DNA from: Modicisalibacter xianhensis
Lineage (GTDB): Bacteria > Pseudomonadota > Gammaproteobacteria > Pseudomonadales > Halomonadaceae
DNA length: 64,000 bases
NCBI RefSeq assembly: GCF_900113605.1
Contig: NZ_FOPY01000001.1
Location: forward strand, 7,669 to 71,668
Direction: 5' to 3'
Below the pieces are notes generated by a model. The model had not been told where the DNA came from and made no database searches. It saw only the letters and a program-made list of their open reading frames with translations. Position numbers and translations under genes: made by a program. Positions 1 to 64,000 of the stretch are shown here, one piece after another; the first letter of the stretch is position 1, and the number at the start of each line of letters is the position of its first letter.

Positions 1-123
1 GTGGCGCCGCCGGAGATCAGCCTCAAGGACATCTTCGTGTCGCTGCTGCCGTTCATCGCCATCCAGTTGTGCGTGCTGTTTGCGCTGCTGTTCTGGCCCA
101 ACCTGGCCATGTGGCTCGTATAA
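1..123 (+). CDS. TRAP transporter large permease (DctM), C-terminal end only
   Basis: The window opens inside this gene; only the last 40 codons are visible, ending at TAA. The fragment begins with an Ala-Pro-Pro-Glu stretch, then one hydrophobic helix with the pattern LLPFIAIQLCVLFALLFWPN and a short aromatic tail. That is how DctM-type permeases of tripartite ATP-independent periplasmic transporters end. The gguC-like gene follows 27 bp later with its own ribosome binding site, so the transporter probably feeds the enzymes that follow. Its substrate (a sugar acid or related carboxylate) is inferred from context. The start and the partner dctP and dctQ genes lie outside the window. Confidence 0.75.
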   Translation: MAPPEISLKDIFVSLLPFIAIQLCVLFALLFWPNLAMWLV

Positions 124-150
124 AACCCATTCGAACCTACGGAGGTCGCC

Positions 151-1143
151 ATGCGACTGATCCAATGTGAACACGAAGGCCGCCTACGGGTTGCCGTGGT
201 CGAGAGTCCCGAGCAGGTACGCCTGGTCAACGCCGACGAAGGCGTGTATGGCCTGGCCAAGCGCGCCATCGCCGAGAAACGTTCGCTGTCCGATCTCGTC
301 GAATCGGAACTGTCCGATACCCGTCTCGATTATGCCGAGCTGATCGAACAGCAGCGTCTGCGCGCACCGTTGACCCACCCCGACCCGGCGCACTGCCTGA
401 TCAGCGGCACCGGCCTGACCCACCTGGGCAGCGCCGATACTCGCTCGGCCATGCATGCCAAGGCCCAGGCCGCCGAGAGCGAGTTGACCGACTCCATGCG
501 CATGTTCAAGATGGGTGTGGACGGCGGCAAGCCACAGGACGGCCAGCCCGGCGCCCAGCCGGAATGGTTCTACAAGGGTGACGGTAGTATCGTCGTCGAT
601 CCCGAGGCCGCCCTGCCCGTGCCTGGCTTTGCCGAAGATGCCGGCGAGGAACCCGAGCTGGCCGGACTTTATGTGGTGGGTGACGACGGCCAGCCCTGGC
701 GTGTCGGCTACGCCGTCGGCAACGAGTTTTCCGACCACATTACCGAGCGCCATAACTACCTGTGGCTGGCGCACTCCAAGCTGCGCGCCTGCAGCTACGG
801 GCCGGAACTGCTGGTCGGCGAACTGCCCGAGCATCTCGAAGGCACCAGTCGCATCGTGCGTGACGGCCAGGTGCTTTGGGAAAAGCCGTTTCTGACCGGT
901 GAGGCCAACATGGCGCACAGCCTCGCCAACCTGGAATACCACCACTTCAAGTATCTGAATTTTCGTCGCCCAGGCGATGTGCACGTGCACTACTTCGGCA
1001 CCGCCACCCTGAGTTTCGCCGACAACATCCGGACCCAGGATGGCGACCGTTTCGAGGTCGACCTGCCGGCCTTCGGTCGTCCTCTGCGTAACCCGCTACG
1101 CTTTAGCTCAACGGAAACGCCCGTCGCGATCAAGGCCCTGTAA
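151..1143 (+). CDS. AraD1/GguC family protein, FAH-like fold
   Basis: A 330-residue protein that I recognise as the GguC/AraD1 family, distant members of the fumarylacetoacetate hydrolase fold found in sugar and sugar-acid loci of proteobacteria. Visible hallmarks are the [12 protein letters not shown] segment near residue 85, the [11 protein letters not shown] motif near residue 190 with acidic and His residues typical of the metal site, and an [12 protein letters not shown] segment near the C-terminus. Some relatives are proposed to dehydrate 2-keto-3-deoxy pentonates; others are known only from association with sugar uptake genes. The AUG has a GGAGG ribosome binding site 5 nt upstream. 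The next gene encodes a semialdehyde dehydrogenase that would consume the dehydratase product, which supports a 2-keto-3-deoxy-aldonate dehydratase role. The exact substrate is not established. Confidence 0.75.
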
Positions 1144-1207
1144 CTCATGCATTACGCACTCAGACACTGCTGGAACTTCAGACAGTGCTGAACCCAAGGA
1201 GGCATTC

Positions 1208-2785
1208 ATGACCCTGGAAGGCAAATCACTCATCGGCCAGCAGGCCGTCGCCGGCAACAGCAGCGCCATCCACGCCGTCAACCCGGCCACCGGCGAGCAG
1301 CTCGACCCGGCCTACGCCGGCGGCAGCGCCGCCGAAGTCGACAAGGCCGCGCAGCTCGCCTGGGACGCTTTCGACGCCTACCGCGAGACCTCGCTCGAGG
1401 ACCGTGCGGTGTTTCTAGAAACCGTGGCCAGCGAGATCGAGGCCATCGGCGATGACCTGATCCAGCGTGCCGTGGCCGAGACCGGCCTGCCCCAGGCGCG
1501 TATCGAGGGCGAGCGCGGGCGTACCTGCGGCCAGCTGCGCCTGTTCGCCAAGGTGGTGCGCGCCGGCGAATGGCTCGACGTGCGCGTCGACCCGGCGATG
1601 CCCGACCGCCAGCCAATGCCGCGCGCCGATCTGCGCCAGCGCCACATCGCGCTGGGTCCGGTGGCGGTGTTCGGCGCCAGCAACTTCCCGCTGGCCTTCT
1701 CCGTGGCCGGTGGCGATACCGCCTCGGCACTCGCCGCGGGCTGCCCGGTGATCGTCAAGGCGCACTCCGCCCACCCCGGCACCTCCGAACTGGTAGGCCG
1801 CGCGGTGCAGAAAGCAGTCGCCAAATGCGGCCTGCCGGAAGGCGTGTTCTCGGTGCTGTTCGGCTCCGGTCGTGAAGTCGGTGCCGGGCTGGTCGCCGAC
1901 CAGCGCATCAAGGCGGTGGGCTTCACCGGCTCGCGCAGTGGCGGTACCGCGCTGATGAAGATCGCCCAGCAGCGCAAGGAGCCGATCCCGGTCTATGCCG
2001 AGATGAGCTCGATCAACCCGGTGTTCCCGCTGCCGGCCGCGCTCAAGGCACGTGGCGAGGCCATGGCCGAGGGCTTCGTGGCCTCGCTCAACATGGGCGC
2101 TGGCCAGTTCTGCACCAACCCGGGCCTGGTAATCGCCGAGAAGGGCGAGGCGCTGGACGCCTTCGTCGCCAAGGCCGGCGAGGTACTCAAGGGCAGCGCA
2201 TCGCAGACCATGCTCACGCCGGGCATCTTTGATGCCTACCAGCAGGGCGTGGGCCGGCTTTCCAGCCACGACAAGGTCCGGGAAGTGGCACGTGGCCAGG
2301 TCGGCGAGACACCCAACCAGTGCCAGTCCGGCCTGTTCGTGACCGCTGCGGCCGACTTCCTGGCCGACGAGGCGCTGCAGGAAGAAGTCTTCGGCTCCAC
2401 CTCGCTGGTCATCGAGTGTGCCGACGCCGCGGAAGTGAAGCAGGTCGCCGAGCACCTCGAAGGCCAGCTCACCGTCACGCTGCAGATGGACGACGCCGAT
2501 CTCGACGCGGCGCGGGCACTGCTGCCGACGCTGGAGCGCAAGGCGGGTCGCGTGCTGGTCAACGGCTGGCCGACCGGGGTCGAGGTATGCCATGCCATGG
2601 TCCACGGCGGGCCGTACCCAGCGACGTCCGACAGCCGCACCACCTCGGTGGGCAGCGCAGCGATCTTCCGCTTCCTGCGCCCGGTATGCTACCAGGCGAT
2701 GCCGGAGGGGCTGCTGCCCGAGGCGCTCAAGGAGAGCAACCCGCTGGGCCTCAAGCGGCTGGACGACGGTCAGCGCGAGAGCTGA
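1208..2785 (+). CDS. alpha-ketoglutaric semialdehyde dehydrogenase (NADP+ aldehyde dehydrogenase)
   Basis: A 525-residue aldehyde dehydrogenase of the 2,5-dioxovalerate (alpha-ketoglutaric semialdehyde) subfamily. This enzyme oxidises the semialdehyde made by pentonate or hexarate dehydratases to 2-oxoglutarate. Visible features are the NAD(P)-site segment [15 protein letters not shown] (about residues 150-164, Asn159), the VGFTGS turn (238-242), the general-base Glu265 in AEMSS and the nucleophile Cys302 in [10 protein letters not shown]. The open frame extends upstream, but I chose the AUG preceded by AAGGAGG because the residues before it overlap the previous gene and do not look like protein. 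It sits in tandem with the GguC-like gene. A strong hairpin terminator follows. Confidence 0.9.
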
Positions 2786-2811
2786 TCGACCGCACCGCCA
2801 AGTAAAGACCG

Positions 2812-2843
2812 AGCCGACATGGGGCAACCCATGTCGGCTTTTT
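2812..2843 (+). terminator. Rho-independent terminator after the semialdehyde dehydrogenase gene
   Basis: A perfect 12-bp stem, AGCCGACATGGG pairing with CCCATGTCGGCT around a GCAA loop, is followed by five T. It lies in the gap between the dehydrogenase and the FAD oxidoreductase gene. It should end or attenuate the first transcript before the next gene. Confidence 0.85.
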
Positions 2844-2858
2844 CGTCAGGAGACACCC

Positions 2859-4289
2859 ATGGACGAATACACCCCTTTTCTGGATGCCCTGACCGCCCTG
2901 CTCGGCTGCGAAGGCGTGCTGAATGATCCAGCCGATCATGAGCGCTACGTTCAGGACTGGGCCGGCGACCGGCTGGGCATGCCGCTGGCTGTGGCCCGTC
3001 CCAGTTCCACCGCACAGGTCGCGGACACCGTCAAGCTGTGCCGTGAGCACGGCGTGCGCATGGTGCCCCAAGGCGGCCATACCGGGCTGGTGCGCGGCGC
3101 CATGCCCGACCCTGAACATGCCGAACTGGTCATCAGTCTGGAGCGGATGGATCGCATCCGCCGTATCGACCCGCTCAATTTCAGCATTACCGTCGATGCC
3201 GGCTGCATACTGGAAAACGTCAAGCGCGCCGCCGAGGCCGAGGATTGCTATTTCCCGCTCTCGTTGGGCGCGCAGGGCAGTTGCCAGATCGGTGGCAATA
3301 TCGCCACCAACGCCGGGGGGCTCAATGTGCTGCGCTACGGCATGATGCGCCAACTGGTGATGGGCCTGGAAGTCGTGTTGCCCGATGGGCGTATCTGGGA
3401 TGGCATGCGCGCCCTGCACAAGGACAACCGCGGTTACAGCCTGGCGCAGTTGTTCATCGGCAGCGAGGGCACGCTGGGCATCGTGACCGGTGCAGTGCTC
3501 AAGCTGTCGCCCCGTCCCGAGAAATCGCAGACCGCCCTGCTCGCCGTCCCCTCGGTCAAGGCCGCGATGCAGCTCTATGCGCTGGCCCGGCGCCAATGCA
3601 GCGACCTGCTCTCGGCGTTCGAACTGATTCCCCGCGAATGCATCGAGCTGGCCCTGAAGGCAGCCCCCCAGCTCAGCGACCCGCTGGATGCCGCCTACCC
3701 TCACTATGTGCTGCTCGATCTGGCCGCCACCGGCCCAGTGGATCTCGGCGAAATGATCGAAGCACTGCTGACCCAGGGCATGGAGGATGGCCTGGTGCTC
3801 GATGGTGTGCTGGCGGCCAGCATGAGCCAGTCCCAGAGACTCTGGCAATTTCGCGAAAGCATGCTGGAAGGCCAGCAACAGCGCGGCGAACACCTGCGCA
3901 CCGATATATCGGTCCCCATCTCGGCGCTGGCCGACTTCGCCGAGGCGGCCACCCAGGCCGTCGGCACGCATTCACCCGACGCAACGATCATTGCCTACGG
4001 CCATGTCGGCGACGGCAACCTGCACTTCAATGTCCTGCCCCCGGCGACGCTGGCCAAGGAAGAAACGACGAACTTGCTGCATGACATCGAGTTGCTGTTG
4101 TTCGATGTGGTCGACCGCTTCGACGGCAGCATCAGCGCCGAGCACGGCATCGGCCGCGTCAAGCAGGCCGCCTACCTTGCCCGTACCAGCGACGTGGAAC
4201 GGGAGCTACTGACAGGACTCAAGCAGCTCTTCGATCCCGATCAGTTGATGGGCATGGGTCGTATCCTTGCCGACCCTTCCGCCTCTTAG
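2859..4289 (+). CDS. FAD-binding oxidoreductase, GlcD / D-2-hydroxyacid dehydrogenase family
   Basis: A 476-residue flavoprotein of the PCMH/FAD-oxidase-C type (GlcD, D-lactate and D-2-hydroxyglutarate dehydrogenases). The N-terminal FAD domain shows MVPQGGHTGLV and the GAQGSCQIGGNIATNAGG pyrophosphate-binding stretch. The C-terminal cap domain ends with AYGHVGDGNLHFNV and SAEHGIGRVKQ, which carry the metal and substrate His residues of this family. It should oxidise a D-2-hydroxy acid and pass electrons to the respiratory chain. In this neighbourhood glycolate or lactate released from a diketo-acid hydrolase is a reasonable substrate, but that is inference. The start is the AUG after CAGGAG; the longer open frame upstream runs through the terminator and was not used. 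Confidence 0.85.
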   Translation: MDEYTPFLDALTALLGCEGVLNDPADHERYVQDWAGDRLGMPLAVARPSSTAQVADTVKLCREHGVRMVPQGGHTGLVRGAMPDPEHAELVISLERMDRIRRIDPLNFSITVDAGCILENVKRAAEAEDCYFPLSLGAQGSCQIGGNIATNAGGLNVLRYGMMRQLVMGLEVVLPDGRIWDGMRALHKDNRGYSLAQLFIGSEGTLGIVTGAVLKLSPRPEKSQTALLAVPSVKAAMQLYALARRQCSDLLSAFELIPRECIELALKAAPQLSDPLDAAYPHYVLLDLAATGPVDLGEMIEALLTQGMEDGLVLDGVLAASMSQSQRLWQFRESMLEGQQQRGEHLRTDISVPISALADFAEAATQAVGTHSPDATIIAYGHVGDGNLHFNVLPPATLAKEETTNLLHDIELLLFDVVDRFDGSISAEHGIGRVKQAAYLARTSDVERELLTGLKQLFDPDQLMGMGRILADPSAS

Positions 4290-4343
4290 CCAATGGTGGT
4301 ACTGGCAATGCGCCTGCTCATCACTACACTGGAGCTAGCATCC

Positions 4344-4356
4344 TGTCATACAATCA
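4344..4356. promoter_or_regulatory. Candidate FadR/GntR-type operator (site 1)
   Basis: The sequence TGTCATACAATCA contains the perfect inverted repeat TGT-CAT-ACA, which fits the TNGTNNNACNA pattern typical of FadR-subfamily operators. It lies about 60 bp before the start of the FAH hydrolase/UxaA operon. The core recurs before dctP and in the divergent promoter near 15.04 kb (see findings). Confidence 0.55.
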
Positions 4357-4410
4357 ACCATCAATAACAACTGTGAGCTCTGCTCACTGAACCAGAAGGA
4401 ATTCGCTGAC

Positions 4411-5256
4411 ATGAAACTGCTGCGCGTCGGCCCACCGGGTCAGGAAAAGCCCGCCCTGCTGGACCGGGAAGGCAAGTATCGCGACCTGTCGGGCCATATC
4501 GACGACCTGGTGGGGAACCACCTCAATGCAAGCCAGTTGAAGTCCCTGGCAGCCATCGCGACCGACGAGCTTCCCGAGATCGATGGCGATACACGCATCG
4601 GGCCCTGTGTCGGCCATGTCGGCAAGTTCATCTGTATCGGGCTCAACTATTCCGACCATGCCGCGGAAACTGGCGCCGAGGTGCCCAGCGAACCAGTGAT
4701 CTTCAACAAGTGGACCAGCGCCATCTGCGGTCCCAACGATGACGTGAAGATTCCTCGCGATTCGCAAAAGACCGACTGGGAGGTCGAACTCGGTGTGGTG
4801 ATCGGCAAGGCCGGGCGCTATATCGACGAAGCCGATGCCATGGATCATGTCGCCGGATTTTGTGTGGTCAACGATGTGTCGGAGCGTGAATTCCAGCTCG
4901 AACGCTGCGGCAGCTGGGACAAGGGCAAGGGCTGCGATACCTTCGGCCCACTGGGCCCGTGGCTGGTGACGCCCGACGAGGTTGCCGACCCCCACGACCT
5001 GGGCATGTGGCTCGAGGTGGACGGCAAGCGCTACCAGGATGGCACCACGCGCACGATGGTCTATCAGGTACCGTTCCTGATCAGCTACCTGAGCCGCTTC
5101 ATGAGCCTGCAGCCCGGCGACGTGATCTCCACCGGCACGCCCCCGGGCGTGGGCATGGGCCAGCAACCGCCGGTCTACCTCAAGCCGGGGCAGCAGATGC
5201 GCCTGGGCATCGACGGCCTCGGCGAGCAGCGTCAACGCGTCGTCGCCGACGAGTGA
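4411..5256 (+). CDS. Fumarylacetoacetate hydrolase family protein (diketo-acid hydrolase type)
   Basis: A 281-residue FAH-superfamily enzyme. The KFICIGLNYSDHAAE segment, the metal-binding Glu residues in DWEVELGVVIG, the VVNDVSERE motif and the ISTGTPPGVG loop are all present and intact. Automated pipelines often call this group ureidoglycolate lyase. In acid-sugar loci it includes the hydrolases that cleave 2,4-diketo-3-deoxy acids to pyruvate plus lactate or glycolate. The next gene encodes a UxaA-type dehydratase, an SDR lies elsewhere in the locus, and the preceding GlcD-like gene could oxidise the hydroxy acid released. These favour the diketo-acid hydrolase reading. The specific substrate is inferred. 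Confidence 0.8.
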   Translation: MKLLRVGPPGQEKPALLDREGKYRDLSGHIDDLVGNHLNASQLKSLAAIATDELPEIDGDTRIGPCVGHVGKFICIGLNYSDHAAETGAEVPSEPVIFNKWTSAICGPNDDVKIPRDSQKTDWEVELGVVIGKAGRYIDEADAMDHVAGFCVVNDVSEREFQLERCGSWDKGKGCDTFGPLGPWLVTPDEVADPHDLGMWLEVDGKRYQDGTTRTMVYQVPFLISYLSRFMSLQPGDVISTGTPPGVGMGQQPPVYLKPGQQMRLGIDGLGEQRQRVVADE

Positions 5257-5306
5257 ACCATGAGCCGGCCTGCCCGTCATACCGGGCAAGCCGGCAGGGA
5301 GCCAGC

Positions 5307-6950
5307 ATGAGCCAGACCATCGCCAGCGATACCTTCCAGCGCCCCAGCCTGCGCGTGCATGCCGCCGATAACGTTCACGTCGCGCTCAAGGACCTTCCCG
5401 CCGGGAGCGAGATCGAGGACAACGGCCGTACCGTGCGCCTGACCGAGGCCATTCGTCACAAGCACAAGTTCGCCCTGCAGCCGTTGGCCGAGGGCGACCT
5501 GGTGATCATGTACGGTGTCACCGTCGGCCGGGTCACTCATCCCATCGCCGAGGGCGGGGCCATCACTACCGGCAATGTCGAGCATTCCACCGATAGCGAT
5601 CAGGCCCAGGCCCGTCGCGAACACTGGAACGCGCCGGATGTCAGCCGCTTTCAGGGCATCACTTTCGAGGGCTATCACCGTCCCGATGGCCGGGTCGGCA
5701 CCGCCAATGTCTGGGTCGTGGTGCCGCTGGTGTTCTGCGAGAACCGCAATATCGAGGTGCTGCGCCAGTGCGTCGCCGATGCGCTCGGCGAGGACCCCTA
5801 TCGCGATTACAAGCGCATGGCGCGTGAGATGCTGCATGGCCAGGCAAGCGATTCGCCTGCAGAGCAGCCAAACGATGAACGTCTGTTTCCCAACGTCGAC
5901 GGTGTGCGCTTTTTGACCCACACGCTGGGTTGCGGCGGCACCGACGACGATGCCCTGGCATTGTGCCGGCTGCTAGCCGGCTATATATGCCACCCTAACG
6001 TGGCCGGCGCGACCGTGCTCAGCCTGGGCTGCCAGAAAGCCCAGATCGACATGCTCAAGCAGGCCATGGCCGAGCGCGATCCCGAGGGGCTGCGCCCAGT
6101 GCATTACTTCGAGCAGCAGGCGTCACGCAGCGAGGACACCCTGATCCGCGAAGCGCTGACGACCATCTTCGATGGCCTAAAGGAAGCCAACCGGGTCACG
6201 CGCCAGCCGGCACCCTTGGCGGAACTGACGATCGGGGTGGAGTGCGGGGGCTCCGACGGCTTTTCGGGCCTGTCCGCCAATCCGACGGTCGGTGCTGCCA
6301 TCGACCGCCTGGTGACACTAGGCGGCAGCGGCATCCTCAGCGAGTTTCCCGAACTGTGCGGCGTCGAGCACGAGCTGGTCTCACGCTGCCGTGACGAGCA
6401 GGTCGCCGAGCGCTTCCGCTCGTTGATGGACGCCTACCAGGCGCATGCCGCCGCCGTCGGCGCCCATTTCTCCATGAATCCCTCGCCGGGCAACATTCGC
6501 GATGGCCTGATCACCGACGCCATGAAATCCGCCGGTGCCGCCAAGAAAGGTGGCGACAGTCCGGTCGTCGACGTGCTCGACTACACCGAGCCCACCGTGC
6601 GCAAGGGTCTCAACCTGCTGTGCACACCGGGCAACGACGTGGAATCCACGACCGCCCTGGTCGGCTCCGGCGCCAATCTGGTGATCTTCACTACCGGGCT
6701 CGGCACGCCCACCGGCAATCCCGTCGCTCCCGTGCTGAAAGTCTCCAGCAACAGCGAGATGGCCCAGCGCCTGCCGGACATCATCGACTTCGATGCCGGT
6801 CCAATCATCCGTGGCGAGGCACAGATCGCCGAGTTGGCCGATGAGTTGCTGCAGCTATGCATCGATACCGCCTCGGGGCGCTATCGGCCCAAGGCGGTAC
6901 AACTGGCCCAGTACGATTTCATTCCGTGGAAGCGCGGCGTGTCGCTGTAA
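5307..6950 (+). CDS. UxaA/altronate-type sugar-acid dehydratase (SAF domain plus C-terminal domain)
   Basis: A 547-residue full-length member of the UxaA/GarD dehydratase family, slightly longer than E. coli UxaA. The N-terminal SAF domain spans roughly residues 12-100. The catalytic portion begins with the GRVGTANVWVVVPLVFCENRN signature and continues with HTLGCGGTDDD, an LGCQKAQ Cys motif, VECGGSDGFSGLSANP, and C-terminal LLCTPGNDVEST and FTTGLGTPTGNP segments. Family members use iron to dehydrate altronate, galactarate or other aldonates to 2-keto-3-deoxy acids. The AUG is 50 bp after the hydrolase gene in the same orientation, so the two are probably co-transcribed. Which aldonate is used cannot be read from the sequence. 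Confidence 0.85.
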   Translation: MSQTIASDTFQRPSLRVHAADNVHVALKDLPAGSEIEDNGRTVRLTEAIRHKHKFALQPLAEGDLVIMYGVTVGRVTHPIAEGGAITTGNVEHSTDSDQAQARREHWNAPDVSRFQGITFEGYHRPDGRVGTANVWVVVPLVFCENRNIEVLRQCVADALGEDPYRDYKRMAREMLHGQASDSPAEQPNDERLFPNVDGVRFLTHTLGCGGTDDDALALCRLLAGYICHPNVAGATVLSLGCQKAQIDMLKQAMAERDPEGLRPVHYFEQQASRSEDTLIREALTTIFDGLKEANRVTRQPAPLAELTIGVECGGSDGFSGLSANPTVGAAIDRLVTLGGSGILSEFPELCGVEHELVSRCRDEQVAERFRSLMDAYQAHAAAVGAHFSMNPSPGNIRDGLITDAMKSAGAAKKGGDSPVVDVLDYTEPTVRKGLNLLCTPGNDVESTTALVGSGANLVIFTTGLGTPTGNPVAPVLKVSSNSEMAQRLPDIIDFDAGPIIRGEAQIAELADELLQLCIDTASGRYRPKAVQLAQYDFIPWKRGVSL

Positions 6951-6984
6951 TTCGCTTTAAGCAAGCGATATACCGCGCAAAAGC

Positions 6985-7020
6985 AGAGAGAGCGTCCAGA
7001 AGACGCCCTCTCTTTTCTTT
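6985..7020. terminator. Terminator between the convergent dehydratase and FadR-type genes
   Basis: AGAGAGAGCGTC pairs with GACGCCCTCTCT (one A:C mismatch) around a CAGAA loop, followed by TTTCTTTT. It lies between the stop of the + strand dehydratase and the end of the - strand regulator gene. It best serves the dehydratase transcript. Confidence 0.75.
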
Positions 7021-7038
7021 TGATCAAGGTAGCACCGT

Positions 7039-7767
7039 TTAACTCGGCGATTCGTCGGACAAGCGCTCCTTGAGTTGGCGATAGGTCCCGTAGTGCCGGT
7101 CGAGATGGCGACGCATCGCCGCTTCGGCGGCATCCGGATCGCCCGAGGCAATGGCATCGACGATCTCGATATGCGCCTGCATGGCAGCATGGTCCTCGCC
7201 GTCGCGCTGGAGCACCTGGGCCCGGCGATCATCGAGCCACTCCGAGAGCGCCTCGTGCACGGCATTGAAGATCGGGTTGCGGGCAATCGACGCCAGCACC
7301 CCATGGAAGTCATTGTCGCTGCGCTTGAAACGCGCCTCGTCACCCAGCGACTGGCGATTCTCCTCGAGCGCCTGATGCAGGTTGTCGATATCCTCGGGAG
7401 AGGCATTGGTGGCAGCATAGCGGGCCAACGAGATCTCGAACATGGCCCGGGCTTCCTGGAAATACTGCTGCCCTTCCGACTTGGCGAGCAGTTGTCGGGT
7501 CACGCCCGACAGACGCGCCATTACCGCCTCGGCGGTGGGCCGGATGACACGTGCGCGGGTACCGCTGTTGATGGCGATCAGCCCGAGGCGCTGCAGGTAG
7601 AACAACGCTTCGCGAACCGCCGGACGCCCCACGCCGAACTGCTCCATCAGTTCACGTTCGGCGGGCAACTGGTCGTCTTCCTTGAGACGCCCTTCGAGAA
7701 TGTCCTTCTCGAGTTGCTCGGCTACCTGTTCGGAGAGCGTCTTGCGCTCCACCTTGTATCTCGTCAT
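7039..7767 (-). CDS. FadR-subfamily GntR transcriptional regulator
   Basis: A 242-residue regulator. An N-terminal winged helix (about residues 8-75, with QLPAERELMEQFGVGRPAVREAL as its core) precedes an all-helical FCD domain. The FCD domain has the Asp and His metal/ligand residues in DNDFH, HIEIVDAI and AAMRRHLDRHYG. This architecture is typical of sugar-acid catabolic repressors (UxuR, ExuR, LldR, DgoR types). The AUG has an AGGAG ribosome binding site; an open frame runs further upstream into the ldh gene end and was not used. It is the last gene of the dctPQM-ldh unit and so is likely co-transcribed with its targets. Operator-like TGT-N3-ACA motifs precede three local transcription units. 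Confidence 0.88.
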   Translation of the reverse strand: MTRYKVERKTLSEQVAEQLEKDILEGRLKEDDQLPAERELMEQFGVGRPAVREALFYLQRLGLIAINSGTRARVIRPTAEAVMARLSGVTRQLLAKSEGQQYFQEARAMFEISLARYAATNASPEDIDNLHQALEENRQSLGDEARFKRSDNDFHGVLASIARNPIFNAVHEALSEWLDDRRAQVLQRDGEDHAAMQAHIEIVDAIASGDPDAAEAAMRRHLDRHYGTYRQLKERLSDESPS

Positions 7768-7820
7768 TCGCTGCGACTCCTCGCCAAACCCAAACTGCCG
7801 CCTATGGTACTGCATGCGAC

Positions 7821-8891
7821 CTATACCAGCATCGGCGGTGCCAACTCGAGCGTTTCCGCCAATTGCCGGTACGCGGCCAGATTGGCCGTGTCCAGCGGAA
7901 TCCCCTCGGCATCGCGCCGGGCCTGGCAGCGCCACTCCCGGTCTCCCGGGGCCAGCACCTGCCTGCCTTCCAGTGCGGGCTGGGCACGCAGGTCCTCGAG
8001 GTAGACCTGCATGGAACGCTCGTACGTTTCACGGTCACTGAACGCGCCCGGGTGCATGACCAGGAAGAAATGCCCTACCCCGCGTGGCGTCGACATGTCC
8101 TCGCCGGTCATCGGCAGCATGCGAAACCCGTGAATCATCCCCGTAAGCGTGGCACTGAGCACTTCGACCATGCCCGCCAGCCCGGCACCCTTGAAGCCGA
8201 AATCGGCCCCGCCCAACGGTAGCAGCGACGCCGCCTGTTGCGGATCGGTGGTCAGTTCGCCATGGGCATCGACCACCACGTTGGGAGGCAATGTCCTGTC
8301 GATGGCGCGATACTGCTTGACCCGGTTCCAGGGGATCGAGCTGGTGGCCATGTCGAGCAGGTAGGGCGGACTGTCCGGCACTGGCGCCGCAAAGGCGATG
8401 GGGTTGGTGCCATGAAACGGCGTCTGCCCCTGATGCAGGCTGACCAGCGCATCGGCGTTGCACAGCGACAGGCCGATATAACCCCGCCGCGCCGCGGCCA
8501 GCGCATAGCAGCCGGCCGCGCCGAAGTGCGAGGAATTGCCTACGGCCACCGCACCGATACCCGCCGTCTCGGCCATGTCGATGGCATGCTCGATGGCCCG
8601 ATAACCGGCCAGGTGGCCGAAGCCGTCATCCGCATCCAGGTAGCCCGTAGCCGCCAGACGTTGGGTGAAGGCGAGTGTCGGCCGCCCGTTGATCCGCCCC
8701 CCTTTCAATGCCTGTACGTAATGCGGCAATAGCCGCAGTCCGTGGCTGTCCGTTCCCATGCGCGACGCCGTTACCAAGGCCCGGGTGACGGCGTCCGCCG
8801 AGGCTTCGTCGGTACCGCAGCGCAACAGCACACGGTGAATGAAATCTTCCAGTTCGCCAACGGCAATACACGCCGCAATATGTTCCGACAT
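7821..8891 (-). CDS. Ldh-2 family NAD(P)-dependent oxidoreductase (malate/L-lactate dehydrogenase type)
   Basis: A 356-residue protein of the Ldh_2 family (malate, L-lactate, ureidoglycolate and 2,3-diketo-gulonate dehydrogenases), unrelated to classical Rossmann LDH. Conserved stretches are SRMGTDSHGLRLLPHY near residue 45 with the catalytic His, VGNSSHFGAAGCYA near residue 118, HGTNPIAFA near 160, DMATSSIPWNRV near 179 and FGFKGAGLAGMVEVLS near 235. It would interconvert a 2-hydroxy (or cyclic imino) acid and a 2-oxo acid using NAD(P)H. It lies 15 bp after the dctM stop and 53 bp before the FadR-type gene, so it belongs to the TRAP operon. The imported acid is its likely substrate or product. 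Confidence 0.85.
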   Translation of the reverse strand: MSEHIAACIAVGELEDFIHRVLLRCGTDEASADAVTRALVTASRMGTDSHGLRLLPHYVQALKGGRINGRPTLAFTQRLAATGYLDADDGFGHLAGYRAIEHAIDMAETAGIGAVAVGNSSHFGAAGCYALAAARRGYIGLSLCNADALVSLHQGQTPFHGTNPIAFAAPVPDSPPYLLDMATSSIPWNRVKQYRAIDRTLPPNVVVDAHGELTTDPQQAASLLPLGGADFGFKGAGLAGMVEVLSATLTGMIHGFRMLPMTGEDMSTPRGVGHFFLVMHPGAFSDRETYERSMQVYLEDLRAQPALEGRQVLAPGDREWRCQARRDAEGIPLDTANLAAYRQLAETLELAPPMLV

Positions 8892-8906
8892 GGAATCCAG
8901 GTCTCC

Positions 8907-10286
8907 TCAGCGATAGATCAGTTCGGGCAGCCACATGGACAGGGCGGGGATGAAGGTCACCATCAGCAGGGCCAGCACCAACGGAACCAGGAACGGCAGC
9001 GTCCCGCGCATGCAACGCTCGAACGGGATATTCGAGACCCGCGACAGTACATAGATCACCATGCCCACCGGTGGGGTCAGCAGGCCGATCATCAGGTTGA
9101 GGACCATGATCACGCCGAAGTGGACCGGATCGACGCCCGCATTCACCGCCACCGGCAGAAGCACCGGCACCAGGATGGTGATCGCGGCGATGGTCTCCAT
9201 GAAGCAGCCCACCAGGATCAGCACCAGGTTGATTAGCAGCAGCACCATCCATGGGTTATCGGCGAAGGGTCCGAACAGCGTCATGACGTGCTGCGTGACC
9301 TGGTTGCTGGTCAGTATCCAGGCGAAGATCGAGGCCCCGGCAACGATCAGCAGGATGATCGCGGTGGTCTCGATGGTCTCCATGCTGACCTGCATCAGAC
9401 GGCGCCAGGTCAGCGTGCGATAGACCACGGTGCCCAGGAACAGCGCATAGACGACGGCGGCGATGGCCGCTTCCGTGGGGGTAAACATACCGGTAATGAT
9501 GCCACCCACGATGATGATCGGCGTCATCAGCGACAGGAACGCCCGTGCAAAAGTCACGCGTAGCGTCTTGAGGGAAAACTCGGCGTCACGCTTGTAGCCG
9601 CGCCGGCGGGCCAGGATGGCGATCATGATCATCAGCACGACACCCATCAGCAGTCCCGGCACCAGTCCGGCCACGAACAGCTGACCGACCGAGGCTCCGG
9701 CCATGACGCCGTAGATGACCATGGGCAGGCTGGGTGGAATGATCGGTCCGATGGTCGACGAGGCAGCGGTAATGCCGACGGCGAATTCCTGGTCGTAGCC
9801 GGCATCGCGCATGGCCTTGATCTCGATGGTGCCCAGACCGCCGGCATCGGCCACCGCCGCGCCGGACATGCCGGAGAAGACGATGCTGGCCCCGACGTTG
9901 ACGTGGCCGAGGCCACCCCGCATCCAGCCCATCAGCGCCAGCGCGAAGTCGAAGATACGCGTGGTGATGCCGCCGTTGTTCATCAGGTTGCCGGCCAGGA
10001 TGAAGAACGGGATCGCCAGCAACGGGAAGCTGTCGACACCATTGATCATGCGATGCGCGACGACGATATCCGGCACCTGACCGCTGAGATAGACATAGAT
10101 CAGGCAGGAGCCCGCCAGGCAGATGGCAATGGGGACTCCCATCACCAGCATGGTGAACAGCGAAGCGAACAGAAACGACATGTAGTGTCCCTGGAAGGCC
10201 AGGAACACGCAGAACAGGACAGCCAGGGCGGCGACGACCGGCGGTACGATCATGCGCCCGGGACTGAGGGTCATGGTATTGGGCAT
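8907..10286 (-). CDS. TRAP transporter large permease DctM
   Basis: A 459-residue inner-membrane protein with about 12 hydrophobic segments, the large channel-forming subunit of a tripartite ATP-independent periplasmic transporter driven by an ion gradient. Recognisable pieces are PLLAIPFFILAGNLMNNGGI near residue 90, the VNVGASIVFSGMSGAAVADA segment near 130 and GIITGMFTPTEAAIAAVVYA in the second half. The C-terminus ends IPALSMWLPELIYR. It is 18 bp downstream of the small permease gene. Length and motifs match the family with no visible defect. Confidence 0.93.
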   Translation of the reverse strand: MPNTMTLSPGRMIVPPVVAALAVLFCVFLAFQGHYMSFLFASLFTMLVMGVPIAICLAGSCLIYVYLSGQVPDIVVAHRMINGVDSFPLLAIPFFILAGNLMNNGGITTRIFDFALALMGWMRGGLGHVNVGASIVFSGMSGAAVADAGGLGTIEIKAMRDAGYDQEFAVGITAASSTIGPIIPPSLPMVIYGVMAGASVGQLFVAGLVPGLLMGVVLMIMIAILARRRGYKRDAEFSLKTLRVTFARAFLSLMTPIIIVGGIITGMFTPTEAAIAAVVYALFLGTVVYRTLTWRRLMQVSMETIETTAIILLIVAGASIFAWILTSNQVTQHVMTLFGPFADNPWMVLLLINLVLILVGCFMETIAAITILVPVLLPVAVNAGVDPVHFGVIMVLNLMIGLLTPPVGMVIYVLSRVSNIPFERCMRGTLPFLVPLVLALLMVTFIPALSMWLPELIYR

Positions 10287-10304
10287 GGCACACTCTCGCT
10301 TGGG

Positions 10305-10862
10305 TTATTGGTCGTCGTCATCGGTCGCCAGCAGTTCGCTGGTCCCCTCGCGCCAATGCCGGATCGCGACCTGTACGGCGCGCAGCAGCATCAGCAGGAA
10401 TCCCGCCATGACCGCGTAGTAGAGATAGCTCTTGGGAATATCCACCGAGACCATCATCGAATGCGTGCGTCCGGCGAGCCCGTAGGTGATCCAGGCAGCG
10501 GCGGCAAAGAACACGACCCGGGCAATATCGACCAGGGTCGACAGCAACCTGCCCATGACCGGCGGCATGTAGCGGTAGAAGAACTCGACCATGATGTGCG
10601 AGTTCTTGCGCACGGCCATCGCGCCACCAATGAAACACACCAGGATCAGCAGGTAACGTGCCATTTCCTCCGTCCAGGCGATCGAATCGCCCAACACGTA
10701 ACGGCTGAAGAATTGCAGGAAGACATCGAGGGCCAGCAGCCAGAAGATGACCAGCGTGACATAGTCCTCGAAACGATAATTGCGAGGATCGAACTCCTCG
10801 TTGCCGATCTCGGCCAGCGCCTCGAGCGCCTCACTGTCGTGAGCCAGGCGTTCTTTCGTCAT
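10305..10862 (-). CDS. TRAP transporter small permease DctQ
   Basis: A 185-residue protein with four predicted membrane helices after a charged N-terminus of about 30 residues. It carries the small-subunit hallmark DSIAWTEEMARYLLI near residues 65-80 and GAMAVRKNSHI. DctQ pairs with the large permease. It lies between the dctP and dctM genes in the usual P-Q-M order. The hairpin in the dctP-dctQ gap may set a lower level for the two membrane subunits than for the binding protein. Confidence 0.92.
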   Translation of the reverse strand: MTKERLAHDSEALEALAEIGNEEFDPRNYRFEDYVTLVIFWLLALDVFLQFFSRYVLGDSIAWTEEMARYLLILVCFIGGAMAVRKNSHIMVEFFYRYMPPVMGRLLSTLVDIARVVFFAAAAWITYGLAGRTHSMMVSVDIPKSYLYYAVMAGFLLMLLRAVQVAIRHWREGTSELLATDDDDQ

Positions 10863-10875
10863 GATCGTCTCTCCT

Positions 10876-10904
10876 CGCTACCCACCCGAAGCGGGTGGGT
10901 AGCG
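10876..10904 (-). other. Intercistronic hairpin between dctP and dctQ
   Basis: A perfect 13-bp inverted repeat (CGCTACCCACCCG, loop AAG, CGGGTGGGTAGCG) with no T-tract. In this position it more likely protects the 3' end of a processed dctP message, or partly attenuates, than fully terminates. Confidence 0.7.
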
Positions 10905-10936
10905 GAGTGGTTGGCGTGGAATCGACAGGCTGACGA

Positions 10937-11935
10937 TTACTGGCCGAGCGCCTGCAGGCGATCGTAGGTTTCCTTGTCCCAGGTGGCGGCGTCGCCGTTG
11001 TGATAGGGAATGACCGCTTCGCGGAACGGCTCGGTGTCCACCTTGTTGACGGTCACGCCCTGGTCCTCGAACCAGGCCACCAGGTCTTCCTCGGACTGGA
11101 CGATATCGTTGGTGATCTTCTCGCCGGCCTCGGTGTAGACGTTACGGAAGACCTCCTTGTCCTCGTCGGACAGGCGGTTCCACAGCGGCCCACCAGCGAT
11201 GGTGATCAGCGAGTCGGTGATGTGCCCGGTGAGGTTGATGTAATCCTGCACCTCGTAGAACTTCTTGGCCTGGATGGTCGGCAGCGGGTTCTCCTGGGCA
11301 TCCACCACCCCCTGCTGCAGGGCCAGGTAGACCTCGGAGAAGGCAATGGGCGTCGGGTTGGCGCCGACCGCCTCGGGGAACATCATGTACATGGGCGCGT
11401 TGGGCACGCGAATCTTCAGGCCCTGCATGTCCTCCGGCGTACTGATCTCCTTGTTGGACGTGGTATGGCGCTTGCCGTAGTAGTTCATGGCCAGCGGCAC
11501 GTTACCGGTGGCGTCCTGGTACCCCTGGGCGATCTCCTTGAACAAGTCGCTCTCGGCATAGGTCTTCCAGTGGTCGAAGTCGCGGAACATGTAGGGCGCC
11601 CCGGCAATGCCGATCGGCCCGTAGGAACGTCCGGCGAACTGGTTACCGGTATAGATCAGGTCGACGGTCCCCAGGGAGAGGCCCTCGTTGATGTCGGCTT
11701 CCTTGCCCAGCGACGAAGCGGGATGCACCTCGACGGTATAACGGCCGTCGGTGCGCTTCTCGATTTCGTCGGCCGCCCACAGGGCCCACTTGTGGTAGGG
11801 CTCGGACGTTTCGTAGACGTGAGCAAAGCGAAGCGTCTCTGCACTGGCCATGGTGGCGACACTGACGCCGGCCAATAACAGCGAGGTCGATATCCAGCGA
11901 TTGAGCTTGGTAGAGCTGGCGCGCTTGTGACCCAT
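10937..11935 (-). CDS. TRAP transporter periplasmic substrate-binding protein DctP
   Basis: A 332-residue periplasmic protein. A signal peptide covers residues 1-32 (Lys/Arg-rich start, hydrophobic core, cleavage after ASA), and the mature chain begins ETLRFAHVYE. The DctP fold follows, including LSLGTVDLIYTG, the PTPIAFSEVYLALQQGVVDA segment and an Asn-Pro-Leu pair that help bind a carboxylate; the conserved Arg that clamps the substrate carboxylate is probably the one in GLKIRVPN. The AUG with an AGGAG-like site was chosen over an upstream in-frame start because the signal peptide then begins correctly. It is the first gene of the dctPQM-ldh-regulator unit, and an operator-like motif lies 80 bp upstream. 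The substrate is unknown; a C4-C6 sugar acid fits the neighbours. Confidence 0.92.
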   Translation of the reverse strand: MGHKRASSTKLNRWISTSLLLAGVSVATMASAETLRFAHVYETSEPYHKWALWAADEIEKRTDGRYTVEVHPASSLGKEADINEGLSLGTVDLIYTGNQFAGRSYGPIGIAGAPYMFRDFDHWKTYAESDLFKEIAQGYQDATGNVPLAMNYYGKRHTTSNKEISTPEDMQGLKIRVPNAPMYMMFPEAVGANPTPIAFSEVYLALQQGVVDAQENPLPTIQAKKFYEVQDYINLTGHITDSLITIAGGPLWNRLSDEDKEVFRNVYTEAGEKITNDIVQSEEDLVAWFEDQGVTVNKVDTEPFREAVIPYHNGDAATWDKETYDRLQALGQ

Positions 11936-12011
11936 TTGTTGTTCTCCTTCCGGATTCGGGGACAGGTATCGTTCCTGCCTCGGTGGGTGTCGGATGGCCA
12001 AATGTATACGT

Positions 12012-12024
12012 GTCATACCATCAT
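12012..12024. promoter_or_regulatory. Candidate FadR/GntR-type operator (site 2)
   Basis: TGTCATACCATCA matches site 1 (TGTCATACAATCA) at 12 of 13 positions. It lies about 80 bp upstream of dctP, in the gap between the DUF1537 kinase gene and the TRAP operon. Confidence 0.6.
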
Positions 12025-12069
12025 AAGGAAACCTAGCCACTGCCGGGCCGGCATGCAATGCCTTGCCTA

Positions 12070-13230
12070 TTATCCTCTGGTCGTAGATGCCTGCCCAAGG
12101 CGCGCCAGAAGCGCATCGTCACCAAAGCCGCCTGCCTTGGTCATCACCGGCCGGTCACGCTCGCCATCGAGCCAGCCCCAGGCCACGCCGGGCGCCCATT
12201 CGCCGGCCAACACGATCTGTCGGACGCCCACGCGCTCCAGGACGGCCATGGCCGTATCGCCGCCGGTCAGGAACAGCAACGGCGCGTGTCCCGACATCAA
12301 CAGCAATTCGCCTATGCAACGCGCCATGCCCTGGGCGACCTGCTCGGCAGTAAAGCGTGCCGATGGCTGGCGCTCAGGCACGATCAACCGCAGTCGCGCC
12401 GGGTCTGGTCGCGCCATGTCGTCGTCCATGGCATGGATGACCGGTAAGCCCGGCACCGCGTCGCACAGGTGATCTACCTGGCGGCGCGCCTGATCACAGC
12501 GCGATCCGACGGCGAACAGCAGGCTATCCATGGGAGGCGTCAAGGGTACCGACTCGGCAGGTGTTGGAAACAAGCTGTCGGACAAGGCCTCGGTCAGCCC
12601 CGCCGCTCCGACAACCAGCCAGCGCCATGGTTCTTCGAGCAGACGCTGGGCCAGCGCCTTAAGATCGGTTTCACTCACGGCATCCACGATCGCGTCTGAC
12701 TCATCCGGCACGGTGCCTGCCGGTATGACCGGGAAGGCCAACCCCTCGTGCCCGAACAGGGTCGGCAGCGGTTCGGCGGGCGGCGCCGAACGTGCGTCCC
12801 GGCCGTAATCCGATGACGCCAATGGCTCGCCATGCACGTAGACCTGACCGCCACGCAGCGTGCGCCCCTGCGCGGGGACGGCGGGACACACCAGCAACCC
12901 GCGACCGCTACTGCGCCGCGCTGCCAGACACTCTGCAACGACATTGCCGCGCAGCGTCGAATCGACTTTCTTGAAGAGGATCTGAGGCGCTAGCGGCAGC
13001 AGCCTTTCGATGGCTTCGGCGACCCGCCTCGCGGCTTGATCGGCAGGCAGGTGACGCGATTCGGTGTTGACCGCCAGTACCTCGGGCAGATCACCTTGTG
13101 CGATGACCTCAGCGAGACGCTCCAGTGCAATGACGACGCTGGTCCGCGCACCGCGACGGGCGAAGGGTGCCGCGGCATCCATCGCCCCGGTCAGGTCATC
13201 GGCGACGATCGCCACGGCAAGTTCAGTCAA
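12070..13230 (-). CDS. Four-carbon acid sugar kinase, DUF1537 family (DtnK/OtnK-like)
   Basis: A 386-residue member of the DUF1537 kinase family, whose characterised members phosphorylate D-threonate, D-erythronate or L-threonate at the 4-hydroxyl with ATP. The N-terminal domain starts with [20 protein letters not shown] and has the [10 protein letters not shown] motif. The C-terminal nucleotide-binding domain shows [14 protein letters not shown] and [10 protein letters not shown] prefer a TTG start that overlaps the pdxA2 stop by 8 nt and has GAGAGGG upstream; an ATG 30 bp earlier lacks a ribosome binding site. Coupling to a PdxA2-like dehydrogenase points to D-threonate: kinase, then oxidation and decarboxylation to dihydroxyacetone phosphate. 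D-erythronate is an alternative. Confidence 0.87.
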
Positions 13231-14227
13231 GCTCGAGCCCTCTCGCCAGTTGCCGGGCATAGGCGATGGCGGCATTCATGTTGGTGGCATCCGCCCTGCC
13301 CTGCCAGGCAATATCGAAGGCCGTACCGTGATCCACCGAAGTGCGCTTGATCGGCAGCCCCAGGCTGACATTGACGGTAGTATCAAAGGCGATCAGCTTG
13401 ACCGGGATATGCCCCTGGTCGTGATACTGCGCCACCACCAGGTCGAACTCGCCACGGCTGGCGCGGTAGAACACCGTGTCGGCAGAGATCGGCCCCTGCA
13501 CCTCGTAGCCCGCCTCTCGCAGCTTCTCCACGGCCGGGCGAATGATGCGCTCGTCCTCGTCGCCGAAGATGCCACCCTCGCCGCAATGCGGATTGAGCCC
13601 CGCCACGGCGATGCGCGGCGTGGCCATGCCCAACTGGCGCAGGTGCTCATGCCCTGCCTCGACGGTCGCCTGGATACGCTCGACCGTGACCCGCTGGATC
13701 GCCTCCTTCAGCGAGACGTGAGTCGACACATGGATCGTCGACAGCGTTTCCGACGCTAGCAGCATGAACGATGCCGGCGCCCCGGTCAGCGACGCCAGCA
13801 TGCCGGTATGACCGTCGTAATAGCGCTCGGCGGCATGCAGGGCGGCCTTGTTGAGTGGCGCGGTGACGATCACACCGGCCTGCCCGGCCTGGACCAGTGC
13901 CACGGCACGCTCGACGCAGCGAAAGGCCATTTCCCCGGCGGCGGCACTGATCTCGCCATCGGGTATCGGGGTACCGAGCGCATTGTCGACCTGGGAGACG
14001 ACGACGGCCTCGGACGGTGCCGTTTCCGGTCCATCGAGTGTGCAAAAGGCCAGCTTGGCATCAATCGTGGCTGCCGCCCTGATAAAGGTATCGATATCGC
14101 CCACCAGCAGCGTACCGGCACGCTCTTCGTCGGACATGCCGACCAGGGCGCGGCAGATGATCTCCGGCCCGATCCCGGCCGGGTCGCCCATGGTGATGAC
14201 AATCGCAAAGGGAGGCTGTTTCATCAT
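13223..14227 (-). CDS. PdxA2-like 4-phospho-threonate dehydrogenase
   Basis: A 334-residue PdxA-family NAD-dependent dehydrogenase. The start [22 protein letters not shown], the [10 protein letters not shown] loop, the YDGHTGMLA metal-binding His, the [11 protein letters not shown] segment and the terminal [20 protein letters not shown] are all family hallmarks. Canonical PdxA makes vitamin B6. The PdxA2 branch, found next to DUF1537 kinases, oxidises 4-phospho-D-threonate (or erythronate) with decarboxylation to dihydroxyacetone phosphate. Sitting between an SDR gene (4-nt overlap) and the DUF1537 kinase, this copy belongs to the catabolic branch. I do not call it biosynthetic pdxA. Confidence 0.87.
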
Positions 14228-14988
14228 GGCATCAACTGCCCGCCGTTGACCTCGATGACCTGACCGGTCACGTAGGCACTGAGCTCATCGCTGATCAGGA
14301 ACACATAGGCACCCACGCAGTCCTCGGCGGTGCCCAGGCGCCCTTGGGGAATCGTGCCGCGGGCGGCCTCGAGTTGGGCGTCGTTGGAGTGGCGCTGATG
14401 GAAGTCCGTGGCAATGGTGCCCGGCGCCACGGCATTGACACGAATATTGTCCGCCGCGAGTTCCTTAGCCATGGAGCGAGTCAGCGTGCTGACGAAACCC
14501 TTGGCCGAGGCATACAGCCCGGCCCCCGCGCCCCCGCCGTTGCGCGCGGCGATTGAACTGGTATGGATGATATTGCCCGCCCCCTGCTCACGAAAATGCG
14601 GCAGTGCGGCCCGGCTGGCCATGACGACCGAACGCACGTTGAGGTTCATGACCTTGTCGTATTGCTCGTCGTCCATGGCCTCGAGGCTTACGCGGCCAAG
14701 CATGTCACCGGCATTGTTGATCAGCACGTCCAGCCCGCCCATGGCGGCGACGGCCTCGTCGACGACCTCGGCTGCCTTGGTCGACTGGCTGACATCGCCC
14801 TGGATCAGGAACGCCTGACCGCCCGCATCGCGGATCGCCTCGGCCACCTCGCGTGCCGGTGCCTCGCTGGAAAAAAAATGGACGCCGACATGCGCCCCGC
14901 ATTCGCCCAGCTTGCGCGCAACCGCGGCACCGATTCCCCGGCTCGCCCCGGTGATCAGGATTCGCTTGCCCCGCAATTCCTCGAACAT
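14224..14988 (-). CDS. SDR family NAD(P)-dependent oxidoreductase
   Basis: A 254-residue classical short-chain dehydrogenase. It has the TGASRGIG cofactor motif (residues 13-20), NNAG (about 91-94), a catalytic Ser in HTSSIAAR, Tyr and Lys in YASAKGF, and the PG motif followed by the C-terminal [13 protein letters not shown]. It is the first gene of the SDR-pdxA2-kinase operon, with AAGGAG upstream of AUG. It may oxidise a sugar acid (for example epimerise by oxidation before phosphorylation) or act as a 2-keto-3-deoxy-acid 4-dehydrogenase feeding the FAH hydrolase elsewhere in the locus. Neither can be decided from sequence alone. Confidence 0.88.
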
Positions 14989-15035
14989 GCTGTTCTCCTT
15001 TTGTCATGAACGGCTGACAGGTGGCCTTGGCATAC

Positions 15036-15048
15036 CTATCATACATCA
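15036..15048. promoter_or_regulatory. Candidate FadR/GntR-type operator (site 3) in a divergent promoter
   Basis: CTATCATACATCA, read on the - strand as TGATGTATGATAG, shares the GTATGAYA core with sites 1 and 2. It sits between the divergently transcribed SDR operon and the XylX-like gene and could control both. It is the weakest of the three, with one mismatch in the TGT-N3-ACA arms. Confidence 0.45.
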
Positions 15049-15142
15049 CGACAATAGTAGGCCTTGGTCCAGGCGTCATTGCGACGATCGTTCCAGACGG
15101 TCAGCATTGACCCTGCCTCCCCCACCCAAACCGGAGAATGTC

Positions 15143-16318
15143 ATGTCACAGCAGTCCGCTTCCCGCTACCTGCCCGAGGATCTCGACCGCGCCCTGCTGG
15201 TCGGCCGGGCGTGGCGCGCCGCGCCCTACGAAGGACCGGCCATCGTCGCCATTCGCCAGGGTGAAATCATCGACCTGTCCCGCCATGTCGAGACCATGGC
15301 TGACCTGCTCGAGCATCCGGATGCGGCTACGCTGGTCGCCTCTGCCGATGGCGAGTCGCTGGGCCGGGTGGAAACCTTGATCGAGAACTCGCTGGCCGAA
15401 CCGGCCAAGGCGCCCTATCTGCTCGCGCCTTGCGACGTGCAGGCGATCAAGGCCTGTGGTGTGACGTTTGCCGTATCGATGCTCGAGCGCGTCATCGAGG
15501 AACAGGCCGGCGGCGATGCAACACGCGCCAGCGAACTGCGCCAGGAACTGCAGGGCCTGATCGGCACCGACCTGTCGTTGATCAAGCCCGGTTCGGACGA
15601 AGCCATGACACTCAAGGCCGAACTTCAGGCTCGCGGTGGCTGGTCGCAGTACATGGAAGTGGGCATCGGTCCCGATGCCGAGGTATTCACCAAGTCGCAG
15701 CCGTTATCGGCGGTCGGCTTCGGTCAGCGCGTCGGGTTGCACCCCGCCTCCAGGTGGAACAATCCCGAACCGGAGATCGTGCTTGCCGTCGACGGCCAAG
15801 GCCAGGCACGCGGCGCGACGCTCGGCAATGACGTCAACTTGCGCGATATCGAGGGGCGTAGTGCCCTGTTGCTGGGCAAGGCGAAGGACAACAACGCCTC
15901 GTGTTCGGTGGGTCCGTTCATTCGCCTGTTCGACGAGCATTTCACCATCGATACGGTGCGTCAGGCGCATGTCACGCTGCGCATCGACGGTGAAGACGAC
16001 GGGTTCCTGCTCGAGGATGGCAGCGACATGCGACAGATCAGCCGCGACCCGCTGGACCTGGTGGCCCAGACCCGCGGCGCCCATCACCAGTATCCGGATG
16101 GTTTCATGCTGTTCCTGGGCACCATGTTCTCGCCGATCCTCGACCGGGACGGCGAAGGCCAGGGGTTCACCCATCACATCGGCGATACCGTGACCATCGC
16201 CACTCCGGCGCTGGGTGCGCTGGTCAATCGGGTCGATCGCAGCGACCAGCTGCCACCGTGGACCTTCGGCATCCGTCAGCTCTACCGCCACCTGGCGCAG
16301 CGCAAGGCTGCCGAGTAA
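15143..16318 (+). CDS. FAH-family 2-keto-3-deoxy-pentonate dehydratase (XylX-like)
   Basis: A 391-residue member of the larger FAH-family branch that includes Caulobacter XylX, a 2-keto-3-deoxy-D-xylonate dehydratase forming alpha-ketoglutaric semialdehyde. Visible features are the GVTFAVSMLERVIEEQ segment near residue 110, the metal-ligand Glu pair in NNPEPEIVLAVDG, GNDVNLRDIEGRSALLLGKAKDNNAS around residue 235, and LFLGTMFSPI near the end. The product would be oxidised by the semialdehyde dehydrogenase at the start of the window. The AUG follows CGGAG. It is monocistronic, ended by a hairpin, and divergent from the SDR operon. Confidence 0.8.
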   Translation: MSQQSASRYLPEDLDRALLVGRAWRAAPYEGPAIVAIRQGEIIDLSRHVETMADLLEHPDAATLVASADGESLGRVETLIENSLAEPAKAPYLLAPCDVQAIKACGVTFAVSMLERVIEEQAGGDATRASELRQELQGLIGTDLSLIKPGSDEAMTLKAELQARGGWSQYMEVGIGPDAEVFTKSQPLSAVGFGQRVGLHPASRWNNPEPEIVLAVDGQGQARGATLGNDVNLRDIEGRSALLLGKAKDNNASCSVGPFIRLFDEHFTIDTVRQAHVTLRIDGEDDGFLLEDGSDMRQISRDPLDLVAQTRGAHHQYPDGFMLFLGTMFSPILDRDGEGQGFTHHIGDTVTIATPALGALVNRVDRSDQLPPWTFGIRQLYRHLAQRKAAE

Positions 16319-16324
16319 TACGAC

Positions 16325-16358
16325 AGACCGGGGCCGTGTCATCAGGCACGGCCCGTCT
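16325..16358. terminator. Bidirectional hairpin between convergent genes
   Basis: GGGCCGTG pairs with CACGGCCC, extended by AGAC/GTCT after a 2-nt bulge. It sits between the convergent XylX-like and YihY/BrkB genes. There is no strong T-tract on either strand. Confidence 0.55.
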
Positions 16359-16363
16359 CTGCG

Positions 16364-17329
16364 TCAGCGATCCTCTCGAGCAACGCTGTCGGCAGCATGG
16401 GCACCGCGCTCGCCCATGGGCCGCTCCCCACCCGTGGTGGTATCACGTTGTGTCTGCCGCTCCATTTCGCTGTTCAATTCCGCACCCATGAGCACGATGA
16501 ACGCGGACAGCCAGAACCACATGAGCAGGATCACCACGGCACCCAGCGACCCATAAGTTTCGTTGTAGCTGGCGAAGTTGCGGACGTAGATGGAAAAGGC
16601 GATCGACCCCAATATCCACAGCAGGACGGCAGCTGCGGAACCGACACTGACCCATTGCCAGCGCGGCTGTTCGCGATCCGGGCCATACCGATAAAGGATG
16701 GCAATTGCCAGCATGACGACGATCATCAACAGCGGCCAGCGCGCCAGGTTGATGAGCGTACCGATGAGATCGGGCAGGCCCAGTATATTGACGATGGCAG
16801 GGATCGCCGTGATCACGCCCAGCGTCACGAGGGTCATGACAATGGCGCCGAATGTCAGCACCAGCTTGATCGCCGTTTGCTTGAGAAACCCGCGGCTCTC
16901 TTCCTCGTCGTAGATGATGTTCAGCCCTTCCATGAAACCTGCGACACCACGCGACGAACTGTAGATTGCGAGCAATAGACCACCTATCGCGGCCAGGCTC
17001 ATGCCCGCTCCTGCCCCCTGACTGGCCTGCTGGGCCTGTTGGCGAATGATGTTGGCTGCCTCTTCAGGCAGCAGATGGCTGATGCTGGAAATCTGCTGGG
17101 TAATCTGCTGAGGATCGAACATCAAGGCCCACAGGGAAATCGTCGCCACGATGGCCGGTACGATGGCCAACAATCCATAGAAGGCGATGCCGGCAGCGAC
17201 CATCGACACATGATCGCGGGACATTTCCTCCTTGCTACGCTTGAGGACGGACTTCCAGCCGGGCTTGGGGATCTGGGTGGGCTTGTGGGCATGACGACCG
17301 TGGGAGGCCGTCGGCTGTCGTTTTGCCAT
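16364..17329 (-). CDS. YihY/virulence factor BrkB family inner-membrane protein
   Basis: A 321-residue membrane protein of the YihY/BrkB (formerly ribonuclease BN) family. A basic cytoplasmic head of about 45 residues is followed by six hydrophobic segments. Family features are SMVAAGIAFYGLLAIVPAIVA in the first helix, YSSSRGVAGFMEGLNIIYDEEESRGF mid-protein, and the YNETYGSLGAVVILLMWFWLSAFIVLMGAELNSE ending. Function is unknown; export or envelope roles have been suggested. I start at the Met preceded by a GGAAG site; the frame also allows a Met 14 codons earlier. The polar tail is rich in Arg and Glu. Confidence 0.85.
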   Translation of the reverse strand: MAKRQPTASHGRHAHKPTQIPKPGWKSVLKRSKEEMSRDHVSMVAAGIAFYGLLAIVPAIVATISLWALMFDPQQITQQISSISHLLPEEAANIIRQQAQQASQGAGAGMSLAAIGGLLLAIYSSSRGVAGFMEGLNIIYDEEESRGFLKQTAIKLVLTFGAIVMTLVTLGVITAIPAIVNILGLPDLIGTLINLARWPLLMIVVMLAIAILYRYGPDREQPRWQWVSVGSAAAVLLWILGSIAFSIYVRNFASYNETYGSLGAVVILLMWFWLSAFIVLMGAELNSEMERQTQRDTTTGGERPMGERGAHAADSVAREDR

Positions 17330-17540
17330 GACGTTGAGCTTCCGTGCCGAAAAGAAAAATTTCCTGTACACCGTTTCCTGTACCTAGAGTAGGACGTCTG
17401 ACAAGCCATACTGTCATTAAATGTAAGACCTGGTATCGGACGACAAACCGCGACAAGGACAGCTAGCTTCAGGCAGGCTGGGAGACGGTCAGCATGGCTG
17501 ATCGTCATGACATCCATGGAAAGGACAAGGGAAGACAATC

Positions 17541-18344
17541 ATGAAACACGCCTCACCTACCCTGCAGCAAGGCATCTCGGCTGCCGCCCGCTGGGGTTAC
17601 CTGGCCAAGGGCGTCGTCTACGTGCTGATCGGCGGGCTGGCACTGATGGCTGCTGCCGGCCTGGGCGGCCAGCACGCCGGCTCCAAGGAGGCCATCCTGA
17701 AACTGGCAGGTCAGCCCTTCGGCAGTGTCATGCTGGGCCTATTGGGGGTTGGGCTCTTCGCCTACACGATATGGCGGCTGGTACAAGCCTGGTTCGATAC
17801 CGAGGACGCAGGTAGCGACATCAAGGGCATCGCCACCCGTCTGGCTTTCGTGATCAGCGGCATCATATACGCGGGGTTGGGCGTGTACTGCTTCGACCTG
17901 TTGCGCCATGCTGCCTCGTCAGGCAGCTCGACCCAAAGCCGTACCGCTGAATTGATGAGCCAACCCGGTGGCATCTATCTGGTCTTCGCGGTGGGCGTCA
18001 TCTTTTTCGGGGTCGGCGTGCGCCAGATCATGCGTGCGGTCAAGTGCTCCTTCCTGAAGAACTGGCACATGCGCGAGATGAACGAGAGTCAGCGCAACCT
18101 TGCCAAGTGGGCAACACGCATGGGCCTGACGGCTCGCGGGGTCGTGTTCATGATCATAGGCTTGTTTCTGTGCATCGCCGCCTGGCAGTCCGACCCCAGC
18201 GAAGCCGAAGGTTTAGGTGGCGCGCTGACAAAGCTGGCGCAACAGCCGTTTGGTCCCTGGCTACTGGGCATCGTCGCACTAGGCCTGGTGGCCTACGGTA
18301 TCTACTGCTTCATCAACGCGCGTTTCCGTGACGTCAGTGCCTGA
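17541..18344 (+). CDS. DUF1206 domain membrane protein
   Basis: A 267-residue integral membrane protein made of three tandem copies of a two-helix unit. Each copy starts with an Arg/Lys-Gly pattern before a glycine-rich helix: ARWGYLAKGVVYVLIGGLAL (about 15-34), TRLAFVISGIIYAGLGVYCF (about 94-113) and TRMGLTARGVVFMIIGLFLC (about 193-212). This is the DUF1206 architecture, with six membrane segments in total. No biochemical function is established for the family. The AUG has a GGGAAG-like site upstream. It stands alone, divergent from the YihY/BrkB gene. Confidence 0.82.
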   Translation: MKHASPTLQQGISAAARWGYLAKGVVYVLIGGLALMAAAGLGGQHAGSKEAILKLAGQPFGSVMLGLLGVGLFAYTIWRLVQAWFDTEDAGSDIKGIATRLAFVISGIIYAGLGVYCFDLLRHAASSGSSTQSRTAELMSQPGGIYLVFAVGVIFFGVGVRQIMRAVKCSFLKNWHMREMNESQRNLAKWATRMGLTARGVVFMIIGLFLCIAAWQSDPSEAEGLGGALTKLAQQPFGPWLLGIVALGLVAYGIYCFINARFRDVSA

Positions 18345-18354
18345 CAACCCAAAC

Positions 18355-18383
18355 GGCGCACGGGGTTCTCTTTCCCGTGCGCC
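18355..18383. terminator. Hairpin between DUF1206 gene and end of urease operon
   Basis: A perfect 10-bp stem, GGCGCACGGG with CCCGTGCGCC, around a 9-nt loop. It lies between convergent transcripts and lacks a clear T-tract on either side, so the assignment as terminator is moderate. Confidence 0.5.
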
Positions 18384-18417
18384 GGAAGGCCCTGAGTTAC
18401 GCTGTGCCTGAAATCGC

Positions 18418-19041
18418 TTAGCTCAGCGCAAATGCGCCCCCAATGGCAGCGATGGTCGCCCCCAGGGCACGCACCCAACGCGTTTCGCAACGTTGCAGCA
18501 AGGTACCGAGCCCTTTGCCGACGACAGCGATTGCCACTGTCGCCAGCGAGAAGCCGATCAGGTAGGTCAGTAGCGATGCACCCGCTGGCAGCTCGCTACC
18601 GTGGGCATGTCCATGGAACAGCATGAATGCCGCTACCAGGCTTCCCCCAAGCATGCCGGGCAGGCGTGTCAACGTGGCCACCAGCACGCCAGCCAGCAGC
18701 ACCGAGAGCGCAATACCGGTTTCCACACCGGGCAGGGGCAGGCCGTTCCAGGCCAGTGCCGCGCCGCCCCACATGCCTGCTAGCATCAGCCCTGGCACGA
18801 AACGGCGCAGCCTGCCCTGTTGGCGCACGCTCCACAGGCCGATGGCCAACATGGCCAGCAGGTGATCGACTCCCAGCATGGGGTGCAACAGCCCGGCCAG
18901 GAAACCGCCGTGCCCGGCGCCGTCGTGACCTGGGTGAGCGGCGGCACTCATGGCGGCCAGCATGACGACCGGCGCGACAACCAGCGCACAGACGCGCGAG
19001 TTGAGGTACGAGAAGAAACGTGAAGGTGAAGAATGAATCAT
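18418..19041 (-). CDS. ureJ: HupE/UreJ family nickel permease-like protein
   Basis: A 207-residue protein with a cleavable-looking N-terminal segment ending in AAAHPGHDG, then about six membrane helices. The HPGHDG and LLHPMLGVDHLLAMLAIGLW motifs (His and Asp clusters) are the signature of HupE/UreJ secondary nickel transporters. It is the last gene of the urease operon, 32 bp after ureG. That position supports nickel supply for urease. I start at the Met just before the signal-like helix, with AGGA upstream; a Met 12 codons earlier overlaps the ureG stop and is less likely. Confidence 0.85.
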   Translation of the reverse strand: MIHSSPSRFFSYLNSRVCALVVAPVVMLAAMSAAAHPGHDGAGHGGFLAGLLHPMLGVDHLLAMLAIGLWSVRQQGRLRRFVPGLMLAGMWGGAALAWNGLPLPGVETGIALSVLLAGVLVATLTRLPGMLGGSLVAAFMLFHGHAHGSELPAGASLLTYLIGFSLATVAIAVVGKGLGTLLQRCETRWVRALGATIAAIGGAFALS

Positions 19042-19073
19042 GGCGCTTTTCCTGGATAACGGTATAAAAACGA

Positions 19074-19709
19074 TCAACTGGTGGCAAGAGCGTCGGGACG
19101 GCGCTCCGGCAACATGCCGCGATCGAGGATGAATTGAATGATGGTCTCGAGCCCCACCCCATCATGCAGGTTGGTGAACACAAATGGCCTGTCGCCACGC
19201 ATCTTGCGTGCGTCACGATCCATGACGTCCAGGGAGGCATGAACGTACTCGGCGATATCGATCTTGTTGATGATCAGCAGATCGGACTTGGTGATACCCG
19301 GCCCGCCCTTGCGCGGGATCTTGTCACCGGCAGAAACGTCGATGACATACAGGGTCAGGTCGGAGAGTTCGGGACTGAAGGTCGCCGACAGGTTGTCGCC
19401 ACCGGATTCCACCAGCACCAATTCCAGGTTGGGGTGACGGCTGTGCAGGTCGTCGATGGCGGCGAGGTTCATCGAGGCGTCCTCGCGAATTGCGGTATGC
19501 GGACAGCCGCCTGTCTCGACGCCAAGGATGCGGTCCGCCGGCAGTGCATCTTGCTTGAGCAGGAAGTCGGCATCCTCGCGGGTATAGATGTCATTGGTGA
19601 CCACGGCGATATCGTAATGGTCACGCAGGGCCAGGCAGAGCTGCCGGAGCAGTGCCGTCTTGCCGGAGCCCACCGGGCCACCGACACCGACACGTAAGCA
19701 ATGATTCAT
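19074..19709 (-). CDS. ureG: Urease accessory GTPase UreG
   Basis: A 211-residue SIMIBI-class GTPase that powers nickel delivery to apo-urease together with UreD and UreF and receives nickel from UreE. The P-loop [14 protein letters not shown] is at residues 8-21. The switch region contains [13 protein letters not shown], and the metal-binding Cys-Pro-His motif occurs in [17 protein letters not shown]. The [15 protein letters not shown] and NKIDIAEYV (guanine specificity) motifs are intact. It lies 24 bp after ureF in the urease operon. Length matches E. coli/Klebsiella UreG. Confidence 0.97.
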
Positions 19710-19733
19710 GGCGTTACTCCTTCTTGATACCGT

Positions 19734-20429
19734 TCAACTACGAAACAGGCGGGAATACTGGGTTTCATGGTGCGCACTGGCCAAGGCCAGCCCCGGCAAT
19801 GCCGGGCCGAGGTCGTCGTCGCCCAGTGCCAGGGCTGTGTCGACTGCCGCCACCAGCTGCGGGCGCAAGCGCTCGATCAAGCGCTGGGCCGCCGTCTGCC
19901 CCAGTGGCAACGCCTTGCAGGCTACCGCCAACTGGTTTTCCAACCAGGCCCAGACAAAGCCGAGCAGGCAGTCGCGCCTTTGGATACCGCGGCGCTGACT
20001 GGCCAGGGCAAAGGTTACGGCGTAGGTAGGCGGTGACGGCAGCACAGGCGTGACCGGCAACAGGTCCAGCGAGCGCAGCAGGCGCACCATGGCCTCGCCG
20101 AGCCGGAAGTCCTCGGCAGCCAGCTCGGCGGTTTCTCGATTAGCCTGCAGCCAATCGTTCCACGCGGCGAGGGAGTCTGTGTCGGCGGCCTGCCAGGCGT
20201 CGTACATGCGCGCCAGCACCGGCAGATCGCAGCGCGTCTGGCCATCCTCGAGCACGCCTTCCAGCCATTCACCCAGGGTGGCCTCGTCGCCTACCCAGCC
20301 CAGCTCGAAAGCGCTTTCCAGGCCTTGGGACCAGGCGAACGCCCCGATCGGCAGCGCCGGACTGACCAGTTGCAGCAGCCCCAGCAGGGCCAGGTCGTCA
20401 CTACCAGCCTGGCTGGACTCAGTGGGCAT
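19734..20429 (-). CDS. ureF: Urease accessory protein UreF
   Basis: A 231-residue all-helical urease chaperone that bridges UreD and UreG in the activation complex. The segment LGLLQLVSPALPIGAFAWSQGLE (residues 15-37) is the conserved UreF N-terminal signature. The C-terminal half has the RLIERLRPQL and DLGPALPGLALASAHHETQYSRLFRS stretch, whose Arg and Ser residues are typical of the family. Its AUG lies inside the 3' end of ureE (11-nt overlap), which indicates translational coupling. A longer in-frame extension upstream reads through the His-rich tail of ureE in another frame and is not real. Confidence 0.95.
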   Translation of the reverse strand: MPTESSQAGSDDLALLGLLQLVSPALPIGAFAWSQGLESAFELGWVGDEATLGEWLEGVLEDGQTRCDLPVLARMYDAWQAADTDSLAAWNDWLQANRETAELAAEDFRLGEAMVRLLRSLDLLPVTPVLPSPPTYAVTFALASQRRGIQRRDCLLGFVWAWLENQLAVACKALPLGQTAAQRLIERLRPQLVAAVDTALALGDDDLGPALPGLALASAHHETQYSRLFRS

Positions 20430-20973
20430 GGCTGTGCTCGTGATCGTGTCCGTGTGAATGGCTATGGCCATGTGCATGCCCATGCTCATGCGCATGACCG
20501 TGGCTGTGGCTATGACCTTCACCCTGCGAGTAGGCACCCGGCTCGGGATCGAATGGCGCCTGGTGATGTTCGAGCGTCGCCCCCAGGCGTTCGGCCAATT
20601 CCTCGAGGACATGGTCCGGCGGAAAGCGCACCCAACCCTGGCTTGTTGAAGGATCTTCATTGCCACCGATGGCCAGCGAGACATGCCGGTTGCCGAGGTG
20701 GTAGCACAGCTGTGCCAGGGCCAATGCCCCGTCGATGCGCGCGGTCACGACCGGTTCGTCGGCCGCCCTCACGCAAACTACATCGCCGCTTTCGGCGCGC
20801 AGTCCCTCGCCATCGCGCAGCACCGGGCCTCGGTCGAGAAACAGCCCCAACTCACGTCCAGAGTCACTCGTCGCCTTGAGGCGGCCTCGGCAACGCTGCT
20901 CGAACGGCAACGTTACGCTATCGCTGGCCTGTTCCGATGCGATCGGCCCCAGACGTTCAATCAGTTTCAACAT
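20419..20973 (-). CDS. ureE: Urease nickel chaperone UreE with long His-rich tail
   Basis: A 184-residue nickel metallochaperone. The N-terminal peptide-binding domain (about 1-75) is followed by the metal-binding domain with LCYHLGNRHVSLAI. The last 31 residues or so hold 16 His, nearly every second residue and interspersed with Ser, Gly, Ala, Glu and Asp, as in Klebsiella UreE. The tail can store several Ni2+. It is encoded between ureC (8 bp) and ureF (overlap). The tail DNA is repetitive (CAT/CAC codons alternating with GGC, GCC, AGC) and could vary in length by slippage. Confidence 0.95.
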   Translation of the reverse strand: MLKLIERLGPIASEQASDSVTLPFEQRCRGRLKATSDSGRELGLFLDRGPVLRDGEGLRAESGDVVCVRAADEPVVTARIDGALALAQLCYHLGNRHVSLAIGGNEDPSTSQGWVRFPPDHVLEELAERLGATLEHHQAPFDPEPGAYSQGEGHSHSHGHAHEHGHAHGHSHSHGHDHEHSHAH

Positions 20974-20981
20974 GGTTCACC

Positions 20982-22685
20982 TCAAAAAAGATGATAGCGC
21001 TGCGCGAGTGGCAGCTCCGTCGCCGGCTCGCAGGTCAGCAGTTCGCCGTCGCAGCGCACTTCATAGGTCTGCGGATCGACCTCGAGTTGCGGACAGACAT
21101 CGTTGAGCTTCATGTCGCGCTTGCGCACACCACGCACGTTCTTGCATGCAGCTAATGGACTGGCCAGCCCCAGCCGTTCACCAAGACCAGCATTGATGGC
21201 TGCCTGGCTGACAAAGCTCAGCCGGGTGGCACTGGCCGCCTTGCCGAAGGCGCCGAACATCGGCCGGTAATGCACCGGCTGTGGCGTGGGAATCGAGGCG
21301 TTGGGATCGCCCATGGGCGCGGCGGCAATCATGCCGCCCTTGAGAATCAGTGCCGGCTTGACGCCGAAGAAGGCCGGGCTCCACAGCGTCAGATCGGCCA
21401 GCTTTCCGACCTCCACCGAGCCAACCTCGTGAGCGATGCCGTGGGTGATCGCCGGGTTGATGGTGTACTTGGCGATGTAGCGTCGGGCGCGGAAATTGTC
21501 GGCGCCGCGCTCGGCGTCTTCCGGCAACAGGCCACGCTGCACCTTCATCTTGTGAGCGGTCTGCCAGGTCCGGCAGATCACCTCGCCGACGCGCCCCATG
21601 GCCTGGGAGTCGGAGGCAATCATCGAGATCACGCCCAGGTCGTGGAGGATATCCTCGGCAGCGATAGTCTCGCGGCGGATGCGCGAGTCAGCGAAGGCCA
21701 CGTCCTCGGGAATGTTGGGGTCGAGGTGGTGGCAGACCATCAGCATATCGAGATGCTCATCGATGGTGTTGATCGTGTAGGGCCGCGTGGGATTGGTCGA
21801 CGACGGCAGTACGTAGTCCTTGGAACAGGCGGTAATGATATCCGGCGCATGGCCGCCGCCAGCCCCTTCGGTGTGGTAAGTATGGATGCCACGTTCCTTG
21901 AACGCCGCCAGGGTATCCTCGACGAAACCCGACTCGTTCAGCGTGTCGGTATGGATGGCAATCTGCACATCGTACCTCTCGGCCACGCTCAGGCAGTTGT
22001 CGATGGACGCCGGCGTGGTCCCCCAGTCCTCGTGCAGCTTGAGCCCCATGGCGCCGGCCTCGATCTGGGCGGCCAGCGCCTCGGGCAGGCTGGCGTTACC
22101 CTTGCCGAGCAGGCCGATGTTCATCGGCAACTCGTCGACCGCCTGAAGCATCTTGCCGATATGCCACGCGCCCGGCGTGCAGGTGGTGGCATTGGAACCG
22201 GTAGCCGGGCCGGTGCCGCCACCGAGCATGGTGGTCACCCCGCTCATCAGCGCCTCTTCCACCTGCTGGGGGCAGATGAAATGAATGTGGGCGTCGATGC
22301 CGCCGGCGGTGAGGATCTTGCCTTCACCGGCGATGATCTCGGTGCCCGGTCCGATGACGATATCGACGTCCGGCTGGGTGTCGGGATTGCCGGCCTTGCC
22401 GATGGCTTTGATGCGCCCGCCCTGGATGCCCACATCGGCCTTGACGATGCCCCACCAGTCGAGGATCAGCGCATTGGTGATCACGGTGTCCATCACCGCA
22501 TCGTCATGGCGCTGGCTCTGGCCCATGCCGTCACGGATGACCTTGCCGCCGCCGAACTTCACCTCGTCGCCGTAATGGGTGTGATCCTGCTCGACCTCGA
22601 TCCACAGCTCGGTATCGCCAAGACGCACCCTGTCGCCCACGGTCGGCCCGTACATGTCGGCATAGGCCTGGCGAGTGATCTTCAT
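20982..22685 (-). CDS. ureC: Urease subunit alpha UreC
   Basis: The 567-residue catalytic subunit of urease, which hydrolyses urea to ammonia and carbamate at a dinuclear nickel site. The metal-binding His-X-His is in [13 protein letters not shown], the carbamylated Lys in GLKLHEDWG, further nickel His residues in [10 protein letters not shown] and [14 protein letters not shown], and the active-site flap Cys-His in LMVCHHLD. The Asp ligand lies in [14 protein letters not shown]. All are intact and the length is standard. The start overlaps the ureB stop by 4 nt (ATGA), so beta and alpha are coupled. Confidence 0.98.
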
Positions 22686-23053
22686 GACTGTTCTCCCTTG
22701 CCATCAGGACCGGAAGTCGATGGGGTTCGCGCGGCAGCGGACGCTTTAGAGAGCGGGCCCATGACTTCGCCGCGGAATCCATAGATATGCCGCTTGCCGA
22801 CGAAAGGTATCAGGGTTGCCTCTCGGCTCTGGCCAGGCTCGAAGCGAATCGCCGTGCCCGCCGCCACGTCGAGACGGTAGCCGCGCGCCTTGTCGCGATC
22901 GAAGATCAGTGCCGGGTTGGCCTCGGCAAAGTGATAGTGCGAGCCGATCTGGATCGGTCGGTCGCCGGTATTGGCGACCTCGACGGTGATCCGCTCGCGC
23001 CCCGCGCAGAGCTCGATCTCGCCGTCCTTCAATTGGTATTCACCGGGAATCAT
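22682..23053 (-). CDS. ureB: Urease subunit beta UreB
   Basis: A 123-residue structural subunit of urease. Conserved segments are MIPGEYQL at the start, [23 protein letters not shown] and [30 protein letters not shown]-terminal extension of about 20 residues beyond the usual end is Ser/Ala/Pro-rich. It lies 10 bp after ureA, with a small overlap into ureC. It does not contribute active-site residues but forms the trimeric shell with UreA and UreC. Confidence 0.97.
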
Positions 23054-23063
23054 GGCGAACTCC

Positions 23064-23366
23064 TTACACGATTGGGCTATGTACGGTCACGAGCTTCGTG
23101 CCGTCAGGGAAGGTGGCCTCGACCTGCACCTCGTCGACCATTTCCGACACGCCTTCCATCACGTCATCACGGGTCAGGATCTCGCGACCGTAGCTCATCA
23201 GTTCGGCGACGCTTCTGCCGTCGCGGGCGCCTTCCATGATCTCGGCACTGATTAGCGCGACGGCCTCCGGGTAATTGAGCTTGAGGCCACGGGCCTTGCG
23301 GCGCTCGGCAAGCAGGGCGGCGGTGAACAGCAGCAGCTTGTCCTTGTCTCTGGGGGTCAGTTCCAT
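23064..23366 (-). CDS. ureA: Urease subunit gamma UreA
   Basis: A 100-residue urease gamma subunit of standard length. [20 protein letters not shown] at the start, [24 protein letters not shown] and [18 protein letters not shown] are family signatures. I start at the Met with a GGGATAACC-type leader; the longer open frame upstream runs through the gap after ureD. That 65-bp gap is the only sizeable space within the ureD-ureABC portion and could hold a weak internal promoter, though none is obvious. Confidence 0.97.
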
Positions 23367-23431
23367 GGCGGTTATCCCTTCTTCTGTGTTCTGTTGGAAA
23401 CTGGCGTCTCGTGTTCTTAAGCAGGCGTCGA

Positions 23432-24346
23432 TCAGGTGAGCCAGATGCGCGGCACGCATGCCTTGCGAGCGCACAGCGAGGGGCGCAGCACGTCCCAGGC
23501 GCGCTGACAAAGATCCCAGGCCTCGTTGCGGGAGTCACCGAGATAGCGCAGCAGCAGCACGTCATGGCGCAGCGTCACTGCCCAGCGTGGCGAGGCCGGT
23601 AAAGTCGCTCTCAACGCTTCGACGCACTCGGCAGGTGACGCGAGCCCCACCCCCCACAGCGTGGCCTGCACCGTCGCCCCGCCCTGCCCCCAGCGCCCGC
23701 GAAAGCGTGGATGCGTGGGGTCCAACGGCTGACGTTCCAGCCACAGCGGACGGCCCTCACGGGCCAGGCGAAAGCGCTGCTCGATCCGTCCGCTTTCGAA
23801 CGGCAAGCGGCTGGCAGGGCGCCCCAGAGCCAGGACTTCCCAGCCCAGGCAGCGCGCGTCGCCGTCAAGTGAGATTTCGGTGGTCTGTACCCCACGCGAG
23901 CCGTCAAAGCACAGGGTTTCCTGGGGCAGCCACTCAAGACAGCCGCCACTGGCGACGTTGAGACGTACGTGTTGTCCCCAGGCCACGCCCTTGCTGTCAG
24001 CCCGGTAGAGCTTGGCCGCTGCCGGGGTGGTGAGTAGCGCATGTGCGCATGCTTCTACCGTGGCATCGATGCGCAGTTCGTCGCCGCTGACCAGTCCGCC
24101 GGGCGGATGCAGCAGGTAGACATGACACACATCGCCCTCGGGATAAAACGGGCGCTGCACTCGCAGCGGCCCACGGTGTCGGGCACGCACCAGCCGGGTG
24201 CGTTCGCTGTCGCCGCGCGTGTCTTGGGGCGTGTCTTTACGAAAGCCCAGATCGATCGAGGCGGCCCAGCGCCGCCCGGCGTCGAAGCGGTGTCCCGAGT
24301 CATTCGGTGCCGTCACGGGCCGTGGCAGTGTTTGCAGTATCGTCAT
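23432..24346 (-). CDS. ureD: Urease accessory protein UreD
   Basis: A 304-residue urease chaperone that binds apo-urease and recruits UreF and UreG for nickel insertion. Recognisable stretches are [34 protein letters not shown] near residue 56, [12 protein letters not shown] near 107, [15 protein letters not shown] near 135 and [22 protein letters not shown] near the end. Its AUG overlaps the urtE stop by 4 nt, tying the urea importer genes to the urease genes in one transcript. Confidence 0.95.
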
Positions 24347-25056
24347 ACCGTCAGGTGCTGTTTGATCAGGTCATCGGACAGCTCGTCGACTCCGCCCTTG
24401 GCCACGGCGCGCCCGCGGTCGAGAATCACGAAACGGTCGGCGAACTTGCGCACGAAAGGCAGCTTCTGCTCGGCCAGCAGCACCGTCATGCCATCCTCGC
24501 GATTGAGCTTGCGAATCACCTCGCCGATCTCGGCGACGATATTGGGCTGGATGCCCTCGCCCGGCTCATCGAGGATCAACAGGCGCGGCTCGAGCACCAG
24601 GGCACGGCCGATCGCCAGTTGCTGCTGCTGGCCGCCGGACAGATCGCCACCGCGACGGTGGCGCATTTCCTTGAGCACCGGGAAAAGCTCATAGATGCGC
24701 TCGGGAATCTTGCGGCGGCCGTTGCCGCGCTGCTTGTCGCGCCGTGCCGCCAGGCCGGTGCACAGGTTCTCCTCCACCGTCAGCAGCGAGAAAATCTGCC
24801 GTCCCTGAGGCACATAGCCGATACCCAGCCGCGAGCGATCCTCGATGCGTTTGCGGGTCAGTTCGGTGTCGCCGTCATAGCGCAGCGACCCGCTCTTGAC
24901 CGCGACCTCGCCCATCACGCACTTGAGCAGGGTCGTCTTGCCAACGCCGTTGCGCCCCATCACGCAGGTGCATTCGCCCTCGGGCACGTCCAGCGAGAGA
25001 TCCCACAAGGTGTGGCTTTCCCCGTAGAACTGGTTGAGCTTGTCGACGTTCAGCAT
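24343..25056 (-). CDS. urtE: Urea ABC transporter ATP-binding subunit UrtE
   Basis: A 237-residue ABC ATPase of the LivF type, the second nucleotide-binding subunit of the high-affinity urea importer. Walker A is GRNGVGKTT (about residues 33-41), the signature is LSGGQQQQLAIGRALV and Walker B is LLILDEPGEGIQ. The glycine-rich LDEPGEGIQPNIVAEIG stretch is characteristic of UrtE. It begins 1 nt into the urtD stop (TGATG) and ends with an ATGA overlap into ureD. Confidence 0.96.
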   Translation of the reverse strand: MLNVDKLNQFYGESHTLWDLSLDVPEGECTCVMGRNGVGKTTLLKCVMGEVAVKSGSLRYDGDTELTRKRIEDRSRLGIGYVPQGRQIFSLLTVEENLCTGLAARRDKQRGNGRRKIPERIYELFPVLKEMRHRRGGDLSGGQQQQLAIGRALVLEPRLLILDEPGEGIQPNIVAEIGEVIRKLNREDGMTVLLAEQKLPFVRKFADRFVILDRGRAVAKGGVDELSDDLIKQHLTV

Positions 25057-25880
25057 CAGGCCTCCTCCCCGAGATAGACTTCGACGACGCGGGGGTCACT
25101 GGAGACCTGATCCATGCTGCCCTCGGCGAGCACGCTGCCCTGGTGGAGCACCGTGACCTTGCGCGCGATGGAGCGCACGAACCCCATGTCGTGCTCGACC
25201 ACCACCACCGACTGCTTGCCGGCCAGGCTGGTCAACAACTCGCCGGTGCGCTCCATTTCCTGTTCGGTCATGCCAGCCACCGGCTCGTCGACCAGCAGCA
25301 GGCGCGGACGCTGCATCAGCAGCATGCCGATCTCGAGCCACTGCTTCTGGCCATGGGAAAGAATGCCCGCGGGTCGGTCGCGCGCTGTTTGCAGGCCGAT
25401 CATCTCGAGCACCTCGTCGATGCGATCACGGGCCTCGCCGGAAAGCCTTGCGACCAGGGTCGGCATGACGCGCTTGTCGGCGCTCATCGCCAGTTCCAGG
25501 TTCTCGAACACGCTCAGCGCCTCGAACACCGTGGGCTTCTGGAACTTGCGGCCGATGCCCAGGGTGGCGATCTCCGGCTCATTCATGGTCAGCAGGTTGT
25601 GGCGGCTGCCGTACCATACCTGGCCGCGATCGGGACGCGTCTTGCCGGTGATGATGTCCATCATGGTGGTCTTGCCGGCCCCGTTGGGGCCGATGATGCA
25701 GCGCAGCTCGCCATCGTCGATGGTCAGGTTGAGATCGTTGATCGCCTTGAAGCCGTCGAAGCTGACGCTGACATCCTCGAGGTAGAGAATCGGTCCGTGG
25801 CGCACGTCCACCGGCGAGGGGTCGGGAATCAGGAAATCGAACACCCGGTCCCGGTCCGCCAGCGATTGCAGAATGGTCAT
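25056..25880 (-). CDS. urtD: Urea ABC transporter ATP-binding subunit UrtD
   Basis: A 274-residue ABC ATPase of the LivG type. Walker A is GPNGAGKTT (about residues 64-72), followed by MMDIITGKTRPD, a UrtD-specific stretch. The signature motif is the variant LSHGQKQWLEIG, which is normal for UrtD, and Walker B is LLLVDEPVAGM. A head of about 30 residues precedes the ATPase domain. The AUG overlaps the urtC stop by 4 nt; the longer open frame upstream overlaps urtC in another frame and was rejected. Confidence 0.96.
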   Translation of the reverse strand: MTILQSLADRDRVFDFLIPDPSPVDVRHGPILYLEDVSVSFDGFKAINDLNLTIDDGELRCIIGPNGAGKTTMMDIITGKTRPDRGQVWYGSRHNLLTMNEPEIATLGIGRKFQKPTVFEALSVFENLELAMSADKRVMPTLVARLSGEARDRIDEVLEMIGLQTARDRPAGILSHGQKQWLEIGMLLMQRPRLLLVDEPVAGMTEQEMERTGELLTSLAGKQSVVVVEHDMGFVRSIARKVTVLHQGSVLAEGSMDQVSSDPRVVEVYLGEEA

Positions 25881-27004
25881 GCGGTAGCCTCCTTGACTTC
25901 CTTGGCCGATGCGGCGGGTCCTGTACGCTTGAACTTGGCAAGCAGCCCCGCCAGTCCTTGCGGTAACACTACCGTGGCGACCACGAACAGCCCGCCGAGC
26001 GCAAACAGCCACGCGTCGGGCATCACCCCGGTGAAGACGGTCTTGGCATAATTGACCAGAATCGCGCCGATCACGGCGCCGTAGAGCGTCGCCCGGCCGC
26101 CCAGCGCCACCCACACCACGATCTCGATGGAGAACAGCGGCGAGAATTCGCTGGGGTTGATGATGCCGACCTGGGGGACGTACAGCGCCCCGGCGACCCC
26201 GGCGATCATGGCCGAGATTACGAACACGAACAGTTGCACCCGGTCGACCCGATAGCCCAGGAAGCGGGTACGCGCCTCGGCGTCCCGCGAGGCTACGCAG
26301 ACCCGGCCCAGCTTGCTGGAGACGATGGCCCGGCACAGCCAGTAGCCCAGCCCCAGCGCGACCCCGGAGGCCACGAACAGCCCTAGGCGTGTACTGTCCG
26401 CGCTCAATGGAAAGCCCAGCAGTTCCTTGAAATCGGTCAGCCCGTTATTGCCGCCAAAGCCCATCTCGTTGCGGAAGAAGGCCAGCATCAGCGCAAAGGT
26501 CAGCGCCTGGGTGATGATCGACAGGTAGACCCCAGTGACCCGCGACCGGAACGCCAGGAAGCCGAACACCAGCGCCAGCAACCCAGGCGCCAGCAGCACC
26601 ATCAAAAAGGCGAACCACGCCATGTCGAAGCCATGCCAGTACCAAGGCAACGATTCCCAGTTGAGGAACACCATGAAATCCGGCAGTACCGGATGGCCAT
26701 AAGTGCCGCGGTCGCCGATCTGGCGCATCAGATACATGCCCATGGCGTAGCCGCCGAGGGCGAAGAAGGCGCCATGCCCCAGGCTGAGGATGCCCAGGTA
26801 GCCCCACACCAAGTCCACCGCCACGGCAAGCAGTGCATAGCACAGGTACTTGCCGAGCAGGGTCACCATGTAGGTGGACACGTGCAGCGGATGCCCAGCG
26901 GGCAGCAGCAGGTTGAGCAGGCAGACGGCGACCAGTGCTGCGGTCAGCACGCCGATGAAGACTTGAGTACTGCGTTCGGTTGCCGGTTTGGCGAGCCAGT
27001 GCAT
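25877..27004 (-). CDS. urtC: Urea ABC transporter permease UrtC
   Basis: A 375-residue LivM-type inner-membrane permease with about ten hydrophobic helices. Typical segments are DLVWGYLGILSLGHGAFFALGGYAMGMYLMRQIG near residue 65, GGNNGLTDFKELLG near 184 and AGVAGALYVPQVGIINPSEFSPLFSIEIVVWVALGGRATLYGAV in the second half. It forms the translocation path with UrtB. It starts 3 bp after the urtB stop. The polar C-terminus is Lys/Ala-rich. Confidence 0.96.
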   Translation of the reverse strand: MHWLAKPATERSTQVFIGVLTAALVAVCLLNLLLPAGHPLHVSTYMVTLLGKYLCYALLAVAVDLVWGYLGILSLGHGAFFALGGYAMGMYLMRQIGDRGTYGHPVLPDFMVFLNWESLPWYWHGFDMAWFAFLMVLLAPGLLALVFGFLAFRSRVTGVYLSIITQALTFALMLAFFRNEMGFGGNNGLTDFKELLGFPLSADSTRLGLFVASGVALGLGYWLCRAIVSSKLGRVCVASRDAEARTRFLGYRVDRVQLFVFVISAMIAGVAGALYVPQVGIINPSEFSPLFSIEIVVWVALGGRATLYGAVIGAILVNYAKTVFTGVMPDAWLFALGGLFVVATVVLPQGLAGLLAKFKRTGPAASAKEVKEATA

Positions 27005-27007
27005 GGA

Positions 27008-28630
27008 TCAGCCCTCCGCCGCACGGCCCTTCTGCGGAAAGAGTCCGCGGGGGCGCTTCTGAATGAACAGGATGATGAAGACCAGCACGATGATCTTGGC
27101 GAGCACGGCACCCGCCCAAGGCTCGATGACCTGATTGATGACGCCCAGCGACATGCCGGCGACCAGCGTGCCCCACAGGTTGCCGACCCCGCCGAACACC
27201 ACGACCATGAACGAGTCGATGATGTAGCTCTGGCCGAGGTTGGGGCCTACGTTGGTAAGCTGCGACAGCGCCACGCCGGCCAGGCCGGCGACGCCGGAGC
27301 CGAGAGCGAAGGTCATGATGTCGACACGCGTGGCACGGATGCCCATGGAGCGCGCCATGGCCCGGTTCTGGGTCACTGCACGCACTTCCAGGCCCAGGCG
27401 GGTCTTGCGCATCACCAGCATGATTCCGGCGAAGACCACCAGCGCGAAGCCCAGCACATACAGGCGGTTGAGGGTCAGCGACAGCGCCTCGTTGATGACC
27501 AGAGAGCCACTCATCCACTCCGGAGTGACCACCGTGCGGTTGAGCGGCGAGATCAGCGTGCGTACCAGCTGCTGCAGGATCAGGCTGACGCCGAAGGTGG
27601 CCAGCAGGGTCTCCAGCGGACGCCCCTTGAGAAAGCGAATTACGCTGCGCTCGATGATGATGCCGGCGAACACCGCGACCAGAAAGCCGGCGGGAATCGA
27701 CAGGATCAGCGCCAGCCCGGGCTGGCCCGGCAGCAGTTGCTGCATCATCCAGGTGGTATAGGCGCCGAGCATGATCAGCTCGCCATGCGCCATGTTGATC
27801 ACGCCCATGACGCCAAAGGTGATGGCCAGGCCGATGGCGGCCAACACCAGCACCGAGCCCAGGCTGAGCCCGAAGTACAGGGTCTCCGCGGCGCGATTGA
27901 GCTTGAGCTTCTGCTCGATGCTCGCCAGGGCCTGCTGCGCGGCCTCGGCGGCATCGCCCTCGCCGGCGGCAACGCCATTGAGCGCGGCGCGTACGGCGGG
28001 GTTCAGGCTGCCCGACAACGTGTCGATGGCATCACTGATGGCTTCGCTGTCGCCGCTTTGCAGGCGATGGATGGCCAGGGCCTGGGCGAGTTTTTCGCGC
28101 ACCGCCGGGCTCTCCTCGGCCTCGAGACGCGCGGCCAAGGGTTCGGCCAGGTTGGCGTCGACCTCGCCGAGCAGGCGGTCAGCACTGGCCAGGCGTTCGC
28201 GCTCCGAGGGGGCGTCGAGATCCAGAATGGCCATGGCACTGCGCAGTTGGTTGCGCAGTGCATTGTTGATGGTGATGCGGTCGATGTTGCGCCGCGAGAC
28301 CTCACCCAGAGGGGCATCGTCGACGGCATCGATGACCGTCCAGTCGCGGCCCCGGTTTTCGGTGACGATGACGAAGCGACCGCTGTCTTCCAGGCGCTGA
28401 AGCTTGCCATCGAGCAGCGCAGTCAGCCAGGTCCGCGTACGCGGATGCCCGCTGGCGACCAGGGCCTGGATGGCCTCGCCTTTCGCAGCATAGGAATCCG
28501 CGCCCAGGGCGGCCAGTTCGGGAGGGACTTCCTGCTCAGCACTGCCGGTCTGCTGCGCGAAGACGGATGGCGCCAACGTGACAAAGCACCAGAACAGGAG
28601 TATGAAGTTGATCGTCCGCAGAGGGTTCAT
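27008..28630 (-). CDS. urtB: Urea ABC transporter permease UrtB
   Basis: A 540-residue LivH-type permease with the long N-terminal extension characteristic of UrtB. A signal-like helix (residues 1-25, ending FAQQ) is followed by about 220 residues of soluble, helical-repeat-like sequence. The membrane domain then starts near TLYFGLSLGSVLVLAAIG and includes the GVMGVINMAHGELIMLGAYT motif. Segments such as LGLEVRAVTQNRAMARSMGI and SYIIDSFMVVVFGGVGNLWGT are diagnostic. The extension is presumably exposed to the periplasm; its role is unknown. Confidence 0.96.
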   Translation of the reverse strand: MNPLRTINFILLFWCFVTLAPSVFAQQTGSAEQEVPPELAALGADSYAAKGEAIQALVASGHPRTRTWLTALLDGKLQRLEDSGRFVIVTENRGRDWTVIDAVDDAPLGEVSRRNIDRITINNALRNQLRSAMAILDLDAPSERERLASADRLLGEVDANLAEPLAARLEAEESPAVREKLAQALAIHRLQSGDSEAISDAIDTLSGSLNPAVRAALNGVAAGEGDAAEAAQQALASIEQKLKLNRAAETLYFGLSLGSVLVLAAIGLAITFGVMGVINMAHGELIMLGAYTTWMMQQLLPGQPGLALILSIPAGFLVAVFAGIIIERSVIRFLKGRPLETLLATFGVSLILQQLVRTLISPLNRTVVTPEWMSGSLVINEALSLTLNRLYVLGFALVVFAGIMLVMRKTRLGLEVRAVTQNRAMARSMGIRATRVDIMTFALGSGVAGLAGVALSQLTNVGPNLGQSYIIDSFMVVVFGGVGNLWGTLVAGMSLGVINQVIEPWAGAVLAKIIVLVFIILFIQKRPRGLFPQKGRAAEG

Positions 28631-28708
28631 GCGGGTGTCCTTTGAGTGGCGTGTAGTTGTGGTTCTCGGAAGCGATCCGGCCGCAAGCGACCGGATCGTG
28701 CATGCGTA

Positions 28709-30019
28709 TTACTGGCTGGCCACCTGTGCCTCGCCACCGCCGCAGCTCTTCTCGACCACGTTGTAGTTGCCGCATTCCAGCGGCTTGCGCCAGTCGCTGA
28801 TCAGATCGCGCGAACCGGGCAGGTAGTCGGACCAGGCATCGCCGGCCACGGTGGACGGTGTCTCCCAGACGACCGAGAACTGGCCGTTGTCCTGGATCTC
28901 GCCGATCAGTACCGGCTTGGTGATGTGATGGTTGGGCATCATCGCCGCATAGCCACCGGACAGGTTGGGCACGCTCACGCCGATGATCGCGTCCTTGACC
29001 GCATCGACATCGGTAGTCCCGGCTTTTTTGACCGCTTCCTTCCACAGGTTGAAGCCGATGTAGTGGGCTTCCATGGGGTCGTTGGTCACGGCGTTCTCGT
29101 CACCGGTGTACTCGATCCAGTTGTCGATGAAGTCGTAGTTGGCATCGGTATCGACGCTCATGAAGTAGTTCCAGGCCGCCAGGTGACCGACCAGCGGTGC
29201 AGTGTCGATGCCCGAGAGTTCCTGCTCACCCACCGAGAAGGCGATGACCGGGATGTCGGCGGCGTCGATGCCCTGGTTGCCCAGCTCACGGTAGAACGGC
29301 ACATTGGCGTCGCCATTGATGGTCGAGACCACGGCGGTCTTCTTGCCGGCGCTGCCGAAACGCTTGATCTCGGAAACGATGTTCTGCCAGTCGGAGTGAC
29401 CGAACGGGGTGTAGTTGATCATGATGTCTTCCTGCGCCACGCCGTGATCCTTGAGATAGGCTTCGAGGATCTTGTTGGTGGTGCGCGGATAGACGTAGTC
29501 GGTGCCGGCCAGAACCCAGCGCTCGACACCGACGTTGTTCATCAAGTAGTCGACGGCGGGAATCGCCTGCTGGTTGGGTGCGGCACCGGTATAGAAGACG
29601 TTTTCGGAAGACTCCTCGCCTTCATACTGCACCGGATAGAACAACAGGCCGTTGAGTTCCTCGACGACCGGCAATACCGACTTGCGCGACACGGAGGTCC
29701 AGTTGCCGAAGATCACGTCGACCTTGTCCTGCTCCAGCAGTTGACGCGCCTTCTCGGCGAACAGCGGCCAATCGGACGCCGGATCGACGACCACCGGCTC
29801 GAGTTGGCGGCCCAGCAGGCCACCCTGCGCGTTCTGCTGCTCGATCAGCATCAGCATGGTGTCTTTCAGCGTCGATTCACTGATCGCCATGGTGCCGGAC
29901 AGCGAATGCAGGATACCCACCTTGATGGGATCGTCTTCCTGAGCCAATGCGGGAAAGGACATGCCCATGGCCACCAGAGAGGTCGCCAGCCAGCGAGAGG
30001 AAACTTGCCACTTCTTCAC
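28709..30019 (-). CDS. urtA: Urea ABC transporter substrate-binding protein UrtA
   Basis: A 436-residue periplasmic binding protein with a signal peptide at residues 1-26 (cleavage after ALA; mature start QEDDPIKVGILHSLSGTMA). The UrtA-type Leu/Ile/Val-binding fold shows EQQNAQGGLLGRQLEPVVVDPASDWPLFAEKA, FGNWTSVSRKSVLPVVEE and GLLFYPVQYEGEESS. It captures urea for UrtBCDE. It is the first gene of the operon, with a 60-nt untranslated leader predicted from the sigma-54 promoter upstream and AAGGAG before the AUG. Confidence 0.97.
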   Translation of the reverse strand: MKKWQVSSRWLATSLVAMGMSFPALAQEDDPIKVGILHSLSGTMAISESTLKDTMLMLIEQQNAQGGLLGRQLEPVVVDPASDWPLFAEKARQLLEQDKVDVIFGNWTSVSRKSVLPVVEELNGLLFYPVQYEGEESSENVFYTGAAPNQQAIPAVDYLMNNVGVERWVLAGTDYVYPRTTNKILEAYLKDHGVAQEDIMINYTPFGHSDWQNIVSEIKRFGSAGKKTAVVSTINGDANVPFYRELGNQGIDAADIPVIAFSVGEQELSGIDTAPLVGHLAAWNYFMSVDTDANYDFIDNWIEYTGDENAVTNDPMEAHYIGFNLWKEAVKKAGTTDVDAVKDAIIGVSVPNLSGGYAAMMPNHHITKPVLIGEIQDNGQFSVVWETPSTVAGDAWSDYLPGSRDLISDWRKPLECGNYNVVEKSCGGGEAQVASQ

Positions 30020-30091
30020 GATGGAACTCCTTGCGCTTGTGTTGTTATCGCTGCATGAGCGGCGTTTGCCGCGCCATTACCGATCTCTGTC

Positions 30092-30107
30092 GCAAGGGAT
30101 GTGCCAA
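30092..30107 (-). promoter_or_regulatory. Sigma-54 promoter of the urt-ure operon
   Basis: On the - strand the sequence reads TTGGCACATCCCTTGC. This is TGGCAC, five bases, TTGC, a perfect match to the -24/-12 consensus for RNA polymerase with sigma-54. Transcription should start near 30080, 60 nt before urtA. Confidence 0.9.
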
Positions 30108-30182
30108 TAACCTAAAACACCCTAAAAGTAGTTTTATATCAAAAAGTTATTCATAACCCACAGCAGTCGGCGCAAGGCGGCA

Positions 30183-30199
30183 TGCACTTGAGCGGTGCG
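30183..30199. promoter_or_regulatory. NtrC-type enhancer site, promoter-proximal
   Basis: TGCACTTGAGCGGTGCG fits the NtrC pattern TGCACY-N5-RGTGCA with one mismatch at the last base. Its centre is about 111 bp upstream of the predicted start. Confidence 0.75.
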
Positions 30200-30245
30200 C
30201 CATTTGCACCATCGCAGGACTGATAAACCGCCACGAAAAAACACG

Positions 30246-30262
30246 TGCACTTAAACGGTGCA
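30246..30262. promoter_or_regulatory. NtrC-type enhancer site, promoter-distal
   Basis: TGCACTTAAACGGTGCA is a perfect TGCACY-N5-RGTGCA match. Its centre is 63 bp (six helical turns) from the proximal site and about 174 bp upstream of the predicted start, on the same DNA face. Confidence 0.85.
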
Positions 30263-30396
30263 CATGTATACGAAAAGTGGGAAGGAGAGAAACAGACTGC
30301 TCAGTACGCTGTAGAGTGGGGACGAAAATCGTCTGGTGCAGGCGCCACGAACCGGCTCGACATGGGTTGCCGAGCCGGAAACGCAGCTATTTCTAC

Positions 30397-32223
30397 CTAG
30401 CCCTGGGTCAGGAAATCGTCTTCGCTCAGTGCCATCAACGGCTCGGCACCGGCTCGTAGCTGGCGCTCCAAGGCTTCCGTGCGTGGCAGCATGCGGCTGA
30501 TGAAGTGTCGCCCGACCGCCAGCTTGCTGTGATAGAACGCCTCGCCGGCGGTGCCCTGCCCCTCGAGACCCGCCTGGGCGGCAGCCGCCATCTTCCACCA
30601 CAGCCAGGCATACACGACATGGCCCGTCAGGTTGAGATAATCCGCCGCGGCAGCGCCCAGTTCCTCGGGATGGCCATCGGCGCGTGCAAGCAGCTCGGCG
30701 GTCACGCGTTCCAGTCGCTCGGCCTCAGCGAGAGCGGCCTGTGTGAAGTCGTCTATGGCCGCACTGCTTCCCGACGCCTCGATCTCATCGCGCAGGCGCG
30801 CCAGGAAGCGCGTCATATAGGCACCGCCGTTGCGGAACAGCTTGCGCCCCACCAGATCCATGGCCTGGATACCGTTGGTGCCTTCATAGATCATGGCAAT
30901 CCGTGCATCGCGCACGTACTGCTCCGCACCCCATTCCACGCAATAGCCGTTGCCCCCGTAGATCTGCTGGGCCTCGACCGTGGCTTCGAAGCCGCGATCG
31001 GTCAGAAACGCCTTGGCGACGGGCGTCAGCAGCGCCACCAGATCCTGGGCTTCGGCACGAACAGTGTCGTCGGGATGGAACCTGACGCGGTCGAGCTGCT
31101 GCGCCACACAGGCCGCGAATGCGCGCCCACCTTCGTTCCAGGCACGCACGTTCAATGCCATGCGCCGCACATCGGGATGCACCAGAATGGGGTCGGCCGG
31201 TTTGCCGGGGGCCACCGGCCCGTTCGGCGCCCGGCTCTGCAGGCGTTCGCGGGCGAAGTCCATGGCGCTCTGGTAGGCCACTTCACCGAGCCCCAACCCC
31301 TGGATGCCGATCGACAGACGCTCGTAGTTCATCATCGTGAACATGGCGGCAAGCCCCTGGTGGGGTTCGCCGATCAGCACGCCCTCGGCCGCCTCGAAGT
31401 GCATGACACAGGTGGCGCTGCCCTTGATGCCCATCTTGTGTTCCAGACCACCGCAGACCACCCCGTTGGCTTCGCCCGCCTCACCGTCGGCGCCGACCTT
31501 GCGCTTGGGCACCAGGAACAGCGAGATGCCCCGCGTCCCCTCGGGTGCGTCGGGCAGCTTGGCGAGCACCAGGTGAACGATATTGTCGACCATGTCGTGC
31601 TCGCCACCGGTGATCCATATCTTGCTGCCGGTGATGGCGTAAGTCGCGGGGATACCGCTCTCGCCATCCGGGTTGGGCACGGCGCGCGTCTTGATCAGCC
31701 CCAGGTCGGTACCGCAGTGCGGCTCGGTCAGGCACATGCTGCCCAGCCATTCGCCGGCGTACATACGCGGCAGAAAGGTGCGCTTGACTGCCTCCGGCGC
31801 GTGATGGTCGAGCAGCAGCGCCGCGCCGGTATTGAGCGCCGGATAGAGCGCAAAGCTGGTGTTGGTGGCGTAGAGCATTTCCTCGAACGCCACGGTCAGC
31901 AGCTTGGGCATGCCCTGCCCGCCATGCTCGGGGTTACCGCCCAGACCGAACCAGCCACCTTCCGCCAGGGTGCGCTGTGCCGCCTTGAAACCCTTGGGCG
32001 TGGAGACCTGGCCAGCATCGAAGCGGCAGCCTTCGGCATCCCCGCTCTGGTTGAGGGGAAACAGCTCCGCCTGGGTGACGCGCGCGCCCTCCTCAAGGAT
32101 GGCATCAGCCAGATCGGGCGTGACTTCCGCGGTGTCGGGCATGGCAGCCCACTCCTCGCCGGCACGGAAAACGTCGTTGAGGACGAAACGCATGTCGCGT
32201 AGCGGTGCCTGATAGCTGGCCAT
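30397..32223 (-). CDS. Acyl-CoA dehydrogenase of the large (AcdA/DmdC-like) type
   Basis: A 608-residue FAD-dependent acyl-CoA dehydrogenase with the extra N- and C-terminal domains of the roughly 600-residue family (FadE-like and DmdC-like enzymes). The core shows GLGGNPEHGGQGMP, MCLTEPHCGTDLGLIKTRA (FAD/substrate loop), SKIWITGGEHD and the catalytic-base region IAMIYEGTNGIQAMDLVGRKL. It performs the first oxidation step of beta-oxidation; chain-length or methylmercaptopropionyl specificity cannot be read here. The start is the Met after GGAGTTC-type spacing; eight upstream codons were dropped. A near-perfect palindrome 20 bp upstream suggests control by a fatty-acid-responsive TetR-type repressor. 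Confidence 0.9.
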   Translation of the reverse strand: MASYQAPLRDMRFVLNDVFRAGEEWAAMPDTAEVTPDLADAILEEGARVTQAELFPLNQSGDAEGCRFDAGQVSTPKGFKAAQRTLAEGGWFGLGGNPEHGGQGMPKLLTVAFEEMLYATNTSFALYPALNTGAALLLDHHAPEAVKRTFLPRMYAGEWLGSMCLTEPHCGTDLGLIKTRAVPNPDGESGIPATYAITGSKIWITGGEHDMVDNIVHLVLAKLPDAPEGTRGISLFLVPKRKVGADGEAGEANGVVCGGLEHKMGIKGSATCVMHFEAAEGVLIGEPHQGLAAMFTMMNYERLSIGIQGLGLGEVAYQSAMDFARERLQSRAPNGPVAPGKPADPILVHPDVRRMALNVRAWNEGGRAFAACVAQQLDRVRFHPDDTVRAEAQDLVALLTPVAKAFLTDRGFEATVEAQQIYGGNGYCVEWGAEQYVRDARIAMIYEGTNGIQAMDLVGRKLFRNGGAYMTRFLARLRDEIEASGSSAAIDDFTQAALAEAERLERVTAELLARADGHPEELGAAAADYLNLTGHVVYAWLWWKMAAAAQAGLEGQGTAGEAFYHSKLAVGRHFISRMLPRTEALERQLRAGAEPLMALSEDDFLTQG

Positions 32224-32242
32224 GGAGTTCTCCTGAAAAAAA

Positions 32243-32260
32243 TTCAAACGATCGCTTGAA
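32243..32260. promoter_or_regulatory. PsrA-like palindrome before the acyl-CoA dehydrogenase gene
   Basis: TTCAAACGATCGCTTGAA is an 18-bp inverted repeat with a single mismatch pair. It lies directly upstream of the coding start, where a repressor would block transcription. It resembles PsrA/FadR-TetR operators of gammaproteobacterial beta-oxidation genes. Confidence 0.6.
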
Positions 32261-32324
32261 ATACTAGACCAGCGCGGGTGTGGCCGTCACCTCGCCATTA
32301 GACCAACACCTGCTCGCGACAACG

Positions 32325-32347
32325 AAAAACGCCTCCCGGAGGAGGCG
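32325..32347 (-). terminator. Rho-independent terminator of cobA
   Basis: Read on the - strand, CGCCTCC pairs with GGAGGCG around a 4-nt TCCG loop and is followed by TTTTT. It lies 26 bp past the cobA stop. Confidence 0.85.
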
Positions 32348-32372
32348 CAGCCAAGAGAAGCATCTGCCGAGG

Positions 32373-33251
32373 TCAATCCTGGCCAGCGCTTCGTGAGGGC
32401 CCAGGATACTTTCCCGTATCCCAGCCCTGACTGTGGGCTATCCCGGGTTCGAACCATGCCAGCCTTTCGTGCAGCGACACCACGCTACCGATGATGATCA
32501 GCGTAGGTGGCTGGATCAGCCCATGCGTCAGGCTGGCTGGCAATTCGGCCAGGGTGCCGATGTGAACGCGCTGCCGGGCGGTCGTGCCCTGCTCGATCAG
32601 GGCCAGCGGTGTGTCGCCCGGCAGCCCGTGGTTCTGCAGCTCCCGGCGGATCACCTCGAGGCTGCTCAGGCCCATGTAGAACACCAGCGTCTGTTGGCTG
32701 CGCGCCAGCGTCGGCCAATCCAGGTCGCTGCTGCCATTCTTGAGATGGCCGGTCACGAAGCGTACCGACTGGGCATGCTCGCGATGCGTCAACGGAATGC
32801 CTGCATAGGCCCCGCATCCTGCCGCTGCGGTAACGCCCGGGATCACTTCGAATGACACGCCGGCCTGCGCCAATGTCTCGAGTTCCTCCCCGCCTCGCCC
32901 AAAAATGAAGGGATCACCACCCTTGAGCCTGACAACACGCTTGCCCTGTCGGGCCCAGTCGACCAGGGCCTGGTTGATGTCTTCCTGCGGTAGGCTGTGC
33001 TGCGAGCGTGCCTTGCCAACATAGAAGGTCTGCGCCTCTGGGTTGGCCAATGCCAGGATTTCGCCACTCACCAGGCGGTCGTGAAGGATCACCTCGGCGA
33101 CCTGAAGGCGCCTGAGTGCCTTGAGCGTCACGAGTTCAGGGTCGCCCGGGCCGGCACCCACAAGACACACATGCCCTTGCGGAAAGTCGCGAATGGCACT
33201 CGCGTCGGCCTGTTCCGGCAGTACGCCACGAGGGAACGTGTCGAGGGGCAT
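32373..33251 (-). CDS. cobA: Uroporphyrinogen-III C-methyltransferase (SUMT)
   Basis: A 292-residue S-adenosylmethionine methyltransferase that converts uroporphyrinogen III to precorrin-2 on the way to sirohaem and cobalamin. The tetrapyrrole methylase fold is clear: [20 protein letters not shown] (about 27-46), [17 protein letters not shown] (about 108-124), [19 protein letters not shown] and the C-terminal [21 protein letters not shown] polar head of about 25 residues and a basic/Ser-rich tail are extra. It is free-standing, not fused to CysG dehydrogenase/ferrochelatase. It is monocistronic and ended by a hairpin. Confidence 0.95.
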
Positions 33252-33366
33252 TGCAGGGCCTATATAGCTAAAAGAATTAAGAAACCAAATTTTATGCAGA
33301 ACATAAAGATATCCCAGACGAAATGCCAGTAACGTCTGGTTGGCTGCTTATAACGCTTTGACCATA

Positions 33367-33395
33367 AACGAGAACGCCCCCGGCAGGCGGGGGCG
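33367..33395 (-). terminator. Hairpin after the sodium-dependent transporter gene
   Basis: CGCCCCC pairs with GGGGGCG around a 7-nt loop. Downstream on the - strand is GTTCTCGTTT, a poor T-tract. It is the only plausible terminator for the transporter transcript. Confidence 0.6.
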
Positions 33396-33419
33396 ATACG
33401 TCGGGACCATCCTGGCCGA

Positions 33420-34880
33420 TCAACCGGCAAGCTGGCGTCCCAGACGCGGACTGAGCAATTCACCGAGGATGACAAAGATGGCCAACGCCCCCAGCAACCA
33501 GGGCCACTGCGTGCCCATGTCGAGCGCCATGATGCCCAGCGCATCGATGAAGATCACCACGATGCCCAACGGGCTGACATAGCGGATCATGAACAGCCAC
33601 AGGGCATGCTGGGCCTTGCTCAGGCCAAGCTCGGCCTTGAAGATCTCGTTACGCAGCACGAAACCGGCCAGCAGTGCCATGCCCAGGCCACCCAGCGGCA
33701 TCATCCAGCGCGACGTCAGGTAGTCGAGCCAGTCGAAGAACGTCTTGCCAGCCAGGGTCCAGTCAGCACCGACATTAAACGACAGCATGGCCAACGTGCT
33801 GACAATCCACAACACGATACCGGTGCCCCAGGAGGCCTTGACCCGGGAGATGCCCTTGCTTTCGTTGAGCCAGGCCACGGTAGCCTCGATCATCGAGATC
33901 GCCGAGGTCAGCGCCGCCATGGTCAGCATCACGAAGAAGATGATTTCAAGCAATGTACCGAAGGGCATCTGCTGGAAGGCCAGCGGCAGGCTCATGAAGA
34001 TCAGCCCCGGGCCGCTGGCCGGGTCCATGCCATTGGCGAAGATCACCGGGAAGATGGCGAGCCCGGCCATCAACGCGACCAGCGTGTCACAGACGGCCAC
34101 GGTAAAGGTGGTACGCGCGATCGAACTGCCATCGGGCAGGTAGGAGCCATAGGTCAGGATGGCACCGGAAGCCAGAGACAGGGTGAAGAAGGCATGTCCC
34201 ATCGCCGCCAGCAGCCCCTCGCCGGAGAGTTTGCCAAGCTCGAAACCGAACAGGAAATCCAGCGCCTGCCCGAAACCACCGGAGAACATGGCGTAGACGA
34301 TCATGATCGCCAGCATGATCACCATGCCCGGCATCATCCAGCGCACGTTGCGCTCGATACCGTCCTGAACGCCCTTGCCGACGATCAGCATGGTGGTCAC
34401 GGTGACCAACGTGCTCCAGAAGCCGAGATTGAGCGGGTTGGCATTATTGGCGCCGAAGATCGCTGCCATGCCGTCGACACTATCGGCATTCAGCCCACCG
34501 CTGATGGCTTTCCACAGGTAAGAGACCGACCAGCCGGCCACGACCACATAGAACGAGAGGATCATGAAGCCGCATAGCATGGCCATCCAGCCGAGCAGCG
34601 ACCACCCCGAACTGCGGCCCGACTCCCTGGCAACCCGCCGAATTGCATCGATCGGGCTGCCTCGCCCACGGCGGCCATAGCCAATCTCTACCATCATTAT
34701 CGGGATGCCGATGGCCAGGATGCAGGCCAGGTAGACCAGCACGAAAGCCCCACCGCCGAATTCACCGGTCATGTAGGGGAATTTCCAGATATTGCCCAAC
34801 CCCACCGCGGAACCGGTGGCTGCCAGAATGAAACCCCAGCGGCTCACCCACAGATTGTTGGGTTTCTCTCTTGTCGTCAT
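33420..34880 (-). CDS. Neurotransmitter:sodium symporter family transporter (LeuT-like)
   Basis: A 486-residue transporter of the NSS/SNF family with 11-12 membrane helices. The first helix carries the sodium/substrate motif TGSAVGLGNIWKFPYMTGEFGGGAF. Helix 6 has the unwound region in FTLSLASGAILTYGSYLP. The GYGRRGRGSPIDA cytoplasmic loop is also typical. It imports an amino acid or similar solute with Na+. The frame extends 75 codons further upstream, but the Met before TTREKPNNLW has AAGGTG at the right spacing and matches family starts. It is divergent from a marR-ktrAB unit; operator-like palindromes lie between them. Confidence 0.9.
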   Translation of the reverse strand: MTTREKPNNLWVSRWGFILAATGSAVGLGNIWKFPYMTGEFGGGAFVLVYLACILAIGIPIMMVEIGYGRRGRGSPIDAIRRVARESGRSSGWSLLGWMAMLCGFMILSFYVVVAGWSVSYLWKAISGGLNADSVDGMAAIFGANNANPLNLGFWSTLVTVTTMLIVGKGVQDGIERNVRWMMPGMVIMLAIMIVYAMFSGGFGQALDFLFGFELGKLSGEGLLAAMGHAFFTLSLASGAILTYGSYLPDGSSIARTTFTVAVCDTLVALMAGLAIFPVIFANGMDPASGPGLIFMSLPLAFQQMPFGTLLEIIFFVMLTMAALTSAISMIEATVAWLNESKGISRVKASWGTGIVLWIVSTLAMLSFNVGADWTLAGKTFFDWLDYLTSRWMMPLGGLGMALLAGFVLRNEIFKAELGLSKAQHALWLFMIRYVSPLGIVVIFIDALGIMALDMGTQWPWLLGALAIFVILGELLSPRLGRQLAG

Positions 34881-35073
34881 GAAGAACACCTTGGTTTTGT
34901 TGTTGGCCGAAGAGCTACCAGCCATCGCAACGCGCAGCGCCGTCATTGTAGCGATTTCCTGAGGCGTTTCATCGCTGAACGTTGACGTTTCGCCACGACG
35001 TGAACAGTCTGCAGCGAAAATTGCTGTATCGTTATTCTTATTCATGCAGCGACAGGCATGGCACTCCACCTTA

Positions 35074-35087
35074 GTTTCAAATGAAAC
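35074..35087. promoter_or_regulatory. MarR-like operator candidate A
   Basis: GTTTCAAATGAAAC, a perfect 14-bp palindrome with 6-bp arms and an AA/TT-like centre. It shares the TTTC-N4-GAAA pattern with candidate B 107 bp away. Both are in the region upstream of the marR-type gene. Confidence 0.5.
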
Positions 35088-35181
35088 GATAGGCCGGCGC
35101 ACTTCACCGGTACAATAGGCAGGCAGCCTTTGTAAGCACTGGAATGCCGCAAATCCGTAACATCTTTCTTACACCCGATGC

Positions 35182-35193
35182 TTTCGTATGAAA
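35182..35193. promoter_or_regulatory. MarR-like operator candidate B
   Basis: TTTCGTATGAAA has the same TTTC-N4-GAAA architecture and the same ATGAAACGA right arm as candidate A. It lies about 60 bp before the TTG start of the MarR-type gene. Confidence 0.5.
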
Positions 35194-35252
35194 CGACCTT
35201 CCTCTCGACGTTATACTTTGTCCATCATGATGAGCACGAAGGAGGAAGGCGC

Positions 35253-35759
35253 TTGAACTTCGCCACGGATTCCAACGATGTCGGCGAACTTCGCCTGGAA
35301 GGGTTCCTGCCCTATCGCCTGGCAAACATTGCCGAGCGCATCAGCCAGGCCTTGTCGCTGATCTATGCCGAGCAGTTCGACCTGACCATCGCACAATGGC
35401 GAATCCTTGCCTGGCTGCAGCAGGAGCGGACGCTCAGCGCCAAGCGTATTTGCGAACTCACCGCCATGGACAAGGCCCGCGTGTCGCGCGCCGTCAACCA
35501 GTTGATTGAACGCGAACTGATCCAACGTCAACGTGACCACGAAGATCAGCGCACCCAATGGTTGTCCCTGGCCCCCGCCGGACTCACCCTGCTCAAGGAC
35601 GTGATCCCACGCGCACTGGACTGGGAAGCCGAGATCGTCGCCACCCTGTCCGCCACGGAGTACCGGGACCTGCTACGCTTGCTTTCCAAGGTGGAAAAGG
35701 GCCTGGCGCGCCTGGAGTCGCCATCGCACGACACGGCATCGCCTTCCGAGCCCAACTAA
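35253..35759 (+). CDS. MarR family transcriptional regulator (TTG start)
   Basis: A 168-residue winged-helix regulator. The fold is recognisable from FLPYRLANIAERISQALSLIYAEQFDLTIAQWRILAWL, the recognition helix in MDKARVSRAVNQLIERELI and the wing with RQRDHEDQRTQWLSLAPAG. MarR proteins usually bind short palindromes as dimers and release them on binding small phenolic or other ligands. I use the TTG start because a strong AAGGAGGAAG site lies 7 nt upstream and no suitable ATG is in phase. It is 15 bp before ktrA, an unusual pairing. Paired TTTC-N4-GAAA repeats upstream are candidate operators. Confidence 0.85.
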   Translation: MNFATDSNDVGELRLEGFLPYRLANIAERISQALSLIYAEQFDLTIAQWRILAWLQQERTLSAKRICELTAMDKARVSRAVNQLIERELIQRQRDHEDQRTQWLSLAPAGLTLLKDVIPRALDWEAEIVATLSATEYRDLLRLLSKVEKGLARLESPSHDTASPSEPN

Positions 35760-35774
35760 CATAAGGAGTGTTCG

Positions 35775-36437
35775 ATGTCCCGTCAGTTCGCCATTCTGGG
35801 GCTTGGCTACTTCGGTATTACCGTCGCGGAAGAACTGCTGCGCAAGCACAACGAGGTTCTGGGCGTCGACCACAACGAAACCCGTGTCAACGAATTCTCC
35901 GATCTGTTCAGCCACGCCGTAGTGGCCGATATCACCGATGAGAAGGCATTGGCGGAACTCTCGCTGGGTGACTACGACGCCGTGGTCGTGGATGTCGACG
36001 ACAACATCGAAGCCAGCATGGTCTGCACGATGCTCGCCAAGGAACAGGGCGCGCGCGAGGTTTGGGCCAAGGCGCATTCGGACACGCACTACCGCCTTCT
36101 CAAGCAGCTTGGTGCCGACCATATCGTCTACCCCGAGCGGGATATTGGCATGCGGGTCGCGGAGAGCCTGCATTACCATGCGCTGGTCGACTTCATTCGC
36201 CTCGGCGAACGCCAGTTCATCGTCGAATTGCAGACCACCGAGCGCCTGACCGAGCATTGCCGAACCGTCGGCGACCTGGAACTCGACGAGGCCAACCTTT
36301 CCCTGATTGCCATCAGGCGTGACGACAGCCTGGAAAAGGCCCCCGATAATGACGCGCCCCTGCAAGCGCACGATCACCTGGTGTTGATGGGCGACCTGGA
36401 GGACCTGCGCAATCTCGGCAAGAAGCTCTGGCCATGA
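35775..36437 (+). CDS. Ktr/Trk potassium uptake regulatory subunit (KtrA-like, RCK domain)
   Basis: A 220-residue cytoplasmic gating protein. An RCK-N Rossmann domain begins QFAILGLGYFGITVAEELL, with the dinucleotide motif GLGYFG, an Asp at the end of beta-2 (GVDHNE) and AKEQGAREVWAKAHSDTHYRLL. A C-terminal RCK-C domain follows (about 135-218). It forms an octameric ring on the KtrB channel and responds to ATP/ADP or NAD. AAGGAG precedes the AUG and the gene overlaps the ktrB-like gene by 4 nt. K+ uptake is central to osmoadaptation in a halophile. Confidence 0.92.
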   Translation: MSRQFAILGLGYFGITVAEELLRKHNEVLGVDHNETRVNEFSDLFSHAVVADITDEKALAELSLGDYDAVVVDVDDNIEASMVCTMLAKEQGAREVWAKAHSDTHYRLLKQLGADHIVYPERDIGMRVAESLHYHALVDFIRLGERQFIVELQTTERLTEHCRTVGDLELDEANLSLIAIRRDDSLEKAPDNDAPLQAHDHLVLMGDLEDLRNLGKKLWP

Positions 36438-37801
36438 TGCGATTCCGCCAGCGCCTCGCCAAGCCATTCAAGCGTGTGCCCTACGGCCGCGTCATTCCCC
36501 TGTCGCCCCCGCAGGTCATTCTGCTGGGCTTCATCGCCCTGATCATCCTCGGCACCCTGCTGCTCTCGTCGAGTGCCGTCACCGGCATGCCAATGTCCTG
36601 GCACGAGGCCCTGTTCACTGCAACCTCAGCCGTCACGGTAACCGGATTGACGGTCGTCGATACCGCACAGATGAGCGCACTGGGTCAGATCGTCGTGCTG
36701 GGCCTGATCCAGGTTGGCGGGCTCGGCTTCATGACCTTCGCCGCATTGATGATGGCCCTGCTAGGCATGCGCCTGCCACTTCAGCAGCAGAACATGGTGC
36801 GGGAGACCCTGCACAATACCTCGTACAGTGGCGTGATGCGCCTGGTACGCCTGGTTATCCTATTCACGCTCACTGCCGAGCTCGCCGGTGCCCTGCTGCT
36901 GGCCCTGACCTGGGTACCTGAATTCGGCTGGGCTCAGGGCCTGTGGGTCAGTGCCTTCCATGCCGTTTCCGCCTTCAACAATGCCGGGTTCTCCATCCTG
37001 CCTCAGGGCTTGGTGCCCTGGGTGGCCGATCCTCTGGTCAATGGCGTGATGAGCCTGCTGTTCGTCATCGGTGGTCTCGGCTTCATCGTGATTGCCGAGC
37101 TGGTCGAGTGGCGTCGACAGCGCCGCCTGTCGCTACATGCACGCATCGTCCTGCATGCCACGCTGTGGCTGTCGCTGAGCGCCATGCTCCTGCTGCTGCT
37201 GCTCGAATGGAATAATCCCTACACCCTGGGCGGCCTGGAAAGCATCTTCGCACGCTTGCAGGCGGCCTGGTTCCAGGCCGTCACGCCGCGCTCGGCAGGC
37301 TTCAGCACCGTGAACATGGACCTGCTGACCGCCCCGGCCACCTTGCTGATCATGCTGTTGATGTTCATCGGTGCCGGCTCCGGATCGACGGCCAGCGGCA
37401 TCAAGGTGAGCACCTTCGTGGTCGTGCTGCTGGTTGCTCGCTCTTTCCTGCGCGGCAGCACCCAGCCTGCCATCTTTCGCCGCGCCATTCCCGAGGAGAC
37501 CGTGTTCAAGGCCATTGCCGTATCCTTGGCCGGCATGTTGCTGGTGTTCGCATCGCTTTTCATGCTGACGCTCACCGAAACCGGCAAGACCTTCATCGAC
37601 CTGGCCTTCGAAGCCGTATCCGCTTTCGGGACAGTCGGCCTGTCACGAGGCATTACCGAAGCATTGAGCGTACCGGGCCAACTGACGCTTTGCGTGACGA
37701 TGCTGCTGGGCCGGGTCGGCCCCATTTCCCTGGGCTATTTCATTACCACCCGCCAAGCCCCGGGCATACGTTACGCCGAGGGACACGTGCATATCGGCTG
37801 A
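36434..37801 (+). CDS. TrkH/KtrB family potassium uptake channel subunit
   Basis: A 455-residue membrane protein with four pore (P-loop) repeats. Filter-like segments are TATSAVTVTGLTVVD, FHAVSAFNNAGFSILPQG, AVTPRSAGFSTVNM and EAVSAFGTVGLSRGIT, each with the conserved Gly of SKT channels. The third repeat is followed by the intramembrane-loop stretch IGAGSGSTASGIKVSTF. It starts within the stop of the ktrA-like gene (ATGATG). Size and paired RCK partner favour the Na+-dependent KtrAB type over TrkH. Confidence 0.92.
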   Translation: MMRFRQRLAKPFKRVPYGRVIPLSPPQVILLGFIALIILGTLLLSSSAVTGMPMSWHEALFTATSAVTVTGLTVVDTAQMSALGQIVVLGLIQVGGLGFMTFAALMMALLGMRLPLQQQNMVRETLHNTSYSGVMRLVRLVILFTLTAELAGALLLALTWVPEFGWAQGLWVSAFHAVSAFNNAGFSILPQGLVPWVADPLVNGVMSLLFVIGGLGFIVIAELVEWRRQRRLSLHARIVLHATLWLSLSAMLLLLLLEWNNPYTLGGLESIFARLQAAWFQAVTPRSAGFSTVNMDLLTAPATLLIMLLMFIGAGSGSTASGIKVSTFVVVLLVARSFLRGSTQPAIFRRAIPEETVFKAIAVSLAGMLLVFASLFMLTLTETGKTFIDLAFEAVSAFGTVGLSRGITEALSVPGQLTLCVTMLLGRVGPISLGYFITTRQAPGIRYAEGHVHIG

Positions 37802-37820
37802 TGCCCTTCGAGAACGGGAA

Positions 37821-37846
37821 AGCCCCATGGCATCTGCCATGGGGCT
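37821..37846. terminator. Bidirectional terminator between ktrB-like gene and hpd
   Basis: AGCCCCATGGC pairs perfectly with GCCATGGGGCT around ATCT. It lies between two convergent genes. On the - strand it is followed by TTTCCC, and on the + strand by a weak tract. Confidence 0.7.
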
Positions 37847-37868
37847 ACAAATGGTGAGTTGCCAGGGA

Positions 37869-38963
37869 TTACTTGAGGACGCCGCGGCGAATCTGGTCCT
37901 CCTCGATGGACTCGAACAGGGCCTTGAAGTTGCCCTCGCCAAACCCGTCGTTGCCCTTGCGCTGGATGATCTCGAAGAAGATCGGACCGATCACCGTTTC
38001 AGTGAATATCTGCAACAGCACGCCCTGGTCCGGTGCACCGTCGACCAGCAGGTTCAGTTCCCGCAACTCCTCGAGATTTTCCTCGTGATTGGGCACGCGG
38101 GCGTCGACCTTTTCGTAATAGGTATCCGGTGTCGACATGAACTTGACGCCGTTGGCCTTGAGGGCACGCACGGTGGCGTAGATGTCATCCGTGGCCATGG
38201 CCAGGTGCTGGATACCCTCGCCGTTATACTCACGCAGGAATTCGGCAATCTGCGAATTGTCATCGGCAGACTCGTTGATGGGAATGTGCATCTTGCCGCA
38301 GGGCGCGGTCATTGCCCGCGAGTGCAGGCCGGTCTTCTTGCCGGCGATATCGAAATAGCGGATCTCGCGGAAGTTGGCGATATCGGTGTAGAAGTCTGCC
38401 CACTTATCCATCTGGCCGCGATCGACATTGTGCGTCAGGTGATCGAGCACCTTGAGGCCGACGCTGCGGTCGTTCTTCCCTGCCCCGGGAATCGGCTCGA
38501 AATCGATGTCATAGATGGTACGGCCCTGGTCATCGACACGCTGGTCGACGAAGTACAACAGCGATCCGCCGATGCCCTTGATGGCCGGAATCCCCACTTC
38601 GCCGGGTCCCACTGGATTGTCGGCCGGCTCGGCCCCATGGGCCAGCGCATGCTCGTAGGCCTGCCGGGCATCGGCCACCTTCCAGGCCATGGCACAGGCG
38701 CTGGGCCCATGGACCTTGGCAAAGGCCTCGGCATGACTGTCGGTTTCCCCGTTGAGCACGAAGTTGACGCCTTCCTGCTGGAACAGTGTGACGTTTTTTG
38801 AGCGGTGTCGACGGGTCTCGGTGAAGCCCATCTGCAGGAATAGCCGACGCAGTGCCTCGAGGCCTTCCGGCGTGGGCGCAGTGAACTCGACGAACTCGAA
38901 CCCATTGGTTCCGATGGGATTCTGCTGAGATACGGTCGAAGCGGAAGTCGCGGGGGCGTTCAT
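37869..38963 (-). CDS. hpd: 4-Hydroxyphenylpyruvate dioxygenase
   Basis: A 364-residue Fe(II) dioxygenase that converts 4-hydroxyphenylpyruvate (from tyrosine) to homogentisate. The C-terminal domain contains the iron ligands: His in VLDHLTHNV, His in GIQHLAMATDDI and Glu in GPIFFEIIQRKG. The N-terminal vicinal-oxygen-chelate domain is intact, and the terminal helix FKALFESIEEDQIRRGVLK gates the active site. GGGAGACAGG precedes AUG. A TyrR-like box lies about 140 bp upstream, matching those at phhA in this window. Homogentisate genes are not in view. Confidence 0.97.
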   Translation of the reverse strand: MNAPATSASTVSQQNPIGTNGFEFVEFTAPTPEGLEALRRLFLQMGFTETRRHRSKNVTLFQQEGVNFVLNGETDSHAEAFAKVHGPSACAMAWKVADARQAYEHALAHGAEPADNPVGPGEVGIPAIKGIGGSLLYFVDQRVDDQGRTIYDIDFEPIPGAGKNDRSVGLKVLDHLTHNVDRGQMDKWADFYTDIANFREIRYFDIAGKKTGLHSRAMTAPCGKMHIPINESADDNSQIAEFLREYNGEGIQHLAMATDDIYATVRALKANGVKFMSTPDTYYEKVDARVPNHEENLEELRELNLLVDGAPDQGVLLQIFTETVIGPIFFEIIQRKGNDGFGEGNFKALFESIEEDQIRRGVLK

Positions 38964-39103
38964 GGCCTGTCTCCCTGAGTGTCATTGTTGGTCGACCTCG
39001 CCAGGTGGCGAAGGATGCCACCAGACTAGGGCGACCCGGGGCTGACGGAAACGTCACTCAGGCTCCCCGACACCTGCCTTGGCGCCGCATATCAAGCGTT
39101 CTG

Positions 39104-39121
39104 CGTAAAGCCAGCGTGACA
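39104..39121. promoter_or_regulatory. TyrR/PhhR-like box upstream of hpd
   Basis: On the - strand this reads TGTCACGCTGGCTTTACG, fitting the TyrR box TGTAAA-N6-TTTACA at 9 of 12 fixed positions. The right arm TTTACG is identical to that of the candidate before phhA. A TGACG-GAAA-CGTCA palindrome (39043-39056) lies between it and the gene. Confidence 0.5.
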
Positions 39122-39188
39122 GAGGCAAATGGCATGATTCCGACTGTGCCAGGCCGGCTCGAAAGCCTGACACCCCGTCACGTTTTTC

Positions 39189-39797
39189 TTACAGCGCTGC
39201 CATGCCGGCCAGCAATCCCCAGGCCACACCGATCAGTACCAGCGCAATGGCAGCATCGATGACCCGCCACACCCAAGGACTGGCCAGGCGCGGCGCCAGC
39301 CAACCAGCGGCGGCCACCAGACCGAAGAACCAGGCAAAGGAGGCTATCGATGCCCCCAGGTAGAAGCCTAGCGGGCTGGCTTGGGCAGCGCCTATCGCTC
39401 CAAGCATTACCAAGGTATCGAGATACACCTGAGGATTGAGCAGTGTCACGGCCAGCGTCGCGACGATCACGCTACGCCGCGAGCCCGCCACTGCCGTATC
39501 CGCCTGGAGCCCCTTGGCGGTCATGGCCCGCCTGGCAGCCAGCCCGGCCTGCCAGAGCAGGAACGCCGCCCCACCCACGCGCGCCAGCAACATGAGCGTG
39601 TCCTGGCTGGCGATCAGTTGCCCCAGCCCCATCACGCCCAGGCCGATAAGCACCCAGTCGCAGACGGCACAAAGTGTCGCTACCAGCCAGGGATGCTCAC
39701 GACGCAGCCCCTTGCCCAGCACAAACGCGTTCTGTGCGCCGATCGCCACGATCAACCCCGCCCCGATGCCCAACCCCTGGATCAAGGAAACGAACAC
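39189..39797 (-). CDS. argO: LysE/ArgO family amino acid exporter
   Basis: A 202-residue membrane protein with six hydrophobic helices. The start LGIGAGLIVAIGAQNAFVLGKGLRREHP is the LysE/ArgO signature; LLNPQVYLDTLVMLGAI near residue 117 is the second. It should export arginine and/or lysine. The start is GTG with AGGAG at good spacing. It is divergent from a lysR-type gene of the ArgP kind, the usual regulator of argO/lysE, with an A/T-rich 115-bp control region between them. Symbol assigned by family and context. Confidence 0.85.
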   Translation of the reverse strand: MFVSLIQGLGIGAGLIVAIGAQNAFVLGKGLRREHPWLVATLCAVCDWVLIGLGVMGLGQLIASQDTLMLLARVGGAAFLLWQAGLAARRAMTAKGLQADTAVAGSRRSVIVATLAVTLLNPQVYLDTLVMLGAIGAAQASPLGFYLGASIASFAWFFGLVAAAGWLAPRLASPWVWRVIDAAIALVLIGVAWGLLAGMAAL

Positions 39798-39912
39798 TCT
39801 TGAATTCTCCTGTCAGCAAACGAATAGCGAATGGGTTGCAAGTCGCAGGCAGGTTAGGCTTGACTGTAAGATAAGTGAAATTAATTAAAGAAATATGTGA
39901 TTACATAGGCTG

Positions 39913-40845
39913 ATGCTCGATTACAAACTTCTGCAGGCTCTGTCAGCGGTGGTCGATCAATCCGGATTCGAACGCGGCGCCAAGCACCTGGGGCTGACGC
40001 AGTCGGCGGTCTCGCAGCGCATCAAATTGCTCGAGGCTCGCCTGGGTCAACCGGTCTTGGTTCGCGCTCCGAAACTTGCCCCGACACCGCTGGGGCGCCG
40101 CCTGCTCAATCATGTGCAACAGGTCCGCCTGCTCGAACACGACCTGCTGGACCAGATCCCGGCCCTCGGCGAACGCGAACAACGCCTGCGCCTGGCCATC
40201 AATGCCGATAGTCTTGCGACCTGGTGGTCGCCGGTCACCGGCGAGTTCTGCCGCCAACAGGGCCTTCTGCTGGACCTGGTCGTCGAGGATCAGGATGTGG
40301 CCTTGAAGCGCATGCGTGACGGTGAAGTCGCCGGCTGCATCTGTGCCACACCTCGCCCAGTCCAGGGAGCCCGCTCGCACCCCTTGGGCAGCATGCGCTA
40401 TCGGGCGTTGGCCAGCCCAGGTTATGTCGAGCGTCATTTTCCACATGGCCTGACCCATGAAGCACTTCGTCGGGCCCCGGCAATCGTCTTTGGGCCGGAT
40501 GACCGGCTGCAGCACCGTTATCTGGAAATGCGAGGGTATCTCGAACCCTTTCCGCACCACCTGTGCCCCTCGTCGGAGGGGTTCATTCACCTGGCACAGG
40601 CCGGCATGGGCTATGGCCTGATCCCCGAAGGACAGGTCAAGCGCGAACTCGAGGAAGGTGCCCTGGTGGATCTGGATACCAGCAGCTACATCGACGTGCC
40701 GCTGTACTGGCACTACTGGCGCCACGGTGGCAGCACGCTGGAAGCACTGACCGAGCACTTGCTGGCGACCTGTCACGATTGGCTGGCGCCACTCGATGGC
40801 GCGCTTGCGGCAACTCCCGACCCGGCATTGCCAGCCAGGCACTAG
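39913..40845 (+). CDS. argP: LysR-family regulator ArgP
   Basis: A 310-residue LysR-type regulator. The N-terminal winged helix-turn-helix (YKLLQALSAVVDQSGFERGAKHLGLTQSAVSQRIKLLE) and the typical ArgP stretches NADSLATWW near residue 97 and FHLCPSSEGFIHLAQAGMGYGLIPE-like segment near residue 225 identify the ArgP/IciA/LysG branch. It activates the arginine/lysine exporter gene in response to these amino acids. It is divergent from argO, in the standard arrangement. The C-terminal 20 residues are Ala/Pro-rich and variable. Confidence 0.9.
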   Translation: MLDYKLLQALSAVVDQSGFERGAKHLGLTQSAVSQRIKLLEARLGQPVLVRAPKLAPTPLGRRLLNHVQQVRLLEHDLLDQIPALGEREQRLRLAINADSLATWWSPVTGEFCRQQGLLLDLVVEDQDVALKRMRDGEVAGCICATPRPVQGARSHPLGSMRYRALASPGYVERHFPHGLTHEALRRAPAIVFGPDDRLQHRYLEMRGYLEPFPHHLCPSSEGFIHLAQAGMGYGLIPEGQVKRELEEGALVDLDTSSYIDVPLYWHYWRHGGSTLEALTEHLLATCHDWLAPLDGALAATPDPALPARH

Positions 40846-40948
40846 TCTTCCCGTGACAGTGCATGCTGGCCGAGCCGGCACAATCCTCGCTCGACATTCC
40901 GGGAACCACGGACAACGCTAGAAACAGGGAGTTCGAGAGTGATGTTTC

Positions 40949-41290
40949 ATGCCGGGATTCAGAATCGCCCTGTGCCTGGTGGCGTTGTCGCTTGCAGGCG
41001 GGTGCAGCAATGGTCCGACGCCGCCTACGCCGACGACCCATGTCGTGAGCGCCTACGGTAATACGCTACCCAAGGCGCAAGAGCAGGCCATTCGCATGGC
41101 CCAGGTGCGCTGCGCAGACGACGAACCGATAGTTATCGCGCGACAGGCCTACCCCGCCAACCCGGCATTGGCCATCGCGTCCCTGCCGGCGGCACCGCCT
41201 CCGGGCGATGCGATCGGCTTGGCCGCAGCGACCCATGAAGGCGAAAGCCCAGCCATACGGCTGGGCTTTCGCTGTGTTCCTGCTCCCTGA
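40949..41290 (+). CDS. Small secreted lipoprotein, function unknown
   Basis: A 113-residue protein. A basic N-terminus, a hydrophobic stretch and a lipobox-like LAGGC (Cys about residue 20) suggest a lipoprotein; the remainder is Pro/Ala-rich. Two further Cys (in VRCADDEP and near the end in GFRC) could form a disulphide. I do not recognise the family. The last 15 codons overlap a perfect hairpin (see the terminator entry), so the 3' end of the gene doubles as its terminator, or the real C-terminus lies elsewhere. No ribosome binding site is obvious; confidence in the gene is moderate. Confidence 0.55.
   Translation: MPGFRIALCLVALSLAGGCSNGPTPPTPTTHVVSAYGNTLPKAQEQAIRMAQVRCADDEPIVIARQAYPANPALAIASLPAAPPPGDAIGLAAATHEGESPAIRLGFRCVPAP
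41243..41270. terminator. Hairpin embedded in the 3' end of the lipoprotein gene
   Basis: GAAAGCCCAGCC pairs perfectly with GGCTGGGCTTTC around an ATAC loop (12 bp). It lies between convergent genes and can act on both strands, but its + strand arm is inside the lipoprotein reading frame. Confidence 0.65.
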
Positions 41291-41292
41291 TC

Positions 41293-41595
41293 TCATGTAT
41301 CGAGCAATTTCTCGACGACGCTGACCCGATCGGCCATGGTCTGCTCACGGTCAGTGCGCGTACCCAGTTTCAACGATGTATTGACGCGAGGCGCGCCCAT
41401 GTCATGCAGCACTTCATGGCAGCGCTTGACCACGGCCGCGACCTCGTCCCATTCCCCTTCGATATTGGTGCCATAGGCATGCAGCCGGTGATTGAGGCCC
41501 GCTTCCTGAATCACCCGCTCGCATGCAGCCACATAGGAAGACACCGACACGCCTACCCCCAAGGGGATCACGTTCAAATCGGCAATTACGTGCAT
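41293..41595 (-). CDS. MTH1187/YkoF-type thiamine-binding protein (DUF77)
   Basis: A 100-residue protein of the MTH1187 family. Features are the start MHVIADLNVIPLGVGVSVSSYVA, the HAYGTNIEGEWDEV core (ligand pocket) and PRVNTSLKLGTRTDRE at the end. Family members form tetramers that bind thiamine or its hydroxymethylpyrimidine part; the physiological role is uncertain. It is a single gene with its own promoter region. Length is typical. Confidence 0.85.
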   Translation of the reverse strand: MHVIADLNVIPLGVGVSVSSYVAACERVIQEAGLNHRLHAYGTNIEGEWDEVAAVVKRCHEVLHDMGAPRVNTSLKLGTRTDREQTMADRVSVVEKLLDT

Positions 41596-41800
41596 TACGT
41601 CCCCTCCCGACAGCCTGAATGGGCTGCTTCAGCCAAAGCATGGGTTCCTGATCTAGTCTAGGCTATCGGTCATATAGCTTAAAACTGTTGAACTTGGCTC
41701 ATAGATATCAGCATGCTCATTAGCGTGCAATCAATTGGCAAGGACTGCCTTGCTCGAGACCTGTATCGCAACCATGACAAGATGCATACCGGAGTTCGGC

Positions 41801-42952
41801 ATGACAAGTGAACAGCGCATCGGCTCCATCGCCTTGCCCGATACCCGGGCCCGACGAGTCGTGGAGGACCTGCTTGAAGGCTCGGGCATCACCCTCAACG
41901 GCACCCAGCCCTGGGACATTCAGGTGCTGCATCCCGACTTTTTCTCCCGCGTTCTGCACCAGGGCACCCTGGGTCTCGGTGAAGCCTACATGGATGGCTG
42001 GTGGGAGTGCGATCGCATTGACGAACTTGCCTACAAGCTACTGCTTCACGGGCTGGGTAAACGTGCCCATACGCCTTCCGAACGCCTGATGTACCGGCTC
42101 CAGGCCGGATTCTTCAATCTGCAGAGCAAGACGCGCGCCTACATGGTAGGCGAGGCGCACTACGATCTCGGCAACGATCTCTTCGAGCGCATGCTCGACC
42201 CGACCATGTGCTATTCGTGTGGCTACTGGAAGGACGCCGGCAACCTGCACGAGGCCCAAATCGCCAAGCTCGACCTGGCCGCCCGCAAGCTGCGGATCCA
42301 ACCGGGCATGAAAGTGCTGGACATCGGTTGCGGCTGGGGCAGTTTCGCCGAGCATGCAGCCCGTCACTACGGTGCCGAGGTCACCGGCATCACTATTTCC
42401 AGGGAACAGGCCGCCCTGGCCAGGAAACGCTGCCAGGAGCTGCCTGTGAACATCCTGCTCGAGGACTACCGCGACCTCGAAGGCCGTTTCGATCGCATCG
42501 TATCGATCGGGATGTTCGAACACGTCGGACACCGTAACTACCGCACCTATTTCGACACGGTCACCCGCCTGCTCGATGACGATGGCTTATTCGTGCTGCA
42601 CACCATCGGTTCCAATAGCTCCGAGATCAGCGCCGACCCCTGGATCAACAAGTACATCTTTCCCAATGGCGTCCTGCCCTCGGTCAAGCACATTGCCCAG
42701 GCCAGCGAAGGTCGCCTGCTAATGGAGGACTGGCAGAACTTCGGCGCTGACTACGACCGTACGCTGATGGCCTGGCTGAAAAATTTCGATGCCCATTGGC
42801 ATCAAGTCGCAGCCAACTACAACGAGCGTACCCGGCGCATGTTCCGCTACTACCTCAGCGTCTGCGCCGGGGCCTTCCGGGCGCGCGACATCCAGCTATG
42901 GCAGGTGGTCTACTCCAAGAAACGAGCGGGCCGCTACGACGCACCTCGCTGA
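41801..42952 (+). CDS. cfa: Cyclopropane-fatty-acyl-phospholipid synthase
   Basis: A 383-residue SAM-dependent enzyme that adds a methylene bridge across double bonds of membrane phospholipids, a stationary-phase and salt-stress modification. An N-terminal lipid-binding domain includes LGLGEAYMDGWWECDRIDELAYKLL. The methyltransferase domain has LDIGCGWGSFAEHAARHYGAEVTGITISREQ (SAM site), VSIGMFEHVGHRNYRTYF (active-site Glu/His) and FPNGVLPSVKHI. I start at the AUG with GGAG 8 nt upstream rather than 22 codons earlier. It is monocistronic. Confidence 0.95.
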   Translation: MTSEQRIGSIALPDTRARRVVEDLLEGSGITLNGTQPWDIQVLHPDFFSRVLHQGTLGLGEAYMDGWWECDRIDELAYKLLLHGLGKRAHTPSERLMYRLQAGFFNLQSKTRAYMVGEAHYDLGNDLFERMLDPTMCYSCGYWKDAGNLHEAQIAKLDLAARKLRIQPGMKVLDIGCGWGSFAEHAARHYGAEVTGITISREQAALARKRCQELPVNILLEDYRDLEGRFDRIVSIGMFEHVGHRNYRTYFDTVTRLLDDDGLFVLHTIGSNSSEISADPWINKYIFPNGVLPSVKHIAQASEGRLLMEDWQNFGADYDRTLMAWLKNFDAHWHQVAANYNERTRRMFRYYLSVCAGAFRARDIQLWQVVYSKKRAGRYDAPR

Positions 42953-43138
42953 GAATGCTGTCACATTGCGTCCGTTGGCACTCACCGCCAAGGCACAATG
43001 GTAAAAACACCTACGACTCCTGGCCGATAACAACTCGGCCTGCCTGCCGGTATAGTGGCCGACTTGCCATGAGCCGCCGGTCTCCGTCATGCATGCAAGG
43101 CGACTCGACATGCGTCCTTGAATGCGGGGAGTCCGCGG

Positions 43139-45151
43139 ATGCCCGACCCAACCATTGCGCTGAGCCAGGCATCGTGCCAACTTGGCTTCCTGATCTGGAC
43201 AGCGACCTCGTCAGGAATCGATCGCCAGTTCATTGCCGGTGATCCAGGCCTGTTGCTGGGCGTTACCAGGGACAGCCTGAATCGTTTTTTCTTCGACGAC
43301 GACTGGCCGACCCAGGCTGGCCCTACCCGGGGGCTGCGCCGACTGATGCTGCAGAAGGCTCGTGCGCACGGTGAAGCCCGCTGCCGTTATGCCGTGGCGG
43401 TCGGCGACGACGTAACCTGCTGGCTGGAAGAGCTTGTGCGATTCCAGGACGATGCCTGGAACGGCATGATTCACCGGCTGACTCTCGCGGAAAGCCCACT
43501 GGTCATGCCCCCTGCCTTGGCGCGCATGGTACGCCAGCTCTTCGATCCCCTGCCGGATGGCGTGTTCCTGGCTCGCCGCCCCTCCCCCGGGACCGCCCTG
43601 CATTTCGTCTATGGCAATCCCGCCCTGCTCGAGGCGCTTCACCGGGCGCCGGACACCTGGCAGGGGCAACGTCCCGAAGACCTCTTTTCCCGTGAGGATG
43701 GGCAACGCCTGCAACATCACCTGGCCGAATGCGAACAGTCGGGACAGGCGATAACCGTCGATGAGATCCTGCATCACGGCGAGCGCGAGTTTCACTGGCG
43801 CATGGTCCTGACGGTGCTCGAGAGCGACAACACGGCCACTCCCTTCGTGGTTGGCACGATACGTGACCACACAGAACTGGAAATCGCCCGGCGCAGCGCC
43901 GCCAATGCACACCGCCGGCTACGTCACCTGCTCGAAACCAGTCCTGCCGTCCTTTATGCCTGCCACCCCCAGCCGCCCTGGGAACTCAACCATATCAGCC
44001 GCAACCTGTCTCGGCTGCTGGGCCTGGATACCGATGCCGAGAAGGTCGGCTTGCTCGACCGCGTGCATCCTGACGATATCGATCGGTTATGTACCTGGCT
44101 GAAGGGATTCACCACGCAACATCGCGAACGGCGAACCCTGCGCTACCGCCTGCGCCACAGTCACGGCCATTACCTCACCATCCAGAACGAGGCACGCATT
44201 TCGCGACCCATCCGCGAAGGTGCCACCCCCGAACTGGTCGGTACCCTGCTCGATGTGAGTCGAGAGGCCGAACTGCTGGCTCGCCTGGAAATCATGACCG
44301 AGCGCATCCCGGGCCTGATATTCCAGTTCCGGCGCGACCCTCATGGCCGTTACAGCTTTCCCTACCTGGCCGGTAACGACCAGAGCCTGCAGACCATCGA
44401 CCCGCGCCTGCTCGCCGAAGACGCGCGACTGGGCCTGGAGCGGATATGCCGCGACGACTTGCCCACTGTCATGGCAGCCATCGAGCATTCGGCCCGTCAT
44501 GGCGGACCGCTGTCGATCCAGTTTCGGCTGCTCGGCACCAACGCGAAGCTGCGCTGGGTAACGGCACGAGCCCAGCCCGAGCAACAGGACCATACCGGCG
44601 CGACGCTGTGGCACGGTGTCCTCCTGGACATCAGCGACCAGATCGCCCAGGAGACGCGCCTGCGTGAACTCACCGGCACCGATGAGCTGACCGGCTTGGC
44701 CAATCGACGACGCCTGAACGAGCGCTTGAACGAAGAGATGTCACGTGCGCGGCGTCATCGGCATACCCTGACGCTGATCCTGCTTGATCTCGACCACTTC
44801 AAGCGCATCAACGACACCTGGGGCCATCTGGCGGGCGATCAGGTACTGCAGGGCATTGGCCGCCTGTGTCTTGACACGCTGCGGCAGGAAGACGTGATTG
44901 CCCGGCTGGGTGGCGAGGAATTCGCCATCCTGTTGCCTTTGACACGGCTCGACGCTGGCCAGCAACTCGCCGAACGGCTACGCCAATGCATCGAAGCACA
45001 CGATTTTGGCCTGGGCGAGGCCACCATTACCGCCAGTCTCGGCGTCGCCGAATGCCGAGCCGACGATGACATCGAGACACTGCTCGACCGTGCCGACCGC
45101 AGCCTCTACACGGCCAAGCGTACAGGGCGCAACCGCGTCGTCATCGAGTGA
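43139..45151 (+). CDS. PAS-domain diguanylate cyclase (GGEEF)
   Basis: A 670-residue cytoplasmic signalling protein with no clear membrane helices. Sensor regions are PAS-like: about 120-240 (ending GTIRDHTELEIARRS), 260-385 with a PAC tail (YRLRHSHGHYLTIQNEARI) and 390-510. The C-terminal GGDEF domain has the active-site motif GGEEF (about residues 591-595), and an RQED inhibitory site five residues before it is intact. It should make cyclic di-GMP with product inhibition; there is no EAL domain. The AUG has GGGGAG at 7-nt spacing; a TTG seven codons upstream is an alternative. The signal sensed is unknown. Confidence 0.9.
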   Translation: MPDPTIALSQASCQLGFLIWTATSSGIDRQFIAGDPGLLLGVTRDSLNRFFFDDDWPTQAGPTRGLRRLMLQKARAHGEARCRYAVAVGDDVTCWLEELVRFQDDAWNGMIHRLTLAESPLVMPPALARMVRQLFDPLPDGVFLARRPSPGTALHFVYGNPALLEALHRAPDTWQGQRPEDLFSREDGQRLQHHLAECEQSGQAITVDEILHHGEREFHWRMVLTVLESDNTATPFVVGTIRDHTELEIARRSAANAHRRLRHLLETSPAVLYACHPQPPWELNHISRNLSRLLGLDTDAEKVGLLDRVHPDDIDRLCTWLKGFTTQHRERRTLRYRLRHSHGHYLTIQNEARISRPIREGATPELVGTLLDVSREAELLARLEIMTERIPGLIFQFRRDPHGRYSFPYLAGNDQSLQTIDPRLLAEDARLGLERICRDDLPTVMAAIEHSARHGGPLSIQFRLLGTNAKLRWVTARAQPEQQDHTGATLWHGVLLDISDQIAQETRLRELTGTDELTGLANRRRLNERLNEEMSRARRHRHTLTLILLDLDHFKRINDTWGHLAGDQVLQGIGRLCLDTLRQEDVIARLGGEEFAILLPLTRLDAGQQLAERLRQCIEAHDFGLGEATITASLGVAECRADDDIETLLDRADRSLYTAKRTGRNRVVIE

Positions 45152-45182
45152 GCGCCTCGACGAACACTGTGAGCCTTGTCGC

Positions 45183-46220
45183 TCAAGCCTCGGCCCGCGT
45201 CGGTGCCCAGGCATTCAGCCAGCGATGCAACAGCGCCATGACCACCAGTGTGGCAGCCAGCGCCACGCACATCGACGAGAAGCGGTACAGCGCGCTGTAG
45301 ATCAGGTCCTGGCTAGGCGAGAGCGATTGCCCGAAAAGGATGCCCAGCGTCGTCAACCCGCCGAAGCCAATGCCTGAACCTCCCCCCTCTTTCACATGGG
45401 CGCGGGCAAACACCATCAGGCCCAGCCAGTAAAGCAACGCCACGAGCGTAAAATGCTGGGTCTGCGTATAGAGAAGTAACTGCATCGAAAGTGCCAGGTT
45501 GCATCCCAGCAGGGTGCCAACCGCCCGTTTGCCGGCCGACATACGTGCCCCGGGATAACCCAGCGCGAACAGAATCAGGATGGTGGCCATCTGCGCCGAC
45601 AGAGAATCACGCAGATCGAACGCCTGGAACACCACGAACGATAAAGTTGCCGTAATGGCACCAATCAGCGTCTCGTGATTGATGCGTGCCATCGACTTTT
45701 CGGTTCGCGGCGGGGGCTTGCGCGGTTCCACATCCGGAAACACCACGTACATGAGCGCGGCAATGCCCACTGCGAGGACACTCGCCATCAGATTGCTTGC
45801 CAGCAGATCGGCAAGATCCAGCGTGGGGTAGCTGGCAAAATGAAACAAGATGCTCAATGTCAGCACGCCATTGGCCCCGAACAGGAACATCGGTCCACGC
45901 GCCATCAGCCGAAAGCGCGTGTAGAACAGGGCAAAGACCAGCCCCGTCATTACCAGCGGCATGTGCTGGGTCAGGCCGACGACCAGGCTGACCTCGGCGC
46001 AATTGACCAGCACGTTCCCCAGAAACTGGCGAACCACATGACCATTGAGCACCGGTACCAGCCCCACCAGGAACATGGGGAAAACGGTAAAGAAAACCCC
46101 GTAATTCCAGCCCATCAACTGACTGATCACGAACCCCAGCCATCCACCGAAGGCGATACGCAGGCACTGGCGCAGCCCGTTAGCGTCGATGCCTTTTGCC
46201 CTGGCTGGCTCAGTAGACAT
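45183..46220 (-). CDS. DUF2955 (FUSC-like) membrane protein
   Basis: A 345-residue protein with two sets of hydrophobic helices separated by a polar stretch (about 170-185, rich in Pro, Arg and Lys). This is the half-transporter shape of aromatic-acid exporter (FUSC/DUF2955) families. Conserved pieces are LRIAFGGWLGFVISQLMGWNYGVFFTVFPMFLVG and GARMSAGKRAVGTLLGCNLALSMQ. It is encoded with an HlyD-type periplasmic adaptor (11-nt overlap) and a MarR-type regulator, so it probably exports toxic organic compounds. No outer-membrane partner is encoded nearby. Confidence 0.82.
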   Translation of the reverse strand: MSTEPARAKGIDANGLRQCLRIAFGGWLGFVISQLMGWNYGVFFTVFPMFLVGLVPVLNGHVVRQFLGNVLVNCAEVSLVVGLTQHMPLVMTGLVFALFYTRFRLMARGPMFLFGANGVLTLSILFHFASYPTLDLADLLASNLMASVLAVGIAALMYVVFPDVEPRKPPPRTEKSMARINHETLIGAITATLSFVVFQAFDLRDSLSAQMATILILFALGYPGARMSAGKRAVGTLLGCNLALSMQLLLYTQTQHFTLVALLYWLGLMVFARAHVKEGGGSGIGFGGLTTLGILFGQSLSPSQDLIYSALYRFSSMCVALAATLVVMALLHRWLNAWAPTRAEA

Positions 46221-47271
46221 GATGCAACCAGCTCATCAGGCCAATCTGTGCCCGGGCGAACCAAGCCGACAGACCATGATCAGTGGGTGCCAGCTGCACC
46301 GTGGCTCGCGCACCGGTCGGTGGTAGTGTCGCCGGTGCCTCGTCGAAGGCCAGGTGAATCCGCATGCGCTGGGCATCGCGTACCCAGCGATCGGTGGTGG
46401 GGATATCGGCCAGGCTACCGTCGGCAATCACCTGACCACTCAGAACCCCGGCATCCTCGGACACGACATGCGCCGCGAACACCTCGCCGGGCAAGGCATC
46501 CAGCGCCACCCAGGCCGGTTCTTCGTCTCCCACATGACGCAGGCTCTTTTCACGGAAATCGGCCACGATATCCACGGCCTCGCCGACCCGGGCCAGGACT
46601 GGCGATCCCGCGGTGACGTAATCGCCCTTGGCAAGATGCAGGTTGCTGACCCAGCCAGGCTGTTCGGCACGTACCTCTGTACGCGCCAGATCCAGCCGGG
46701 CGACATCGAGGGCGTTACGTGCCTGGCGCAGGCGCAGATTGTCTTCTCCATTTTCGCCGCGCTGCACCTCGAGCGAATGCACCTGGGCCTCGGCAGCATC
46801 CACGGCGGCCTCGGCGGCACGTGCCTCTGCCACGACCTCGTCATAGCGCTGACGGGAAATGCTGCCGCCCTGAATCAGCCGCTCGACGCGCTGACGCTCG
46901 CGTCGGAGTTCCTCGGCATCGGCCCGCGCAGACGCCAGCCCGGCCCGAGCCTCGGCCAGGGAGGCATCCAATTCGGCATTGTCGCGTCGCGCCTGTTCCA
47001 GCGCCAGTTCGGCCTTTTCCACGGCAATGCGAAACGGTTCAGGGTCGATACGAAACAGGACATCCCCCGTTTCGACATGTTGGTTGTTGTCTACAGTCAC
47101 GTCGATCACCTGGCCGCTCACTTCAGGCGCGACGCGGGTCACATCGCGCAGCACTCTGGCCTGGGGGGTGACCGGCATGTAGGCATCGGCGACCACGAAA
47201 TAGGCGAACAGAATGACGAACATCACGATCGCCGCGCGTACCCAACGGGCGAAACGTTGCTCCGGTGACAT
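46210..47271 (-). CDS. HlyD/EmrA-type membrane fusion protein
   Basis: A 353-residue periplasmic adaptor with one N-terminal anchor (about residues 12-32). The biotinyl-lipoyl half-motifs are ARVLRDVTRVAPEVSGQVIDVTVDNNQHVETGDVLFRIDPEPF and RTEVRAEQPGWVSNLHLAKGDYVTAGSPVLARVGE. Between them is a long Ala/Arg/Glu-rich coiled-coil hairpin (about 80-185). It links the DUF2955 transporter to an outer-membrane channel. It starts 15 bp after the MarR-type gene and overlaps the DUF2955 gene. Confidence 0.92.
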   Translation of the reverse strand: MSPEQRFARWVRAAIVMFVILFAYFVVADAYMPVTPQARVLRDVTRVAPEVSGQVIDVTVDNNQHVETGDVLFRIDPEPFRIAVEKAELALEQARRDNAELDASLAEARAGLASARADAEELRRERQRVERLIQGGSISRQRYDEVVAEARAAEAAVDAAEAQVHSLEVQRGENGEDNLRLRQARNALDVARLDLARTEVRAEQPGWVSNLHLAKGDYVTAGSPVLARVGEAVDIVADFREKSLRHVGDEEPAWVALDALPGEVFAAHVVSEDAGVLSGQVIADGSLADIPTTDRWVRDAQRMRIHLAFDEAPATLPPTGARATVQLAPTDHGLSAWFARAQIGLMSWLHHVY

Positions 47272-47286
47272 AGGAACTCTCTGTGA

Positions 47287-47742
47287 TTATCGGGAAGGTA
47301 GCCAGTGACAGGCGTTGCGCTCGATCCGACGCAGGGCACGGTGCAGCACCTCGCGCTCCGTGTCGGGAACCCCGTCGAGAAGCAGTGCCCTGGCCTCGCT
47401 GGCTCGTGCATCCAGCGCCTCGAGCAGACGACGCCCTTCAGGAGTGAACACGACTTCGCGGACTCGCCGATCGCCGGCGGGAATGCGCCGCAGGACCAGC
47501 CCCTGCTGTTCCAGTTGCCCCAGCGTACGTGTCAACGAAGGCAACTCGATACCCAGCGCTTCGGCAAGCTGCTTCTGTGTCGCCCCCTCTCCCAGGTGGC
47601 GCAGGATCACCAGCAGCGTCCAACGCGGCTGCGTCAGGCCCAGCGGGGCCACGGTATGGTCGACCACCATGCGCCACAGGCGATGGACGTGGCCCAGACG
47701 CAAGCCCAGTTCGGCATCTTCACATGGCTTTTTATTTAGCAT
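47287..47742 (-). CDS. SlyA/MarR family regulator of the efflux operon
   Basis: A 151-residue winged-helix protein of the SlyA branch. Diagnostic segments are LGHVHRLWRMVVDHTVAPLGLTQPRWTLLVILRHLG, the recognition helix ALGIELPSLTRTLGQLEQQGLV, and the wing RRIPAGDRRVREVVFTPEG. It begins the slyA-hlyD-DUF2955 operon. A palindrome nearly identical to the SlyA box lies about 20-30 bp upstream of the start codon, so autorepression and induction by efflux substrates are likely. Its promoter must overlap the 3' end of the globin gene next door. Confidence 0.9.
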   Translation of the reverse strand: MLNKKPCEDAELGLRLGHVHRLWRMVVDHTVAPLGLTQPRWTLLVILRHLGEGATQKQLAEALGIELPSLTRTLGQLEQQGLVLRRIPAGDRRVREVVFTPEGRRLLEALDARASEARALLLDGVPDTEREVLHRALRRIERNACHWLPSR

Positions 47743-47763
47743 GCGAAGTATTCTGCCATAAAA

Positions 47764-47775
47764 TTAGCTAGCTAA
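47764..47775. promoter_or_regulatory. SlyA-type operator
   Basis: TTAGCTAGCTAA is a perfect 12-bp palindrome that differs at one position from the enterobacterial SlyA consensus TTAGCAAGCTAA. It lies just upstream of the SlyA-like gene, over its probable promoter. Confidence 0.75.
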
Positions 47776-47787
47776 CAAACTATCGAT

Positions 47788-48180
47788 TCAGTGGGAGCGA
47801 CACATCTCGGCGGGATGCCGCAGCTGGGCGAGCAGGTAGGCCTTGAGTTCGGTATCGACGCCCATCTCGTCGAGTGCGGTACGCATGCACAACAACCACG
47901 CATCCCGCTCCTCGGGGCCGATCGACAGGTGGCGATGCGCGGCAGGAATGGCAATAGGCCCGAAACGTTCGCGATAGCGGCTAGGCCCGCCCATCCAGCC
48001 GATCAGGAACGTCGCCAACTTGTCTTGCGACAGGGCCAGATCGGCGGGATGCAATGCCAGGATGCCCTGGGCCTCGGGCAGGCGCTGCATGGCGGCATAG
48101 AAGCGTTCGGCCAGCTCGCGTACGGCAGCCTCACCACCCAGTGCCTGCAACGTGCTGTCACCCACGCCATAGATGGTCAT
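47788..48180 (-). CDS. Group II truncated haemoglobin
   Basis: A 130-residue 2-on-2 globin. Family hallmarks are Tyr28 in FYAAM (B10 position), KLATFLIGWMGGPSRYRERFG in the middle, the proximal haem His84 in AAHRHLSIG and Trp95 in ERDAWLLCM (G8 Trp, diagnostic of group II). Such globins bind O2 or NO and protect against oxidative or nitrosative stress. Its AUG overlaps the jetD stop by one base (TAATG), making it the fifth and last gene of the Wadjet-like operon by translational coupling. Whether it contributes to defence is unknown. The open frame continues 14 codons upstream inside jetD, but the coupled AUG is preferred. Confidence 0.9.
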   Translation of the reverse strand: MTIYGVGDSTLQALGGEAAVRELAERFYAAMQRLPEAQGILALHPADLALSQDKLATFLIGWMGGPSRYRERFGPIAIPAAHRHLSIGPEERDAWLLCMRTALDEMGVDTELKAYLLAQLRHPAEMCRSH

Positions 48181-49283
48181 TAATGCGCCTCCTCGTACGG
48201 GTCGGTTATTCGTGCCAGCCACTCCTCGGCCAGCGACTCGTCGAGCGCCTTGTCGCCCAATTCAGCCACCCGCGTATCGTCGAGCGCCTCTTGATCGAGA
48301 CCTCGCATCCAACTGCCGGCCTGGCGCTGGCCGGCCTTGCCGGTCAGCCCATGCAGCGGATGGCCGGCGTCGTTCTCCAGGCGTTCGATCATCGGCGTGT
48401 AGAGCGCCGATAGCTGGATTCCCGGCACGCTCTGGCGCAGACGCAGGAAGATACGCAGCCCCTCGGGATCGAGATCGCCCCAGAACGTGACCTCAGGCAG
48501 GGCGAGCAACTCGGACAACGTGCATGACGAGGTGCGCTCGCCGATCAGCCGGACCTGCTCAGGTGCCCTTAGCGCTTCGCCCAGCGACAGGCCATAGCCG
48601 AAACTGCAGACCAGTGCCCAGCGCTCGTCGAGACAGACCCGGCAGGCCTGCTCGAAGCTCTGCGGATTTTCGATCAACAGCAATCCCTGGGGCTCGGCGG
48701 GGACCGACGCCAGCACCCAGGCCGATGTCCCGCGAAAGGCTGTGGTATCGATGCCGAAGCTGCGCACCAGTTCGCGGGGCAGCGCCATGAGCAGCTTGCT
48801 GCTACCCAGCAGGTACCGGGCACTGGCCTCGAAAGCGCTGTAGGCATAGGCGTGGGGCAGGTCGGCGGCCATGGCACGCAGGCCCTCGGCAAGGCGCTGC
48901 TGGTCGGTTACGGACCAATCCTGCAGCACGCCGTCCAGCGCATGCCGCCAGACCGCCGCCTGGGCAGCCTCCAGCCCCAGTGAGTCGTCGAGTTCGGCGA
49001 ATTCCGACTCGAGGCGATGACGCAACGCTTCCGACAGGGTGACCTGCACGTTGAGCGTCTGACGGGCGGACACCGGAGAGACGGTCTCGATTACCCCCGC
49101 CCCGGCCAGTTCGCGCAGCGCCTCCCAGCCATCAAGCTCGGTCGCGCAGGCGCGGTCGCGCTTGAGACGCCGCACCAGGCTGGCACTGCGCCAGCCCTTG
49201 TTGCCCTGCTTGCGGTAGGCAAGTGTCCAGTCGCCTTCCAACCAAAGCTGGACCGCCTCGGCACGTTCGCTCAAGTGACTCAT
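48180..49283 (-). CDS. jetD: Wadjet JetD / MksG-type Toprim nuclease subunit
   Basis: A 367-residue protein with a helical N-terminal region (DUF3322-like, about 1-190) and a C-terminal Toprim/DUF2220 domain. The acidic Toprim residues are visible: Glu205 in LLLIENPQSF, and Asp270 and Asp272 in TFWGDLDPEGLRIFLRLR. In Wadjet systems JetD cleaves circular plasmid DNA after loop extrusion by the SMC complex. It overlaps jetC by 4 nt upstream and the globin gene by 1 nt downstream. Family assignment rests on these motifs and on the gene order. Confidence 0.85.
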   Translation of the reverse strand: MSHLSERAEAVQLWLEGDWTLAYRKQGNKGWRSASLVRRLKRDRACATELDGWEALRELAGAGVIETVSPVSARQTLNVQVTLSEALRHRLESEFAELDDSLGLEAAQAAVWRHALDGVLQDWSVTDQQRLAEGLRAMAADLPHAYAYSAFEASARYLLGSSKLLMALPRELVRSFGIDTTAFRGTSAWVLASVPAEPQGLLLIENPQSFEQACRVCLDERWALVCSFGYGLSLGEALRAPEQVRLIGERTSSCTLSELLALPEVTFWGDLDPEGLRIFLRLRQSVPGIQLSALYTPMIERLENDAGHPLHGLTGKAGQRQAGSWMRGLDQEALDDTRVAELGDKALDESLAEEWLARITDPYEEAH

Positions 49284-52200
49284 GACGTCGGCTCCGTGAC
49301 GTGGATTCCGAACAGACTGGCTTCCCCGACGCTACGTGCCAAGTCCTGTGGATCGACGACGCGGCCATCGCGCACGATGACGTGCCCACCCTGCCCCTGG
49401 GCCCCGCCAATCACGCTGCCAACCAGGTAAGTGGGAAAGATCGTCGCGTCGTTCTCGTAGTTCGGGTTATGAATCAGCCCGATCATCTGGAAGCGGCCCC
49501 GGGTATTGCGCAGCGACTCCAGCGAATCCTGGATCAAGCGGCGATGCGATAGCTTCGAAAACAACCCATCGAGCAGGATCACGCTCTCGCGACCGGCCCG
49601 GGCGCGGCGCTTCTGATGCCCCGGCAACTCGCGCAGCTCGCGCTCGATGGCGAATTCCGAAAGCTTGACCAGCCACATCAGCGAGACCGCCTCGCGCTGT
49701 CCTTCCGACATATCCTCGTTGAGCGAGAACAGGCGACCGTGCGGGCGAATGGCGTCGTGCTTGAGGCGGATCGACACGTCACGGAACAGGCCGCGATAGA
49801 TTCGCCGCCGGATCTGTCGGCCGAGCTCCTCGTCGCGCCGGCGCTGGTCGCTGGCCGCCATGCCGCCCTCCTGCTGCTGACGACGCCGCAAGGCCGCCTG
49901 ATGCTCGTCGATGTCGGCCAGCAACTGCTGGATCAACTCGCGCACGGCCTCGTCACCGATCAGTGACGCCTTGACCTCGAAGTAGGCGCCGCCTTCGCCA
50001 CTGCGACGCGCCACCCGGCGCAGGATGTCCAGGTTGCCAGCCGCATCGGTGATGATCGAGCCCAGGCGTTCGACCAGCGTGCCCTCGATGTGCTCGCGCG
50101 AGGCATGCAGCCGGGCGACCCGCTCACGGTGCTCGTCGAGCTGGCCGTTGAGCTGGGCATACAGCGCCTGAAGGTCGTCGAGCGCCGCTGGCTGGACGCC
50201 TTCCAGCGTGGCCAGCCGGGCCCGTTCGGTGTCGTTGAACAGACGGCTGTCGCGCGCGTCGTGCAAGGCAGCATCCAGCGCCTGGACCCGCTGCTCGACC
50301 TCGCGCGCCTGACGGTCGCGATTGCGTGATCGCTCGCCCAGGTTGAGCCCTTCCAGCGCATCGACCAGGGTCTGCTGGCAGCTTTCCAATGCCGCGAGGT
50401 CGACCTCGTCGCTCTCATTCTCGTTGCCCGTATCGCTGCCCGCCAGGCGACGCCAATCGTCGAGGGCGTCGTCCAGGCGCTCGGCCTGGGGATGATCGAC
50501 AGGCCAACGGCTGGCTCCCGCCGGGTCGTCGAGTGCCATGATGCGACGCGACCAGTCCGCAGGCAGTTCGCGTACCACCGCCAGCCAGGCAATGCCCAAC
50601 TGGTCGGTCAAAACCATTGCCTGCTGGTTGGCTTCGAGACGCCCTTCCACGACCTGCTGCTCGTGAGCCTTGCGCTTGCGCGCATCGCGGGTCTCGCCGA
50701 GTTCACGCTTGAGCCGGGCAATTTCGCGCTCCAGCTTCTGGCTGCCGCCCTTCTCATCACGCACATCGAGATAGGCACGAATACGCGCGAAATCGAAGTC
50801 AGCACGTCGAATGGCCGTGGCCAGGGTCTGCTCCAAGTCGGCCTGCACCGTCTCGGCACAGGCCATGAAGGCCTCGCCGCCCTCGTCCTCGAAGGCAGCG
50901 AGTCGCTTGAGCCGGTCGCGTTCGCCGTCGGCGAACAGCTCACGCAGCCGGGCCGCCAGATCATCGCGACGCAAGCGCAGCGATGCGACCTGCTCGGCGG
51001 CGTCACCCTCGCGTTCGGCAACGATGGCTGCCTGCTCACGCAGCGCTTCCAGTCGTGACTCCAACGCCGACAGGCGCTCGACGCCACCGGCATCGGCGAA
51101 CTTCTCCGCAGCCAGCCAGGTCGGGCCATGGGCCTCCAATGCCTGCTCGGCCTCATGCACCTTCGGCGTCAGCTCGGCCAGCCGGGTTTCGGCCTCGAGT
51201 AGATCTTCTGCCGCTGCTTCCAGCGCCCGGTCGCCCCCTTCGAGCAGGTAACGCTGGTAATCGTCGATCGCGGCCAGGGCGGCATCGGTCAGGCGCGGAG
51301 CCAATCGTTCGCGCTGTTCGGCCAGGCGTGCCTGTTCGGCTTGCAGCGACTCCAGGGCATCATCGACCTTTTCGTCAGCGGCCACCTGGGCCCGAAGCGC
51401 CAGGGCGAAACGCTCGCCATGCGGATCGAGGCGCTCGATCTCCTCGCCAAGCGCGACCCGCCGTTGGCGTTCGATGTCCAGTCGCTGCTGGGTCTCCTCG
51501 CGCAGGGCCGTCAGGAACTGCGGATCGAGCGCAGCCTTGACCGCCAGGGTTTCCTTGCCCTGCACCGCACCCAGCGGGGGCTGGCCTTGCGACAGGCAGG
51601 CAGCGAGCCGGCCGGCTTCGAGTACCGGCACGCCCAGGCCCCGCTCGATCAACAAGCCAGCCGCGTCACCGGCGGCCGCCTCGCCCTCGATGACCGGGGC
51701 AAAAAGCTGCCCGGCGGCTTGCGCCAGCCAGTCGCGCCGCGAGACTTCGTCGGCCTCGAACCTCGTCAGCGCCTCGTGCAGTGGCACGAAGGCGATACCC
51801 GCCTCGTCGAGCAGGCGCTGCGCCTCGCTTTCGGCGACCTGGCGGGCCAGCGGATCACCGGCCAGGCTCTCCAGGTAACGCTTGCGGGCCTGGATCTTCT
51901 CGTCCAGACCTTCCGCCTCGCGCAGCAGCCGCGGATAGCGGGACTTGGCATCCTTGAGCCACTGAGCCGGCGACTGCTCGCTGAGCTCAGCGAAGCGCAG
52001 CCAGGCCTGGTGCAGCTCGCGCAGGCGCTGCTCCTCCCGGGCCAGGCGATGGCTTTCATCGTCCAGTGCCCGGGATTCGCGATAGAGGCAGTCACGCAGA
52101 TGAACCGGCTCGTCGTCACCGTGAATGTCCGCGTAGTGCCGCGCTGCCTCGGCCAGTGGCGTCAGGCGGGCACGCAGCGCTCTGGCATCGTCCTGACGCT

Positions 52201-54187
52201 GACGTTGCCCACGCAGCGCCTGCTGCCACTCGGAAAGCTCGGTCTTGCGCCGCGACCAGAATTCGTGAACGTCTGCCTCCGGCCAGCCCTCGATGAAGGC
52301 CTGCCAGGCCTCGCGCCCCTGACGCAGCGGCCCCTGCTCACCCTCCAAACGCTGGCGCTCTCCGTCCAGGCGATGACGCTCGTCGCGCGCTGCCGCCTGC
52401 CGGGCATCGGCGTCGCCAAGTTCGCTCTCGATCCGCTCGCGTTCCTCATCGAGGGCTTCCTGCTGCTCGATCTTGAGCGCCAGCAGTTCACCCGGCGAGG
52501 TCCGGGGGTGGGCGGCCTTGAACTCGGCATGCCACTGCGCGGGCTGGCGCAGTTCACCGACCCGGCCGAGGTGCTCGTTCAGTGCGCGACGCGTCTCGTC
52601 GGCCTGGGCCACGGCCGCCTCGCGAGTGGCTTCGGGCGCTTCCAGTTCGTCTTCACTGAACAGCCCCTGTGCGAGCGCCTGGGTATAGAAGCTCTGGTTG
52701 TCAGTGAACTCGCGCTGACGTGATTCGAGCTGTTCGCGCTCACCGTCGAGACGCTCCCACTGGACGTCCAGCCGGTTGATGTCGGTCTTGAGTTCCTTGA
52801 CGTATTCGCGATCGGCGATGACTTCCTCGCGGAAGCGGTTGCCATCGAGCCCCTCGAACGCTTCCGCAGCGTCCTCCAGGCGTGACAGCGCCCGATAGCG
52901 CGCCGAGTCGTCGGCAAAGACGTGGCTGTCCTCGAGCCAGTCGCGGGCTGAGGCAAACGTGACATGATGCACATCGCGAGCCTGTGGCCACGCTGACTCG
53001 GACAGGTGCACCAGGCGACGGTGCGCGTCGACCCGCGCGCCGCGCTCGGACAGTGCCTGGCGCACGGCACGCTCGGCCTGGCCGGTCAGCCGTGCCAGCA
53101 GCCAGGTGGACACACGGGGCCGCTCGGTATCGCCGAGCGCCCAGGCAAAGCCGGCAACCAAGTCGGCCTCGCCCGACTCATCGTCGGGGGCATCGGGGCG
53201 TCGCGGCAGTCCCGGCAGACCGAGTAGCGCCTGCCCACCCAACAGCCGTTCGCTGGCCGCCAGTCCCTCGTCGAGATCGGCGAGCTGGCGGCGCGCCTCG
53301 AGCAACGCCTCGCCCTGGGTATTGAGATCGGCCAGCCGCGTCACCTTGTCCTCGGCACGCCGCTGGTCGTTCTCGGCTTCGCTCAGGCGCTGGCGCAGTT
53401 CGGTGACCTTGGTTCCCGAGTTGAGGATCACGTCCTCGATCAGGTCCTCGCCCTCGTCGGTCTCGCCACGGGTCGCCCCGGAAAGAATCTGCGGTGCCAG
53501 CACCTCGAAGAAGAACGCCTGATCGGCTTTCTCGCCGGCGCGCGGCTTGATGGCGTTGAATATCTGGCTTTTGTCGGCGCCGCCCTCCTTCTGGAAGGCG
53601 GCCAACTGGGCCAGTTCGCGCCGCGAGATATGCGCACCGACGGCATCCAGCCACTCCTCGCGATTGGCGCTGCGCGTCACCTTGTGCTGGCGCATGGCCG
53701 TCTGTACGTCGCTGTTGGCGTACAGCGCCAGCTTGGCATCGCGAGTGACGTGATAGACCGGCACGTCCTCGAGCCGGCCGGCATAGTGGTAGAAGGACAG
53801 CCCGCTACCGTCGCTGTAGCCGTACATGCCGAACACGAACGTCTCGCCGGCCACTTCCTCGCCGGCCGCGGCGAGCATGTCGCTCTGGCCGCCACTCTCA
53901 CCGGCGCGGAACTCGACGCGCAGGTGCGACCAGCTGCGTCCCTGGCCCGCCACGCTGGACGGCGAGCACTTGCGCCGGGTACGTGCCAGCAGGGTGCGAT
54001 CGCGCGACAGCAGGCCGATCAGCGCCTCGGCGAGGGTGGTCTTGCCGAAGCCGTTCTCCATGCTGATGGCACTGGACTGGCCGCGCAGATCAAGCAGCAG
54101 GTGACGCATCTTGGCGTCCCAGGGCGACGCGATATCGCCGTGCTTGTTGAGCAGGTTGGCGACTTCGATGCGATTGATGACACTCAT
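49280..54187 (-). CDS. jetC: Wadjet JetC / MksB-like SMC ATPase, atypical
   Basis: A 1,635-residue SMC-like protein, longer than E. coli MukB (about 1,486). The N-terminal ATPase lobe ends in a P-loop-like MENGFGKTT (residues 43-51, Lys49) in which the first canonical Gly is Met. Most of the protein from about residue 260 to 1380 is Glu/Gln/Arg/Ala-rich heptad sequence, i.e. two long coiled-coil arms around a hinge region. The C-terminal lobe has the signature-like MSEGQREAVSLMWL (about 1493-1506) and a Walker B-like VILLDGLF (about 1536-1543), where the usual catalytic Glu after Asp is Gly. The D-loop region reads SKLSHRRL. Start and stop overlap jetB and jetD by 4 nt. It should drive ATP-dependent loop extrusion, but the motif changes leave its ATPase cycle uncertain. 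Confidence 0.85.
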   Translation of the reverse strand: MSVINRIEVANLLNKHGDIASPWDAKMRHLLLDLRGQSSAISMENGFGKTTLAEALIGLLSRDRTLLARTRRKCSPSSVAGQGRSWSHLRVEFRAGESGGQSDMLAAAGEEVAGETFVFGMYGYSDGSGLSFYHYAGRLEDVPVYHVTRDAKLALYANSDVQTAMRQHKVTRSANREEWLDAVGAHISRRELAQLAAFQKEGGADKSQIFNAIKPRAGEKADQAFFFEVLAPQILSGATRGETDEGEDLIEDVILNSGTKVTELRQRLSEAENDQRRAEDKVTRLADLNTQGEALLEARRQLADLDEGLAASERLLGGQALLGLPGLPRRPDAPDDESGEADLVAGFAWALGDTERPRVSTWLLARLTGQAERAVRQALSERGARVDAHRRLVHLSESAWPQARDVHHVTFASARDWLEDSHVFADDSARYRALSRLEDAAEAFEGLDGNRFREEVIADREYVKELKTDINRLDVQWERLDGEREQLESRQREFTDNQSFYTQALAQGLFSEDELEAPEATREAAVAQADETRRALNEHLGRVGELRQPAQWHAEFKAAHPRTSPGELLALKIEQQEALDEERERIESELGDADARQAAARDERHRLDGERQRLEGEQGPLRQGREAWQAFIEGWPEADVHEFWSRRKTELSEWQQALRGQRQRQDDARALRARLTPLAEAARHYADIHGDDEPVHLRDCLYRESRALDDESHRLAREEQRLRELHQAWLRFAELSEQSPAQWLKDAKSRYPRLLREAEGLDEKIQARKRYLESLAGDPLARQVAESEAQRLLDEAGIAFVPLHEALTRFEADEVSRRDWLAQAAGQLFAPVIEGEAAAGDAAGLLIERGLGVPVLEAGRLAACLSQGQPPLGAVQGKETLAVKAALDPQFLTALREETQQRLDIERQRRVALGEEIERLDPHGERFALALRAQVAADEKVDDALESLQAEQARLAEQRERLAPRLTDAALAAIDDYQRYLLEGGDRALEAAAEDLLEAETRLAELTPKVHEAEQALEAHGPTWLAAEKFADAGGVERLSALESRLEALREQAAIVAEREGDAAEQVASLRLRRDDLAARLRELFADGERDRLKRLAAFEDEGGEAFMACAETVQADLEQTLATAIRRADFDFARIRAYLDVRDEKGGSQKLEREIARLKRELGETRDARKRKAHEQQVVEGRLEANQQAMVLTDQLGIAWLAVVRELPADWSRRIMALDDPAGASRWPVDHPQAERLDDALDDWRRLAGSDTGNENESDEVDLAALESCQQTLVDALEGLNLGERSRNRDRQAREVEQRVQALDAALHDARDSRLFNDTERARLATLEGVQPAALDDLQALYAQLNGQLDEHRERVARLHASREHIEGTLVERLGSIITDAAGNLDILRRVARRSGEGGAYFEVKASLIGDEAVRELIQQLLADIDEHQAALRRRQQQEGGMAASDQRRRDEELGRQIRRRIYRGLFRDVSIRLKHDAIRPHGRLFSLNEDMSEGQREAVSLMWLVKLSEFAIERELRELPGHQKRRARAGRESVILLDGLFSKLSHRRLIQDSLESLRNTRGRFQMIGLIHNPNYENDATIFPTYLVGSVIGGAQGQGGHVIVRDGRVVDPQDLARSVGEASLFGIHVTEPTS

Positions 54188-55110
54188 GCCCGCTCCTCCG
54201 CTGCACGCTCGTCGACCGACGCTGCGTCACTATCTCCATCCATGCCAAGCAAGTCGTCCTGTGCCTCGTCCGCCTCGGGCGCGATACCGGACGTATCCCT
54301 GTCTTCCTCTGCCACGGAAACCGACTCATCGTCGACTTCCTGGGCTGACGGTCGTGGTTCACCCGAGAGCAGGTCGACCAGGTGCGACAGGTGGTGGACG
54401 CCCACCTGCTCGGCCTCCAGCGCACCCAGCAACGTCTGCTGCCAGATCTCGCTCTCGGCACCGTCACGTGCCTCGCGCACCGTCTCGAGCTGCCCGGCCC
54501 GTACCTGCAGGTCGATGAACGCCTTGACGCGGCGGGCAATGTCCTCGCCCCGCTCCTCGAGCAACGCACGGCTGGTTTCGGGCACGCCCTCGCCCTGGGC
54601 GCGCAGGGTCTCGAGCTGCTCGCGCAGCAGGCCGATCAGTTCGGACGTGGCGAACGTGGCTTCCTGATAGCGACTGACGTCGGACAGGGCACGATTGAGA
54701 CGGGTATAGAGCAAGGTCTGCATCAGCAGCCACAGCTGCAGATACCACTGGGCGAGTTCGGCGCGGCTCTCCTGGCGCAGGCGCAGGGCGTCGAACACCG
54801 GCTCGCGGGTATACAGCGGCGGCTGTTCCAGCTCCGGGTCGGGCAGCAACGCGTAGAGCCGCGAGCCGGGAGCGATGCCGGGATAGTCACCGGACTCGAA
54901 CACCTTGAGGCGCAGCCCCTGCCCGGCCAGAAAGTCACGCAATGCCTCGCGTTCGGTATCCAGCGCATCGTCGATCAGTGCGCAGACGTCGCGCTCGGCC
55001 AACTGGCCTTCGCGTGCCGCACGACGCTTGCGACCGTTGCCGGGCTGACGCTCGGCAGTGCGATAGCGCAACAGGTAGGCGACGACCTCGCCCATCTCGG
55101 TCATGTTCAT
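54184..55110 (-). CDS. jetB: Wadjet JetB / MksE-like subunit
   Basis: A 308-residue helical protein in the MksE/JetB position between the kleisin and SMC genes. An N-terminal winged-helix-like part includes MGEVVAYLLRYRTAERQPGNGRK (highly basic) and CALIDDALDTEREALRDFLAGQGLRLKVFESGDYPG. A helical middle has LAQWYLQLWLLMQTLLYTRLNRAL. The last 55 residues or so are a strongly acidic, probably disordered tail (Glu/Asp/Ser/Ala-rich), which I would not expect in standard MksE. The call depends mainly on operon order and size; sequence motifs are weak. It overlaps both neighbours by 4 nt. Confidence 0.72.
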   Translation of the reverse strand: MNMTEMGEVVAYLLRYRTAERQPGNGRKRRAAREGQLAERDVCALIDDALDTEREALRDFLAGQGLRLKVFESGDYPGIAPGSRLYALLPDPELEQPPLYTREPVFDALRLRQESRAELAQWYLQLWLLMQTLLYTRLNRALSDVSRYQEATFATSELIGLLREQLETLRAQGEGVPETSRALLEERGEDIARRVKAFIDLQVRAGQLETVREARDGAESEIWQQTLLGALEAEQVGVHHLSHLVDLLSGEPRPSAQEVDDESVSVAEEDRDTSGIAPEADEAQDDLLGMDGDSDAASVDERAAEERA

Positions 55111-56555
55111 AGGGTTTCGTCCTGCTCGGCGACGCGCTGCGCCACCCTTGATGGTTCGTTACGCGGGGATAGACCGGCCTCGTCGCCCTGAAAGAACCCC
55201 AGCGATGGGGTGACCGGCCCGTCGATACGCCGGCCGTCCGCCAGGGTGACCACGAAGGGCCGGGCCTCGACGCCCACCGACAGGCGGCAGTCCACGAGCT
55301 GGGTGTCAACGAAGGTATTAAGTAGCTGGGCCAGGCAATCCTGCGCCTCGAAGTGATGCCAGCCCTCTTCCAGCGCCTCGGGCAACGACAACGGCGCTTT
55401 TTCCAGACGCTGACGCAACGCCGGGCCACGCGCTTCGAGATAGCGCGCCAGCAACGGGTCCTCTGGCCGGGCATCGGCCTGCTCGTCAAAGACCAGCGCG
55501 GCGTCGCTCTTCTCGGCCCGTCGCGTCTCGAGCAGCGGCACCAGGGTCGAGTTTCGTGGCATGGCCACCTTGAGCCCGAACGGCATCATGCGCGCGACCA
55601 GCGTATCGCGCAGCGCCTCCGGCAAGGGCGCGTGCAGCACCCGCCGCGCCAGGTCGGCGAAGTCGACCACGCCCATCGACTGGATGCGTCCCTCGGCAAT
55701 GTCCGAGAGCAGTTCCGAGAGCCGGCGCGACAGGTTCTCGATGGCGTTGAGCACGCGTCCGATCGCGCCGGAGAGCATGCGCAGGTCCCACTCCTCATCC
55801 TGGGACTCACGCCAGGCCTCGAAACGCTGCATGGCATCCGGCGTGGCCAGTTGCGAGCGGGCGCTGAGCAGCGTGTTCTGGATCGTCGACAGGGCGTTGT
55901 GATAATGCCGCTCGTTGTCGAGAAACGCGGCCAGCTTGCCCTCGCGCGTCGGGTTCTCGCGAATCCGGCGCAATTCCTGGGTCAGCGCGCGGATCGCCAT
56001 CAGTATCTGATTGGTGATGTCGGGAATACGCGCGAAGTCGCTACGTGCCAGCGCGGCCAGCACCTTGGCGGCGTCATATTCGGAATACAGCAGGTCCTCG
56101 ACCTGGCTGGCCAGGGTCACCGCCTGCCGACCGCTGGGCGTCAGGCGCACCTGGCCGGTCTGGCCCTGCTTCTCGATCAGCGCGGTGCGCTTGGTACTGG
56201 CCATGCCCCGCGCTTCATTACTCTCCAGCGTGGGCGGCGCACTGCGGAAATGAATCTCGCTGGGCGTGGCCAGCAGGTTGACGACGAAGCTCAGGTCATC
56301 GGCGGGCAGGCCGGGATAATGCTCGCGCAAATGCATCAGGCAGCGCGTCTGCGAAACGAAGGCGCTGTTGGTGGCGAAATCGACGTCGAGTAGAAAATCG
56401 AGCAGCAGGCAGCCGAGATCCAGCCAGTAGCCGTCACGCAGTCCGCGACGCTGCTCCTGGCTGACCTGCACGAACGCCGAACCCGGCTCATGGGCGCTGT
56501 CATGCAGGTCTATGAGTCGCGTGGTGGCGACGAGAAGCTTGCTCCAGGCGGTCAT
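55107..56555 (-). CDS. jetA: Wadjet JetA / MksF-like kleisin subunit
   Basis: A 482-residue protein, first of the operon. Its size, position and helical composition match MksF/JetA kleisins, which bridge the SMC heads and bind the JetB dimer. An N-terminal winged-helix-like region includes GYWLDLGCLLLDFLLDVDFATNSAFVSQTR. The middle is helical (ALTQELRRIRENPTREGKLAAFLDNERHYHNALSTIQNTL), and a C-terminal beta-rich portion contains LVDCRLSVGVEARPFVVTLADGRRIDGPVTPSLG. The AUG overlaps none upstream; about 70 bp separate it from the next gene. The identification is by architecture and context. Confidence 0.75.
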   Translation of the reverse strand: MTAWSKLLVATTRLIDLHDSAHEPGSAFVQVSQEQRRGLRDGYWLDLGCLLLDFLLDVDFATNSAFVSQTRCLMHLREHYPGLPADDLSFVVNLLATPSEIHFRSAPPTLESNEARGMASTKRTALIEKQGQTGQVRLTPSGRQAVTLASQVEDLLYSEYDAAKVLAALARSDFARIPDITNQILMAIRALTQELRRIRENPTREGKLAAFLDNERHYHNALSTIQNTLLSARSQLATPDAMQRFEAWRESQDEEWDLRMLSGAIGRVLNAIENLSRRLSELLSDIAEGRIQSMGVVDFADLARRVLHAPLPEALRDTLVARMMPFGLKVAMPRNSTLVPLLETRRAEKSDAALVFDEQADARPEDPLLARYLEARGPALRQRLEKAPLSLPEALEEGWHHFEAQDCLAQLLNTFVDTQLVDCRLSVGVEARPFVVTLADGRRIDGPVTPSLGFFQGDEAGLSPRNEPSRVAQRVAEQDETL

Positions 56556-56626
56556 GCGTCATCCCTAGGAGGCAAAAATGAAAGGGCGCATTATGCCAAG
56601 GGACTCGGCGAGGGTCATGAACGATG

Positions 56627-57277
56627 TCAGTCAACGCTCAGGTAATGCTTGAACCAGCGACTCGCCAGGGCCTGGACTTCCTCGAGCGTTCCCGGTTCCT
56701 CGAACAGGTGAGTCGCGCCGGGGATAAGGGTCAGCTCGCAGTGCGCCTGCATGCGCTCACGCGCCTGCTCATTCAGGCCAATCACCGCCACATCGTCACC
56801 CCCGACCAGCAACAGTGTCGGCGCTTCGACTGCGGGCAGAGCATCACCTGCCAGATCGGGCCTGCCGCCACGCGAGACCACGGCCCGCACCTGCGCCGGC
56901 CGGTTTGCGGCAGCGATCAAGGCCGCGGCCGCACCGGTGCTCGCGCCGAACAGGCCGATGGCCAACCCGCGGGTCGCCTCGGCCCGGGCAACCCAGTCGA
57001 CGGCACCGGTCATGCGCCGCCCGATCAGGCCAATGTCGAAGCGCAGCTCCCGAGTGCGCTCGTCGATGACGTTCTCTTCCGGCGTAAGCAGGTCGAACAG
57101 CAGCGTCGCCAGCCCCTGCTCGCTGAGATAATGCGCCACCTGCCGATTGCGCGAACTGAAGCGACTGCTGCCACTGCCATGCGCAAAGACGACGATACCC
57201 GTCGCTCCCTCGGGCACGATCAGGTCGCCCTCCAGCACGATGCCATCGATCTCGAGTGTCACGTTCTGCCGGTTCAT
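56627..57277 (-). CDS. Dienelactone hydrolase family alpha/beta hydrolase
   Basis: A 216-residue alpha/beta-hydrolase. The oxyanion-hole region VVFAHGSGSSRFSSRNRQVA (about residues 29-48), the nucleophile elbow GLFGASTGAAAAL (Ser about residue 113), Asp in VGGDDVAVIGLN (about 165) and His in PGATHLFEEPG (about 197) complete a catalytic triad. Many homologues are fused to a phosphoribosyltransferase domain; this one is stand-alone. Substrate unknown. The AUG with GGGAGG upstream was chosen; the upstream extension of the frame overlaps the DUF99 gap and lacks protein-like sequence. Confidence 0.85.
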   Translation of the reverse strand: MNRQNVTLEIDGIVLEGDLIVPEGATGIVVFAHGSGSSRFSSRNRQVAHYLSEQGLATLLFDLLTPEENVIDERTRELRFDIGLIGRRMTGAVDWVARAEATRGLAIGLFGASTGAAAALIAAANRPAQVRAVVSRGGRPDLAGDALPAVEAPTLLLVGGDDVAVIGLNEQARERMQAHCELTLIPGATHLFEEPGTLEEVQALASRWFKHYLSVD

Positions 57278-57348
57278 GAGGCGCCCTCCCCTGCTTGCCG
57301 TGCTCATTGAGATGAGTGTAGGCAGGCGCCTTCCCTGCACTCCAATGC

Positions 57349-57935
57349 TCATGTCCGGCCCCGGCTTTGCCCTGCACCCAGCCCACCGGCAATCAGGTGC
57401 GCCGTGCGCAGCGGCTCGGGAATCGTGCCGTTGACGGCAGTGCTTCGCAGCACTGCCTCGGCCTCGCGCAGGCTGAGCCCCACGCGCTGCACGTGCACGC
57501 CGGCCAGGGGTTCCATCGGCCCGAGGCGTTCGACGCGCGCCCACTTGGCACCACCGCCGGGAATCCGCTCGAGCAGGGCCCGCCGCATCGCCGCCGGTCG
57601 CGGCGCATGGCGGGACACCACCAGCACCGGCACGCCCAGCGCAGCATGTAACCGAGGCACGTCGACGACATTGAAGCCCGCCAACGCCACGCCCTGGAGC
57701 ATGACGAGCTGCAGGTGCGCGCCGAACTTGCTGTCGCGCACCAGTTCGATGAGCACCCGGGTCGCGTTCACCCCGTCACGCTGCACCTTGCCCGAGACGA
57801 CGCCTTCCAGTCGCAGTCCCGAATAGATCGTGCCGACGATGGAAACGTCGCCCCGATGATCGCGGGCGAAGGGAAAATCATCGAAGCCGACGATATGCGA
57901 GAAGGTGCGAGGATGAGCTTCCCTGCTTGAACGGC

Positions 57936-57939
<4 letters not shown>
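57349..57939 (-). CDS. DUF99 family protein
   Basis: A 196-residue protein of the DUF99 family, with an endonuclease V-like fold in known relatives. Conserved segments are HIVGFDDFPF near the start, GDVSIVGTIYSGLRLEGVVSG, MLQGVALAGFNVVDVPRLHAALGVPVLVVSRHAPR and GLSLREAEAVLRSTAVNGTIPEPLRTAHLIAGGL. It is more often seen in archaea. Its AUG overlaps the phhR stop by 4 nt, so it is translationally coupled to a sigma-54-type regulator. No function is established. Confidence 0.85.
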
Positions 57940-59495
<1,556 letters not shown>

Positions 59496-59522
59496 GAAAA
59501 GCTCATCGATGAAGATAAACAC

Positions 59523-59538
59523 GTCACGTCGCCGTGAC
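59523..59538. promoter_or_regulatory. Palindrome in the phhR-phhA divergent region
   Basis: GTCACG-TCGC-CGTGAC is a perfect inverted repeat with 6-bp arms, about 30 bp upstream of the phhR start. It does not match the TyrR box closely and may bind another factor or influence the phhR leader. Confidence 0.45.
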
Positions 59539-59543
59539 TCGTC

Positions 59544-59561
59544 TGTCACGATAACTTGACG
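59544..59561. promoter_or_regulatory. Weak TyrR-like box near phhR
   Basis: TGTCACGATAACTTGACG fits TGTAAA-N6-TTTACA at 8 of 12 fixed positions and resembles the other two candidates in the window. It lies about 50 bp upstream of phhR and may serve autoregulation. Confidence 0.35.
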
Positions 59562-59627
59562 CCATCGCCCTCTCAATTCGCCAAAGATCGATAACCCCCG
59601 CATTCCTGACGGCCAGCAAGTCCAAGC

Positions 59628-59645
59628 TGTCAGGAAAGGTTTACG
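59628..59645. promoter_or_regulatory. TyrR/PhhR-like box upstream of phhA
   Basis: TGTCAGGAAAGGTTTACG fits the TyrR box at 9 of 12 fixed positions. It lies about 120 bp before phhA on the + strand. Confidence 0.5.
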
Positions 59646-59757
59646 AAGACAGGCCCGCGCTACCTGGCCCTGGCTGCCTGACAGGCTTTGCTTCGTCAGC
59701 GCTCCCCCTATGCTGGAACCAGATCCCGCACAACGACAACGCGATGGGGAGCCCGAC

Positions 59758-60570
59758 ATGAACGACAAACCCGCCAAGAAACCGAGCAAGTACCAGGCCC
59801 ACCAGCCGGACGCCGACGGGTTCATTCAATACAGCGACACTGAGCACAGCACATGGCAGACGCTGATGCAGCGCCAGCTGGGCATGATCGAGGGCCGGGT
59901 GTGCCAGGAATATCTCGACGGTCTCGAGCGCCTGGCCCTGCCCGAGGATCGCATCCCGCAGCTCAAGGACATTGACCGCGTGCTGCTGAAGTCGACCGGC
60001 TGGCAGACCGCCCAGGTACCGGCCCTGATACCCTTCAACACCTTCTTCGAGCTGCTGGCCAGCAAGCGTTTTCCGGTGGCCACGTTCATCCGTACGCCGG
60101 AAGAACTCGACTATCTGCAGGAGCCGGACATCTTCCACGAGATCTTCGGCCATTGTCCGATGCTGACCAACCCCTCGTTTGCCGAGTTCACGGCAACCTA
60201 TGGCAAGCTGGGCCTCGCCGCCAGCAAGGAAGAACGCGTCTATCTGGCACGGCTATACTGGATGACTGTCGAGTTCGGCCTGGTCGACACGCCAGCGGGA
60301 CGGCGCATCTACGGTGGCGGCATCATCTCCTCGCCCAAGGAGACCCTGCATTCGCTCTCGGATGTGCCGACCCATCATCCCTTCGACCCGGTGGACGCGC
60401 TGCGCACGCCCTACCGCATCGATATCCTGCAGCCGCTCTATTATGTGATCGACGACCTGCGCACGCTGCATGACCTGGCCAATCGCGACATCATGGCCCT
60501 GGTTCATGAGGCCATGCGTCTCGGCCTGTTCGCCCCGACCTTCGAACCCAAGCAGGCAGCCAACGCCTGA
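59758..60570 (+). CDS. phhA: Phenylalanine 4-monooxygenase
   Basis: A 270-residue bacterial phenylalanine hydroxylase that makes tyrosine with tetrahydrobiopterin-type pterin and O2. The 2-His-1-Glu iron site is clear: His127 and His132 in [12 protein letters not shown] and Glu172 in WMTVEFGL. Other conserved parts are [21 protein letters not shown] and the [15 protein letters not shown] region. The AUG has GGGGAG; sixteen upstream codons in frame are not protein-like. It is first of phhA-phhB-aminotransferase. Confidence 0.96.
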
Positions 60571-60608
60571 ACAACGACTACACTGAAACCCTGACAGGAG
60601 ACATTGCA

Positions 60609-60947
60609 ATGAGCCAACTTTCCGAACAGGCCTGCGAAGCCTGCAGTTGGGATGCGCCGCATGTGACGCCCGAGGAGATGGAAACGTATCGCGCCGATAT
60701 CCCCGATTGGCAGATTGTCGAGCGCGATGGCATCATGCAGTTGGAGCGTGTCTTCAAGTTCCGCAACTTCAAGCAGGCCCTCGCCTTCACCAACCGCGTG
60801 GGTGACATCGCCGAGGAAGCCGGCCATCATCCGGCGCTGCTCACTGAATGGGGCAAGGTCACCGTGACCTGGTGGTCCCACGAGATGAAGGGCCTGCACA
60901 AGAACGATTTCATTCTGGCCGCCAGAACCGACGAGGTAGCACAGTAA
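60609..60947 (+). CDS. phhB: Pterin-4a-carbinolamine dehydratase
   Basis: A 112-residue DCoH/PhhB protein that recycles the pterin cofactor used by PhhA. Its signature is [30 protein letters not shown]-like sequence in the middle (His-His pair of the active site) and a Trp-Trp-Ser-His motif ([21 protein letters not shown]). It is 38 bp after phhA and one base before the aminotransferase start. Length is typical. Confidence 0.95.
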
Positions 60948-60948
60948 A

Positions 60949-62139
60949 ATGTTCGAGCAGATAGAGCGCGTGCCCGGGGATGCGATCCTCGGGCTGATCG
61001 AGGCCTTCAACAAGGATAGCAATCCGCAGAAGGTCGACCTCGGTGTCGGCGTCTACCGCGATGCCCACGGCAACACGCCGGTGATGCGCGCCGTCAAGGA
61101 AGCCGAGGCGCTGCTGCTGAAGAACGAGACCACCAAGAGCTATATCGGTTCTCACGGCGATCCGCGCTATGGCCAGGCCATCCTGTCCATGGTGCTGGGC
61201 GATGCGTCGCCGGTGCTGGCTGCCAAGCGTGCCAGCGCGACCCAGTCGCCGGGCGGCACCGGCGCCCTGCGACTGGCGGCAGACTTCATCAAGACCCATT
61301 TGCCCGGCAAGGGCATCTGGCTGTCCGACCCGACCTGGCCCAACCACCTGGGCATCTTCCACGCCGCCGGCGTCGAGATGCACAAGTATCCCTATGTCGA
61401 TGCCGATAACCGCCTCGACTTCGATGGCATGCTTTCCACCCTCAAGCAGATTCCGCAGGGCGATGTGGTGCTGCTGCATGCCTGCTGCCACAACCCCTCC
61501 GGTTTCGACCTGAGCAAGGAGCAGTGGCAACAGGTACTCGAAGTGGTTCGCGAGCGCGGCCTGCTGCCCCTGGTCGACTTCGCCTACCAGGGCTTCGGCG
61601 ACGGCCTGGAAGAGGACGCCTACGGCGTGCGTCTGATGGCCGAGAATCTCGACGAAGTGCTGGTTACCAGCTCCTGCTCGAAGAACTTCGGTCTCTATCG
61701 CGAGCGTACCGGCTGCCTGATCGCCATCGCCAAGAACCAGGAGCAGATGGAAAACGTGCGTTCGCAGTTCGCCATCGTCGCCCGCGAGAACTACTCCAAC
61801 CCGCCGGCTCACGGCAGCGCCATCGTCGTCGAAATCCTCGACTCCGCCGAACTGGCTGCCCAGTGGCGCGACGAACTCACCGAGATGCGTGACCGAATCA
61901 ACGGCCTGCGCCGCGACTTCGTCGACGCGCTCAAGCCCTACGGCCTCGATCAGCAGTTCGCGCATATCGCCGAGCAGCGCGGCATGTTCTCCTACACCGG
62001 CCTTACGCCGGAGCAGGTCGACCGCCTGCGCGACGAGTACGCCATCTACATGGTGCGCTCGGGACGCGCCAACGTGGCCGGCCTGGCCACCGAGAACCTG
62101 CCCTACGTGGCCAAGGCGATCGCCGCCGTCGTCAAGTAA
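60949..62139 (+). CDS. phhC: Aromatic amino acid / aspartate aminotransferase (PhhC/TyrB type)
   Basis: A 396-residue class I PLP aminotransferase. The PLP Lys245 is in TSSCSKNFGLYRERTG, the cofactor/substrate region in LLHACCHNPSGFDL, and the substrate-carboxylate Arg is in MVRSGRANVAG at the C-terminus. It would convert tyrosine and phenylalanine to the phenylpyruvates with 2-oxoglutarate, feeding hpd. Operon position (phhABC as in Pseudomonas) supports an aromatic role; aspartate activity is likely too. Only one base separates it from phhB, suggesting coupling. A perfect 11-bp hairpin follows. Confidence 0.92.
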   Translation: MFEQIERVPGDAILGLIEAFNKDSNPQKVDLGVGVYRDAHGNTPVMRAVKEAEALLLKNETTKSYIGSHGDPRYGQAILSMVLGDASPVLAAKRASATQSPGGTGALRLAADFIKTHLPGKGIWLSDPTWPNHLGIFHAAGVEMHKYPYVDADNRLDFDGMLSTLKQIPQGDVVLLHACCHNPSGFDLSKEQWQQVLEVVRERGLLPLVDFAYQGFGDGLEEDAYGVRLMAENLDEVLVTSSCSKNFGLYRERTGCLIAIAKNQEQMENVRSQFAIVARENYSNPPAHGSAIVVEILDSAELAAQWRDELTEMRDRINGLRRDFVDALKPYGLDQQFAHIAEQRGMFSYTGLTPEQVDRLRDEYAIYMVRSGRANVAGLATENLPYVAKAIAAVVK

Positions 62140-62165
62140 GGCTTGCCATGCTTGCCTAGCAGACC

Positions 62166-62191
62166 AGACGCCCGGGCCATCCCGGGCGTCT
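62166..62191 (+). terminator. Rho-independent-like terminator of the phh operon
   Basis: AGACGCCCGGG pairs perfectly with CCCGGGCGTCT around CCAT, followed by TTGCG. It is located 27 bp after the aminotransferase stop. Confidence 0.75.
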
Positions 62192-62254
62192 TGCGTAGAG
62201 GCAGGCCTTCGAGGATAACCATGGGGCACTCGCCCCCTTTCGCCTGCCTCACCG

Positions 62255-63067
62255 CTAGGCCTGAGGCTGAGCATCCTGCCGCGCCTGCCAGAACAGGGCA
62301 AACAGCTCCGATTGCGAATTGATGCCCAGCTTGGTGTAGAGGTGCTTCTTGTGGGCACGCACCGTCTCGACGGAAATATTCAGCCGTCGTGCGATTTCCT
62401 TGGTCGAACAGCCGCCCAGCATCAACTGGCTCACTTCGCGTTCCCGATCGGTGAGACTGTTCACCGCAGGCGGTGGTGACTGAACCCCCTGCGGATGCCA
62501 GGGATGTGGCCCCGAGACTTGTTCGGCCAACGCTTCGAAGTGCATGCGCTGGCGCATCAGCGGCAGCAGCCAAGGCTGGATCAGCAGCAGCGTGCCCATT
62601 GCCTCGCTGTCGAAGCGCTGCGACGAGCCTAGCGACAGGCACAGCACCTGCTCGTGGTCCAGGGCGACATTGAACTGGATCTCGTCGGCGACGATATTGC
62701 GCCGGAAATAGCGCTGGTAATACTCGGTACTCGTGAAGCATTCGGGCGCCACATCATCGAGACGCAGCAGGCCACTACGCGCACGGGCACACGCTTCGAT
62801 GTAGAACGGGTCGAGCAGATAGAGTCCCCGCTGATAATCCTGGAACAGTTGTTCGTCGCTGCCGTCCTCCTCGTCGCTTTCGGCGAAGATCGTCGGCGGC
62901 CGATGCGGTGAGAACAGCAGCGCCACCCAGGTGTCGAACGCCACGTGATCGCCTAGCAGACGCGCCACACCAAGCCAGAAATTCGGCGCGTCGAGCTTGT
63001 CGACCAGCAGCCCGAAGCCGCGATGCCATACGAGTCCTTCATGCAGCCTCGAGGCGTTATCCCCCAC
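62255..63067 (-). CDS. LuxR-family transcriptional regulator (no recognised autoinducer domain)
   Basis: A 270-residue regulator. The C-terminal HTH (about 205-265) has NSLTDREREVSQLMLGGCSTKEIARRLNISVETVRAHKKHLYTKLGINSQSELFALF, the canonical LuxR/FixJ helix-turn-helix. The N-terminal 190 residues do not look like a receiver or a classical AHL-binding domain; they are rich in Trp, Phe and Leu. The start is GTG with GAGGGG upstream. It is divergent from a nitrilase-family amidase gene, which may be its target. The signal is unknown. Confidence 0.82.
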   Translation of the reverse strand: MGDNASRLHEGLVWHRGFGLLVDKLDAPNFWLGVARLLGDHVAFDTWVALLFSPHRPPTIFAESDEEDGSDEQLFQDYQRGLYLLDPFYIEACARARSGLLRLDDVAPECFTSTEYYQRYFRRNIVADEIQFNVALDHEQVLCLSLGSSQRFDSEAMGTLLLIQPWLLPLMRQRMHFEALAEQVSGPHPWHPQGVQSPPPAVNSLTDREREVSQLMLGGCSTKEIARRLNISVETVRAHKKHLYTKLGINSQSELFALFWQARQDAQPQA

Positions 63068-63162
63068 TTGCGTTACCCCTCACATGGAATAGGCAGTCGT
63101 GTCGCAATAGGCATACTGAAAGCATCCCCAGCACCCAAGAATAACCCAACAGGAGTGGTCGA

Positions 63163-63978
63163 ATGCAGATCGAACTCGCCCAGTTGTCAGGACGAGAGGG
63201 CGATATCGCCTATAACCTCGACCGAGCCCTGACTCAGATCGAACGCAGTCACGACGACACGCAACTGATCGTGTTTCCCGAAACCCACCTTACCGGCTTT
63301 GCCGAACCAAGCCATGTCGAGGATCGCGCCCTGGCCATCGACGGACCGGAGCTGACTGCCCTCAAGGAAGCCAGCCGGCAACGCGACCTGGCCATCGCCA
63401 TCGGCTTTCTCGAACGTGACGCCCAGCGGGTCTTCAACACCACGGTGCTGATCACACCCGAGGACGGTATCGCCCTGCGCTATCGCAAGACCCACCTGTG
63501 GCCCGACGAGCGCGAGCTGGTCACACCGGGCGATCGCATGGTGTGCGGCGTGTGGCGCGGCCGACGCATCGGCCTGCTGGTCTGCTACGACATCGAGTTT
63601 CCCGAGACTGCCCGGGCCCTGGCGGCGATGGACACCGAACTGATCGTGATCACCAACGGCAACATGGATCCGTACGGTCCGGTGCACCGCAGCACAGCCA
63701 TCGCTCGCGCGCTGGAGAACCAGGCCTTCGTGGCCATGACCAACCGCGCCGGCAACGGCGTCGACATGACCTTTGCCGGCGAGAGCGCCATTGTCGATCC
63801 ACTTGGCCAACTGGTGACCGAGCTTGGCCGCGATGAGGGGGTGGCACGCGCGACGCTCGACTTCTCGCGTCGCGATGTGGCAAGGCGCGATTACCACTAT
63901 CTCGACGACCGACGCATCCCGTTGTTCGGCCGGCTCGATGAACTGCCCGACGGCCAGCGCCACTGGTTGCTGAACTGA
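63163..63978 (+). CDS. Carbon-nitrogen hydrolase (nitrilase superfamily amidase)
   Basis: A 271-residue nitrilase-superfamily enzyme with the Glu-Lys-Cys triad: Glu40 in LIVFPETHLTG, Lys109 in RYRKTHLWP and Cys141 in LLVCYDIEFPE. The second Glu of the family is in the same segment. Small size and the RYRKTHLW/CYDIEFPE motifs point to an aliphatic amidase or N-carbamoyl/omega-amidase, not a true nitrilase. Substrate unknown. It is divergent from the LuxR-type gene and is the last gene in the window. Confidence 0.88.
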   Translation: MQIELAQLSGREGDIAYNLDRALTQIERSHDDTQLIVFPETHLTGFAEPSHVEDRALAIDGPELTALKEASRQRDLAIAIGFLERDAQRVFNTTVLITPEDGIALRYRKTHLWPDERELVTPGDRMVCGVWRGRRIGLLVCYDIEFPETARALAAMDTELIVITNGNMDPYGPVHRSTAIARALENQAFVAMTNRAGNGVDMTFAGESAIVDPLGQLVTELGRDEGVARATLDFSRRDVARRDYHYLDDRRIPLFGRLDELPDGQRHWLLN

Positions 63979-64000
63979 CAACCCATTCCCCACTCCACCA

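What the first reader, a model, noticed from the sequence alone, without database searches (positions are those of the whole stretch)
47788..56555. Wadjet/Mks-type SMC plasmid-defence operon, jetABCD, with all junctions overlapping
Four consecutive genes have the order, sizes and signatures of kleisin (JetA), JetB, SMC ATPase (JetC) and Toprim nuclease (JetD: Glu205, Asp270, Asp272). Junctions are 4-nt overlaps. Established knowledge: JetABCD/MksFEBG extrudes and cleaves circular plasmids. A chromosomal, intact copy would restrict plasmid uptake by this strain. The JetA and JetB calls rest on context more than motif, so the subtype may be new.
Basis: partly seen in the sequence, partly recalled or inferred. 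Interest (0 to 1): 0.75.

Follow-up and report, generated by a model that had tools for sequence, protein, structure and literature searches.

The report
Divergent Wadjet operon with optional nuclease
A four-gene machine that probably reels in and cuts plasmids, found at a chromosomal site in salt-loving bacteria, belongs to a distant branch of the known Wadjet group in which the cutting part is often missing and a key ATPase residue is replaced, which makes it a natural test of how a DNA-folding machine and a plasmid-defence system relate.

Summary
In detail: jetA 55107-56555, jetB 54184-55110, jetC 49280-54187, jetD 48180-49283 (minus strand), three ATGA overlaps, JetD E205/D270/D272. The cited start, 47788, takes in a globin gene. 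JetD is a Wadjet nuclease by profile; the JetA model best matches a Wadjet-II chain; JetB is a likely KITE protein (weak). JetA, JetB and JetC match no Pfam, NCBIfam or PADLOC Wadjet model: a divergent Wadjet-group complex, not shown to be type I, II or III. Two oddities. (1) JetABC occurs in 69 of 201 Halomonadaceae genomes, this JetD in 20 of those 69; parsimony needs 12 JetD changes on the core tree, and D-less cores are under purifying selection. (2) 72 of 72 JetC read have DG where 8 of 8 type I references have catalytic DE. Most likely: a condensin-like core with a detachable plasmid-cutting subunit. Plasmid restriction was not testable. JetD-less Wadjet relatives are known in general; this within-family switching was not in what I could read.

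The parts
55107..56555 (-). jetA, putative kleisin, 482 aa
   Evidence: ORF; AlphaFold2 model pLDDT 64.6; best Foldseek match 9qe0_E (Wadjet-II JetABC dimer, 495 residues, taken as JetA from its size) E 1.2e-6 prob 1.00 but TM 0.14; then chains of MukBEF 7nz2 and MukE-MukF 3rpu
54184..55110 (-). jetB, likely KITE protein, 308 aa
   Evidence: ORF; model pLDDT 66.5; 7 of the top 10 Foldseek matches are chains of MukBEF/MukEF, Nse1-3-4 or Smc5/6 structures, none with E below 0.016
49280..54187 (-). jetC, SMC-like ATPase, 1635 aa
   Evidence: ORF; Walker A, signature and Walker B-like motifs; no Pfam or NCBIfam family; one weak PADLOC hit, LmuB E 1.3e-6
54035..54058 (-). JetC Walker A, ENGFGKTT (residues 44-51)
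   Evidence: position; same motif in 68 of 69 Halomonadaceae JetC pieces, the miss being the C-terminal piece of L104; ENGFGRTT in H. beimenensis L014
49697..49708 (-). JetC ABC signature SEGQ (residues 1494-1497)
   Evidence: aligned
49547..49576 (-). JetC Walker B region LLDGLFSKLS (residues 1538-1547): Gly in place of the catalytic Glu
48180..49283 (-). jetD, Toprim nuclease, 367 aa
   Evidence: ORF; Pfam JetD_C 31.5 bits, cut-off 22; PADLOC JetD1 E 1.2e-17
48468..48476 (-). JetD D270-L271-D272, Toprim acidic pair (GDLDPEG)
   Evidence: invariant in the 10 rows of A1; G-D-x-D in 20 of 20 JetD loci
48669..48671 (-). JetD E205, Toprim glutamate (IENPQSF)
   Evidence: invariant in the 10 rows of A1; EN motif by pattern in 19 of 20 JetD loci, not in L086
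47788..48180 (-). globin gene, neighbour at the site, not part of the complex
   Evidence: Bac_globin 96.3 bits; next to the hydrolase in the jet-less stretch of G003

Best explanation
This is a JetABCD/MksBEFG-like complex of a divergent Wadjet-group branch. JetC dimers with kleisin JetA and KITE JetB form an ATP-driven DNA loop extruder; [quoted passage not shown] In this branch JetABC is a core that also serves the cell without JetD, probably in chromosome organisation beside Smc-ScpAB, and JetD is an attachable effector that is lost and probably regained at the same place in the operon. Shown here: gene content, motifs, JetD family, JetA structural resemblance, presence/absence pattern, purifying selection on JetABC. 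Inferred: loop extrusion, plasmid cleavage, chromosome role of the D-less form.
For: JetD profile matches and Toprim residues invariant in 10 aligned rows. JetA model: the three best PDB matches are chains of Wadjet-II JetABC, MukBEF and MukE-MukF structures. JetB model: 7 of the top 10 matches are chains of MukBEF/MukEF, Nse1-3-4 or Smc5/6 structures. JetB profile in 69 of 201 Halomonadaceae genomes; JetD strong in 20 of 201, the same 20 genomes in which it follows jetC. 12 parsimony changes of JetD on the JetABC tree of 68 loci; 7 disjoint clades with local support of 0.96 or more hold both states. In 7 of 12 D+/D-less pairs compared, downstream homology resumes 20-30 nt after the jetC stop in the D-less locus against 1123-1774 nt in the D+ one. 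A broken JetD C-terminal remnant in 1 of 49 D-less loci, L084. jetC omega 0.053-0.137 in 12 D-less pairs, 0.077-0.168 in 6 D+ pairs; jetD 0.20-0.36 in the same 6. ABCD operons outside the family: L159, L160, L015. ScpA in 201 of 201 genomes. MksBEF without JetD contributes to chromosome organisation in P. aeruginosa (PMC10586767, passages read).
Against: JetC lacks the catalytic Walker B glutamate whose mutation (E1042Q) impairs the C. glutamicum MksB ATPase (PMC10123090, passages), so ATP-driven extrusion is not assured; H. beimenensis L014 has also lost the Walker A lysine (ENGFGRTT). No sequence match of JetA, JetB or JetC to Wadjet models. hhalign against a type I set is unconvincing (JetC probability 35.9 over 64 columns, JetD 19.6, JetA and JetB below 1), but it also misses the JetD relation that PADLOC shows, so it is a weak test. 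Both structure models are of middling confidence and the JetA superposition is poor overall (TM 0.14). The 12 changes equal the lowest of 500 label shuffles (mean 17.5), so JetD is clustered to a degree. The JetABC tree is not a species tree; transfer of whole operons could blur the count. The JetD EN motif was not found by pattern in L086.
Confidence: 0.65

Rival explanations
1. It is simply an undersampled member of Wadjet type II or III, whose profile models are too narrow to see it; the DG Walker B may be usual there. (Compatible with most of the best explanation, but less novel.)
For: Best JetA fold match is a chain of the Wadjet-II structure. JetC is long (1635 aa); one JetC2 and one JetC3 model have 1355 and 1457 positions, and types II/III are described as having longer coiled coils (PMC12647877, passages).
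Against: No PADLOC JetA/B/C of any type matches; the JetD matches best a JetD1 model, with JetD3 weaker. I obtained no type II or III JetC to read its Walker B (searches gave none usable).
Confidence: 0.4
2. JetABC is primarily a housekeeping condensin, and JetD in this family is a topoisomerase-like helper for the chromosome rather than an anti-plasmid nuclease.
For: 49 of 69 loci lack JetD and the 12 D-less pairs measured are under purifying selection; chromosomal site with an empty version in G003; MksG is described as a topoisomerase VI A homologue (PMC10123090, passages).
Against: JetD evolves faster than the core (omega 0.20-0.36) and comes and goes between close relatives, which I recall as usual for defence genes; three D-less genomes (G029, G456, G463) also hold a type I JetB.
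Confidence: 0.2
3. The complex no longer hydrolyses ATP and is a decaying or regulatory remnant.
For: Glycine in place of the catalytic glutamate in 72 of 72 JetC read; Walker A lysine lost and jetD frame changed in L014; jetC in pieces in L104; remnants in L016 and pPUV-6.
Against: Omega 0.053-0.168 in the 23 jetC pairs measured; Walker A kept in 68 of 69 pieces and jetC open over its length in 68 of 69 loci.
Confidence: 0.1

Closest known systems
Wadjet type II (Neobacillus vireti JetABCD, PDB 9qe0)
   Same: JetA model's best PDB match is a chain of this structure; long JetC; Wadjet gene set A, B, C, D.
   Different: No PADLOC JetA/B/C match; the one JetC2 model searched in genomes has no match in the window's own. 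Walker B of type II not read here.
Wadjet type I / MksBEFG (E. coli GF4-3, P. aeruginosa PA14, C. glutamicum)
   Same: Four-gene order and Toprim JetD with EN and GDLD motifs; best JetD profile is JetD1; weak motif match to solved MksG (E 0.13).
   Different: JetC 1635 aa against 1123-1228 aa in 8 references; DE in 8 of 8 references against DG here; hhalign finds no convincing relation of A, B or C, with the caveat that it also misses JetD.
MksBEF of P. aeruginosa and MukBEF (nuclease-free Wadjet-group condensins)
   Same: Kleisin-KITE-SMC core that can exist without JetD (PMC10586767 passages; PMC7617805 passages).
   Different: Here D+ and D-less forms occur within one family, at one operon position, in close relatives.

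Membership tests
Wadjet group (JetABCD/MksBEFG) | Operon of kleisin, KITE, SMC ATPase and Toprim nuclease in the order A-B-C-D | tested here: met
   subunit identities of A and B rest on fold matches
Wadjet group (JetABCD/MksBEFG) | JetD/MksG family nuclease with Toprim acidic residues | tested here: met
   Pfam JetD_C 31.5 bits over cut-off 22; PADLOC JetD1 E 1.2e-17; E205, D270, D272 invariant in the 10 rows of A1
Wadjet group (JetABCD/MksBEFG) | JetA is a kleisin | tested here: met
   Foldseek best three: chains of Wadjet-II JetABC E 1.2e-6, MukBEF 1.6e-3, MukE-MukF 3.4e-3 (chain identity inferred from chain length); model pLDDT 64.6 and TM 0.14, so local rather than global agreement
Wadjet group (JetABCD/MksBEFG) | JetB is a KITE (tandem winged-helix) protein | tested here: inconclusive
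   chains of SMC complexes hold 7 of the top 10 places but best E is 0.016
Wadjet group (JetABCD/MksBEFG) | SMC ATPase head with catalytic Walker B glutamate | tested here: not met
   Walker A and signature present; Walker B is DG in 72 of 72 JetC read against DE in 8 of 8 type I references
Wadjet group (JetABCD/MksBEFG) | Restricts circular plasmids | not testable with these tools
   needs an experiment
Wadjet type I | JetA, JetB, JetC match type I models (DUF3375/DUF5716, DUF4194, JetC1) | tested here: not met
   no match at E 0.01
Wadjet types II and III | JetA/B/C match type II or III PADLOC models | tested here: not met
   no match at E 0.01 in PADLOC; the models may be too narrow

The most novel reading that the evidence does not exclude
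A branch of Wadjet-group complexes in which JetABC is a chromosomal condensin that switches into and out of plasmid defence by repeated loss and gain of JetD at a fixed slot, and whose ATPase works without the canonical catalytic glutamate (another invariant residue such as E1511, E1515 or H1573, or a non-hydrolytic clamp).
Probability: 0.3. Interest if true: 0.75.

Novelty: new variant of a known kind. Interest (0 to 1): 0.5.

Why it matters
How chromosome-folding SMC machines and plasmid-cutting Wadjet systems turned into one another is open. Here close relatives with the same core differ by the nuclease, which makes the question testable with paired strains. A whole SMC family without the catalytic glutamate would also challenge what is needed for loop extrusion. 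Practically, the PADLOC library sees only JetD as Wadjet here, so D-less cores would be missed by it.

Tried and rejected
Profile searches of JetA, JetB and JetC against Pfam, NCBIfam, PADLOC and PDB sequences led nowhere. NCBIfam was run on five window proteins only and gave no family, JetD and the globin included. Attempts to get type II and III JetC references by guessing PADLOC accessions: PDLC00550 (JetC2) gave weak hits in 6 of 200 genomes (23.5-27.8 bits), PDLC00585 (JetC3) none in 200 and none in the 14 controls, so no statement on their Walker B. Mobile-element idea: tblastn of JetB in plasmids none, of JetD in phages none, of JetD in plasmids 5 records (2 P. aeruginosa, 3 Variovorax; the Variovorax SRS16 one is a type I operon at 29% identity); the Endozoicomonas JetD found the same 2 P. 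aeruginosa records; a JetC scan of viral contigs with two short patterns found no relative. The operon looks chromosomal. Replacement effector in D-less loci: five downstream ORFs scanned in Pfam gave two thiamine-binding proteins and three without a family, others are globins; no shared substitute was seen, but not every D-less neighbour was scanned. Residues that separate D+ from D-less cores: best is a JetA C-terminal gap, phi 0.55; nothing diagnostic. hhalign against type I proteins is a weak test because it also failed on JetD. I first took the gene at 57349 for a phosphoribosyltransferase; Pfam says Endonuclease dU.

Rows dropped or limited: L104 was left out of the tree (jetC in pieces; 68 of 69 used). 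L118 has only 205 nt after jetC, so its local D absence is not testable; the whole-genome search found no JetD in that genome (G017). L012 was left out of the JetA alignment A2 (jetA cut by the contig start) and L013 and L016 out of the JetC alignment A4. Pairs for dN/dS and for junctions were hand-picked as near neighbours on the tree; one pair (L091/L094) has jetC dS 1.38. The presence counts rest on one sample of 201 genomes drawn by the tool.
Full report
What is there. On the minus strand, jetA (55107-56555), jetB (54184-55110), jetC (49280-54187) and jetD (48180-49283) encode 482, 308, 1635 and 367 aa. Each junction is an ATGA overlap. The neighbours are ordinary: MarR regulator and HlyD-type protein on one side, alpha/beta hydrolase, Endonuclease dU family protein and a sigma-54-type regulator on the other.

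Is it Wadjet? JetD: yes by profile (Pfam JetD_C 31.5 bits over a cut-off of 22; PADLOC JetD1 E 1.2e-17), with E205, D270 and D272 invariant in 10 aligned rows. It is the only JetD_C match in its genome. JetA: no family match, but the AlphaFold2 model (pLDDT 64.6) has as its best PDB matches a 495-residue chain of the Neobacillus vireti Wadjet-II JetABC dimer (E 1.2e-6, probability 1.00, TM 0.14), a MukBEF chain and a MukE-MukF chain; that these are the kleisin chains is inferred from their lengths. JetB: the model (pLDDT 66.5) has chains of MukBEF/MukEF, Nse1-3-4 or Smc5/6 structures in 7 of its top 10 places, none with E below 0.016; suggestive only. JetC: ENGFGKTT, SEGQ and LLDGLFSKLS in SMC-like places, but no Pfam or NCBIfam family; its one PADLOC hit is LmuB, E 1.3e-6. 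Other members fare the same: PADLOC 0 families for 9 JetA and for 9 JetB, Pfam only two chance-level matches, one member each, for 8 JetC. hhalign against type I proteins from other genomes (4 of the 8 JetC confirmed as JetC1 in PADLOC) is not convincing: JetC probability 35.9 over 64 columns, JetD 19.6, JetA and JetB below 1. Since JetD fails too, where PADLOC sees the relation, this control is weak. The four chains form a divergent Wadjet-group complex, not placed in type I, II or III.

The ATPase oddity. In 69 of 69 Halomonadaceae JetC the Walker B stretch reads V-I-x-L-D-G-L-F-S-K-L-S-H; two from another family of the same order (L159, L160) and one from Endozoicomonas (L015) have DG too: 72 of 72 read. 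The pattern found no such site in the pPUV-6 remnant (L017). In 8 of 8 type I JetC the same place reads DE (7, L018). The distance from signature to Walker B Asp is 46-47 residues in the four JetC measured here (window, L159, L160, L015) against 36-38 in 7 type I references. In C. glutamicum the E1042Q change impairs the MksB ATPase (PMC10123090, passages read). I could not read types II and III, so how unusual DG is within Wadjet remains open. H. beimenensis (L014) also has arginine for the Walker A lysine.

The optional nuclease. A JetB profile finds the family in 69 of 201 Halomonadaceae genomes, in 13 of 24 genera, and in 4 of 398 genomes of the phylum, of which 3 are of this family and one is a weak match with stops inside. 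A JetC profile finds 5 of 244 genomes of the order, 2 of them outside the family. All 69 loci hold A, B and C; 20 have JetD after jetC, 49 do not. A whole-genome search with the JetD profile gives 20 strong matches in a family sample of the same size, the same 20 genomes, plus 4 weak ones of 19.6-22.4 bits; one of the weak ones, in G463, lies about 6 kb from a type I JetB. On a tree of concatenated A, B and C (68 loci) JetD needs 12 changes, against a mean of 17.5 and a minimum of 12 in 500 shuffles; if it was ancestral and never regained, 27 losses are needed. Seven disjoint clades with support of 0.96 or more contain both states, so at least seven changes do not hang on weak nodes; other mixed nodes have support as low as 0.25. 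The JetD tree follows the core tree partly (patristic r 0.82 over 190 pairs, 8 of 17 splits shared), so both inheritance and exchange are likely. Of 12 close pairs compared, 7 show a clean difference: L098 against L099 and L100, L082 and L085 against L086, and L065 against L067 resume homology 20-29 nt after the jetC stop in the D-less form and 1123-1141 nt after it in the D+ form, and L075 and L077 against L071 27-30 nt against 1774 nt, lacking more than JetD. L101 against L096 resumes after 471 against 1179 nt. L084 against L079 has lost an internal part. Three pairs (L056/L053, L068/L074, L070/L072) share nothing downstream in the stretch compared. L084 keeps a broken C-terminal piece of JetD in two frames, the only one found among 49 D-less loci within 2.5 kb at E 0.01.

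The core is kept without the nuclease. jetC omega is 0.053-0.137 in 12 D-less pairs, 0.077-0.168 in 6 D+ pairs and 0.067-0.116 in 5 mixed pairs; jetD omega is 0.20-0.36 in the 6 D+ pairs. Smc-ScpAB is likely there as well: ScpA in 201 of 201 genomes. A type I JetB (DUF4194) passes its cut-off in 10 of 131 genomes; three of them, G029, G456 and G463, also carry a D-less core of this family. The site is a discrete insertion point in at least one case: G003 has Endonuclease dU, hydrolase, globin and MarR genes in line without a jet match in the 13 kb searched, with about 0.1 kb between the hydrolase and globin matches; in two other jet-less genomes, G002 and G013, the hydrolase is there but no globin was found in the stretch taken.

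Mechanism. Best reading: JetABC extrudes DNA loops; with JetD bound, total extrusion of a small circle triggers cleavage, as proposed for Wadjet (PMC10586767, passages); without JetD the core folds the chromosome like MksBEF of P. aeruginosa. Extrusion, cleavage and the chromosome role are inferred. The missing glutamate is the main result against a simple transfer of the known ATPase cycle.

Relation to print. That Wadjet-group members such as MukBEF and several others lack JetD is known, and PMC7617805 surveyed 254,733 bacterial genomes with an optional MksG (passages and section 52 read); its Data S1, which may contain this family, was not opened (no look-ups in supplements are allowed). 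PMC10586767 already suggests that P. [quoted passage not shown] Searches: MksBEF with Halomonas 0 papers; Wadjet with Halomonas 1, on marine biofilm viruses, seen as a listing only; six phrases for a lacking JetD or MksG 1, the review just named; Halomonadaceae with condensin 0. None, as far as seen, treats this family or within-family JetD switching; the library holds open-licence papers only.

Noticed in passing
In L013 and L014, which I read, the upstream copies are ~60-aa ORFs that stop after a Walker A without its lysine and overlap the next copy by ATGA.
   Followed up: partly
L014 5133-11140 (H. beimenensis): The full jetC copy reads ENGFGRTT (Walker A lysine to arginine) and jetD changes frame near its C-terminal end: decay or sequencing error.
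   Followed up: no
L017 9914-12798 (plasmid pPUV-6, P. aeruginosa): Two open pieces matching the C-terminal part of JetC (E 1.4e-5 and 3.6e-51) followed by a JetD of this family (E 8.7e-63), next to a Tn3-family transposase: a decayed member on a plasmid typed conjugative.
   Followed up: partly
L016 7572-10669 (Parachitinimonas caeni): A jetA piece and a jetD piece with an ORF between them that looks by eye like a transposase (not searched), and no jetB or jetC found: another remnant.
   Followed up: no
window 47788-48180: Globin gene coupled to jetD by TAATG; the ORF cluster that includes it is found downstream in 20 of 69 loci and sits next to jetC in some D-less ones such as L058 and L059.
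   Followed up: partly
L104 4331-9330: jetC is split into three reading-frame pieces in one single-contig genome of 93% completeness, decay or assembly error.
   Followed up: no
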